DNA of 38,907 bases from Anaerolineae bacterium (GTDB lineage: Bacteria > Chloroflexota > Anaerolineae > Aggregatilineales > Phototrophicaceae). The notes under the pieces were generated by a model that saw nothing but the letters and a program-made list of their open reading frames with translations, was not told where the DNA came from and did not search any database. Location: contig JAUZRW010000149.1 in the NCBI GenBank assembly GCA_030950085.1, positions 1-38,907 on the forward strand, given 5' to 3'. Position 1 is the first letter of the stretch, and every line of letters begins with the position of its first letter. Shown piece after piece: positions 1 through 38,907 of the stretch. The translations under genes were made by a program, and so were the position numbers.

Positions 1-51
1 GCGGTCAATTGTGCTACAGTGATGGTCTGTTGATAGTACGAAAATGGAACA

Positions 52-1074
52 ATGGTCACACCCACTCACACAACAACATTCAAGCCCTTTTTTATTGGCG
101 ATATTGAAATTAGTGTCCCTATCGCATTAGCACCGATGGCAGGGCATACGAATCGTGCTTTCCGTAAATTAGTGCGCGAAATCGGCGATTGCGGTTTAGT
201 CTGTACAGAAGTCCTCAGTAGCAACACGCTCAATAACAAGGGAACACGCCAAAAATCACTCGAAAAATTCCCATGGGATTCTGTCGAAGAGTACCCGATG
301 GCAGTGCAATTATTTGGTAATAACCCTCAAACTGTTGCCGAAGCCGCAAAAATTGTGGTGGATAATGGGGCAATGATTGTCGATATTAATATGGGCTGTT
401 GGGTGCCAAAAATTGCGAATAAAGGGTCTGGCGCGGCTTTGCTCCGCGATGTATCGACGGCGCGTGCGGTGGTTGAAGCTGTCGTACAGGCAGTAGATGT
501 GCCGGTGACAGTGAAAGTGCGTAGCGGCTTTGAAGATGGCATCGTAACGGCGATTCCTTTTGCGAAGGCTGCCGAAGAATGTGGTGTTAAAGCGATTGCT
601 GTTCATGCTCGTTTTGCAGGACAAGGGCATCAGGGTTATGTGGATTGGGAAGTCATCCGCGATGTGAAAGCGATAGTCAATGAGATGCCGGTCATCGGCA
701 ATGGCGATATTATCACACCCGAAGATGCCGAAGAAATGCTGACACGGACAGGGTGTGATGGCGTGATGGTCGGGCGCGGGGCATTAGGTCGCCCATGGAT
801 ATTTAAGCAGATGGCGCATTATCTTCGCACAGGGGAACATCTTCCAGAGCCGCCACGGTCAGAAAAAGCAGCTATCGCCTTACGGTATGCCGAACTCAAT
901 TTGCAGTATTCGTCAATTCCAGATTACCCGACTGTGTTACAAATGCGAAAACAACTTGGCAAATATAACCTTGATGAAGAGGGCAGTCTGGCGATTCGTA
1001 ATCAGCTTGTACGGGTGGAATCAATAACGGATATTGAAACGCTTCTCAAACCTATTATCGCATCTGGTGTATAA
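52..1074 (+). CDS. dusB: tRNA-dihydrouridine synthase, DusB type
   Basis: FMN-dependent enzyme that reduces uridine to dihydrouridine in the D-loop of tRNA. The 340-residue length is normal for the family. Visible TIM-barrel landmarks are APMAGHTNRAF near residue 27, the active-site segment MGC with the catalytic Cys at 116, VKVRSG near 155, HAR near 186, and the flavin-phosphate loops GNGDI (about 215) and GRGALGRPW (about 240). The residue after the catalytic Cys is Trp (GCWVPKI) where most Dus proteins have Pro; the rest of the segment is intact. The ATG at 52 is chosen because the family fold begins just after it; the ribosome site is weak. It is followed after 44 bases by the epimerase gene and may be cotranscribed with it. 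Confidence 0.93.
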   Translation: MVTPTHTTTFKPFFIGDIEISVPIALAPMAGHTNRAFRKLVREIGDCGLVCTEVLSSNTLNNKGTRQKSLEKFPWDSVEEYPMAVQLFGNNPQTVAEAAKIVVDNGAMIVDINMGCWVPKIANKGSGAALLRDVSTARAVVEAVVQAVDVPVTVKVRSGFEDGIVTAIPFAKAAEECGVKAIAVHARFAGQGHQGYVDWEVIRDVKAIVNEMPVIGNGDIITPEDAEEMLTRTGCDGVMVGRGALGRPWIFKQMAHYLRTGEHLPEPPRSEKAAIALRYAELNLQYSSIPDYPTVLQMRKQLGKYNLDEEGSLAIRNQLVRVESITDIETLLKPIIASGV

Positions 1075-1118
1075 TCAATGGTGCGATAGTCAATCATCCA
1101 CAGAGGAAAAAGCAATTT

Positions 1119-2075
1119 ATGACCTATCTTGTGACAGGTGGAGCAGGATTTATTGGTAGCCATGTTGCCAAACACCTGCTAGAACGTGGCGAAGCAGTTG
1201 TCATTCTCGATAATTTCAATGATTATTATGACCCCAAAATCAAGCGCAATAATGTTGCCAAACTGAGCAAGTTCGAGAAGTTTACAGTTGTTGAAGGGGA
1301 TGTACGCGATACAGACCTCATTGACCGTATTTTTGCAGAACACGGCATCAAGAAAATTGCCCACCTTGCAGCGATGGCAAACGTTCGTGCGAGCATCAAA
1401 CAAGCGCCGCTATATACCGATGTTAATGTCATTGGCACGATGAATTTGTTAGAAGCATCGGCAAAACATGGGCTAGACCAGTTCGTATTAGCCTCTACAA
1501 GTTCGGTTTATGGTGCAACAAATAGCTTGCCCTTTGTCGAAACTGATACTGCCGATAAACCACTTGCCTCGTATCCTGCCAGTAAACGCGCCGCCGAAAT
1601 TTTCGGACATACCTATCATAATTTGCACGATATGAATGTCACCTGTTTGCGCTTTTTCAATGTTTACGGACCCGCCGGACGACCCGATATGATGCCGATG
1701 AAACTATTGCACGCGGCACAAGATGGCTCATTGATTACGATGTTTAATGGTGGCGATATTCATCGTGATTGGACATATATTGATGATACAGTAGACGGTG
1801 TTATCGCGGCATTAGAGACTCCGCTAGGCTATGAGGTACTTAATCTCGGCTGTGGCAATCCGATTTCACTCAAAGATTTTGTAGAAGTGATTGAAGAATT
1901 ATCAGGCAAGGAAATCAACAAAACGTCTGCTCCGACTCCGCCGAGTGACCCGCCGATGACGTATTGCGATAATCAGAAAGCACGCGATTTATTGGGTTTC
2001 AAACCTCAAACGTCTGTCCAAGAGGGACTCGCAAAAACATGGGCTTGGTTTCGAGAATTTTACAAGATACGCTGA
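1119..2075 (+). CDS. NAD-dependent nucleotide-sugar epimerase (UDP-glucuronate/UDP-glucose 4-epimerase-like)
   Basis: Extended short-chain dehydrogenase/reductase, 318 residues, cytoplasmic. The N-terminal Rossmann motif TGGAGFIG (residues 6-13), the acidic NAD-ribose position in LDNFNDYYDP, the SSVYG strand and the catalytic pair Tyr152/Lys156 (YPASK) are all present. NDYYDPxxKRNN and the segment RFFNVYGPAGRPDM are typical of UDP-glucuronate 4-epimerases, so supply of a uronic-acid or hexose donor for envelope polysaccharide is the likely role; substrate specificity cannot be fixed from the sequence. The start is preceded by GAGGAAAAAG. It lies between dusB and the 2091 gene, 15 bases upstream of the latter, so the two probably share a transcript. 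Confidence 0.88.
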   Translation: MTYLVTGGAGFIGSHVAKHLLERGEAVVILDNFNDYYDPKIKRNNVAKLSKFEKFTVVEGDVRDTDLIDRIFAEHGIKKIAHLAAMANVRASIKQAPLYTDVNVIGTMNLLEASAKHGLDQFVLASTSSVYGATNSLPFVETDTADKPLASYPASKRAAEIFGHTYHNLHDMNVTCLRFFNVYGPAGRPDMMPMKLLHAAQDGSLITMFNGGDIHRDWTYIDDTVDGVIAALETPLGYEVLNLGCGNPISLKDFVEVIEELSGKEINKTSAPTPPSDPPMTYCDNQKARDLLGFKPQTSVQEGLAKTWAWFREFYKIR

Positions 2076-2090
2076 GTAAGGAAGCAATAA

Positions 2091-2780
2091 ATGGGAAAGT
2101 TCAAAAATCTCGCATCTATAAAAACAGCCGATAGCCAGTCATTTGGATATACACCGCCCGATGCAGCATTTGGCGCATTGCTAACACTCATCAAGATTGA
2201 TGTTAAGACTGTCCGATTAGCGATATTTGGGGCAGTTCTACGTGGCTTACGGCGTGCGAACCCACTCGGACGTTTGGTAATCATTGACCGTTTTGCCTCG
2301 CGTGAGGAATTTGTTGCAAGCGGCATTATTGATTTCATGGACGATGAAATGCGAGCCACGACGATTACAAACTTAATCATGCAAAATTATCGTAACTTGT
2401 CACCACAACCACAGCGTTATGCCACATTGACAGCCCCGTCTTATTTGGGCGAATACGAGTGCGTGATTAGTGTTGGTGGCTTGACAGAAAAAGGCGCGTC
2501 ACTGGCGAATCTTACTAATGTCTTTGTCGAAGGGCGGATGAAAGCAGATGATGAATCTGAACGTATTGAGATTGAACAAGTTGATGAATTAGCCGATGTT
2601 TATTTTTCAGTCGGACATTTTGTGCATGGGGCAGTTGTCGATTTAGGAGAATCGCATGATAAAGTCATTTGGGGCGATGACTTATTAGCAGTTGATGAAA
2701 CCGCTTATCGTATGGCTGACAAATCAATACCAGCTTATCTGGATACTATTCGCAAGTTGAAACAACAAACGTCGGAATAG
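2091..2780 (+). CDS. conserved hypothetical protein, possibly DUF362-like
   Basis: A 229-residue soluble protein with no signal peptide or membrane segment. I do not recognise it firmly. The segment CVISVGGLTEKGASLANLTNVF (read in parts, about residues 125-146) and the C-terminal DLLAVDETAYRM resemble the 'IxxPKxKTH...KNLxG' and 'DPVAVDAVAARLM' elements of DUF362 proteins, which in other bacteria are often linked to 4Fe-4S ferredoxin domains; only one Cys is present here, so no cluster is expected. The call is therefore inference. The start has AAGGAAG eight bases upstream. It follows the epimerase by 15 bases on the same strand and converges with the small membrane protein at 2793. Confidence 0.6.
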   Translation: MGKFKNLASIKTADSQSFGYTPPDAAFGALLTLIKIDVKTVRLAIFGAVLRGLRRANPLGRLVIIDRFASREEFVASGIIDFMDDEMRATTITNLIMQNYRNLSPQPQRYATLTAPSYLGEYECVISVGGLTEKGASLANLTNVFVEGRMKADDESERIEIEQVDELADVYFSVGHFVHGAVVDLGESHDKVIWGDDLLAVDETAYRMADKSIPAYLDTIRKLKQQTSE

Positions 2781-2792
2781 AATCCGCTAACC

Positions 2793-3014
2793 TTAACCCT
2801 CGTTATCGTGCATCGTAAAATGTAATCCCAAATAGGCGCAGAATATGAAGGCGACCAATATCAGCCCAAAGGCTACGGCTTGTGCAACGGGTGATGTTGA
2901 ATCGATTAGCATAAATAATATCGCTATGCTGATAACAATCGTCAAAACACCGACCATCACAGACATCATGGTATTGTTGGACTGATGTTCGGGGAAATTT
3001 TGCTCGTCGTTCAT
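2793..3014 (-). CDS. small membrane protein with two predicted helices
   Basis: About 73 residues, starting MNDEQNF. Two hydrophobic stretches are evident: MSVMVGVLTIVISIAILFML and AVAFGLILVAFIFCAYLGL, separated by a short polar loop, giving a helical hairpin in the inner membrane. The ATG at 3014 is preferred over an upstream in-frame start at 3089 because AAGGGAAG lies six bases before it and because the upstream extension would run through the TGCCGCA/TGCGGCA terminator hairpin of the neighbouring gene. I recognise no family. It is transcribed in the same direction as the downstream-read protease gene, separated by that hairpin. Confidence 0.55.
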   Translation of the reverse strand: MNDEQNFPEHQSNNTMMSVMVGVLTIVISIAILFMLIDSTSPVAQAVAFGLILVAFIFCAYLGLHFTMHDNEG

Positions 3015-3060
3015 GATTACTTCCCTTAAGTCTATGACTTTCTTCCAGTATAAACAGAAA

Positions 3061-3088
3061 TGCCGCACATCATCTATGACATGCGGCA
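3061..3088 (-). terminator. probable rho-independent terminator of the serine-protease gene
   Basis: On the minus strand a TGCCGCA/TGCGGCA stem of seven pairs with a 14-base loop is followed by TTTCTGTTTATA. It lies 38 bases past the stop codon of the protease gene. The long loop and interrupted T tract make it only a moderate call. Confidence 0.5.
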
Positions 3089-3125
3089 CTCATCGGATGG
3101 TCAAAAATCATATTTTGGGGCTGGC

Positions 3126-5144
3126 TTATTCCTCTATGCCTAAATGGAAGGCAAGCACATATTGTCCTGTCGATTGTTGCTGATTACTGGTCATGACAAG
3201 GATGATGGGGAATGATTCATCCATGGTCATGTCAAACTGGAACGGCAACATCATCATCGCATCACGCTCATCAGCACGGATTGTACGCCCATTAGCGACT
3301 ACTAAACCACTGCCAGCGATATTGGCTGATTGTCGGTAACAGGACGCAGTATTGGCATCATTGCATAGATACGGATTGCCGTCGTTATCTGTCAAAACTG
3401 CTTCTTCGGATCTATTGTATAGATAGAACAGTGGGTCAAGTTGGACTTCTGCCCCAATCATATACATGGCAATTGGTGTCGGCGAAGCTGCAAGATTGGG
3501 TGTGACTTCTAGCCTAAAGGGGTCGCCTAGACCATCGGCGGAGGTGGCTGCCATGCCTTCAATTAACAGCACAAATTCACCAGAGTTGCCACCAAATTCT
3601 CCTATCACCAGTGCAATATCCAGCATCCCACTACTGTTATGATTGAAAACTTGCTGCGAACTTAAGCTATTGCCATTGACGAGACCCGTTGTGGGTAAGT
3701 TCACGGAATAAGCATCAGCATCTGTACTATCGTCGTTACAGAGTGTTGCCTGTCCAGAATCAATATTATCGAATGTTGTCACGGCTAAAATGGGGTCAAA
3801 GTCGTCTATGCCGATGACTGTTGCGGTGTAATTGAAGCCCGGACGCATACCGACAACCACAATGGCAACACCATCTTCAATTTGCGCTCCATCAGGGCAG
3901 GTAATATCAAAGCCGTCATGCCCACTCGCAACTGGTGGCGTAACAGTGAAATTCCATTGGTTACTTGGGGCATCAAAAGCCGCGCCAGCGATTGATATGT
4001 CCGCAATCGCAACCCCTGTTCGTTCGGTAGTCACTGCTGGGAAAGCGTTCATTGGAATATAGAAGATAAAGTCTTCCCAAATTGTGTTTTCAAAATTGGG
4101 ATTGATGACTTCTTGCTGGGTGAGCGAACCACTAGGGGTCGCATAATCGCTGAGTTCACTACTGAGTGGTTCTAAATCAGTCCCATCATTCCAATAGAAA
4201 AATACAGCCGCTCGCAGGTCAACACCCAGATAACCGATTGCGTTGATTTCTGCATGGACGGCGGCATAAGTATTGTCGTCATCTTCAAAAGTAACGCCAA
4301 ACTGAATATCAGTGATTTCAATAGATACAGACTGCTCTCCGCTCGGCTCTGTGCTGGTACTGGTAGTGTTTGTATCATTACCCGTGATTAGTACGATTGG
4401 GTTTTGGGGTGGAATGCCGCCAGTAATGGCTGTTTGTACGAAGTCAAACGGCAGAATACCGCCCAAACTTGTGGATGTTCTGTCATCACTGTTAACGGCA
4501 GTTGGGATACCAACGGGTATGCCATTGGAATCTACGACAAGACCGCCACTATTACCCGGTGCAATTTCTGCACCCGTTTGATACCATGTTGGGATGCGGT
4601 TATCGGCAACGGTACTATTTTGAACGGTTGTCACAATGCCTTCTGTGAATACTTGATAACCATTACCAATACCGGGATAGCCAAATACAAATAAGCGGTC
4701 TCCACGACGCATGGTGCGGAATTCAGAGGTATCAATTGCTGGTAAACTGAGATTACGGCGTAAAATAGCGTTTCCATTTGCATCGCGGTTGATTTGAAGG
4801 GTTGCAAAATCTAAATATACATCGTCTGCACCATACGGGAATACCAATTCTGCCTGTGCAAAATAACGCAAAACAGGTAATTCATTGGGGTCTTCCAACA
4901 TAAAGATGGCAAAATCATCTGCGTTTTCTAAGACATGGCGATTGGTATAAATTTGCCCATCGGTGGTGACAATTGTTCCTGAACCTGTTGCAATCGGTTC
5001 TCCGTTACGCATCGCTTGGATAAGAACAACGCTCTGACCAATACGGTCAATATCTTCGGGGCTTAAATCTACTTGTGCAGATGTGGCAATGGGAATCAAA
5101 AATAATCCCATCATGATAATTAGGGTGACTAACTGCTTTTTCAT
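3126..5144 (-). CDS. secreted trypsin-like serine protease with C-terminal PPC-like domains
   Basis: 672 residues with a clear signal peptide (MKKQ, hydrophobic core, cleavage near ATSA-Q at 23-24), so it acts outside the cytoplasmic membrane. The chymotrypsin/DegP-type triad is His70 (YTNRHV), Asp112 (LDFATLQI) and Ser199 (PGNSGG), giving a protease domain of about residues 30-245. No PDZ domain follows. A Thr/Ser-rich linker (about 255-270) leads to a beta-rich domain with a WEDFIFYIP segment (about 275-390), and then two beta-sandwich units that look like bacterial pre-peptidase C-terminal domains (about 405-530 and 540-670), which often bind surfaces or polymers. GGGGAG lies just before the ATG. 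Substrate is unknown; periplasmic quality control or nutrient proteolysis are both possible. Confidence 0.85.
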   Translation of the reverse strand: MKKQLVTLIIMMGLFLIPIATSAQVDLSPEDIDRIGQSVVLIQAMRNGEPIATGSGTIVTTDGQIYTNRHVLENADDFAIFMLEDPNELPVLRYFAQAELVFPYGADDVYLDFATLQINRDANGNAILRRNLSLPAIDTSEFRTMRRGDRLFVFGYPGIGNGYQVFTEGIVTTVQNSTVADNRIPTWYQTGAEIAPGNSGGLVVDSNGIPVGIPTAVNSDDRTSTSLGGILPFDFVQTAITGGIPPQNPIVLITGNDTNTTSTSTEPSGEQSVSIEITDIQFGVTFEDDDNTYAAVHAEINAIGYLGVDLRAAVFFYWNDGTDLEPLSSELSDYATPSGSLTQQEVINPNFENTIWEDFIFYIPMNAFPAVTTERTGVAIADISIAGAAFDAPSNQWNFTVTPPVASGHDGFDITCPDGAQIEDGVAIVVVGMRPGFNYTATVIGIDDFDPILAVTTFDNIDSGQATLCNDDSTDADAYSVNLPTTGLVNGNSLSSQQVFNHNSSGMLDIALVIGEFGGNSGEFVLLIEGMAATSADGLGDPFRLEVTPNLAASPTPIAMYMIGAEVQLDPLFYLYNRSEEAVLTDNDGNPYLCNDANTASCYRQSANIAGSGLVVANGRTIRADERDAMMMLPFQFDMTMDESFPIILVMTSNQQQSTGQYVLAFHLGIEE

Positions 5145-5216
5145 TTATCTCCCCTTCATATAGAATAGGTCAATTTTACAAAATAATAATCAGAACAGAC
5201 TTGCTTTCCTGATTAC

Positions 5217-5222
5217 AGTATA
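5217..5222 (-). promoter_or_regulatory. candidate extended -10 promoter for the serine-protease gene
   Basis: The minus strand reads TGCTATACT about 70 bases upstream of the protease start, matching an extended -10 element (TGnTATAAT, one mismatch). No good -35 hexamer is seen. Sequence match only. Confidence 0.35.
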
Positions 5223-5311
5223 GCACAACGTAAAAATTACAGATGTAATACGCTAACGAATTTGGGCATATATTTGAGGCGGTTAATTTTTTAATGTGGG
5301 CTGATGATTAT

Positions 5312-5926
5312 TTATGAGGTAGATTTTTTGGCTATTTTTTCCACTGCTGGACGAAGCCATACTTTACGAGCCACTTCAATCGGAGAAATTTCTTGGTCTT
5401 CCATTTTCCACAAGAGCAATTGTAAGCGAATTGCTTCGTTGTATTTTTTGGCGATTTGTGCCTCACGAATACTGTGATTGAGGCGCTTAGTGACATAATG
5501 GGCATTGAACGGGCTGCTAGGGGCATTATTATTTAGCGGATTCGCAGGAATACTTGCCTGAGACGATTCTACTGCTTCATGACGCGCATCTATGCTCTGG
5601 TCAGGCGTGAGGCTTGCTGTACGTGTATTGTCTTGCTGTTCATTGCGCCGATTCATGGCGCTTATGACACGCTGACGTAAATCAGGCTGGGTTTCGCTTG
5701 AATCGGTATCTACGACGGGTTTCAGCAATAGGGTCGGTGTATCAGGCATCAACAATGTATGCCCTGTTTCTTCGCTTTCTGCTTTAGGTGGGGCAGTAGA
5801 AGTAGTTTTTGGCACTACGTCTTTTGTGTTTTGGGGTGCTAAGGGAGTTGGCGGTTTTTCGGACAGTAATGTATCAGGATGATTATACTTAGATTGTTGC
5901 CGCTTCACCATGACTGTCACTTTCAT
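5312..5926 (-). CDS. hypothetical protein with disordered N-terminal half
   Basis: 204 residues, no signal peptide or membrane helix, not recognised. Residues 1-130 are rich in Pro, Thr, Ser and charged residues (PPTPLAPQNTK, STAPPKAES, NRRNEQQDN) and are probably disordered. The last 60 residues look like a small helical domain with an Arg/Lys-rich start (VTKRLNHSIREAQIAKKYNEA) and the phrase RLQLLLWKMEDQEISPIEVARKVW. A second in-frame ATG five codons in (MVKRQQ) is an equally good start. It stands alone between the protease and the divergent carboxylase gene. Codon use looks ordinary for the window, so it is probably a real gene, but no function can be given. Confidence 0.55.
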   Translation of the reverse strand: MKVTVMVKRQQSKYNHPDTLLSEKPPTPLAPQNTKDVVPKTTSTAPPKAESEETGHTLLMPDTPTLLLKPVVDTDSSETQPDLRQRVISAMNRRNEQQDNTRTASLTPDQSIDARHEAVESSQASIPANPLNNNAPSSPFNAHYVTKRLNHSIREAQIAKKYNEAIRLQLLLWKMEDQEISPIEVARKVWLRPAVEKIAKKSTS

Positions 5927-6040
5927 ACCCGTTTAATGTGTTTATTATAGAGTAGACGACTGCGCTTGGGGGGTGAAAGGGTGCAAATCAAACGCAACTC
6001 TATCTGTATTATGACCGTTTTTAATCGCCGTTATGCGGCA

Positions 6041-6049
6041 TGTTATAGT
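6041..6049 (+). promoter_or_regulatory. candidate extended -10 promoter for the acyl-CoA carboxylase gene
   Basis: TGTTATAGT, an extended -10 element with one mismatch in the hexamer, lies 35 bases before the ATG at 6085. The hexamer 17 bases upstream of the -10 (TTAATC) is a poor -35. Sequence match only. Confidence 0.38.
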
Positions 6050-6084
6050 TATGACGGTATTTTGAACACATTGGACAATACAAC

Positions 6085-7632
6085 ATGACCGATTCTTACA
6101 ATCTTGATAAATTATCACAACAACTAGAACAATCGACACAAATGGGCGGAGAGCGTCGTATCGCTCGGCAACACAAACGCGGACGAATGACCGTTCGGGA
6201 ACGAATTGACTATTTGTTGGATGACCATAGCTTTGATGAAATGGGGCAGTTGGCTCATAGCGATTTACCCGAAGTTGCAGATAAGACTCCGTCGGATGGC
6301 AAAGTGTGTGGTTTCGGCGCAATAGATAAACGAACGATATTTATCAGTGCCGATGATGCTACCGTCATGGCAGGCGCCGGTGGGCGGGTGGGTGTTGGTA
6401 AGCAATTTAAGGGCATGAAATACGCTATCAAAAAAGGTTTCCCGATTGTTCATTTGGGTGATGGTGGCGGCGCACGTATCCCCGATATTATGGGCGCAAC
6501 GGGTATGATGAGCATGGTTTACCCGATTAGTGGTCAGCCTCGTAATCGCTATGTGCCACAAATCACGACGATTATGGGTGACTGTTATGGGGGCCCCACA
6601 TGGACAGCCGCCGTCAGTGATGTTGTGATTCAGGTTAAAGGGGCGATTATGGCAGTCGCGGGTCCTCCGATTCTCGAAACAGCCACTGGCGAAAAAGCGA
6701 CTCCGCAAGAACTGGGTGGCTGGGAATTACATGCCAATATCACCGGACAGGTCGATTTATTTGCAGAAAATGACACAGACTGTCTGCGCTTAGTCCGTGA
6801 TGTTCTGAGTTATTTGCCATCGAATGCGGATAATTTACCGCCTGTGATAGCGACTGCCGAAGACCCACACAAGAAAATCGCAGCGACTCGACTTGTGCCG
6901 CAAGACCCCAAAGGCATTTATGATATGCGGCATTTGATAGAAGCGATTGCCGATAGCAACACAGTATTGGAATTCAAACCGTATTTTGATGGTAGCCTCA
7001 TCACATCACTTGCGCGATTAGATGGGCATGTCGTCGGTTTCTTAGCAAATAATCCGATGGTCAATGTCGGTGCTATGGGACCGGGTGCCTGTGAAAAAGC
7101 CTGCGCCTTCATTGCTCTCTGTGATAGCTTCCATATTCCGATGATATTTTTGCACGATACACCGGGCTTTTTTGTGAGTAAATATGCCGAAGAACGTAAA
7201 ATGCCGCTCAAAATTATGACCTTCATTCAAGCATTACAGCAGAGTAGCGTGCCGCGCTTGTCGGTGATTGTACGAAAAAGTTACGGCATGGCGCATTGTA
7301 ATATGGTAGGCGCGAATATGGGCGCGGATTTATTGTTGGCATGGTCTATCGCCGAAGTATCATTCATGGCACCCGCCGTCGCCGTGAATGTGATGTATGG
7401 GCGCAAGTTGCAAGACCTCCCTGACCCCGAAACAGCACGCGACCAATATATTGAAGAAATGCGACAAGGTAATGCCGTTTGGGATGCTGCCGGATTGAAT
7501 CTTGTCGATAAAGTGATTCATCCTGACGACACACGGCGCGAACTCATCAAGGGCTTGCATCGTGCAAGAGGGGCAGATGGCACACACGCTATGAGCAAGC
7601 GTCATCTTGCCAATTGGTCTCGCATGTTCTAA
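6085..7632 (+). CDS. acyl-CoA carboxylase, carboxyltransferase (beta) subunit
   Basis: 515 residues, the usual size for propionyl-/methylcrotonyl-type carboxyltransferase subunits, which move CO2 from carboxybiotin to an acyl-CoA. Two crotonase-like halves are visible: the N-terminal half with RMTVRERIDYLLD (about 32), GGGARIPD (about 127) and CYGGPTWTAAVSD (about 170), and the C-terminal half with FLANNPMVNVG (about 320), CEKACAFIALCDSF, LHDTPGF (about 355) and KSYGMAHCNMVGANMGAD (about 397). In propionyl-CoA carboxylases the last loop is usually KAYGGAY and the first is more Gly/Ala-rich, so the acyl substrate may differ. No biotin carboxylase or biotin-carrier gene lies nearby, so partners must be encoded elsewhere. 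It is monocistronic with a possible promoter at 6041. Confidence 0.85.
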   Translation: MTDSYNLDKLSQQLEQSTQMGGERRIARQHKRGRMTVRERIDYLLDDHSFDEMGQLAHSDLPEVADKTPSDGKVCGFGAIDKRTIFISADDATVMAGAGGRVGVGKQFKGMKYAIKKGFPIVHLGDGGGARIPDIMGATGMMSMVYPISGQPRNRYVPQITTIMGDCYGGPTWTAAVSDVVIQVKGAIMAVAGPPILETATGEKATPQELGGWELHANITGQVDLFAENDTDCLRLVRDVLSYLPSNADNLPPVIATAEDPHKKIAATRLVPQDPKGIYDMRHLIEAIADSNTVLEFKPYFDGSLITSLARLDGHVVGFLANNPMVNVGAMGPGACEKACAFIALCDSFHIPMIFLHDTPGFFVSKYAEERKMPLKIMTFIQALQQSSVPRLSVIVRKSYGMAHCNMVGANMGADLLLAWSIAEVSFMAPAVAVNVMYGRKLQDLPDPETARDQYIEEMRQGNAVWDAAGLNLVDKVIHPDDTRRELIKGLHRARGADGTHAMSKRHLANWSRMF

Positions 7633-7682
7633 ACAAGTGCTTAGTTTCTAGTGTTGAATCTGATAAGTGCGTAGAAAAAGTG

Positions 7683-7724
7683 TCACGTAAAGCCGCAAAG
7701 GGTGAAAGGCGCAAAGAAAATTAC
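7683..7724. repeat. purine-rich intergenic repeat (GCAAAGG type)
   Basis: The plus strand carries the imperfect short repeat GCCGCAAAGG / GGCGCAAAGAAA. It belongs to the same loose family as the strings near 8240, 16855, 16925, 22375 and 29345. It abuts the stop of the DUF1801 gene. Confidence 0.45.
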
Positions 7725-8137
7725 GACTTCGTTTCTCGCATGTGTTGTGCTGATTGCTGAACCAATTCACGCAGCACATCCATATCGACATCTTCTGTTT
7801 TCTTGATATAGAGACAGCCTTTGCCTGTTTTGTATTTTCCGAGTTTGGACAATAAGTTATCGGAGTTCTCAGCATTTGTCAGATTATAGAGTGTAATGGC
7901 TTGTTTGCGTGGCGAAAATCCTACAAGCATCATATCACCTTCGCGCCCTGACTCATATTTATAGTGATAACTACCAAAACCGACGATGCTTGTTCCCCAC
8001 ATTGTTGCTTGTTCACCGGTGACTTCTTCCATCATTTTCATGATAGCCAAGGAATCTTCACGCTTCTTTTCAGGTTTAACAGCATTGAGAAACACCATTA
8101 CGTCGCCGTCGTTTGCTCTTGTTTTATTCTCAGACAT
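7721..8137 (-). CDS. DUF1801 domain-containing protein
   Basis: 138 residues, cytoplasmic, single domain. The layout matches small DUF1801/YdhG-like proteins: a short N-terminal helix (GDVMVFLNAVKPEKKREDSLAIMKMMEEVTG), then ATMWGTSIVGFGSYHYKY, then GREGDMMLVGFSPRKQAITLYN and a C-terminal helix starting DVDMDVLRELV. Family members are common, often encoded singly, and have no settled biochemical role. The ATG at 8137 begins MSENKTR with GGGGCAG eight bases upstream. It is transcribed away from the liv cluster and converges on the carboxylase gene. Confidence 0.82.
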   Translation of the reverse strand: MSENKTRANDGDVMVFLNAVKPEKKREDSLAIMKMMEEVTGEQATMWGTSIVGFGSYHYKYESGREGDMMLVGFSPRKQAITLYNLTNAENSDNLLSKLGKYKTGKGCLYIKKTEDVDMDVLRELVQQSAQHMRETKS

Positions 8138-8206
8138 ACTGACTGCCCCATATCTTATACTATATATTTGATAGTTGTATTATATCATGGATTTGGTTTA
8201 GGGTAG

Positions 8207-8310
8207 CAGTTCACCTAGCTATGAACTCAGAATAATTTGAACCGCAGAGGACATAGAGATTCAAGTTCAAAACCCTTTGCGTTAGGCATTTCTCACAGAT
8301 AGCTGAATAG
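8207..8310. repeat. repeat element with GCAGTTCACCTA core and purine-rich string
   Basis: The left part matches 29301-29322 at most positions. The right part read on the minus strand (CTATCTGTGAGAAATGCCTAA) resembles 29313-29335 on the plus strand (CTATCCATGAGAAAATGCC). The segment therefore seems to carry pieces of one repeat in both orientations. Age and mobility are unknown. Confidence 0.45.
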
Positions 8311-8335
8311 ATACTAAACAAAATTCACGTATAAT
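8308..8335 (+). promoter_or_regulatory. candidate sigma-70 promoter upstream of the liv cluster
   Basis: TAGATA (four of six matches to TTGACA), a 16-base spacer and a perfect TATAAT at 8330-8335. It is about 360 bases from livG, with the repeat pair lying in the leader. Sequence match only. Confidence 0.35.
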
Positions 8336-8470
8336 AGGAAATTCAACCGTTTTGATACAGTACCCTGATTTTTTTAGTACATTGCGCTATTTGTAGCGAC
8401 GCGGTATTCTATGAAACGGCATTTGCCATCTGTTCAGAAATTTTTACTATCCATAATGTGAATCTATGGA

Positions 8471-8559
8471 TAGTACATGACCAAAAAAGTTTTTGAGGTT
8501 TCGTAGGGGCGACAGCGTGCTGCGCCCAATCTTCAAGAATTAAATTGGTCAAGTAATAG
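8471..8559. mobile_element. MITE-like repeat, copy 1
   Basis: An 89-base unit starting TAGTACATGACCAA and ending TTGGTCAAGTAATAG; the ends form an imperfect terminal inverted repeat (12 of 14 positions). The centre holds a GTAGGGGC...TGCGCCC hairpin. It encodes nothing plausible. Copy 2 follows directly and copy 3 is at 16960. A non-autonomous element is an inference from the inverted ends and dispersal; no transposase gene is in the window. Confidence 0.6.
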
Positions 8560-8654
8560 TACATAACCAAAAAAGTTTTTATGTAGAGGCGCAAGGCCTT
8601 GCGCCCGAAAAACACATAATCTAATTTTCAAAGATTAAATTGGTCGAGTATTAG
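8557..8654. mobile_element. MITE-like repeat, copy 2
   Basis: A 98-base unit that shares its first bases (TAGT) with the end of copy 1. The termini match less well (10 of 14). The centre at 8588-8605 is a perfect 18-base palindrome (GGCGCAAGG/CCTTGCGCC). Copies 1 and 2 share the AACCAAAAAAGTTTTT block and the GATTAAATTGGTC block. Confidence 0.62.
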
Positions 8655-8697
8655 TCAAGTATCAGTGTGGCTTAGATAAATATTTTTTAGGGAAACG

Positions 8698-9513
8698 ATG
8701 GTTTTTTCGAGATTTGAACGCCCTTATGAAGATAACCCTGCACCCCGACACGCTCTCTCTGTTGAAAATGTGAGCTTGCGCTTTGGCGGTGTGAAAGCCT
8801 TAAGTGATGTGTCGCTTGATGTGCAGCCGCGAGAAATTTTTGCTATTATTGGTCCCAATGGTGCGGGTAAAACCAGTCTCTTGAATTGCATTTGCGGTTT
8901 GTATCACCCACAAGAAGGACGCATCTTGTATGGTGATGTCAATCTTGTGCAGACTCCACCGCACCGCCTCGCACATTTGGGGATTGCTCGTGCTTTTCAG
9001 AATATTGAACTTTTTACTCATATGACTGTCCAAGATAATCTCATGTTGGGGCGGCATATCCACATGAAAAAAAATATTTTGGATGCCTTGCTCTATTGGG
9101 GGCGCGGACAGCGTGAAGAAATCGAGCATCGGCGCTTTGTTGAACACGTCATTGATTTGCTGGAAATTCAACATATTCGTAAGCAACTGGTCGGGTCACT
9201 TGCTTATGGTTTGCAAAAACGGGTCGAACTGGGACGGGCATTGTGCATCAATCCCGGCTTGATATTGCTCGATGAACCGATGGCGGGCATGAATGTCGAA
9301 GAAAAAAAAGATATCGTGCGCTATGTGCTGGATATCAATGAAGAGTGGGGCGTGACAATTGTGCTGATTGAGCATGATATGGGTGTTGTGATGGATATTA
9401 GCGACAGAGTGGCTGTGTTGGACTTTGGCATTTTGATTGGACTTGGCACACCGGATGAAGTTCGCAACAATCCGACAGTGATTCAAGCCTATCTTGGCGA
9501 GGAAGGGGGCTAA
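8698..9513 (+). CDS. livG: branched-chain amino acid-type ABC transporter, ATPase subunit LivG
   Basis: 271 residues, cytoplasmic ATPase of a HAAT-family importer. Walker A GPNGAGKTS is at about 52-60, the Q-loop follows in ARAFQNIELF, the signature segment is the LivG-typical LAYGLQKRVELGRAL in place of LSGGQ, and Walker B is LILLDEPMAGMN with the H-loop in VLIEHDMG. The LivG-specific helical insert (GRHIHMKKNILDALLYWGRGQ) is present. AGGGAAACG lies directly before the ATG. Together with LivF it powers the LivHM channel. The acyl-CoA synthetase gene begins four bases after its stop codon, so the pair is one transcriptional unit. Confidence 0.92.
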   Translation: MVFSRFERPYEDNPAPRHALSVENVSLRFGGVKALSDVSLDVQPREIFAIIGPNGAGKTSLLNCICGLYHPQEGRILYGDVNLVQTPPHRLAHLGIARAFQNIELFTHMTVQDNLMLGRHIHMKKNILDALLYWGRGQREEIEHRRFVEHVIDLLEIQHIRKQLVGSLAYGLQKRVELGRALCINPGLILLDEPMAGMNVEEKKDIVRYVLDINEEWGVTIVLIEHDMGVVMDISDRVAVLDFGILIGLGTPDEVRNNPTVIQAYLGEEGG

Positions 9514-9516
9514 ACA

Positions 9517-11448
9517 ATGTCAGTCGTCAATACGCTTCCCAAGCAATTGCGCGAGAATGCGACTATCTTCGGCGATAAAATGGCGCTGCGCGAAAAACGC
9601 TTTGGCATCTGGCAGTCGCTGACATGGCAGGATTACCTGATTCGTGTGCGGAACTTTGCACTGGGTTTGCATGAGATGGGCTTTAGTAAAAATGACCGCA
9701 TTGCTATCATTGGCGATAATCGTCCGGAATGGGTGATTGCTGAGGTTGCCGCACAATCGCTGGGTGGGGCATCTATGGGGATTTATCAAGACTCGGTTGT
9801 CGAAGAAGTGGCTTATCTGGCGACGGCGATTAATGCCAAATTTATCATCGCCGAAGACCAAGAACAAGTCGATAAGTTGCTCGATATTTGGGATGATTTA
9901 TCAACTGTTAAAGCGATTATTTATTATGACCCGCGTGGATTGCGAAATTACAAACTAGACCACCTGCTGATTTTTCCTGATGTAGAAGCACGCGGCGCAA
10001 AAGTACATCAGCAACACCCCAAATTATTTGATGAATTTGTAGATGCCACAGATTCCGGAGATGTGGCGATTGTTTCGACGACTTCTGGCACAACAAGCAA
10101 GCCTAAGTTAGCTCTCATTACACACTATAATCTAATCAGTATGGCTGAGGGTCTGACGGCAGTTGACCATTACGAGCAAGAACATCAATTTGTATCGTTT
10201 TTGCCGCTTGCATGGATTGGCGAACAGATGCTTTCGATGGCGTGTGGGATGCACAAGGGCTTCGCGCTCAACTTCCCCGAAGAGCCGGAAACTGTGCCGA
10301 TAGACTTGCGCGAAATAGGACCCCATATCATGTTTGCGCCGCCGCGTATTTGGGAGAATTATCTCAGTGATGTACAGGTCAAAATTGAAGATGCAGGTCG
10401 CCTTAAAACAGCGATGTTTAATTGGGCATTAGGCATCGGCAAAAAATTAGCAGACAAACGTTTTAACAAAGAAACACTCACGGTATCTGACAAATTTGTA
10501 CAATGGCTGATTTATGTCTTGGTATTCGCTAATTTGCTTGACCAACTCGGACTGCGGCAAGTTAAATGGGCATATACAGCAGGCGCGGCACTGGGACCCG
10601 ATGTCTTTCGTTTTTTCCATGCGATGGGCGTGAATCTGAAGCAAGGCTATGGTCAGACTGAAACGACAGGTATTTGTGTTTTACACAGTGATGATGATAT
10701 TAAATTTCAGACGGTGGGTAAGCCGGTACCGGGCGCAGAGGTCAAAGTAGATGCCTCCGGCGAAATTTTGGTGAAGGGTTCGATGTGCTTTATCGGCTAC
10801 TTTGACAATGAAGAGGCAACAAGCGATACGATTACACAAGATGGTTGGGTACGAACAGGAGATGCTGGTTATCATGATGATGATGGACATTTAATTGTGA
10901 TTGACCGTGCCAAAGATGTGATGACGCTGCATGATGGCACAAAATTTTCCCCGCAATTCATCGAGAACAAATTGAAGTTCAGCCCCTATATAAAGGAAGC
11001 GGTAGTTTTTGGTGGTGGTAGCTATCCCTTTGTGACAGCGATGATAAATGTTGATTTTAACAATGTCGGCAAGTGGGCAGAAAATAACAGAATCAGCTAT
11101 ACGACGTATACGGATTTGTCTCAGAAAGCCCCTGTTTACGGTTTGATTTTGCAAGATGTCGCACGCACGAATGCCGATTTACCCTCTGCGGCGCAGATTC
11201 AACGCTTTTTATTGTTGCACAAAGAACTCGATGCTGATGATGCTGAGTTGACTCGCACACGAAAAGTACGGCGCGGTTTCGTGGCAGAGCGTTATAAAGA
11301 ATTGATTGATGGCTTGTATGGTGATAGCGAGAGCATCCACATTGATACTGAAATCACATATCAAGATGGGCGCACACAAAGATTGAGTATCGACTTGCAT
11401 ATTGAAATGGTGACAGCACAACAGGCTGTGGCAGCCGCCGGAGATTGA
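9517..11448 (+). CDS. AMP-forming acyl-CoA synthetase embedded in the liv cluster
   Basis: 643-residue ANL-family adenylating enzyme that would activate a carboxylic acid via acyl-AMP to acyl-CoA. Core motifs: STTSGTTSKPK at about 188 (phosphate loop), GYGQTETTG at about 378, RTGDAGYHDDDGHLIVIDRAKD at about 447, and the C-terminal TRTRKVRRGF at about 578. The overall form (N-terminal IIGDNRPEW, a long central helical section with two hydrophobic stretches, ITYQDGRTQ near the C terminus) resembles the long-chain type encoded inside HAAT importer operons in other bacteria. Start follows livG by three bases. The arrangement suggests that a transported or membrane-delivered acid is trapped as its CoA ester; whether that is a fatty, aromatic or branched-chain acid is not readable. 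Confidence 0.88.
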   Translation: MSVVNTLPKQLRENATIFGDKMALREKRFGIWQSLTWQDYLIRVRNFALGLHEMGFSKNDRIAIIGDNRPEWVIAEVAAQSLGGASMGIYQDSVVEEVAYLATAINAKFIIAEDQEQVDKLLDIWDDLSTVKAIIYYDPRGLRNYKLDHLLIFPDVEARGAKVHQQHPKLFDEFVDATDSGDVAIVSTTSGTTSKPKLALITHYNLISMAEGLTAVDHYEQEHQFVSFLPLAWIGEQMLSMACGMHKGFALNFPEEPETVPIDLREIGPHIMFAPPRIWENYLSDVQVKIEDAGRLKTAMFNWALGIGKKLADKRFNKETLTVSDKFVQWLIYVLVFANLLDQLGLRQVKWAYTAGAALGPDVFRFFHAMGVNLKQGYGQTETTGICVLHSDDDIKFQTVGKPVPGAEVKVDASGEILVKGSMCFIGYFDNEEATSDTITQDGWVRTGDAGYHDDDGHLIVIDRAKDVMTLHDGTKFSPQFIENKLKFSPYIKEAVVFGGGSYPFVTAMINVDFNNVGKWAENNRISYTTYTDLSQKAPVYGLILQDVARTNADLPSAAQIQRFLLLHKELDADDAELTRTRKVRRGFVAERYKELIDGLYGDSESIHIDTEITYQDGRTQRLSIDLHIEMVTAQQAVAAAGD

Positions 11449-11476
11449 TTCATTATTCCAATATGATACATCTGTA

Positions 11477-11498
11477 GGGGCGTATGGCAATACGCCCC
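11477..11498. repeat. GTAGGGGC-type palindromic hairpin in the liv cluster
   Basis: GGGGCGTAT, loop GGCA, ATACGCCCC: a perfect nine-pair stem preceded by GTA. It lies between the synthetase and livH. No T tract follows, so it is more likely a dispersed repeat or mRNA-stability hairpin than a terminator. Confidence 0.6.
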
Positions 11499-11564
11499 AA
11501 AACTTGTGCAAACTGTATTGCATCTAAATTTAGAAATTGATTATTGCTAATGGAAGCATCTTAA

Positions 11565-12656
11565 ATGACAACGAATACAAAAACTGAGACACTCAAACCG
11601 TCTATAGTTGAAAAGATTGTTGCATGGGTACGGGCGAATGTGCTACTGTGCATTGTGCTAGTCGTTTTGCTAGGGGTGATGATTGCCATGCTACGACAAG
11701 CATTCAGTAGCGGCTCAGAGATGCAAAAATTCATCCGTCTGACGTATGCTGGATTAACAGATGGCTCACTGCTGGCGCTCATTGCACTGGGCTTGGTGCT
11801 GGTCTATAAATCGACAGATGTGATTAACTTCGCACATGGCGAATTTATGGTGATTGGCGGTTTCGTAGGCTATCAATTATTGGTCTGGTTGAGTCCGAAT
11901 ATGAATGCGCCTTTAGCAGTGATACTCGCTGTGGTGGGCATGGTCATTGCTGCCGTACTCTTCGGCATATTGCTGGAACGTTTTGTGCTGCGTCCGATGA
12001 TTGGCGAACCCGTTATCTCTGTGATTATGGTAACGATTGGACTCAGCAATGTTATCGCTGCGATTGTCGGGCTTGTATGGGGAAACAATGCACAACGTCT
12101 GCCCATTGAAGCGTTGCCAAATAATCTGTTCAATGAAAGTGGACGTTTTGAAATCCCGTTTGAAGGCGCACGTCGCCCACTCTTTCTCGGACATGAAAAT
12201 TTGATGTTGATTGCTGTTGTCATGCTGGTTACTATCGCGCTGTTGATTTTTTTCCAGCGCAGCAAACATGGCATAGCAATGCGAGCGACTGCTGATGACC
12301 AACAAGCAGCGATGAGTATGGGCATTAGTATTCGCGTGGTCTTTGCCTTTGCATGGTCATTAGCGGCAATCACGGCGGCGTTAGCAGGTTTGATGATAGG
12401 CGAAACGTCGATAGGGGTGAGCGCCCAAGATATTCCGGTTGTGGGCTTGCGAGCTTTTCCGGTGATTATTCTTGGCGGACTCGATTCAATTACAGGGGCG
12501 ATTGTGGGTGGCTTGATTATAGGTCTCGTTGAAACTTATACAGGCGGCTACATTGACCCCTCATTAAAAGAGATTGCGCCGTATATTTTGTTACTGATTG
12601 TCTTGATGATACGCCCTTATGGTTTATTCGGGCAAGAAATCATTGAACGGGTCTGA
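11565..12656 (+). CDS. livH: branched-chain amino acid-type ABC transporter permease LivH
   Basis: 363 residues with about eight to nine hydrophobic segments. After a ~60-residue N-terminal extension containing one helix, the family hallmark YAGLTDGSLLALIALGLVLVYKSTDVINFAHGEF appears (read in parts, about residues 65-100), followed by the cytoplasmic coupling region RATADDQQAAMSMGI and the conserved AFPVIILGGLDSITGAIVGG segment. It forms the transmembrane channel with LivM in the inner membrane. A weak GGAAG precedes the start. LivM begins 12 bases downstream with a strong ribosome site, so the two are cotranslated. Substrate class is amino acids, amides or small carboxylates. Confidence 0.92.
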   Translation: MTTNTKTETLKPSIVEKIVAWVRANVLLCIVLVVLLGVMIAMLRQAFSSGSEMQKFIRLTYAGLTDGSLLALIALGLVLVYKSTDVINFAHGEFMVIGGFVGYQLLVWLSPNMNAPLAVILAVVGMVIAAVLFGILLERFVLRPMIGEPVISVIMVTIGLSNVIAAIVGLVWGNNAQRLPIEALPNNLFNESGRFEIPFEGARRPLFLGHENLMLIAVVMLVTIALLIFFQRSKHGIAMRATADDQQAAMSMGISIRVVFAFAWSLAAITAALAGLMIGETSIGVSAQDIPVVGLRAFPVIILGGLDSITGAIVGGLIIGLVETYTGGYIDPSLKEIAPYILLLIVLMIRPYGLFGQEIIERV

Positions 12657-12667
12657 GGAGGTTAATT

Positions 12668-13978
12668 ATGCCGAGTCAATCTGGTATTTATCATGAAGAT
12701 TACGCCTCCGATATGCAGTTGCGCCCAACGACGATGCAGCGTATTCGACAAATTGCGATTGTTGCGGCAGTTTTGCTGATGCCATTTATCCTCGGCTCAA
12801 ATGAGTTGCGGATTGTGAATCAAGTCTTGATTGCAGCAGTTGGGGCAGTCGGTCTCAATATCCTCACAGGCTATACGGGGCAAATCAGTCTTGGGCAAGG
12901 GGCTTTTCTCGCTATTGGTGCGTATGGTTGTGGCTTGATGATGGCTTTCTTCAATGTCCCTTGGCCTATCGCACTATTACTTGGCGCGTCTATCACAGCA
13001 ATTATCGGCGGATTCTTTGGCTTGCCCTCATTGCGACTCAAAGGTTTATACTTAGCTGTGGCGACACTCTCCGCGCAGGTCATTGTCGAATGGGTTATCA
13101 AACGCTGGGATCCGATTGATGGCGAATTGGATGGTCGTACAACTGATGCCCTCAATATCCCGTCTAATTTGCTGGTCAATTGGCAGTGGGTGGACGCTAA
13201 TAGATGGTTAGCGACTGTGGGAATCGTGATTCTCATCGGCGCGGTTTTATGGGTAACGTGGAGGTTACAAAGCAACTTCCAACGTGACCGTTTTATGGCG
13301 TATCGCTATTTACTGTATGTTGTCGTTGGGCTGATTGTGGTTTTCCTGAGTGGGCTGATTGTGATTTTGCAAACACCGATGCTCTCATTGCAAGATGTTT
13401 TCACAGAAGACTGGCGTTTGAACGGCAATGAATATGCCTTTTACTGCTTTGCGATGCCGGTCACGATATTGGTGATTATGGCGGCAACTAATCTGTTTCG
13501 CACTCATATTGGACGGGCATTCATCGCTATCCGTGACCAAGATATCGCTGCCGAAGTGATGGGCGTGAATATCTTTCGCTATAAAGTCTTATCTTTCATG
13601 GTGTCATCATTTATTGTCGGATTAGCAGGTGGCATGTTGGCACTGCATAGTACAGCAATCAGTTTTGAGCGTTTCACGATTGAAGTCTCAATTGAATATT
13701 TAGCAATGATAATCATTGGTGGCTTAGGTTCGGTATCCGGCTCAGTTTATGGTGCGGCTTTCATTGTCATATTGCCGGAATTATTACGCACACTAGGGCG
13801 CACAATTGCCGGAACAGACCCTGCTTCTTTGAGCCAATTCAACCGTATTTTACCCTTTGCCCAACAAGGGGTTTTCGGGGCAGCTATCCTGATAACGTTG
13901 ATTGTTGAATCGGGCGGAATACGGAAAATTTGGCAAAATACCAAAGATTATTTCCGATTGTGGCCCTTTGAATATTAG
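12668..13978 (+). CDS. livM: branched-chain amino acid-type ABC transporter permease LivM
   Basis: 436 residues, longer than many LivM proteins. The LivM hallmarks are NILTGYTGQISLGQGAFLAIGAYG (in parts, about 63-85), FGLPSLRLKGLYLAVATLS (about 118-136), and the C-terminal AIRDQDIAAEVMGVNIFRYK coupling helix with IIIGGLGSVSGSVYGAAF. Between about residues 165 and 260 there is an additional stretch with a long polar loop and two hydrophobic helices (NRWLATVGIVILIGAVLWVTW and LLYVVVGLIVVFLSGLIVIL), a position where family members vary. AGGAGG sits seven bases before the ATG. It pairs with LivH to make the pore. A 185-base gap with two inverted repeats separates it from livK. Confidence 0.9.
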   Translation: MPSQSGIYHEDYASDMQLRPTTMQRIRQIAIVAAVLLMPFILGSNELRIVNQVLIAAVGAVGLNILTGYTGQISLGQGAFLAIGAYGCGLMMAFFNVPWPIALLLGASITAIIGGFFGLPSLRLKGLYLAVATLSAQVIVEWVIKRWDPIDGELDGRTTDALNIPSNLLVNWQWVDANRWLATVGIVILIGAVLWVTWRLQSNFQRDRFMAYRYLLYVVVGLIVVFLSGLIVILQTPMLSLQDVFTEDWRLNGNEYAFYCFAMPVTILVIMAATNLFRTHIGRAFIAIRDQDIAAEVMGVNIFRYKVLSFMVSSFIVGLAGGMLALHSTAISFERFTIEVSIEYLAMIIIGGLGSVSGSVYGAAFIVILPELLRTLGRTIAGTDPASLSQFNRILPFAQQGVFGAAILITLIVESGGIRKIWQNTKDYFRLWPFEY

Positions 13979-14029
13979 TTATAGATAGTCGATTTTCAGG
14001 GATATTCATAAATACCTAATGCAGTCTAG

Positions 14030-14051
14030 GGGCGTACCCGCGGGTACGCCC
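14030..14051. repeat. perfect 22-base palindrome, GTAGGGGC-type
   Basis: GGGCGTACCCG followed immediately by its own reverse complement, with TAG before it, the same context as the hairpins at 11477, 16989 and 26879. It lies in the livM-livK gap. Confidence 0.6.
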
Positions 14052-14080
14052 GAAGACAAGTTATTAATTTTAGTATCAAT

Positions 14081-14098
14081 CTCGTGCATGGTCACGAG
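14081..14098. promoter_or_regulatory. inverted repeat upstream of livK
   Basis: CTCGTG, six-base spacer, CACGAG: a perfect 6+6 inverted repeat 66 bases before livK, followed by TTTATA. It could be a repressor site or a short hairpin that limits read-through from livM. Function is inference. Confidence 0.35.
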
Positions 14099-14163
14099 TT
14101 TATACAGGGTAGACAATCTTGCTCTATCCTTACACACACTTAGAACAAAAAGGAGTATATTGA

Positions 14164-15375
14164 ATGTCACGTAAATTACTTTCTTTCATTCTTATTCTGG
14201 TTCTCGCGCTGGGTATGGTGGGAATCAGCAATGCCCAAGATGAAGAACCGATTAAAGTCGGGGCAATTTTCGACCTCAGTGGACCCACAGGGGATGTCGG
14301 TTCGCCCTATGCCGAGGGTGTCATCGCTTATGTCGATTGGCGCAATGAAAACGGTGGTATCAATGGTCGTCCGATTGAACTGATATCACAAGATTATGCC
14401 TATAGTGTCGAAACGGCTGAAAATCTCTATACGCAGTTTGTCGAAGAAGGCGCGGTTGTCTTCCTTGGTTGGGGAACAGGTGATTCAGAAGCATTGCGTA
14501 CTCGGATTGCGGAAGATGAAGTCCCCTTCATTTCAGCATCTTATTCAGCAAATTTGAACGACCCGATGGGTGATGCCCCCTATAACTTCTTGATTGCCAC
14601 GACTTATGGCGACCAAATGACGATTATGATGACCCATATGTTGCAAGAATGGGAAGCTGCTGGTAATGCTGCTGAAGATATGAAAGTCGCTGTTTTCCAT
14701 CATGATAGCCCATTCGGAACATCACCCTTGCCGGATGCCGAAGCCTTTGCTGAGAGTAACGGGGTTGAGGTTTTAGCTGTTCCGATGCCGCGTGGTGCGA
14801 CAGATTATACGGCTGAATTGCAACAGGCTGATGATTTTGGTGTGACGCATATCATCGTACAGAATGTATCGAGTCCGGCAGCGTTGTTAGCGGCTAATGC
14901 GCTTGATTTCTTTGGCGACCCCGAATTCTATGATTTTGGTTGCTTGAACTGGTGCGCGGATGAATTGTTCGTCACACTTGCTGGTGATGCCGCCGAAGGT
15001 GCGCTAGGTGTTATTCCATTTACCCCAACAACCGTCGAAGTTGATGGTCAAGAAGCGCCGCGTGATTATCTCGGTGGTCAAGAGGAATTAGAAGCCGCCT
15101 CGCTACACTTTACGCAAGGTTGGACAGCAATGAGTGTGATGGCAGAGGCAATTGCTCGTACATTGGATAATGAAATGGAACTGACAGGTCCCAATATCCG
15201 TGCGACGTTGGAAAGCATGGAAGGCTACGAAACAGGTGGAATCCTTGCGCCTGTCACTTTCACGCCAGAAGACCATCGCTCGACTCGTGCCTCACGGGTT
15301 TATAGCGTTGATGATGGCGTGTGGGTTGAGGCGAGTGACCTCATTGACCTGCGGGCTATGGACGGCGATATGTAA
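14164..15375 (+). CDS. livK: branched-chain amino acid-type ABC transporter, substrate-binding protein LivK
   Basis: 403 residues with a signal peptide (MSRKLLSF, hydrophobic core, NAQ cleavage at about 24-25) and no lipobox Cys. The type I periplasmic-binding fold is clear: IKVGAIFDLSGPTGDVGSPYAEGVIAYVDWRNENGGINGRPIEL (in parts, about 30-73), then GWGTGDSEALR, the hinge region and a C-terminal domain with TAMSVMAEAIARTLD. This is the Peripla_BP_6 architecture of HAAT importers that recognise amino acids, urea/amides or aromatic acids. AAGGAG is placed correctly before ATG. The preceding inverted repeats and the hairpin just after its stop fit the common practice of expressing the binding protein more than the permease. 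Confidence 0.9.
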   Translation: MSRKLLSFILILVLALGMVGISNAQDEEPIKVGAIFDLSGPTGDVGSPYAEGVIAYVDWRNENGGINGRPIELISQDYAYSVETAENLYTQFVEEGAVVFLGWGTGDSEALRTRIAEDEVPFISASYSANLNDPMGDAPYNFLIATTYGDQMTIMMTHMLQEWEAAGNAAEDMKVAVFHHDSPFGTSPLPDAEAFAESNGVEVLAVPMPRGATDYTAELQQADDFGVTHIIVQNVSSPAALLAANALDFFGDPEFYDFGCLNWCADELFVTLAGDAAEGALGVIPFTPTTVEVDGQEAPRDYLGGQEELEAASLHFTQGWTAMSVMAEAIARTLDNEMELTGPNIRATLESMEGYETGGILAPVTFTPEDHRSTRASRVYSVDDGVWVEASDLIDLRAMDGDM

Positions 15376-15387
15376 TTAAACTCTTTT

Positions 15388-15413
15388 GGGGATGGGGTAT
15401 TTTGCCCTATCCC
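15388..15413 (+). terminator. hairpin after livK, possible attenuator
   Basis: GGGATGGGG, short loop TATTTTG, CCCTATCCC: about nine pairs including one G-T, 12 bases past the livK stop. The following TTCTGTC is a weak T tract, so partial termination between livK and the downstream genes is more likely than a full stop. Confidence 0.45.
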
Positions 15414-15471
15414 TTCTGTCGGTTGTCAGTACAATGTTGGGTCGATTGCACAACAAGATTCTGGACTGGCA

Positions 15472-16728
15472 ATGGCACGGATAAAACGCTTTTTGGGTAC
15501 TTTCGGCACAGTAGGATTTGGCATTTTGATAGCAATTATTGTGCTAGAAATTATGGGGCGTGTTTTACACCTCGCTCCTGTTGCTTTGCCCGATTCCTAT
15601 CAAAACGTGCGTGAAGTGGTTGGACGTTTCCCCGAACCGTACTCTTATTTTTGGTTTAATCGTGAAGATGGCGAGCGCATTTGGGTTCAGTTCAATTATC
15701 GTAGTCTGCGCGATATTGACCATGATTATGAAAAAGATGATACGACAACGCGCATCATGTTTCTCGGTGATTCTTATACGGCAGGTTGGCAAGTACCACT
15801 CAACGACACCTATACGGGACGCTTGCGAGATTGGCTTTCTGATTCTGATAACGTCGATTTTATCAATGCAGGTTTACACGGCTGGGGGACAGACCGCGAG
15901 TATTTGTACTATCGCACAGAGGGGTATCGCTATAATAGTGATGTTGTTGTCCTGCAAGTCTATGTCGGCAACGATATGATTGATAATGGCATCGGGGTTA
16001 TCGAACAACGAGAATTGCCCGATGGTCGGCATATTGCGACGCAATCGCTTACAGAAGAGCGCCCTTATTTTACGCTAGGCGATGATGGCGAATTAGACTT
16101 TACAGCGCCGCGATGGTTGCCATCTACCCGTGCCGAGCGAATTGGCGGCATACGAAGTTTTTTGAGACAGTATGTTTTTACCTATGCACTTCTGGAACAG
16201 TTGATGCAGCTAAGAAGTGAAAATTCCGATACTGACAATGAATATGCTGTGCGTTTTGATGAACTGTTTCCAGCCGATTATTATGCCTTCGCACCCCAAA
16301 GCAAAACCGATGACGATTGGCAATCGGCATGGGAGATTACAACACAACTGATTCAGCAATTGCGAGTAGAAGTTGAGGCAAACGGCAGTACATTGATGGT
16401 ATTGCTAGTGGATGCCCGATGGCAACACGACTTGAACGCTTTTGCCACATTACGCCAGACATGGGATATCCCCCAAGATTGGCAACCGAGCCGTTGGGGA
16501 AATCGTTTTCGAGATTTTCTGGATACTGAGGATATTCCCTATATTGCCCCGATTGATGCCTTGCTTGCTTATCGTGATGCGACTGGAAATGCGATTGTTC
16601 TGCAAAAAGATGGTCATTGGACAGCACAAGGGCAGTGTGTGGTCGCTGTGGAATTGCATAATTGGCTGATTGAACGTGATGTGATTGATGATACTGTTGC
16701 CCAACGCGATAGTCTAATTGAGTGCTAA
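15472..16728 (+). CDS. membrane-anchored SGNH/GDSL hydrolase-like protein within the liv cluster
   Basis: 418 residues. One N-terminal membrane helix (about 12-34) anchors an extracytoplasmic SGNH-fold domain. Block I is MFLGDSYTAG (Ser near 99), block II Gly lies in NAGLHGWGT (about 139), block III is the VGNDM Asn (about 166), and block V is KDGHWTAQG (Asp/His near 379-382), so the catalytic set Ser-Gly-Asn-His appears complete. Related proteins act as carbohydrate esterases or acetyltransferases in AlgX/AlgJ- and DltD-like roles. It sits between livK and livF although nothing links the fold to transport; it may be an insertion or use the cluster's promoter. The start at 15472 lacks a good ribosome site. 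Confidence 0.75.
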   Translation: MARIKRFLGTFGTVGFGILIAIIVLEIMGRVLHLAPVALPDSYQNVREVVGRFPEPYSYFWFNREDGERIWVQFNYRSLRDIDHDYEKDDTTTRIMFLGDSYTAGWQVPLNDTYTGRLRDWLSDSDNVDFINAGLHGWGTDREYLYYRTEGYRYNSDVVVLQVYVGNDMIDNGIGVIEQRELPDGRHIATQSLTEERPYFTLGDDGELDFTAPRWLPSTRAERIGGIRSFLRQYVFTYALLEQLMQLRSENSDTDNEYAVRFDELFPADYYAFAPQSKTDDDWQSAWEITTQLIQQLRVEVEANGSTLMVLLVDARWQHDLNAFATLRQTWDIPQDWQPSRWGNRFRDFLDTEDIPYIAPIDALLAYRDATGNAIVLQKDGHWTAQGQCVVAVELHNWLIERDVIDDTVAQRDSLIEC

Positions 16729-16743
16729 CCCCACCCCCTAAAT

Positions 16744-16771
16744 CCCCCTCCCCGAAGCGTCAAAGAGGGGG
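16744..16771. repeat. CCCCCTC/GAGGGGG hairpin repeat
   Basis: A seven-pair stem with a 14-base loop, embedded in CCCCACCCCCTAAATCCCCC. C-rich hairpins of this shape are frequent dispersed repeats in cyanobacterial and Chloroflexota genomes (general knowledge, not checked here). It lies 15 bases after the SGNH stop; no T tract follows. Confidence 0.5.
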
Positions 16772-16825
16772 ACTTGAATAACTTAGGTGTCAGTTTTAGG
16801 GTAATAGCCCCTAGGAATTGGAGTA

Positions 16826-16894
16826 ATGGTTAACAGTGCAAATGCTGATATTGAACCGCCAAAACGCGAAGAAAAACGACGGAAAGTCAGGTGA
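16826..16894 (+). other. 22-codon mini-ORF in purine-rich repeat
   Basis: Encodes MVNSANADIEPPKREEKRRKVR. AGGA lies nine bases before the ATG. It resembles the mini-ORF at 22346 (M-N-DIE-PKR-EKR pattern) over repeat DNA. It may be a translated repeat or chance; see findings. Confidence 0.2.
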
Positions 16895-16920
16895 TTTTTA
16901 TGAGGATTATAGTGCAAAAT

Positions 16921-16957
16921 CCCCTCTGCGCCTCTGATTCTCCGTGTCTCTGCATTA
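16921..16957. repeat. purine-rich repeat, minus orientation
   Basis: The minus strand reads GCAGAGACACGGAGAATCAG followed by AGGCGCAGAGG, nearly identical to 22399-22432 on the plus strand (GCAGAGAAACGGAGAATCAG, AGGCGCAGAG). The two copies flank livF and the permease in opposite orientation. Confidence 0.6.
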
Positions 16958-16959
16958 AG

Positions 16960-17055
16960 TAGTACATCACCAAAAAAGTTTTTATGTAGGGGCGCAAGGC
17001 ATTGCGCCCGAAAAACACAAATCTAATCGTCAAGAATTAAATTGGTCAAGTAGTA
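16960..17055. mobile_element. MITE-like repeat, copy 3
   Basis: A 96-base unit starting TAGTACATCACCAA and ending TTGGTCAAGTAGTAG, termini inverted at 11 of 14 positions. The centre GGCGCAAGGCATTGCGCC is the copy-2 palindrome with one mismatch, and CAAGAATTAAATTGGTCAAG matches copy 1. It lies about 100 bases before livF in the same orientation as copies 1 and 2. Confidence 0.62.
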
Positions 17056-17151
17056 GGTGGTCGAAAGAAATTAAAATCTATTGTTGCACTGTAGGGGCAT
17101 GGCGCGCTATGCTCTTACGACAGAATTCTAAAAACTTATCGAAGGTTACTC

Positions 17152-17970
17152 ATGGACAAAGCAAAAAATCCCCCCTTATTACAACTGAACAATATCGAAG
17201 TGATTTATGATGACATTATTCTTGTCCTCAAAGGCATGTCGATTGAAGTCCCACACGGAAAAATTGTCGCTTTGTTAGGGTCAAATGGCGCAGGAAAATC
17301 AACCACACTTAAGGCGATTAGTGGTCTATTGAAACCCGAAGATGGTGAAGTCACAGATGGCGAAATCATTTATCAGGGCGCAGCCATTCATAATCGAGAT
17401 GCCGCCGAGATTGTCCGTAAAGGCATTTTTCAAGTGATGGAAGGTCGGCGCATCTTTGAGCATCTGACCGTCGAGGAAAATTTGCGAGCAGGCGGTTACA
17501 CCGTATCAAGTGCGGCTCTTGTCCGACAGAGGATTGAACTGTGTTACGATTATTTCCCCCCTTTGAAAACACGTCGAAATCATGTGGCTGGTTTTCTATC
17601 GGGTGGCGAACAGCAAATGTTGGCGATTGGTCGGGCATTGATGGCAGAGCCGACTCTGATGCTGCTAGATGAGCCGTCACTGGGACTCGCGCCCATGCTA
17701 GTGAAAGATATTTTCGATATTATTGCGCGTATCAACCGTGAACAGGGCATGACGATTCTATTGGTCGAGCAAAATGCGAACATCGCCCTCAGCATTGCGG
17801 ATTTTGCCTACATTATGGAAAGTGGTCGTGTGGTCTTAGATGGCACACCGGAGGAACTCAAAAATAATGCCGATGTCCGTGAGTTTTATCTCGGTTTGAC
17901 AGAAGTGGGGAAGCGCAAAAGTTATAAAGATGTCAAACATTATAAACGGCGTAAACGCTGGTTATCTTGA
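17152..17970 (+). CDS. livF: branched-chain amino acid-type ABC transporter, ATPase subunit LivF
   Basis: 272 residues. Walker A GSNGAGKST is at about 43-51, the signature FLSGGEQQMLAIGRALM at about 146-162, Walker B LMLLDEPSLGLAP at about 168, and the H-loop region reads LLVEQNANIALSIADFAYIMESGRVVLDG, typical of LivF rather than LivG. The C terminus has a Lys/Arg-rich tail (GKRKSYKDVKHYKRRKRW) longer than in most LivF proteins, which might contact acidic lipid or the partner. It is separated from the rest of the cluster by the SGNH gene and 423 bases of repeats, so it may need its own promoter. The HAAT importer has all five subunits with this gene. Confidence 0.92.
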   Translation: MDKAKNPPLLQLNNIEVIYDDIILVLKGMSIEVPHGKIVALLGSNGAGKSTTLKAISGLLKPEDGEVTDGEIIYQGAAIHNRDAAEIVRKGIFQVMEGRRIFEHLTVEENLRAGGYTVSSAALVRQRIELCYDYFPPLKTRRNHVAGFLSGGEQQMLAIGRALMAEPTLMLLDEPSLGLAPMLVKDIFDIIARINREQGMTILLVEQNANIALSIADFAYIMESGRVVLDGTPEELKNNADVREFYLGLTEVGKRKSYKDVKHYKRRKRWLS

Positions 17971-17997
17971 TATTTGTTGAACAAGGTTAAATTTAAG

Positions 17998-18019
17998 AGG
18001 GACACCTTATGATGTCCCT
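17998..18019. terminator. hairpin between converging livF and permease genes
   Basis: AGGGACA, eight-base loop, TGTCCCT: a perfect seven-pair stem 28 bases past the livF stop and 27 bases past the stop of the opposite gene. There is no clean T tract on the plus strand; the minus strand continues CTTAAATTT. It may serve as a weak bidirectional terminator. Confidence 0.45.
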
Positions 18020-18045
18020 TAACGCAACCGCAAGTTATGACAGTA

Positions 18046-20661
18046 TCACGCTTGCTTGTGTGTTGGTGGCGGTGCGGAAGTCGAAATCCACGTAAACGCC
18101 AGCAATAGTACGAGATAGCCAACTGCGCCAAGCCATGTGAGTGCGTTGCCATCGCCAAAGTACATCAAGAGTGATGCAACAACTGTCAAGATGGCGATAA
18201 TCAATAACACAGTTTGGTTAATGGGCGATTTAAGACCTTCGGACTTAGTTGCTTCTTGGTCTTTATCCAAAAAGCCTTGCTCAATGAGTCGCTGCCGCGA
18301 TTCTGGCTGAACTTCTGAATAGCCACCGCGCAAATAATTGAGTGTTTGGCGCATCCCAAATTCAATCCGACTACCACCGGGGCGTAGCAATATGACGGGC
18401 GTAGTGGTTTCTTTTGCAATAGCAATCGGCGTATTGCCAAAGAAGCGCCGTTTGAGCCACGTATCATGGGTTGCTCCTAGTAAGAGCAAATCATAGTCCT
18501 GAGATGCCTCAATAATGGGGCTGCGGCGGTCTGCACTCTCACGTATCACGATATTAACACTTCCCCGTTCTAATCGCACACCATCGACACGACGTTGCAA
18601 AGACCGTACTGCTGCGTCTTTATCGGCTGTTGGGGTATTGGGTGGGAGAACATGTAAGATATCTAAAGCGGTGTCATCACTGGCTGCATAGAGTTGTGCC
18701 GCTTGTAAGGCAAACGGGATTTGGTGTGGGTTAGCAATCGGAATCAAGATGCGCTGTGCTGGTTTGCCATCGGGTTGCAACATCATCAATTCACAACTGA
18801 TTTCATTAATCACCTTGTCGATATTGTGACCCAACATCGTGTTTTCTTGCGTACTCCGCCCACGCCAGCCCATCAATAACAAGTCGGCACGTTTTTCACG
18901 AACCGTATCAATAATGGCATCGGCAACGGTGCGTGCAACACGAATGACAAATTCGACAGGGACATCGGCATCACGAACCATAGCAACTGCTTTCTCGCGT
19001 AACTCTTCGCCGCTATCAACATATTCATAGGCGAGAGTGAGGGGTGTTGGCACCGGAACTGTGACGATATAGAGCAGAGTGATTTTGCCCTTGTTCATTT
19101 TAGCCGCCCGAATTGCAGGTTGTATCAGCGTTTTTAACGAATCGGGATTTGCGATAGGCACAAGAACACGATACGGCGCGTCTTCTTCTGGTCGTGTCAG
19201 TTCGGCATGTTGCAAGATAGGTGTACGGATCGCTTTTTGTTGGCGCGGTTTGGCATAGACATAATACAGCAAGAAGCCAACAGCCATCCAGACGATGGCA
19301 AAACCCCATGCAACCGGCGACAGATTAAAGAGCGATATTGCTAACAAGAGTTGCGCGACGATAGCGATAATCGGCACAATCGGGAAGAAAGGCATCAGAT
19401 AGCCATAGTTGAGTTCTTTGCCATATTTGCTGCGGATGGTAATCACAGCGAGGTTGACCTGCAAAAACAATAGCAGGAACATGATATCTGCCGATGCTGC
19501 AACCGCTTCAATGGGCAAAGTAAGTGCCACGAACAGTATTAATAAGCCCGTCCAACGCAAGGCTACATCCGGCGTGTGTGTTTTCGTACTGACTTTCGCA
19601 AAGCCATCCGGTAGCGATTTGTCGCGGCCCATAGCATATGAGACACGGGTTGATGAAAATGTGGTCGCATTCAAGGCGCTCATGGTCGATAACAGACCGC
19701 CTACCATGATGAGGAATGTTCCAAACGGCATAAATTGTGCCGCAGCACGGGCGATGCCGATTTCTTTTAACTCGCCAAGCCATTGGTAGATTGGAATCCC
19801 TTGTGGTGCTTGAACCGCTCCTATCACGACAAATGCCACCAGCATATAAATGGGGATAACGATTGCCAGCGATAAAAAGACGGCGCGGGGGATGTTTTTG
19901 CGCGGATTACGAACTTCTTCTCCGGCTTGCACAATGATTTCATAGCCCTCAAAGGCGATATACGTTAAGCCCATCGCACTGACAATGCCAATAATGCCTT
20001 CTGGTGCGAAGTTATCGAACTTATCGAAATTCACGGGGTTGCCAAAGATGACAAACAAACCGCTAATGATGAAAATGGAAATGATAATGATCTTCAGCAC
20101 CGTGACAATGTTACCTGCCATACCGGCTTCTGATGTGCCGCGATAGTTGATATACAAAAAGAGCAAGATAACCAGTGCTGCGAAGAGTTTTTGTACCAAT
20201 ACGGCTTCCGTTAGCTCAGAGCCGAAGGGTAAATTAATGGGCTGTGCTAGAAAAACGCCCCCTTCGCCGCCATCACCAAACAGAATTCGTATTAACTCGT
20301 ACACAAAGCCACCAAAGCCGACACCATAGAGACTTCCGGCTACGGCATGTGCAAACCAACTCATCCAGCCCGATAAGAATCCATTGGGACCGGGTAGCCC
20401 TTCTTTAACCCATAAATAGCCGCCACCTGCTTCTGGAATCGCTGAACCGAGTTCGGCGTAAACCATGGCGGTCAGAACAGTAATCACGCCATTTAATGCA
20501 AAGGCAAGTATCAACGCCGGACCCGCGACACCTGCGGCAATTCCGGTCAGTACAAAGATGCCTGCGCCAATCATCGCGCCAACACCAATCATCGTGATAT
20601 CAAATAATCCTAAACTTCGGACAAGTCCTACATCTCCGTGTTTTGCTTTTTCCTGACTCAT
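18046..20661 (-). CDS. APC-family amino-acid permease fused to two universal-stress-protein domains
   Basis: 871 residues. Residues 1 to about 470 form a 12-helix APC permease; the first helix carries the substrate-binding GVGAMIGAGIFVLTG, followed by AELGSAIPEAGGGYLWV and the helix-6 region GLTYIAFEGYEIIVQAGEEVRNPRKNIPRA. From about 495 to 635 and 640 to 765 lie two USP-like domains, with VLVPIANPDS, LLLMGWRGRS, ILIPIANPHQ and LLLLGATHDTW as the ATP-binding-type strands and loops. After an amphipathic segment come two further membrane helices (about 810-860). GAGAGG precedes the ATG. The USP modules are cytosolic and may gate transport by nucleotide state, an inference from related permease-USP fusions. 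It is a single gene, divergent from the MBOAT gene. Confidence 0.85.
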   Translation of the reverse strand: MSQEKAKHGDVGLVRSLGLFDITMIGVGAMIGAGIFVLTGIAAGVAGPALILAFALNGVITVLTAMVYAELGSAIPEAGGGYLWVKEGLPGPNGFLSGWMSWFAHAVAGSLYGVGFGGFVYELIRILFGDGGEGGVFLAQPINLPFGSELTEAVLVQKLFAALVILLFLYINYRGTSEAGMAGNIVTVLKIIIISIFIISGLFVIFGNPVNFDKFDNFAPEGIIGIVSAMGLTYIAFEGYEIIVQAGEEVRNPRKNIPRAVFLSLAIVIPIYMLVAFVVIGAVQAPQGIPIYQWLGELKEIGIARAAAQFMPFGTFLIMVGGLLSTMSALNATTFSSTRVSYAMGRDKSLPDGFAKVSTKTHTPDVALRWTGLLILFVALTLPIEAVAASADIMFLLLFLQVNLAVITIRSKYGKELNYGYLMPFFPIVPIIAIVAQLLLAISLFNLSPVAWGFAIVWMAVGFLLYYVYAKPRQQKAIRTPILQHAELTRPEEDAPYRVLVPIANPDSLKTLIQPAIRAAKMNKGKITLLYIVTVPVPTPLTLAYEYVDSGEELREKAVAMVRDADVPVEFVIRVARTVADAIIDTVREKRADLLLMGWRGRSTQENTMLGHNIDKVINEISCELMMLQPDGKPAQRILIPIANPHQIPFALQAAQLYAASDDTALDILHVLPPNTPTADKDAAVRSLQRRVDGVRLERGSVNIVIRESADRRSPIIEASQDYDLLLLGATHDTWLKRRFFGNTPIAIAKETTTPVILLRPGGSRIEFGMRQTLNYLRGGYSEVQPESRQRLIEQGFLDKDQEATKSEGLKSPINQTVLLIIAILTVVASLLMYFGDGNALTWLGAVGYLVLLLAFTWISTSAPPPTHKQA

Positions 20662-20892
20662 TCTACCTCTCTTGTATCTATTAGTGTGTCACATGCCTGT
20701 TTAGTGGTATGGCACACAGATTGATAAATGAAAGACAACATTTGGACAGTTTACCGCGAATTAAATATCCCTACTAGATTGCAAATGACATATTTTCCCA
20801 GAGTGCTTTGCAGATTTGGCTATCATACTGGCAACAAAATAGCTCTGTGATAAAATTGCGCCGTTATCAGTCTCAAGGATTAGTGAGCGCCT

Positions 20893-22323
20893 ATGTCATT
20901 TATTTCACCCGAATACATCATCTTTTTTTCTATCGTATTGCCCTTATTCTTTTGGATGCCACATCGCTATCGGTGGATGCTACTGCTTGTAATGAGCTAT
21001 TTCTTCTATGCCTATGGCAATATTCAGTATGTGCCATTGATTGCTTTTAGCACGATTGTAGACTACATCGCCGCACGGATGATTCATCGCAGTGAGGCAG
21101 AATCAGAACGCAGACTATGGCTTGCAGCAAGTATTATTGTCAATCTTGGTGTGCTATTTTTCTTCAAATACTTCAACTTTTTCAATGAGTCCAGTGCAGC
21201 CGTTCTGGGGTATACCCCATTCACACATAATCTAGTGCTGCCGATTGGTATCTCGTTTTATACCTTTCAGTCCATGTCTTATACGATTGATGTTTTTCGG
21301 CGCAAGATGGATGCTGAACCGCATTTGGGTATTATGGCAACCTATGTCGCCTTTTTCCCACAGTTGGTCGCGGGTCCCATTGAACGGGCGACGAATCTCC
21401 TGCCACAATTTCATGTCAAAAAATTATTCAATGAAGACCGTGCTGTTGCTGGATTGCAACAAATTTTATGGGGGTTTTTCAAGAAAGTTGTCATTGCAGA
21501 CCGAATAGCCATTTACGTAAATGCGGTTTACAACAATGTCGATGACCACTCCGGCTGGACACTGATAATAGCGACATTTTTTTTCGCGTTTCAGATTTAT
21601 TGTGACTTTTCCGGCTATTCAGACATTGCGATTGGCACAGCGAAAATCATGGGTTTTGACTTGATGCAGAACTTCCGCCAACCCTATTTCTCGCAATCCA
21701 TCCGTGAGTTTTGGACGCGCTGGCATATTTCACTTTCGACATGGTTTCGGGATTATGTCTACTATCCTCTGGGCGGTAATCGCGTGCCACTACTGCGAAA
21801 TCTATCGAATTTGCTGATTGTGTTTTTGGTCAGTGGATTATGGCATGGGGCAGGGTGGACCTTCGTGATTTGGGGCGCTTTACACGGGGCAGGTGTCGTG
21901 CTGATTGTTCTGTTACGGCACTTCAAAATTGAAATTATGTCGGGAAAATCGCTCTTGATGCTTGTTCTGCGCGTTGTGGTGACCTTCGTTTTTGTCGATT
22001 TTGCATGGATATTCTTCCGCGCTAATTCATTCGCTGATGCACAGTACGTTGTTTCGCATTTGTTTGTCTTTGATGGCTCGAATATCTTTGCCCCATTTGA
22101 AGGCGCACTGCTCGGTATTCAGACTGAGTTTTATCTGTCATTTGTGCTGATTGGTTTTTTGATACTGGTGGATGCCTTTGATGTTAAATTATCGTTGGAA
22201 CGTTTTCTCATCCGTGTGCCACTCGTGCCACGATGGGGCGCGTATTGGTTACTTGGCGCGGCTGTCATATTTTCTGGACTGTATGGAAGCGGCGCAGGGC
22301 AGTTCATCTATTTCCAATTCTGA
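20893..22323 (+). CDS. MBOAT-family O-acyltransferase (AlgI/DltB-like)
   Basis: 476 residues, about 10-12 membrane helices. Family signatures in order: PIGISFYTFQSMSYTIDVFR (about 117-136), FFPQLVAGPIERATNLLPQF (about 154-173), YCDFSGYSDIAIGTAKIMGF (about 236-255), FRQPYFSQSIREFWTRWHISLSTWFRDYVYYPLGGN (in parts, about 261-296) and GLWHGAGWTFVIWGALHG with the presumed catalytic His318. Such proteins pass acyl groups across the inner membrane to a glycan acceptor, usually with an SGNH partner such as AlgX/AlgJ, PatB or DltD. A candidate partner is the gene at 23064. Acceptor polymer is unknown. The ribosome site (AAGGATTAGTGAG) is loosely spaced. Confidence 0.9.
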   Translation: MSFISPEYIIFFSIVLPLFFWMPHRYRWMLLLVMSYFFYAYGNIQYVPLIAFSTIVDYIAARMIHRSEAESERRLWLAASIIVNLGVLFFFKYFNFFNESSAAVLGYTPFTHNLVLPIGISFYTFQSMSYTIDVFRRKMDAEPHLGIMATYVAFFPQLVAGPIERATNLLPQFHVKKLFNEDRAVAGLQQILWGFFKKVVIADRIAIYVNAVYNNVDDHSGWTLIIATFFFAFQIYCDFSGYSDIAIGTAKIMGFDLMQNFRQPYFSQSIREFWTRWHISLSTWFRDYVYYPLGGNRVPLLRNLSNLLIVFLVSGLWHGAGWTFVIWGALHGAGVVLIVLLRHFKIEIMSGKSLLMLVLRVVVTFVFVDFAWIFFRANSFADAQYVVSHLFVFDGSNIFAPFEGALLGIQTEFYLSFVLIGFLILVDAFDVKLSLERFLIRVPLVPRWGAYWLLGAAVIFSGLYGSGAGQFIYFQF

Positions 22324-22345
22324 TATAATGAGAATAACCTGACTT

Positions 22346-22435
22346 ATGGCGAACATTACAGATATTGAAAATGAAGCGCCAAAACGCCAAGAAAAGCGTA
22401 ACGCAGAGAAACGGAGAATCAGAGGCGCAGAGTAA
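22346..22435 (+). other. 29-codon mini-ORF in purine-rich repeat
   Basis: Encodes a very basic peptide beginning MANITDIENEAPKRQEKR and ending RIRGAE. It is aligned with the 16826 mini-ORF in both DNA and frame. No good ribosome site is seen. The DNA at 22375-22432 is the best-preserved purine-rich repeat in the window, so this is probably a repeat rather than a gene. Confidence 0.2.
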
Positions 22436-22437
22436 AA
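22375..22437. repeat. purine-rich repeat (GCCAAAACGCCAAGA / GCAGAG type)
   Basis: Consecutive imperfect units GCGCCAAAACGCCAAGAAAA, GCGTAACGCAGAGAAACGG and AGGCGCAGAG. It matches 16855-16890 at its left end and the reverse complement of 16921-16957 at its right end. Confidence 0.6.
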
Positions 22438-22496
22438 TAGTTCTTCATGCTGTTCTAAGTTTTTTCTGATGCTACATAAATTGTGGAGATGACATC

Positions 22497-23057
22497 ATGG
22501 TTCTGGATAGAAAACGTATGGCAGTCGATGATTTTGAGGATTTTGTCGATTTGCCTCAAAATAATGACAAATTATTTGAATTTATCGGGGGGGAGATTGT
22601 TGAAGTGCCTTCTAATCCATATTCGTCCAAAATTTCTGCACGAATCACTGTATTTATCGGTATGTACTTGCTTCAAAATGATATTGGTCATCTGACAGGC
22701 GAGGCGGGGGGCTATAAAGTTTCTGGCGAACGTTATACGCCGGATGTTGCCGTCATTTTATACGACAAACAAAAGAAACTCGCACGCAAAGGGTATAACG
22801 ATAATCCACCAGATTTAGCAGTTGAGGTCATGTCGCCATCGGATAATGATGATAAGCTACGAATTAAAATTACAAACTATCTCGCTGCTGGGACGATTGT
22901 ATGGGTTGTTGACCCCGACGAGGAAGTGGTCGAAGTCTATGAACTTGGAAAGCCTGTTCGCATTGTCGAGAAAACAGGCACATTAACAGTCGAATCTATC
23001 TTGCCCAGTTTTAAGTTAGCTGTGAAAGATATTTTCCCCCCAAAAGAGGATGATTAG
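22497..23057 (+). CDS. Uma2-family (DUF820) restriction-endonuclease-fold protein
   Basis: 186 residues. Family pattern: N-terminal FEFIGGEIVEV (about 27-37), a helix around ISARITVFIGMYL, YTPDVAVILYD with Asp83, then PPDLAVEVMSPSDNDDKLRIKITNYLAAGTIVWVVDPDEEVVEVY (in parts), in which Glu110 is the second acidic position of the PD-(D/E)XK-type core. Uma2 proteins occur in many copies in cyanobacteria and Chloroflexota; cleavage activity is presumed from fold and biological role is unsettled. GGAG lies eight bases before ATG. It separates the MBOAT gene from its likely SGNH partner and ends only six bases before the latter, so all three may be cotranscribed. Confidence 0.88.
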   Translation: MVLDRKRMAVDDFEDFVDLPQNNDKLFEFIGGEIVEVPSNPYSSKISARITVFIGMYLLQNDIGHLTGEAGGYKVSGERYTPDVAVILYDKQKKLARKGYNDNPPDLAVEVMSPSDNDDKLRIKITNYLAAGTIVWVVDPDEEVVEVYELGKPVRIVEKTGTLTVESILPSFKLAVKDIFPPKEDD

Positions 23058-23063
23058 TTCTTC

Positions 23064-24188
23064 ATGACACTGCTGCGAAAAATCGCACTCTATGCACTAC
23101 CATTTGCATTACCGTTTTTACTGCTGACAGGGGCATTGACCTATATTGGCGAGTCGTTGCCACTCAGCGAGGTGCTGCGTTTACAAGCCGGTGATACGCC
23201 TGTTTTGTATCGTGTCCGATACGGCAATCGTGACCAGCGTTATAAGCGCATGGCAGTTGACTATTTTCAGCCTGATGTGATGATGATTGGTTCATCGCGG
23301 GTGCTACAGTTTCGCTCCGATTTCATGAATCTCAACCCTGATGCTTTTTATAATGCGGCGGCTCCGGCATGGCAGTTGGGAGAAATTAGTCGTTTGTTGT
23401 TTACCATGAATCATCGACCCGATATGATTATTTTGGGCATTGATGATGCGTGGTTCAATGCCGATTATGGTGGCGACCCGATTGTGCAGCCGCCAACGTC
23501 TGATTTTGACCGCTTTTTTATTGTCAATCGGACAGTGATACAAGAGATATTAGACGGTGAAACGCTCGATTTGCGAAAATTGCTATCACGCGAAGAACCC
23601 GGTGGGAGTGGGGGACTTGCGCTTGGTTCACGGGCGATTATTGATGGACACGGTTTCCGTAATGATGGCAGCGAACAATACGGCGATTTTTTAGTAGCCC
23701 AGCATCTATGGCAGCCCAATATGCGTGGGCTACACATAGGCTGGTTTGAAGAAGGCGCGGAAATGTATGTGCGTGGCGATGTTGTTGATGATGAGGCGAT
23801 GCAGCAGTTACGGGCTATTCTCGACTTTGCACAAGAAAATGATATTCTCGTTATCGGACTCTATCCGCCGTATATGCCGTCGCTCTGGCAACGACTCGAA
23901 AACAGCGCCGACCATAGCTATTTGCGTGATGCGACAATAGAAGTCGAATCTCTATTCGCTGAATATGATTTTCCCTATTTTGATTTTCACAATGGGGCAG
24001 CTGTCGGCGCAACCGACGAAGACTTTTTCGATGGTTGGCATTCGTCGGAGCGCATCGCTGCCCAAATGTTCATCAATATAGCGCGTGAAGTCCCACAGCT
24101 AGAGCAGTATAGTGACCTTGACGCGCTACAAGAAATTGTCAACACAGCATCGGATACCTTCGGAGTGTTTCCATTTACGGCACAGTAA
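23064..24188 (+). CDS. SGNH/DltD-like membrane-anchored protein, likely MBOAT partner
   Basis: 374 residues with an N-terminal membrane helix (about 8-28), placing the rest outside. Block I is VMMIGSSRVLQF (Ser near 77-78), FYNAAAPAWQLGE gives the block II-like Gly/Ala turn, and the C-terminal FFDGWHSSERIA supplies the Asp323-x-x-His326 pair typical of SGNH hydrolases and DltD. The GSSR form is used by DltD and by the acyltransferase partners of MBOAT proteins. I infer it transfers or receives the acyl group delivered by the MBOAT protein. It starts six bases after the Uma2 stop with a poor ribosome site, suggesting translational coupling. The fold also allows a plain esterase. Confidence 0.75.
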   Translation: MTLLRKIALYALPFALPFLLLTGALTYIGESLPLSEVLRLQAGDTPVLYRVRYGNRDQRYKRMAVDYFQPDVMMIGSSRVLQFRSDFMNLNPDAFYNAAAPAWQLGEISRLLFTMNHRPDMIILGIDDAWFNADYGGDPIVQPPTSDFDRFFIVNRTVIQEILDGETLDLRKLLSREEPGGSGGLALGSRAIIDGHGFRNDGSEQYGDFLVAQHLWQPNMRGLHIGWFEEGAEMYVRGDVVDDEAMQQLRAILDFAQENDILVIGLYPPYMPSLWQRLENSADHSYLRDATIEVESLFAEYDFPYFDFHNGAAVGATDEDFFDGWHSSERIAAQMFINIAREVPQLEQYSDLDALQEIVNTASDTFGVFPFTAQ

Positions 24189-24228
24189 TCTATTTGATGA
24201 CTTTGCGCTGTTGCTATATCACCCTCAA

Positions 24229-24549
24229 TTAGCCCTTCATCATATACAAGAGCATGAGGACATCCGTTTGTGCTTCGATGCTATGTGGCAAACGCGGCGG
24301 CATATGTGACCATGCACCCGTTTTCACATCATGGCTATCCTCACCTAAAGTCACACGCGCCTCACCTTGGATGAAATGCAGCATCGCAGGGTAGGTGCTG
24401 GTATGCTCAGATAAAGACTGTCCGGCAGCAAAGCCGAACAACACAATTTTGACTGTTTCGTCTTCAAACACGGTGCGGCTCACAATGCTTTCTGCTTGGA
24501 TATCGACCATTTCAGTCATTGCGGATATGAGCGTATAAGGTGTGGTCAT
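24229..24549 (-). CDS. single-domain cupin protein
   Basis: 106 residues forming one small beta-barrel. Cupin motif 1 is represented by EHTSTYPAMLHFIQGEARVTLGE (in parts; one His and a Glu) and motif 2 by GAWSHMPPRLPHSI with the second His. Metal ligands are fewer than the classical set of three His and one Glu, so metal binding is uncertain. Such proteins act as small isomerases, dioxygenases or binding proteins; nothing here picks one. AAGGAG is ideally placed before the ATG. It converges with the SGNH gene, whose stop is 40 bases away, and lies downstream of the glycosyltransferase-like gene in the opposite direction of reading. Confidence 0.8.
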   Translation of the reverse strand: MTTPYTLISAMTEMVDIQAESIVSRTVFEDETVKIVLFGFAAGQSLSEHTSTYPAMLHFIQGEARVTLGEDSHDVKTGAWSHMPPRLPHSIEAQTDVLMLLYMMKG

Positions 24550-24674
24550 AATTCAGTCTCCTTAGTAATCAAGTAAATCTGCTAGGTAACTATCACTTAA
24601 AATTAGGGCGATATTCATCATTTTTGTGACATGATATCTCCTTGTTTGAATCGGATACTTTTGGCTTGCGTCAA

Positions 24675-26840
24675 TTAATTGCATGTGGCAAAGGTTTCTG
24701 GCAGAATCAGCAAATTATCACGTTGTTCGCCGACTGTGACAGGCATCCGTAGAAAATTATCGCCCTCTTGCCGATACCAGCCAGCGCGAATTTCGTAGTC
24801 ACTACTTGAGAAATCGGGCGGAAAATCAACATCACGCCAATCATCAAAGCGCACATCAGGAAGCCATCGAGAAGTTGGATACCACCATAGTACACTGTCA
24901 GTTTGAGCTACAAAATCGCCATTATTATCAAATAGTTGAATCGTCAGCGTCCAATCATCAGCTATTTCTTGCAAAGGTGTCCAGATGAAACGGATACTAT
25001 CCTGCGAAATACAATAAAAATCAAGTTGAATCTTATCTTCAAAACGTGCGTTTATTGGCGTTGCCCGTCCGACGACTTGATAACGAGAATCAAGCAGTAC
25101 ACCCGCTTGGATTTCTAATACCGATTGACCATTCTCAAACAAAATGTCTTCTTCATCACCGGCATCTTGCCATTCCAGATTAAGCATAACGAGACGTGGC
25201 GCACGGATTTCGTCGGCTTCGCTCAATTGTAGATGAATTGGGACGCGATAGAGTTTGTCATCCGGTAATGTGTCGGTTGCTGCCATGCCCGGGTAAATTT
25301 CTACATGGTCGAGTCTTTCAACACGAACAGAGTCGATTGCTGTTATCAGTAGGGCAGGGTTCAGGGGATGATTGCCCCTAAAATAAATATCGACTGTGAG
25401 GTTATCACTCGGATTAAGGGGTTCTTGTGGGACATCAACAGCGACAATCTCTAACTCGCCACTTGACCATTCGACTAAAGTAGCCGATTCGGGAATCGTG
25501 GTGACTGCCTCAAGTGTTTGATAGGCTCTTGGCATAATGCGAAATGGCGCGAAGAGGGCTAACGCGCTTATCGGCAGAATCGCAAGCAGCGAGAATACGC
25601 CCAAACAACGCGTCCATCCGACAACAAAAAGTGGTGCAAAAGCCGCCAATGCTGGAAAGAGCAAGCGTCCATAAGAAATATCAACTGTACGTGTGCCATA
25701 GAACAGCATGCCTGTCACAACAAAAATGGCGAATCCCAAAATAACATCGCTTGCTTGAGGTTTACTGAATAAATGCCAGACAAAGCCAGCCATTGCACCA
25801 AGCGTAGCAAATAAGGCATAGGCATAAAACCAATCCGGTGCTAGGACAGGTTGATGCAGATAGCCAATCATCATCCAGAATGTTTGCCCGATACGGAGCA
25901 GTTCATCTTGGAAGGTTGCCCAAGTTAACGGAATTTCACGCCCCCAAATAGACGCTGTAGCCTCTAATGCCAGAGGGTCGCCATAGAGAGTCCAATTCCG
26001 CAGATACCACCAACTAGAAAGTAGGGCAAACGCGCCTATAGAAGCGGCTATGACCCTAAGTGCATCTGCCCAAGACCATTTTTTGTGCCAGATGCCCAAG
26101 AACAATGTAAAATAGACCACGCCAAATAAGGTAATGCCTGTGAGTTTTGTGAGGGCGATTCCTGCTAGAATCACACTGATGAGGAGTGAATTTCGCCCTG
26201 TGAGATTGCCATGCTGCCAAGTATTGATTGCCCAGAATATGCCGCCACTATAGAAAAAAATCACGAGTGCATCATTGGTCACACTGACATTAACGGCGAT
26301 GAATGTCGGGATTGAGGCGACCAATAACATCGACAGAATACCGATAGTCTCATCATCGAAAGCTGTTTTTGCTGTTAGATACACGAAAAGCAATGTTCCG
26401 CAGCCGATGACTACGTTGATGGCTCTCAAAAAATAAACGGCAAGTTGGGTGTCGCTTGTCGGCTCTGAGTAGCGATGCAGCCACTTATTGGCATTATCTT
26501 CTACTATATTTCGTAGAAAAATCAACTCATTCGGGCGCAGATAATCGGCAATATCAGCACGCTCTGACCATGAAATGACTGCGGCACTGAGCAAATAATA
26601 GAGGGGGGCATGATGCGCCTGATTATTCCAGCGCAATATCGGGTCAGATTGTTGCGCCATGTCTTCTCGACTCTGAATCACAGGCAATTGACCTGTTTCC
26701 AGAATCGTATGGATATAGATGAAATGCTCGGCTTCGTCGGATGCTTCAAAAATAGGAATGGCACGCGAATAGAGTGCTGCTAGTATAATGAAGCCTGTGA
26801 GTATGCCGATGATTGCAATCTGCGAACGATGCTGCCACAT
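24675..26840 (-). CDS. polytopic membrane protein, GT39/ArnT-like or DUF2142-like
   Basis: 721 residues from the ATG at 26840. The first helix (about 8-26) is followed by the extracytoplasmic loop FEASDEAEHF with Asp35/Glu36, the position of the catalytic acid in GT-C glycosyltransferases that use polyprenyl-phosphate sugars; QAHHAPLYYLLSA follows as in DUF2142/ArnT-like proteins. About 11-12 helices run to residue 440, then a soluble C-terminal region with two beta-sandwich-like segments (about 455-715). An in-frame TTG/ATG extension to 26981 is rejected because GGAG lies before 26840 and the extension runs through the hairpin repeat at 26875. Acceptor and donor are unknown. It is divergent from the M1 peptidase gene. 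Confidence 0.75.
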   Translation of the reverse strand: MWQHRSQIAIIGILTGFIILAALYSRAIPIFEASDEAEHFIYIHTILETGQLPVIQSREDMAQQSDPILRWNNQAHHAPLYYLLSAAVISWSERADIADYLRPNELIFLRNIVEDNANKWLHRYSEPTSDTQLAVYFLRAINVVIGCGTLLFVYLTAKTAFDDETIGILSMLLVASIPTFIAVNVSVTNDALVIFFYSGGIFWAINTWQHGNLTGRNSLLISVILAGIALTKLTGITLFGVVYFTLFLGIWHKKWSWADALRVIAASIGAFALLSSWWYLRNWTLYGDPLALEATASIWGREIPLTWATFQDELLRIGQTFWMMIGYLHQPVLAPDWFYAYALFATLGAMAGFVWHLFSKPQASDVILGFAIFVVTGMLFYGTRTVDISYGRLLFPALAAFAPLFVVGWTRCLGVFSLLAILPISALALFAPFRIMPRAYQTLEAVTTIPESATLVEWSSGELEIVAVDVPQEPLNPSDNLTVDIYFRGNHPLNPALLITAIDSVRVERLDHVEIYPGMAATDTLPDDKLYRVPIHLQLSEADEIRAPRLVMLNLEWQDAGDEEDILFENGQSVLEIQAGVLLDSRYQVVGRATPINARFEDKIQLDFYCISQDSIRFIWTPLQEIADDWTLTIQLFDNNGDFVAQTDSVLWWYPTSRWLPDVRFDDWRDVDFPPDFSSSDYEIRAGWYRQEGDNFLRMPVTVGEQRDNLLILPETFATCN

Positions 26841-26874
26841 TCTTATATATCTCCGGCGAAAATAGCGTTCAGGA

Positions 26875-26936
26875 GTAGGGGCGTACCCGCGTGTGCGCCC
26901 GTTGTGGTTATAGAAAACCACGCAGAGTCTCCCTAC
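26875..26936. repeat. composite GTAGGG...CCCTAC hairpin element
   Basis: Outer GTAGGG/CCCTAC arms enclose a GGGCGTACCCGCGTGTGCGCCC hairpin at 26879-26900 (imperfect; named in parts) and a perfect GTGGTT/AACCAC hairpin at 26904-26921. It is the longest member of the GTAGGGGC family here and lies in the divergent promoter region. Confidence 0.55.
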
Positions 26937-26966
26937 AGGAATCAAATGACTGTATTCTAGGGAAAA

Positions 26967-26995
26967 ATGGCACGATGGCATAGTCGGGATATAAT
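26967..26995 (+). promoter_or_regulatory. candidate sigma-70 promoter of the M1 peptidase gene
   Basis: ATGGCA (four of six matches to TTGACA), 17-base spacer, perfect TATAAT at 26990-26995, 27 bases before the ATG at 27023. The best promoter match seen in the window. Confidence 0.45.
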
Positions 26996-27022
26996 GCAGA
27001 AAATGATGAAAGGCAAGAATTA

Positions 27023-28387
27023 ATGTGGCTTAAAATTATTGGATTTTTTATTGTGCTATTTTCGACGCAGATGATTGCCCCATCGCATCCTGAACCCGGC
27101 GCAACGACAGCCGGAGACCGTTTATTCCCACATTTGGGTAACGGCGGCTATGATGTCCAACATTATTTGCTGGACTTAAGGTGGGATGATGATAGTGATG
27201 TATTATCTGGCACAGCAACACTCACGATAGAAGCGACACAAGATTTGAGTACCTTCACTTTAGATTTAGATGGCTTGGATGTCGAATCGGTTACAGTGAA
27301 TGATGATAATGCCGATTTTGTACATGACGGACGTAAATTAACAATTACATTACCACGCGCTATGGCTGAGGGTCAACTTTATACAGCAGCCGTGACCTAT
27401 GAGGGCATCCCACTTCCTGACTCTGATAGTGGCACAAGTTCGCCGCGAGGATGGAATCGTACCGAAAATGGGGTTTATGTCGTCAGCGAACCATCCGGCG
27501 CTGGCACATGGTTTCCCTCAAATGACCATCCTACTGATAAAGCGACTTATTCACTATGGATGACTGTTCCTGTCGGATATCAGGTTGCGGCGAGTGGTCT
27601 CCAGCAAGAGGTCATTGATAATGGCGATACGACAACCTTTGTATGGGAAGTGCGCGACTTGACAGCCACATATTTACTGACCGTCAATATCGGGGATTAT
27701 ATCCTTGTGGAAGGGCAGACAGCGCGTGGGTTGCCGCTTCGGAGTTATTTCCCGAATACGCCCTTGGGACAGCAACGGGCGCAACGCGATTATCAGCTAG
27801 AACTCATTATTGATACTTTTAGCGACATTTTTGGCGACTATCCTTTTGAGACATATGGCATCTTGCTGGAATCAAATTTCCCGAATGCGAATGAAATGCA
27901 GACATTGCCGATTTTCCATCCTAATTTCGTTGATGAACGGGTAATGGTGCATGAGGCATCGCATCAGTGGTTTGGCAATCATGTGACATTGGCAGACTGG
28001 TCTGATATCTGGCTCAACGAGGGCTTTGCCACTTATGCTGAATTTCTCTATGATGAGCGCGTCTATGGGGCGACGGAGTCGAACTTGTTCTCGCCGAGTG
28101 GCTATCGTTATGTCCGCACCTTGCCACCACCGAGTCCAACACCAGAAGCACTTTTCCCAGCAACAATTTATCATCGCGGCGGATGGACACTTCATGCTTT
28201 GCGGCTCAAAGTGGGCGACGCGCTATTTTTCAATATTTTGCAGACGTACTTCGCTCGTTTTGGTGGGTCTTATGCCAGCACAGATGATTTTATCGCTATT
28301 GCCGAAGAAATGAGTGGACAAGATTTACAGGTATTTTTCCAAGGGTGGTTGCGTGACCCTGTGCCACCAATTGTACCGGAACTTTAA
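27023..28387 (+). CDS. secreted short M1-family (gluzincin) metallopeptidase
   Basis: 454 residues with an N-terminal signal or anchor segment (about 4-18). An N-terminal beta-sandwich domain (YDVQHYLLDLRWDDDSDVLSGTATLTIEA, in parts, about 39-70) is followed by the thermolysin-like domain with HEASH (His310, Glu311, His314) and the third zinc ligand Glu333 in LNEGFATYAEF. The segment ANEMQTLPIF stands for the usual GAMEN exopeptidase motif and departs from it, which may alter N-terminus recognition. It stops after the catalytic domain and lacks the large helical C-terminal domain of PepN/ERAP. It probably trims peptides outside the cell. AAAGG is loosely placed before the ATG. The LLM gene follows after 32 bases. 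Confidence 0.87.
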   Translation: MWLKIIGFFIVLFSTQMIAPSHPEPGATTAGDRLFPHLGNGGYDVQHYLLDLRWDDDSDVLSGTATLTIEATQDLSTFTLDLDGLDVESVTVNDDNADFVHDGRKLTITLPRAMAEGQLYTAAVTYEGIPLPDSDSGTSSPRGWNRTENGVYVVSEPSGAGTWFPSNDHPTDKATYSLWMTVPVGYQVAASGLQQEVIDNGDTTTFVWEVRDLTATYLLTVNIGDYILVEGQTARGLPLRSYFPNTPLGQQRAQRDYQLELIIDTFSDIFGDYPFETYGILLESNFPNANEMQTLPIFHPNFVDERVMVHEASHQWFGNHVTLADWSDIWLNEGFATYAEFLYDERVYGATESNLFSPSGYRYVRTLPPPSPTPEALFPATIYHRGGWTLHALRLKVGDALFFNILQTYFARFGGSYASTDDFIAIAEEMSGQDLQVFFQGWLRDPVPPIVPEL

Positions 28388-28419
28388 TTGCGATAGATTA
28401 TTAAAAGGAGCAAAACTTG

Positions 28420-29280
28420 ATGAAAACAGGCGTTGTATTTCCACAAACAGAAATTGGTAGTGACCCACAGCAAGTTCGGGATTATATCCTTGCGGTGGAA
28501 GATATGGGCTTTGATTTTTTACTGGCTTATGACCATGTTATCGGTGCGAATCCTGATAGAGAGGGCAGTTGGAAGGGACCCTATACACATGAACACCAAT
28601 TCCACGAGATTCTGACACTTTTTGCCTATGGTGCGGCAATCACGAAAAATCTTGAATTTGTATCGGGCATTTTGATTTTGCCACAACGTTCGACAGCCCT
28701 TGTTGCCAAGCAAACGGCACAAATTGATATCTTGTCGGGCGGGCGTTTACGGCTAGGTGTCGCTGTGGGCTGGAATCAAGTCGAAATGGAAGCATTGGGC
28801 GAGCGTTTTAGTAATCGCGGTAAGCGGATTGAAGAACAGGTTGAAGTGCTGCGTTTATTGTGGACGAATGAACTTGTGACGTATGAGGGCAAGTATCATA
28901 AACTCGATAATGTGGGAATCAACCCGTTACCCGTTCAGCGCCCGATTCCAATTTGGTTTGGCGGTTATGCGGATGTTGTGCTGCGTCGGATGGCACGGAT
29001 AGGTGATGGTTGGATGCCCGGTGGTGGGTCGCTCGAAAAAGCGCAAGAAGAAGTCGATAAGGTTAAACGGTATCTGGCAGAAAATGGGCGTAATTATGAT
29101 GATTTTGGGGTCGATGTGCGTCTCAGTGTATCGCGGCAGCCGGAAAGTGAATGGGACAAGATTATCACAGCATGGCAAAATATGGGCGCAACGCATATCA
29201 GCATGAATACGATGGGGGCAGGCTATACGTCATTAGATGAACACCTTGCGACGTTGCGAAAATTCAAGCGCCATATTTAA
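28420..29280 (+). CDS. LLM-class (luciferase-like) oxidoreductase, probably F420-dependent
   Basis: 286-residue TIM-barrel flavin/F420 oxidoreductase. Visible: KTGVVFPQTEIG at the start, LEFVSGILILPQRSTALVAKQTAQIDILSGGRLRLGVAVGWN (in parts, about 79-120), FSNRGKRIEEQVEVLRLLW and RPIPIWFGGYADVVLRRMARIGDGWMPGG. This arrangement is that of the TIGR03619-type F420-dependent LLM group rather than bacterial luciferase. The ATG at 28420 is chosen over the TTG one codon earlier because AGGAG lies nine bases before it. It probably reduces or oxidises a small organic substrate; which one is not readable. Likely cotranscribed with the M1 peptidase gene. Confidence 0.87.
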   Translation: MKTGVVFPQTEIGSDPQQVRDYILAVEDMGFDFLLAYDHVIGANPDREGSWKGPYTHEHQFHEILTLFAYGAAITKNLEFVSGILILPQRSTALVAKQTAQIDILSGGRLRLGVAVGWNQVEMEALGERFSNRGKRIEEQVEVLRLLWTNELVTYEGKYHKLDNVGINPLPVQRPIPIWFGGYADVVLRRMARIGDGWMPGGGSLEKAQEEVDKVKRYLAENGRNYDDFGVDVRLSVSRQPESEWDKIITAWQNMGATHISMNTMGAGYTSLDEHLATLRKFKRHI

Positions 29281-29283
29281 CTT

Positions 29284-29310
29284 GAACTGTTACTGTTTAA
29301 GTAACAGTTC
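29284..29310. repeat. perfect 11-pair hairpin directly after the LLM gene
   Basis: GAACTGTTACT, five-base loop, AGTAACAGTTC. No T tract follows, so it is not a standard terminator. Its right arm continues as the GTAACAGTTCACCTATCCATGA sequence that is nearly repeated at 8209-8230, so it seems to be one end of a dispersed repeat (to about 29414). Confidence 0.55.
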
Positions 29311-29335
29311 ACCTATCCATGAGAAAATGCCTAAA

Positions 29336-29414
29336 AATTTACCACGAAGGCGCTCGGATAACACGAAAATAGGTTCAAAAAAGGCAAATTGTAGGGACTG
29401 GCTTCTGCCTGTCC
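29336..29414. repeat. purine-rich string followed by GTAGGGAC-type hairpin
   Basis: TTACCACGAAGGCGCTCGG and AACACGAAAATAGG resemble the other purine-rich strings; then GTAGGGACTGGCTTCTGCC and TGTCC form a stem GGAC-T-GGC / GCC-T-GTCC at 29395-29414. Same modular order (string then GTAGGG hairpin) as at 16921-17000. Confidence 0.45.
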
Positions 29415-29451
29415 GAAAAATCGCACGGATAGTTAAATAGATTGTTTGAGT

Positions 29452-29487
29452 AGGGGAGAGATAACTTCTCCCCTGTGTTATTTTTTT
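29452..29487 (+). terminator. rho-independent terminator
   Basis: AGGGGAGA, seven-base loop, TCTCCCCT, then GTGTTA and seven T. Perfect eight-pair stem on the plus strand; ends the peptidase-LLM unit and lies against the converging FG-GAP gene. Confidence 0.8.
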
Positions 29488-29489
29488 GT

Positions 29490-32165
29490 TTAGCCATCTA
29501 TAGTGAGTATCTGATTAGCCGCTACATTCTCGAATATTTGCTGTGAACCATCCGGTAGAGTGATTATGACGAGTGGGATAATCTCAGTATCACCTAACCC
29601 AATATGCAAACGAGGGTCTTCCGAAGCGAGATAGCTACTGCCGATAGCGACTTCACGGCGCAAGACTTGACCATTTGGCAAGGTCACTTCAGCCAGCAAA
29701 CCCGGTGTTGGGCTATCTGTAGCGATTTGTAACCAGTTGCCTTGGCGGACTTCGTTTCGCAACAAAAGCGCCTGCCCAGCAATGACATTGACCGCAAAGT
29801 CTAAATCACCGTCATTATCATAATCTGCAACAGCACTGCCACGCGCCATGTGTCTGCCCACTGCCTCAAATCCGACACGTTCTGTCCATTCCCGGAATTC
29901 TCCAGCATACCCTTCTGCCATGCGATTGCCGTAGAAGCGCATCAACTCGGCATCTGCGGCGACATCTCGTATTGGAACACGCCCATTGACGGTCAGCAAA
30001 TCGAGGTCTGTATCATGGTCAAAATCGGCAAAGGCAGTTCCCCATCCGGTCATATTATTGCCCAATCCCAACATGCCAATGCGATAGGTGCTATAGTAAA
30101 AATTGAGATAGCCCATTTCAGCACTTTGGTTGCGATAGATAGCATTGAGTTCGGTATCCCAATTGGTGACAATTAAATCAATTTGACCATCGCCTGTCCA
30201 ATCGCCGGCTGCCACGCCCATACCACTTTGTCTGTTATTGGCATCGGCGGTATCATAGGCATCAATAAACTCAAAGCCAATATCTGTATTAGTAGGCATA
30301 TTCTCGTAAAGACGATTCGGTTGACCATCATTGGCAATGTAGAGGTCAAGGTCGCCATCATTATCCAAGTCGCTAAATATTGCGCCCAGTGTCCGTTCGT
30401 CGATTATCATCCCAACGTCGCGGGTGACATCTCGGAAAGTGACTGTACCGCTTTCATCCGCACCCAAATTGAGATAGAGATGGTCAGGGATACCATCGTA
30501 ATCTTGTGGGAATGCGCCGATTGGATTGGGTACGGGGTTATTGAGGTCGATATAGCTGCCAATGAAAATATCGAGCCAGCCATCGCCGTTGACATCAGCA
30601 ATAGCAATCGCAGTGTTCCAATCCATTGCGTTGATGCCGGCCGTTGATGCGTCTTCATAGAATGTGCCGTCTCCCATATTCCAGAGCAGGGCATTCGCGC
30701 CTTCTGCTGTGACGACTAAATCTGTCCAACCATCATTATTCAAATCGGCTGCTGCACAACCATTGCCGCGCATTGATAGATTGCTTCCCGATTCCAGTGA
30801 CACATCAACAAACTGCCCACCGTTATTACGAAAAAGCTGATTCTGAGGGAGTCCGCCGTTTGCTTGCCAATAATCCACTTCATCATTGGCATAACTGTTA
30901 ACCAGATACAAATCGAGCCAACCATCATTGTCATAATCAATCCAGCAGAGACCACCACCCATTGCTGCTACGGGGTCGGGATAAAGACCTTCTTGGAATG
31001 CCCCTTGCTGAAATGTGATTCCGACTTCTTGAGTTACATCGACAAAGTAGAGCGTATCGGCAGCGATTTCAATATCAGGAAACGTGATATGCAGGATACG
31101 CCCACTGAAAATCTCGGTGATATAGAGGCTGCCATCCGCTAGGGGCAAGACAGCACCGGGGAAATTCAACCCATCAACAACTGTTTCTAGTGTGTCATCA
31201 TCTAACAGGCGGCTGATTTTGCCCGCATTCGCTTGATAGTCTGTGCCTGTAAAGCATGAGCCATCGGGAGCAAATTCCGCGAATTGCAGCACCCAAATAG
31301 TGCCATCTTCGGCAAGCGCAACATCAATCGGCATCGTCAAGTTATCAATAACCGTGCGCTGATTGCGATTCATATCAATTGCCACTAATTCGCCGCCCTG
31401 ACTCGGATAAGGACAGCCGCCGAAGAGTGTCACGTAAAATTCATCACCGACACGGGTAATGCCTGTTGGTACGGGGTCAATCGTGATATCTGCATTATCA
31501 GGATTGATGAGAGGGGCAAAACGATGAATAAAACGGGTTGTACCGTTAGCCATTTCAATAGCGACACCATTGCCACTAGCATCTGTCACAACAGGACTAT
31601 TATTTTCTGCAAATGTGATATCGAAGGGATTGATAACCGCTACATTGTTGAGACGTTCCATTGCCACGCCGAGTTCATCGGGCATAAATGGTGTTTCGGG
31701 CAAGATAAGCGCCTCTGAAACCGGTAATGTCCAGAGATGTTGGGCGTTAAAATTGCCAATGTAAATCGTCTCTCCATCGGGCGAAACGCCGACTAATGGC
31801 ACGCCGGACAAATCACCAGCATCGCGGCTACTTGCAAAGCCAGAAATTAAGCGACCTAGTTCACCATCCGTCGTCAGCATAGATACGCCAGCACTATCAT
31901 CATCATTGCCTGTGCCTTCTTCTGCAATGAGTAGATTGCCATTCGGTAGCAGCGCCATCCCGACAGGATTCTGTAAGCCTTCGACAAGCACGGTGATTTC
32001 AGCAGTGTTGTTGTCTTGTGCTGATAGCGTTATTGTCGGAAAAATAATTATGAGGCAAAGCATCAGCCAAAACACAGTCGAGGAGTAGCGATGTGCGCTC
32101 CCGTTAACTGCTAATGACGTATTTTCGTTTTTTGTCGTGTTCTTTGTATTTTTGTAGTTCATCAT
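29490..32165 (-). CDS. secreted beta-propeller and FG-GAP/VCBS repeat protein with C-terminal ASPIC/UnbV domain
   Basis: 891 residues. A charged 30-residue lead precedes a signal helix (about 31-50, ending TLSAQ). Residues about 58-370 look like a ScyD/ScyE- or SMP30-type propeller (VLVEGLQNPVGMALLPNGNLLIAEEG in parts, DGTIWVLQF, LADGSLYITEIFSGRILHI). Residues about 375-800 contain at least seven calcium-type DxDxDG loops, for example DYDNDGWLDLYLV, DLNNDGWTDLVV, DVNGDGWLDIFIG, DLDNDGDLDLYIAN and DYDNDGDLDFAVN. The last 80 residues (LPNGQVLRREVAIGSSYLAS, LHIGLGDT, ITLPDGSQQ) are an ASPIC/UnbV domain, as in CRTAC1-like proteins. Its ATG overlaps the upstream phosphodiesterase stop (ATGA), so translation is coupled. 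Function unknown; cell-surface binding is likely. Confidence 0.88.
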   Translation of the reverse strand: MMNYKNTKNTTKNENTSLAVNGSAHRYSSTVFWLMLCLIIIFPTITLSAQDNNTAEITVLVEGLQNPVGMALLPNGNLLIAEEGTGNDDDSAGVSMLTTDGELGRLISGFASSRDAGDLSGVPLVGVSPDGETIYIGNFNAQHLWTLPVSEALILPETPFMPDELGVAMERLNNVAVINPFDITFAENNSPVVTDASGNGVAIEMANGTTRFIHRFAPLINPDNADITIDPVPTGITRVGDEFYVTLFGGCPYPSQGGELVAIDMNRNQRTVIDNLTMPIDVALAEDGTIWVLQFAEFAPDGSCFTGTDYQANAGKISRLLDDDTLETVVDGLNFPGAVLPLADGSLYITEIFSGRILHITFPDIEIAADTLYFVDVTQEVGITFQQGAFQEGLYPDPVAAMGGGLCWIDYDNDGWLDLYLVNSYANDEVDYWQANGGLPQNQLFRNNGGQFVDVSLESGSNLSMRGNGCAAADLNNDGWTDLVVTAEGANALLWNMGDGTFYEDASTAGINAMDWNTAIAIADVNGDGWLDIFIGSYIDLNNPVPNPIGAFPQDYDGIPDHLYLNLGADESGTVTFRDVTRDVGMIIDERTLGAIFSDLDNDGDLDLYIANDGQPNRLYENMPTNTDIGFEFIDAYDTADANNRQSGMGVAAGDWTGDGQIDLIVTNWDTELNAIYRNQSAEMGYLNFYYSTYRIGMLGLGNNMTGWGTAFADFDHDTDLDLLTVNGRVPIRDVAADAELMRFYGNRMAEGYAGEFREWTERVGFEAVGRHMARGSAVADYDNDGDLDFAVNVIAGQALLLRNEVRQGNWLQIATDSPTPGLLAEVTLPNGQVLRREVAIGSSYLASEDPRLHIGLGDTEIIPLVIITLPDGSQQIFENVAANQILTIDG

Positions 32166-33139
32166 TCTTGACTATCCAAATTGAGTAGAATATCAGGTCT
32201 ATCAGTGATAATACCATCGACTCCCATGGCAATCAATTCGCGCATATCGTCGGCATCATTGACTGTCCATGGGATGACTTGTAAACCGAGTTCGTGTGCC
32301 TCATCAATTTGTGCCTGATTGATTTCTGTATAGCGTGGCGACCAGATAGAAGCCCCACGTTCGGCATAAACATCAAGGCGAGCGCGACCCCGATTAGTCA
32401 ACGCGGCAAGGGTAATATCAGGATTATAACGCGCAATTGCCCAAAGAACGCGATGGTCAAAACTTTGGATGACAACACGGTCTTCTAGTTCAAATTCTTC
32501 AACCAGTGCCAAGATTGCCAATTCAAATGCACCGATATTTTCACCGTCAAAGTCATCACCAATATTGGCTGGGCTATTCCCTGCGCGTTTGCTTTCTAAG
32601 TTAAAGCGGACTTGACGGGCGTTTTCACGTTGTTCTTCGGTCTTCAAATCCGATTCAGCATAGGCTTCAACAAGTTCAAAGAGTTCGCGCAGTGTCGGGA
32701 TATGATAAGTATCTCCTGCAATGGCTGTGCGGTCGTTGTTTTGCAAGGGGAACTGACTTGCGTTCTGATTCAAGTCACAGACGAAACCTTGCAAGTCTTC
32801 TAGCATGAGGTTACGAATACGCAAGGGGTTAGCAGTCGAAATCGAGCTACTAGGAGTTGGGATAACAACGGGACTATCTTCTGGGAGATAGCATAACTCG
32901 CGCCCAACAGCCGGATTATGCGAAATAACCACGACATCATCCGCCGTATAGTGCAAGTCCAATTCGAGGGTTGTGACACCCAAATCGAGGGCTGTCTCAA
33001 AGGATGGCAGCGTATTTTCCGGTTTTAAGCCGCGTGTGCCACGATGCCCCTGCACGTCAAAATTTTCAGGTAGCGTATCTTGTGCAAGAATAGGAAATAC
33101 GAGCAGCAAAAAGCAAAGTATCAATAGCAAACGTTTCAT
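32162..33139 (-). CDS. secreted glycerophosphodiester phosphodiesterase (GlpQ-like)
   Basis: 325 residues with a signal peptide (MKRLLLILCFLLLVFPILAQ, cleavage near residue 19-20), so it acts outside the membrane. It splits glycerophosphodiesters into glycerol-3-phosphate and an alcohol. Catalytic and metal-binding residues are visible: His32/Arg33 (GHRG), Glu41 (PENT), Glu59/Asp61 (LELDLH) and His74 (SHNP); later VIQSFDHRVLWAI, PWTVND and GVDGIITDRPD complete the GDPD barrel. It lies just downstream of the ugp-like importer, whose likely substrate is its product, though a terminator separates them. The FG-GAP gene overlaps its stop by four bases. Known E. coli parallels are GlpQ (periplasmic) and UgpQ (cytosolic, in the ugp operon). 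Confidence 0.9.
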   Translation of the reverse strand: MKRLLLILCFLLLVFPILAQDTLPENFDVQGHRGTRGLKPENTLPSFETALDLGVTTLELDLHYTADDVVVISHNPAVGRELCYLPEDSPVVIPTPSSSISTANPLRIRNLMLEDLQGFVCDLNQNASQFPLQNNDRTAIAGDTYHIPTLRELFELVEAYAESDLKTEEQRENARQVRFNLESKRAGNSPANIGDDFDGENIGAFELAILALVEEFELEDRVVIQSFDHRVLWAIARYNPDITLAALTNRGRARLDVYAERGASIWSPRYTEINQAQIDEAHELGLQVIPWTVNDADDMRELIAMGVDGIITDRPDILLNLDSQE

Positions 33140-33450
33140 AAAAATCTCAAATCCTTTGATATGATTAGTGACGTTAGGCAGTTACAGGTTGTTAAAAAAA
33201 TAGAGCAATTGTATCTAGCATGACATTCGAGTTTTTAGTTTACAGTAGATTAGTCTAAGAAATTAGCCCAACTGTAAACTGATAGCTCATCACTGTGCTA
33301 AACGCCTTTACAATACGAACGCTTGATAAATTGACAAGTGCATAACATGACGTGATTAGTGATAGCAATGAGGTTTATTATGACATGGATTCGGGGTAAA
33401 AAAATAGGGGCTGGCATATCGCCCAACCCCTATCAACAAATCGGAGCGAA
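33140..33450. other. 311-base gap between ugpB and the phosphodiesterase gene
   Basis: Contains a perfect ten-base inverted repeat, AGTTTACAGT (33237-33246) and ACTGTAAACT (33271-33280), with a 24-base spacer, and the ugpB terminator at 33398. No gene is seen. The inverted repeat could be an operator or leader hairpin for the phosphodiesterase unit, which must start transcription here. Confidence 0.5.
33398..33433 (-). terminator. rho-independent terminator of the ugp-like operon
   Basis: On the minus strand ATAGGGGTTGGGC pairs with GCCAGCCCCTAT (seven perfect pairs, then a T-G pair and inner pairs with one bulge), loop GATAT, followed by seven T. It begins 18 bases past the ugpB stop. Confidence 0.82.
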
Positions 33451-34788
33451 TTATCCGCCGACGATTTCGTTGTAATCCGCCAAAATTTGATTGGCGCGTT
33501 CTGCTGCTTCGTCGAGTGCTTCTTGTGCTGTCAAACCATCATCAATGACGCGACGATAAGCATCAACAATCAATTGACGAATGGAGGGGAAGAAGCCTGC
33601 ACGACCACCGAGAACGGCATAGTTCGGTGAACCATCTTCGAGGGTTGTGGTTGTGCTACCGAGTTGTTCAATCGCGGTCAAGAAGTTCGGGTTATCCATC
33701 CAGAATGCACCGAGTTCTTCATTGTCTGCAAGGTCAGTCCGCACGGGGAAGTAGCCAGTGTTGGTGTGCCATAGAATTTGTTGTTCTGGTTGAGCAACAA
33801 ATTTCATGAATTCCCATGCTGCCAGATTAGTCGCTTCGTCGCCACTATCCAGTAACCATAGAGCCGCACCGCCGATGACCACACCATTACGGTCACTGCT
33901 GTCGCTGTGGGGGATGTAGGTTGTGTCGATGATGAAATCGGCACCTTCTTGCAGACCACGCGCACCGGCTGTACTGTCCAATTCCATTGCAGATTGACCC
34001 GCAATGAAGGAGGCATCAGTATCAGTCCATGTACTGCCGAGGTCAGGTGCATAACCTTCCGTATAGAGGCTGGTGAGGAATTCAAAGACTTCCACGCCTT
34101 GCCCTTGATTGAAAACTGCTTCAGTGGCGCGTCCGGTACGACCATTATCATTATTGAAGTAGAGACCGCCACTATTGGCAAGAATTTGTTCAAAGTACCA
34201 GCCAACCTGACCGAGTGTTACACAGCTTTCAATACCTGTTGCTAAGACGGCATCACAAACTTCTTTGAATGTGGAGAAATCCCAATCAAGCGGAAGTTCA
34301 TCGTAGCCAGCTTCTGCCAGCACATCAACATTGAAATAGACAATGGGCGTGCTGCTGTTGAATGCCATAGCGACCATACCCGTATCATCGGAATAGTAGT
34401 CAGCGACAGCCGGGACAAAAATACTGGCATCAAAGCCATCTAGTGCCATCATTTCGTGTGCTGGTAGCAAACCGGGGAAATCGAACATGGTCTGTGCAGC
34501 AAGGTCGAAGTTCTGGGTGACGTTGGGTAGTGTATCCGTTTCCAGCGATGCAATCAGAGCGTTGAAGGTATCGTCATATGACCCTTGGAAGGTCGCATTC
34601 ACGACAATCTCATCTTGCGATTCGTTAAATCTGGCGACAATTTCGTCGACAGTTTCACCGAGACCACCACCCATTGCGTGCCAAAATTCAATGGTAATGG
34701 TTTCTTGTGCTTGGATGCTGCTTGAGAGTAGCACAACCAGCAATCCTAATGTCAGGACACGGGCATTACGGAAAAAACGTGTTAACAT
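33451..34788 (-). CDS. ugpB: ABC transporter substrate-binding protein, UgpB-like
   Basis: 445 residues, signal peptide ending near IQA-Q (27-28), no lipobox Cys. The N terminus IEFWHAMGGGLGETVDEIVARFNES is close to the UgpB pattern WHSMGGALG...FN; GSYDD with Tyr71, NSSTPIVYFNVDVLAEAG and HTNTGYFPVRTD match segments that contribute to glycerol-3-phosphate binding in E. coli UgpB. Glycerol-3-phosphate or a glycerophosphodiester is therefore the favoured ligand, but related sugar-binding proteins share the fold. The ATG at 34788 has AGGAG seven bases before it and is preferred to a start nine codons upstream. It is the last gene of the operon, behind a hairpin that may set its level relative to the permeases. 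Confidence 0.85.
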   Translation of the reverse strand: MLTRFFRNARVLTLGLLVVLLSSSIQAQETITIEFWHAMGGGLGETVDEIVARFNESQDEIVVNATFQGSYDDTFNALIASLETDTLPNVTQNFDLAAQTMFDFPGLLPAHEMMALDGFDASIFVPAVADYYSDDTGMVAMAFNSSTPIVYFNVDVLAEAGYDELPLDWDFSTFKEVCDAVLATGIESCVTLGQVGWYFEQILANSGGLYFNNDNGRTGRATEAVFNQGQGVEVFEFLTSLYTEGYAPDLGSTWTDTDASFIAGQSAMELDSTAGARGLQEGADFIIDTTYIPHSDSSDRNGVVIGGAALWLLDSGDEATNLAAWEFMKFVAQPEQQILWHTNTGYFPVRTDLADNEELGAFWMDNPNFLTAIEQLGSTTTTLEDGSPNYAVLGGRAGFFPSIRQLIVDAYRRVIDDGLTAQEALDEAAERANQILADYNEIVGG

Positions 34789-34820
34789 TGTTACTCCTAA
34801 GTGTGTGTTTAACAATTATT

Positions 34821-34842
34821 AAACTGGCATACATACCAGTTT
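34821..34842. promoter_or_regulatory. intercistronic hairpin between ugpE and ugpB
   Basis: AAACTGG, eight-base loop, CCAGTTT: a perfect seven-pair stem 33 bases before the ugpB start on the minus strand. No clean T tract. Hairpins in this position often stabilise or partly decouple the binding-protein message. Confidence 0.45.
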
Positions 34843-34884
34843 GCAAATAAACGGGATGAACCCGTAGAAATGCCTAAAATTGAA

Positions 34885-36018
34885 TTACCCCTTAAGACCT
34901 GTAGAGGCGATACCCTTGACCAATTGACGTTGCGCCACAAGGAAAATTAACAGTGTTGGGAGTAAGGCAATCACAGCGACTGCCATAATCGCGCCCCAAT
35001 CCGCACCGCGCTCTTGGTCAAACAAAAAGAAGCGAATACCAATCTGGATTGTTCGCATCTCTTCACTATTGGTAATAATCAGAGGCCACAGGTATTGACT
35101 CCATGCACTCAAAAATGAGAAAGTCGCAAAGGCACTTATCGCCCCCTTACTGAGTGGGACGACGATTTGCCACAGATAACGGAAACTACTCGCACCATCG
35201 ACTTTAGCCGCATCGAAAAAGTCTCTCGGTATCGTCATGAAGAATTGGCGCAGTAAAAATACCCCGAATGCACTGGCTAAGAATGGTACGACCAATCCGG
35301 CATGGGTATTAGCGAGACCCCAATTACTGACCATTACAAAATTTGGAATAAACGTCAGTTGGAACGGCACCATCAAGCTACCTAAAATCAAATAAAACAT
35401 CAGGTTGCGTCCGGGAAAGTCGAGGATAGCAAAGGCATAGGCGGCTAAAATGCTAAATACGACTTGAAATAGCACAATAATACCGGTTTGTATCACACTG
35501 TTCATAAAGAAACGAAATAGTGGAACGCTCGTCCATGCCGTCACGTAATTCTCAAATGTCCAGATATCGGGTAACAGGGTAGGTGGAAAGTTTGTGACAT
35601 CTTGCGGCAATTTGAAACTGGCAAAAAGACCAATCCAAATCGGTGATGAAATAAATAAGCCTGTGATTAACAAGGTGATATGAAGCACCACTGTGACACT
35701 ATCACCGCGTGCCTCTCCACCCACTTGCTCTTCTTCGGATATCCAATTCCCTTGTGGCAACCTATTTTGCACAATGACTAGCAGGATGATTTGTAGTACA
35801 AAGCCGAAGAAATGAGTCCAAAGTAGTGCTTGAACATCCGATACAGTACTTATAGCAGTTGTCAAAACGTAGGGGACAAGCCCAGCCAACAATGACAGAA
35901 CAAAACCTGTTTGTGGATTTCTCTGTTTCTTTTCAAACGCTTTGCGCGTCAGCCATGCGATGAATATCCAAATGGCTGCTGGTACGATAAAGTACAGAAT
36001 AACTTCATAGGTTCTCAT
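34885..36018 (-). CDS. ugpE: ABC transporter permease, UgpE/MalG-like, with extra N-terminal helices
   Basis: 377 residues against about 280 for usual UgpE. The canonical MalG-type permease begins near residue 108 (VTVVLHITLLITGLFISSPIWIGLFASFK, in parts) and includes the EAA coupling loop DFFDAAKVDGASSFRYLWQIVVPLSKG (about 262-288) and ending QRQLVKGIASTGLKG. Ahead of it lie about 100 residues with three predicted helices (IVPAAIWIFIAWL, FVLSLLAGLVPYVLTTAI, FFGFVLQIILLVIV) and a polar linker. The start ATG overlaps the ugpA stop by four bases (ATGA), so the extension is translated from the natural coupled start and not an over-extended call. It forms the channel with UgpA; no matching ATPase gene is in the window. 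Confidence 0.87.
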   Translation of the reverse strand: MRTYEVILYFIVPAAIWIFIAWLTRKAFEKKQRNPQTGFVLSLLAGLVPYVLTTAISTVSDVQALLWTHFFGFVLQIILLVIVQNRLPQGNWISEEEQVGGEARGDSVTVVLHITLLITGLFISSPIWIGLFASFKLPQDVTNFPPTLLPDIWTFENYVTAWTSVPLFRFFMNSVIQTGIIVLFQVVFSILAAYAFAILDFPGRNLMFYLILGSLMVPFQLTFIPNFVMVSNWGLANTHAGLVVPFLASAFGVFLLRQFFMTIPRDFFDAAKVDGASSFRYLWQIVVPLSKGAISAFATFSFLSAWSQYLWPLIITNSEEMRTIQIGIRFFLFDQERGADWGAIMAVAVIALLPTLLIFLVAQRQLVKGIASTGLKG

Positions 36019-36971
36019 TGATAATGCACCTTTTTCCCGACGACAACAAACTGCATAAACGATAGCCCCACAATCAATAAGAACAGAATAAATGCTTGTG
36101 CAGAAGCACCGCCATTATTCTGTGACCTGAAAGCCTCAAAGTAAATGGAGTACAACATTGTCCGTGTTGAAATGCTACCATTGGTCAGAATATCAATTTC
36201 GCCGAAGACCTGTAAACTGCCGATAACGTTGATAATCAGCAAGAAAAATAGCGTTGGAGAAAGTAATGGCAGGGTAATATGTCGGATGCGATGCCACAAA
36301 TTAGCCCCATCGACCTTTGCTGCTTCATATAAAGTGCCATCAATATTTTGAATACCTGCTAGGGCAATAATCGTATTGAAGCCGATTTGCCGCCAAACAA
36401 CAGCAATGATGATGCTGACAAGTGGCCAATCCCCTTGCGTCAACCATGTTGGACCATCAATGCCAAAGAAACCTAATAGATGGTTGAGATAACCAACAGT
36501 TGGATGATAAATCCACTTGAAGAGAACACCCGTTACGGCGGTACTAATCACAATCGGCACGAATATCAACAGGCGATAGAACCACGACAGATGCTTTAAA
36601 GGATATGAAAGTGCAATCGCCAGAACAACCGCGAGTGCAATGCCTATCGGGACTGTCCCCATTGTAAACTTGAGAGTCGTCCAGATGACATCATGGTAAC
36701 GGTCATCGTTAAATAAGCGCACGTAATTGTCAAATCCAACATCAATTGAGCGACCAAATGATGAGCGTGTCAGACTCAATTGGAATGACTGCACAACTGG
36801 AATAAAGACAAATATCGTCAAGGCAATAAGCGTTGGCGCAAGATACAAATAACCTTCTATAGCTGCGGAAAGTTTATTTTTGCGTTGCCTATCTGCTTCT
36901 GATTCGCGTTTTGTCTTGTTCGTTAAGCCCACAGTTGGCGTGGGTGGAGGATTGCTTGTAGATTGATCCAT
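36015..36971 (-). CDS. ugpA: ABC transporter permease, UgpA/MalF-like
   Basis: 318 residues from the ATG at 36971. A basic, Pro-rich cytosolic lead (MDQSTSNPPPTPTVGL, then KTKRESEADRQRKNK) precedes six helices; the first is YLYLAPTLIALTIFVFIPVVQSF and the coupling EAA loop is TLYEAAKVDGANLWHRIRHITLPLLSP (about 222-248). RDGGYLN-type and FKWIYHPTVGYLNHLLGFFG sections are typical of the carbohydrate-uptake-1 family. A TTG-initiated extension to 37049 is possible but lacks a ribosome site and family similarity. It is the first gene of the ugpA-ugpE-ugpB operon. Partner ATPase (UgpC/MsmX-like) must be encoded elsewhere. Confidence 0.86.
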   Translation of the reverse strand: MDQSTSNPPPTPTVGLTNKTKRESEADRQRKNKLSAAIEGYLYLAPTLIALTIFVFIPVVQSFQLSLTRSSFGRSIDVGFDNYVRLFNDDRYHDVIWTTLKFTMGTVPIGIALAVVLAIALSYPLKHLSWFYRLLIFVPIVISTAVTGVLFKWIYHPTVGYLNHLLGFFGIDGPTWLTQGDWPLVSIIIAVVWRQIGFNTIIALAGIQNIDGTLYEAAKVDGANLWHRIRHITLPLLSPTLFFLLIINVIGSLQVFGEIDILTNGSISTRTMLYSIYFEAFRSQNNGGASAQAFILFLLIVGLSFMQFVVVGKKVHYQ

Positions 36972-37122
36972 TATATTAAAACATCCAATTTCAAAACAAT
37001 ATTGTCTATAAGAATACCACAACATATCAAGAATAGCTGCAATTTCCAATACCTATTTTAAGGAATTGTTAAACTTGCAATGCAGAGTAGTGAACAGGTC
37101 TTAATCCCAACAGTGTCATGAT

Positions 37123-37560
37123 TTATTGTTCAGTATCAAAGCCATGCCATTTGAAACGCTTCACCACATCTAAGACAAACCATAATATCAAGGTTGAATA
37201 AATCGCCAAAAACCATGCCCCAACAGCGATTGCCATGCCTATTGCTGCTGTTGCCCAAATGCCAGCCGCCGTTGTTAAATCATAGGCTTCATTTTTGCGT
37301 TGGATGATTACACCGCCACCAAGAAAACCAATTCCGGTGACAACATTCGATGCGATGCGCGATGTGTCCGCATGAGGAAAGGCATACAACGATAAGATAG
37401 TAAAAAGACACGCGCCTGCTCCGGTCAGCATATGCGTTCGCAATCCGGCGGATTTTTGGCTGCGTTCTCGATTGATGCCTATGATACCGCTCAAGACCAC
37501 TGCTAAGGTGATTTGGGCGGCTAAGGTGATTTGAAGATTAAGACTTATAGTTGAAATCAT
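37123..37560 (-). CDS. MgtC/SapB-family membrane protein
   Basis: 145 residues with four predicted helices, the size of the MgtC transmembrane domain alone. Hallmarks: SGIIGINRERSQKSAGLRTHMLTGAGACLF (in parts, about 24-53), NVVTGIGFLGGGVIIQRKNE (about 72-91) and LTTAAGIWATAAIGMAIAVG (about 94-113). The C-terminal cytosolic ACT-like domain present in MgtC of pathogens is absent. Family members respond to low magnesium or acid and affect F1Fo-ATP synthase or other transport in Salmonella and Mycobacterium; the role in this organism is unknown. The ribosome site is weak. I saw no magnesium riboswitch sequence in its leader. Confidence 0.9.
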   Translation of the reverse strand: MISTISLNLQITLAAQITLAVVLSGIIGINRERSQKSAGLRTHMLTGAGACLFTILSLYAFPHADTSRIASNVVTGIGFLGGGVIIQRKNEAYDLTTAAGIWATAAIGMAIAVGAWFLAIYSTLILWFVLDVVKRFKWHGFDTEQ

Positions 37561-37864
37561 GGTTTTTGTTAAATTCTGATTAAGGAATTAACATGAGTTT
37601 AAAGTATTTCATGTGAGATGTCAAGCAATCACACAGATTTGGAGTGCATTAATCACTTCTTTTTACGGCAAAAATAGCGATTCTTGTGCCACCTTCAAGC
37701 TAGTGTTAGACTTTGTGCTGCGGAGGATACCGTAACCCTGATGTGCATCATAAGCCCCTTTTGGGGTGTCATCGCGCTTCACACAAAATTATAAGGTGAG
37801 ACAAGTGTTAGAGCATTATCACAGTAGTTTGGTTAAACAAGCATAATGAGGATTAATCTCGCAG
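37561..37864. other. 304-base divergent intergenic region
   Basis: Between mgtC-like and CHASE2 genes, transcribed apart. It holds a CCCCTTTTGGGG hairpin (around 37756-37769) next to a GATGTGCATC element, within a GC-richer block 37705-37790. No known riboswitch or tRNA was recognised; both promoters must lie here. Confidence 0.4.
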
Positions 37865-38907
37865 ATGAACTTACAACCCCGTTCAACAGCAAGCAGCAAG
37901 AGACAACACCTTAAGCGAGGTCTGATACTTGGTGCTTGTGTATGCGTTTTAGTATGGAGCATGGCATTTGGGAACATTCTGTCGAGTTTCCGCCTACGCT
38001 TGAATGATACTTACTTTGTAAATAACGAAAGTTCAGAACGAATGGTCATTGTTGCCTTGGACGATGCCAGTCTTGAGGCTTACGGGCGCTCACCAACACA
38101 ATGGTCGCGCCGCCTTTATGCAGACTTAATTCAAAGTTTGAGTACAGCCAATGCCAGAGTGATTGCTTTTGATGTGATTTTTGCTGAATCGAGTGACGAT
38201 GACAACCTTGTAGCAGAGGCGATGCAGCAGGCGCGGTCTAGCGAAGCCCGCACACGGGTTATTATGCCCATTGTCGGTGTCAATTATATCGCAAGTCCCT
38301 CTACTGTCACTAATGAGGTCACATATGATACAGAACTACGCCCAGTTGATGCCATTGCAGATGAAGCTGATTATCTTGCCTATATCAACGCCTTCCCAGA
38401 TAGAGATGGCGCAATTCGACGACAAGCCTCTATTATCAGCAGTTCAGATGAAGTCGGCTTTACATTTAGTATCGCCACATTTTTAGCCTATCTACGCATA
38501 CCATCAAGTGCCGCGCAGCAAGTGATAAGTGTCGAAAATAATATCCTCTCTATCACCCCCCAACATCCCGTACCAATCGACGAAAATGGTCTATGGCGGC
38601 AGAATTTTTTTGGAACACCGAGAACGACCTTTCCCATTGTCTCTATGCTAGATGTATTGGAAGGGGAGGTTGACCCGACGATTTTCGCAGACAAGATTGT
38701 CTTAGTTGGGCTTTACAACGCGCTCGGAGCGATTGATTTATACCCCGTCCCGACTGCGACTCAAGGTCAGTTAATGGCAGGAATCGAAATTCATGCCCAT
38801 GCGATAGAAACCTTGATGCACGATAACGCTATCCGCGAAGTCTCTTTGTTATGGCGTATCGCCACTATCGGCACAATAAGTATGTTTACGAGCCTCCTGA
38901 TTGTTTT
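37865..38907 (+). CDS. CHASE2-domain sensor protein, 3' end beyond window
   Basis: 347 full codons are visible and the frame is open at the window edge. After MNLQPRSTASSKRQHLK comes a membrane helix (about 19-40), then a large extracytoplasmic CHASE2 domain: LSSFRLRLNDTYF, RMVIVALDDASLEAYGRSPTQWSRRLYADLI (in parts, about 59-90), ARVIAFDVIFAESS, the central FPDRDGAIRRQ, and near the end ADKIVLVGLYNALGAIDLYPVPTATQGQLMAGIEIHAHAIETL (in parts), after which a second hydrophobic helix begins (LLWRIATIGTISMFTSLLIV). CHASE2 is normally joined to three helices and then a cyclase, kinase or GGDEF output; that part is not in the window. Confidence 0.88.
   Translation, partial: MNLQPRSTASSKRQHLKRGLILGACVCVLVWSMAFGNILSSFRLRLNDTYFVNNESSERMVIVALDDASLEAYGRSPTQWSRRLYADLIQSLSTANARVIAFDVIFAESSDDDNLVAEAMQQARSSEARTRVIMPIVGVNYIASPSTVTNEVTYDTELRPVDAIADEADYLAYINAFPDRDGAIRRQASIISSSDEVGFTFSIATFLAYLRIPSSAAQQVISVENNILSITPQHPVPIDENGLWRQNFFGTPRTTFPIVSMLDVLEGEVDPTIFADKIVLVGLYNALGAIDLYPVPTATQGQLMAGIEIHAHAIETLMHDNAIREVSLLWRIATIGTISMFTSLLIV

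Follow-up and report, generated by a model that had tools for sequence, protein, structure and literature searches.

Does the Uma2 gene that stands between an MBOAT acyltransferase gene and an SGNH-like gene in an Anaerolineae bacterium share in the work of its neighbors, or is it a passenger among them? The locus lies in the window, by which we mean the whole stretch of 38,907 nucleotides that was analyzed. A sequence-only reading had given the gene order as MBOAT, Uma2 and SGNH-like, with Uma2 six bases from the SGNH start, and both statements were confirmed. The three ORFs are present on the same strand, with 173 bp between the MBOAT stop and the Uma2 start and 6 bp between the Uma2 stop and the SGNH start. 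The features are as follows.

20893..22323, + strand: MBOAT acyltransferase, 476 aa, with the C-terminal acyl-shuttle motif FIYFQF (PF03062, DltB chains)
22365..22480, + strand: decayed copy of a dispersed hairpin (MITE-like) element, placed by genomic-copy and profile matches
22438..22449, + strand: left copy of a direct repeat of 12 bp, TAGTTCTTCATG, within the hairpin element
22497..23057, + strand: Uma2 (COG4636) PD-(D/E)XK-fold protein, 186 aa, intact ORF (PF05685)
23055..23066, + strand: right copy of this 12-bp repeat, covering both the Uma2 stop and the SGNH start codon
23064..24188, + strand: predicted SGNH (DltD-/PatB-like) acyltransferase partner, 374 aa, with an N-terminal helix (3-28)

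The eight proteins around Uma2 that were scanned with Pfam belong to ordinary families, and no transposase was seen among them. The Rfam scan of the junction gave no match at gathering scores. Promoter-like sites (11, with 7.6 expected) and terminator-like sites (8, with 4.0 expected) were left out of the argument.

The MBOAT protein matched PF03062 in Pfam (E 9e-26, 91.4 bits, cut-off 27), and the PDB sequence search matched it to the DltB structure chains 8jem and 6bug (E about 1e-25). Its last six residues, FIYFQF, fit the FXYXXF motif, which was found at the C-terminus of 14 of the 15 MBOATs examined. The only one without this end is another copy in the same genome (L036), and no SGNH relative was found beside it. 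PMC12148441 describes acylation of the tyrosine in a C-terminal FXYXXF motif, which is then the donor for the SGNH partner. Because this shuttle has been reported and the motif ends nearly all of the MBOATs examined, a Tyr-shuttle acyltransferase pair is the best reading of the predicted function of the MBOAT and SGNH proteins.

The SGNH-like protein gave no match at E 0.001 against Pfam and NCBIfam, and the single match in the PDB sequence search (E 1.6) was discarded as irrelevant. In the alignment of 15 sequences, G76, S78, D323 and H326 are invariant. The AlphaFold model (pLDDT 90.5) aligned with SGNH enzymes at Z scores of about 13, namely PatB 8tlb (13.3), PatB 7tjb (13.0) and DltD 6pfx (12.9, over 226 residues with an rmsd of 4.5); rows within 1 Z are ties, and PatB and DltD are not separated by these scores. 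The E-values of Foldseek were weak (best 7.8e-4): a designed scaffold was the single match to reach E 0.001, and acylhydrolases came next; Foldseek taken by itself counts against our explanation at this point. The SGNH assignment rests on the 15-sequence alignment and on the AlphaFold model, which is a confident SGNH-fold model. The model has an N-terminal helix at residues 3-28, which may span the membrane, to judge by its hydrophobic letters.

The MBOAT and SGNH proteins are thus a well-supported candidate, by sequence and model, for an acyltransferase pair of the PatA/PatB kind. As in PatA/PatB and other MBOAT-SGNH pairs, the MBOAT ends in FXYXXF and the Ser-Asp-His SGNH protein is separate and has an N-terminal helix, and as in PatA/PatB-type pairs the two genes are adjacent in most SGNH-bearing relatives. 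However, the SGNH protein is 11-14% identical to the PatB structures in the fold alignment, and Uma2 lies between the genes here. The pair also resembles DltB/DltD, as the MBOAT matches DltB structures and the SGNH model aligns with DltD 6pfx. In contrast to the Dlt system, the MBOAT scored 163.2 bits with the DltB equivalog TIGR04091, below the cut-off of 375, and the MBOAT carries the shuttle tyrosine motif in its own sequence, whereas Dlt has a separate DltX. The proposal of the sequence-only reading that the two proteins form an envelope O-acylation pair is supported, as a prediction, by the C-terminal motif of the MBOAT, by the fold and triad of the SGNH protein and by the conserved adjacency.

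The gene order in relatives was analyzed by a profile search with SGNH in 98 family genomes, which, with a threshold of E 1e-30, gave 23 places distributed over 21 genomes. MBOAT is the direct neighbor of SGNH at 16 of the 23 places, and 17 places lie in an MBOAT cluster without another kind of gene between; the 17th is in G030, where two tandem SGNH genes precede the MBOAT and this is the first of them. SGNH precedes MBOAT at two of the 16 places (a copy on contig C70 of the same genome, and G030). Also among the 16, the SGNH gene of G132 has an in-frame stop and the MBOAT of G133 is split over two ORFs. The MBOAT beside SGNH in G060 has 258 aa only. Where MBOAT is followed by an unbroken SGNH gene, the junction ranges from an overlap to 11 bp. 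MBOAT also adjoins SGNH in a truncated pair on G001:C453 and in G094, a genome from the same taxonomic order.

Six other places remain. Uma2 was found between MBOAT and SGNH only in the window (1/23). In G010, an SH3-GDSL gene occupies the junction that Uma2 occupies in the window. No MBOAT was seen on the contigs of the G002 and G028 SGNH genes, and the places in G108 and G001:C470 are cut by the contig start. A scan of the genome's contigs for SGNH gave one locus (L107), where the available stretch begins inside the SGNH gene. In a class-wide search, in which five candidates per genome were scored, 11 of 396 genomes matched. Three of these are not members of the family, and in flanks of about 1.5 kb around their SGNH genes we found no MBOAT and no Uma2.

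These results show that the MBOAT-Uma2-SGNH trio is not conserved, and a functional trio with conserved order was rejected on this gene order. The sequence-only reading had named, as what would speak against such a trio, MBOAT and SGNH directly adjacent in relatives, Uma2 absent and repeats at the junction. The adjacency without Uma2 is what most SGNH-bearing relatives have; as for the repeats, the junction carries one decayed element and a 12-bp direct repeat. The other view in that reading, that Uma2 is a passenger, is supported by the comparison with the relatives, most of which keep the pair without Uma2. We conclude, with a probability of roughly 85%, that Uma2 is a passenger interrupting a two-gene MBOAT-SGNH acyltransferase operon in the lineage of this genome. 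Some observations count against this conclusion. Uma2 is intact, and its distance of 6 bp from SGNH would permit co-translation, and the pair is not invariably adjacent (G010, G002, G028 and the three genomes of another family). The comparison includes no close sister genome, and its nearest SGNH homologues are about 50% identical; it therefore does not fix when Uma2 was inserted, in which direction the change ran or where precisely the inserted piece begins and ends. The state without Uma2 is presumably the older one.

The Uma2 protein matched PF05685 (E 3.3e-27, 95.5 bits, cut-off 27) and aligned with the structures 3ot2, 9y1l, 1wdj and 6okh. The top row of the structure search, 7ue2, consisted of repeated weak stretches and was treated as spurious. 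A PD...E...migrated-Lys site is present (D83, E110 and K124), to which putative roles are given after PMC551604. In the sequence alignment, K124 meets Lys in 1wdj, 9y1l and 6okh, and Asn in 3ot2. In this genome, 26 Uma2 genes score above the Pfam cut-off, and none of them shares a contig with the genome's other MBOAT matches. Of 101 genomes, 56 contain matches to the window Uma2 (E 1e-25 or better), and in the Uma2 tree the window copy groups with Uma2 of five other family genomes (six rows, 96/82).

The neighborhoods of the closest other Uma2 genes were compared in 20 regions, representing 21 of the 22 best matches outside this genome (G028:C1350 was left out). In the region of L122, the gene calling kept an opposite-strand ORF in place of the Uma2 ORF. 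None of the 20 regions holds an MBOAT or SGNH relative. One neighbor family is common to four of the regions and is not shared by the other 16, so that near relatives do preserve some Uma2 places. In the account of Feder and Bujnicki (2005, PMC551604), Uma2 is a proliferating, horizontally moving family without recurrent neighbors except tandem copies. The putative selfish PD-(D/E)XK genes of that account (Uma2/COG4636) are matched here by many dispersed paralogues, by the lack of common neighbors for the window copy and by the lack of a transposase among the scanned neighbors. Thus, the window fits this description, and the window Uma2 is best read as a solitary lineage-specific insertion of the kind proposed for the family in 2005.

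It is somewhat doubtful that Uma2 is a solo anti-phage or toxin-like gene lying in the operon by chance, an idea compatible with the passenger reading. The PADLOC candidate models PDC-S03 match Uma2 (best E 2.9e-18), and Makarova 2009 (PMC2701414) calls Uma2 a likely solo toxin. However, PDC-S03 is a candidate only, the proteins of ordinary families around Uma2 offer no support (the PADLOC scan covered the trio only), and the high number of Uma2 genes in one genome also speaks against this idea.

Another of the genome's Uma2 genes is placed between carA and carB. Of the 98 family genomes, 92 were found to have carA, at 93 places in all, and 61 of the 93 loci (that of this genome and the next 60 by rank) were examined. 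Uma2 starts within 2.2 kb downstream of carA at 16 of the 61 loci, on the carA strand at 15 of them, and no Uma2 was found at 2.2-8 kb downstream of carA in 256 kb. The carA-strand copies come from 15 genomes with seven genus codes. At the 11 loci where carA, Uma2 and carB were all seen, Uma2 lies between the other two, in one case overlapping carB by ORF call. carB was not seen at five Uma2-bearing carA loci, and for two of the carA-strand ones among these about 8 kb was covered. At carA loci without Uma2, carB was seen at 34, within 100 bp in 23 and further away, up to 5.3 kb, in 11.

In the Uma2 tree, 14 carA-strand copies group at 99/99, and 15 with the copy of this genome, more weakly, at 86/65. 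This group is apart from the window Uma2, and the opposite-strand copy L195 falls outside it. When a carA-linked Uma2 was the query against the 98 genomes, the 18 best matches, all with at least 99 bits, included 15 at carA; the other three (G050, G048 and G103) were not found at carA, and the flanks of G103 were without carA or carB. Conserved Uma2 neighborhoods therefore exist and are visible by the neighborhood method used here. The carA-linked clade is a positive control in favor of the passenger reading, in that a conserved neighbor is detectable, and it also counts against it by showing that operon positions of Uma2 can be kept. The recurrent carA neighbor of this separate Uma2 clade in the bacterial family departs from the earlier published statement of virtually random Uma2 placement (PMC551604, where only tandem copies recur). 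Among open-licence PMC papers, none was found with Uma2 and carbamoyl, or with Uma2 and MBOAT.

A rather doubtful extension is that Uma2 genes are single-gene mobile units that settle in short operon gaps and break neither gene, most staying solitary, as in the MBOAT-SGNH operon of the window, while the carA-carB insertion became fixed and has since been inherited beside carA in seven genera. If this were true, what began as a selfish gene would end as a component of operons, and the window would represent an early stage.

The sequence-only reading had also seen a repeat at 22375, immediately before Uma2, and had taken it to favor the passenger view. The repeat is real; it is not a local tandem repeat but one copy of the dispersed hairpin element. 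The stretch 22365-22432 matches other genomic copies strongly and 22444-22480 weakly (E 0.1 to 0.8), and the element profile matches 22392-22460 (E 1.3e-15). A 33-base core, at up to 3 mismatches, has 61 + 59 = 120 copies in the genome, and the pattern read backwards has none. Core matches occur in 5 of 100 other genomes, 1 to 6 in each. Folding gives long hairpins for four fuller copies (z -2.3 to -3.9) but none for the window copy (z +0.17). A link of the element to GxxExxY genes was considered and set aside; the genome has only two of these (PF13366). Within 200 bp, the element was found at 5 of 27 Uma2 places and at 43 of 257 control ORFs (counted in Uma2 regions of this genome). Since Uma2 places are no richer in it than other ORFs, the element is no mark of Uma2, and we rejected the repeat as a sign of Uma2 mobility.

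Terminal inverted repeats and target duplication were looked for around Uma2, and a 12-bp direct repeat and the hairpin element, the latter on the left side only, were found. One copy of the direct repeat is in the element and the other at the Uma2 stop/SGNH start. With up to 1 mismatch allowed, it matches twice in the window, where 0.13 matches are expected. Direct repeats at least 12 bp long flank a single one of 379 control ORFs, and at the other 26 Uma2 places the longest flanking repeat has 10 bp. Since the repeat was noticed first and tested afterwards, it is taken as a possible trace of the Uma2 insertion only.

Arrival of Uma2 as cargo of the hairpin element, or by recombination involving it, would suit an element that ends 16 bp before the Uma2 ATG and shares this repeat with the Uma2/SGNH junction. 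However, there is no enrichment of the element at Uma2 and no room for it at the right end, and the repeat test, post hoc in itself, found nothing comparable at the other Uma2 places; we regard this route as unlikely. It is very improbable that Uma2 was recruited in this genus into a lineage-specific functional trio, for instance to regulate by binding nucleic acid, or through coupled translation with SGNH: its intact ORF, strand and spacing and the lineage kept just downstream of carA (15 genomes, 7 genera) would allow it, but Uma2 occurs at a single one of the 23 SGNH places, falls outside the carA-linked clade, and lies beside a pair with its own shuttle motif and triad, for which the published model (PMC12148441) needs no third protein.

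Under the preferred reading of Uma2 as a passenger, the acyl group would come from a donor in the cytoplasm, acyl-CoA if PatA is a guide, and the MBOAT would place it on the tyrosine of FIYFQF. The group would then pass to Ser78 of the SGNH protein, presumably membrane-anchored, which would transfer it to an extracytoplasmic acceptor. The genes are probably transcribed as an operon, in which Uma2, an intact gene for a putative nuclease, would take no part in acylation. Its arrival could plausibly have been through break repair or short-homology recombination, and the bracketing 12-bp repeat may be the trace.

The locus is ordinary in kind, an acyltransferase pair of a known type interrupted by a solitary gene of a known type. 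The tempting lead of a Uma2 role in surface-glycan modification is removed as unsupported. A probable Tyr-shuttle MBOAT-SGNH pair is described in a Chloroflexi family, and the window gives an example in which a solitary Uma2 interrupts a gene pair that relatives keep together. In the carA-linked Uma2 lineage, the conserved neighborhood makes a role of Uma2 testable.

MBOAT and SGNH form the probable acyltransferase pair. In relative G010, a gene for a protein with SH3 and GDSL-hydrolase domains lies between the two (region L023, 7931-9337). Thus, the MBOAT-SGNH junction took another insertion there. In relative G030, two tandem SGNH genes are followed by a single MBOAT gene (L026, 6876-10687). 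The own genome, GCA_030950085.1, possesses a second pair in the reversed gene order on contig C70 (L034, 10420-13074), and the MBOAT encoded there also ends in FIYFQF, as does the window MBOAT.

The core of the dispersed hairpin element was found in about 120 copies in the own genome, whereas no more than six were found in any of the 100 other genomes searched. When the own contigs were read by eye, two apparent subfamilies differing in their end sequences were seen, one with the ends TGTAGAGTC...GATTCTACA and the other with TATTCACCT...AGTGAATA. Example copies lie at 9004-9148 of L036 and 751-884 of L062. Besides the copy before Uma2, the window holds three more matches to this element:

16850-16959, minus strand, E 3e-15
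8216-8281, minus strand, E 2.9e-6
7652-7737, plus strand, E 0.005

The window Uma2 protein (22497-23057) matched PADLOC PDC-S03, which are candidate defence models. Uma2 genes akin to it adjoin one common large protein of approximately 930-990 aa in four regions, L108 (G044), L110 (G012), L112 (G029), and L117 (G041), and these four genomes share one genus code.

A separate Uma2 lineage is linked to carA. Uma2 was located a short way downstream of carA in 16 of the 61 carA loci examined: in the own genome (L060, 6293-6886, contig C7) and in L192, L194, L195, L197, L198, L201, L207, L212, L220, L225, L230, L240, L242, L244, and L249. The carA-linked Uma2 precedes carB in all 11 loci where carB was seen. 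Only the Uma2 of L195 is on the strand opposite to carA and falls outside the carA-linked clade. The carA-linked subfamily looks like a single insertion that has been retained by descent across seven genera.
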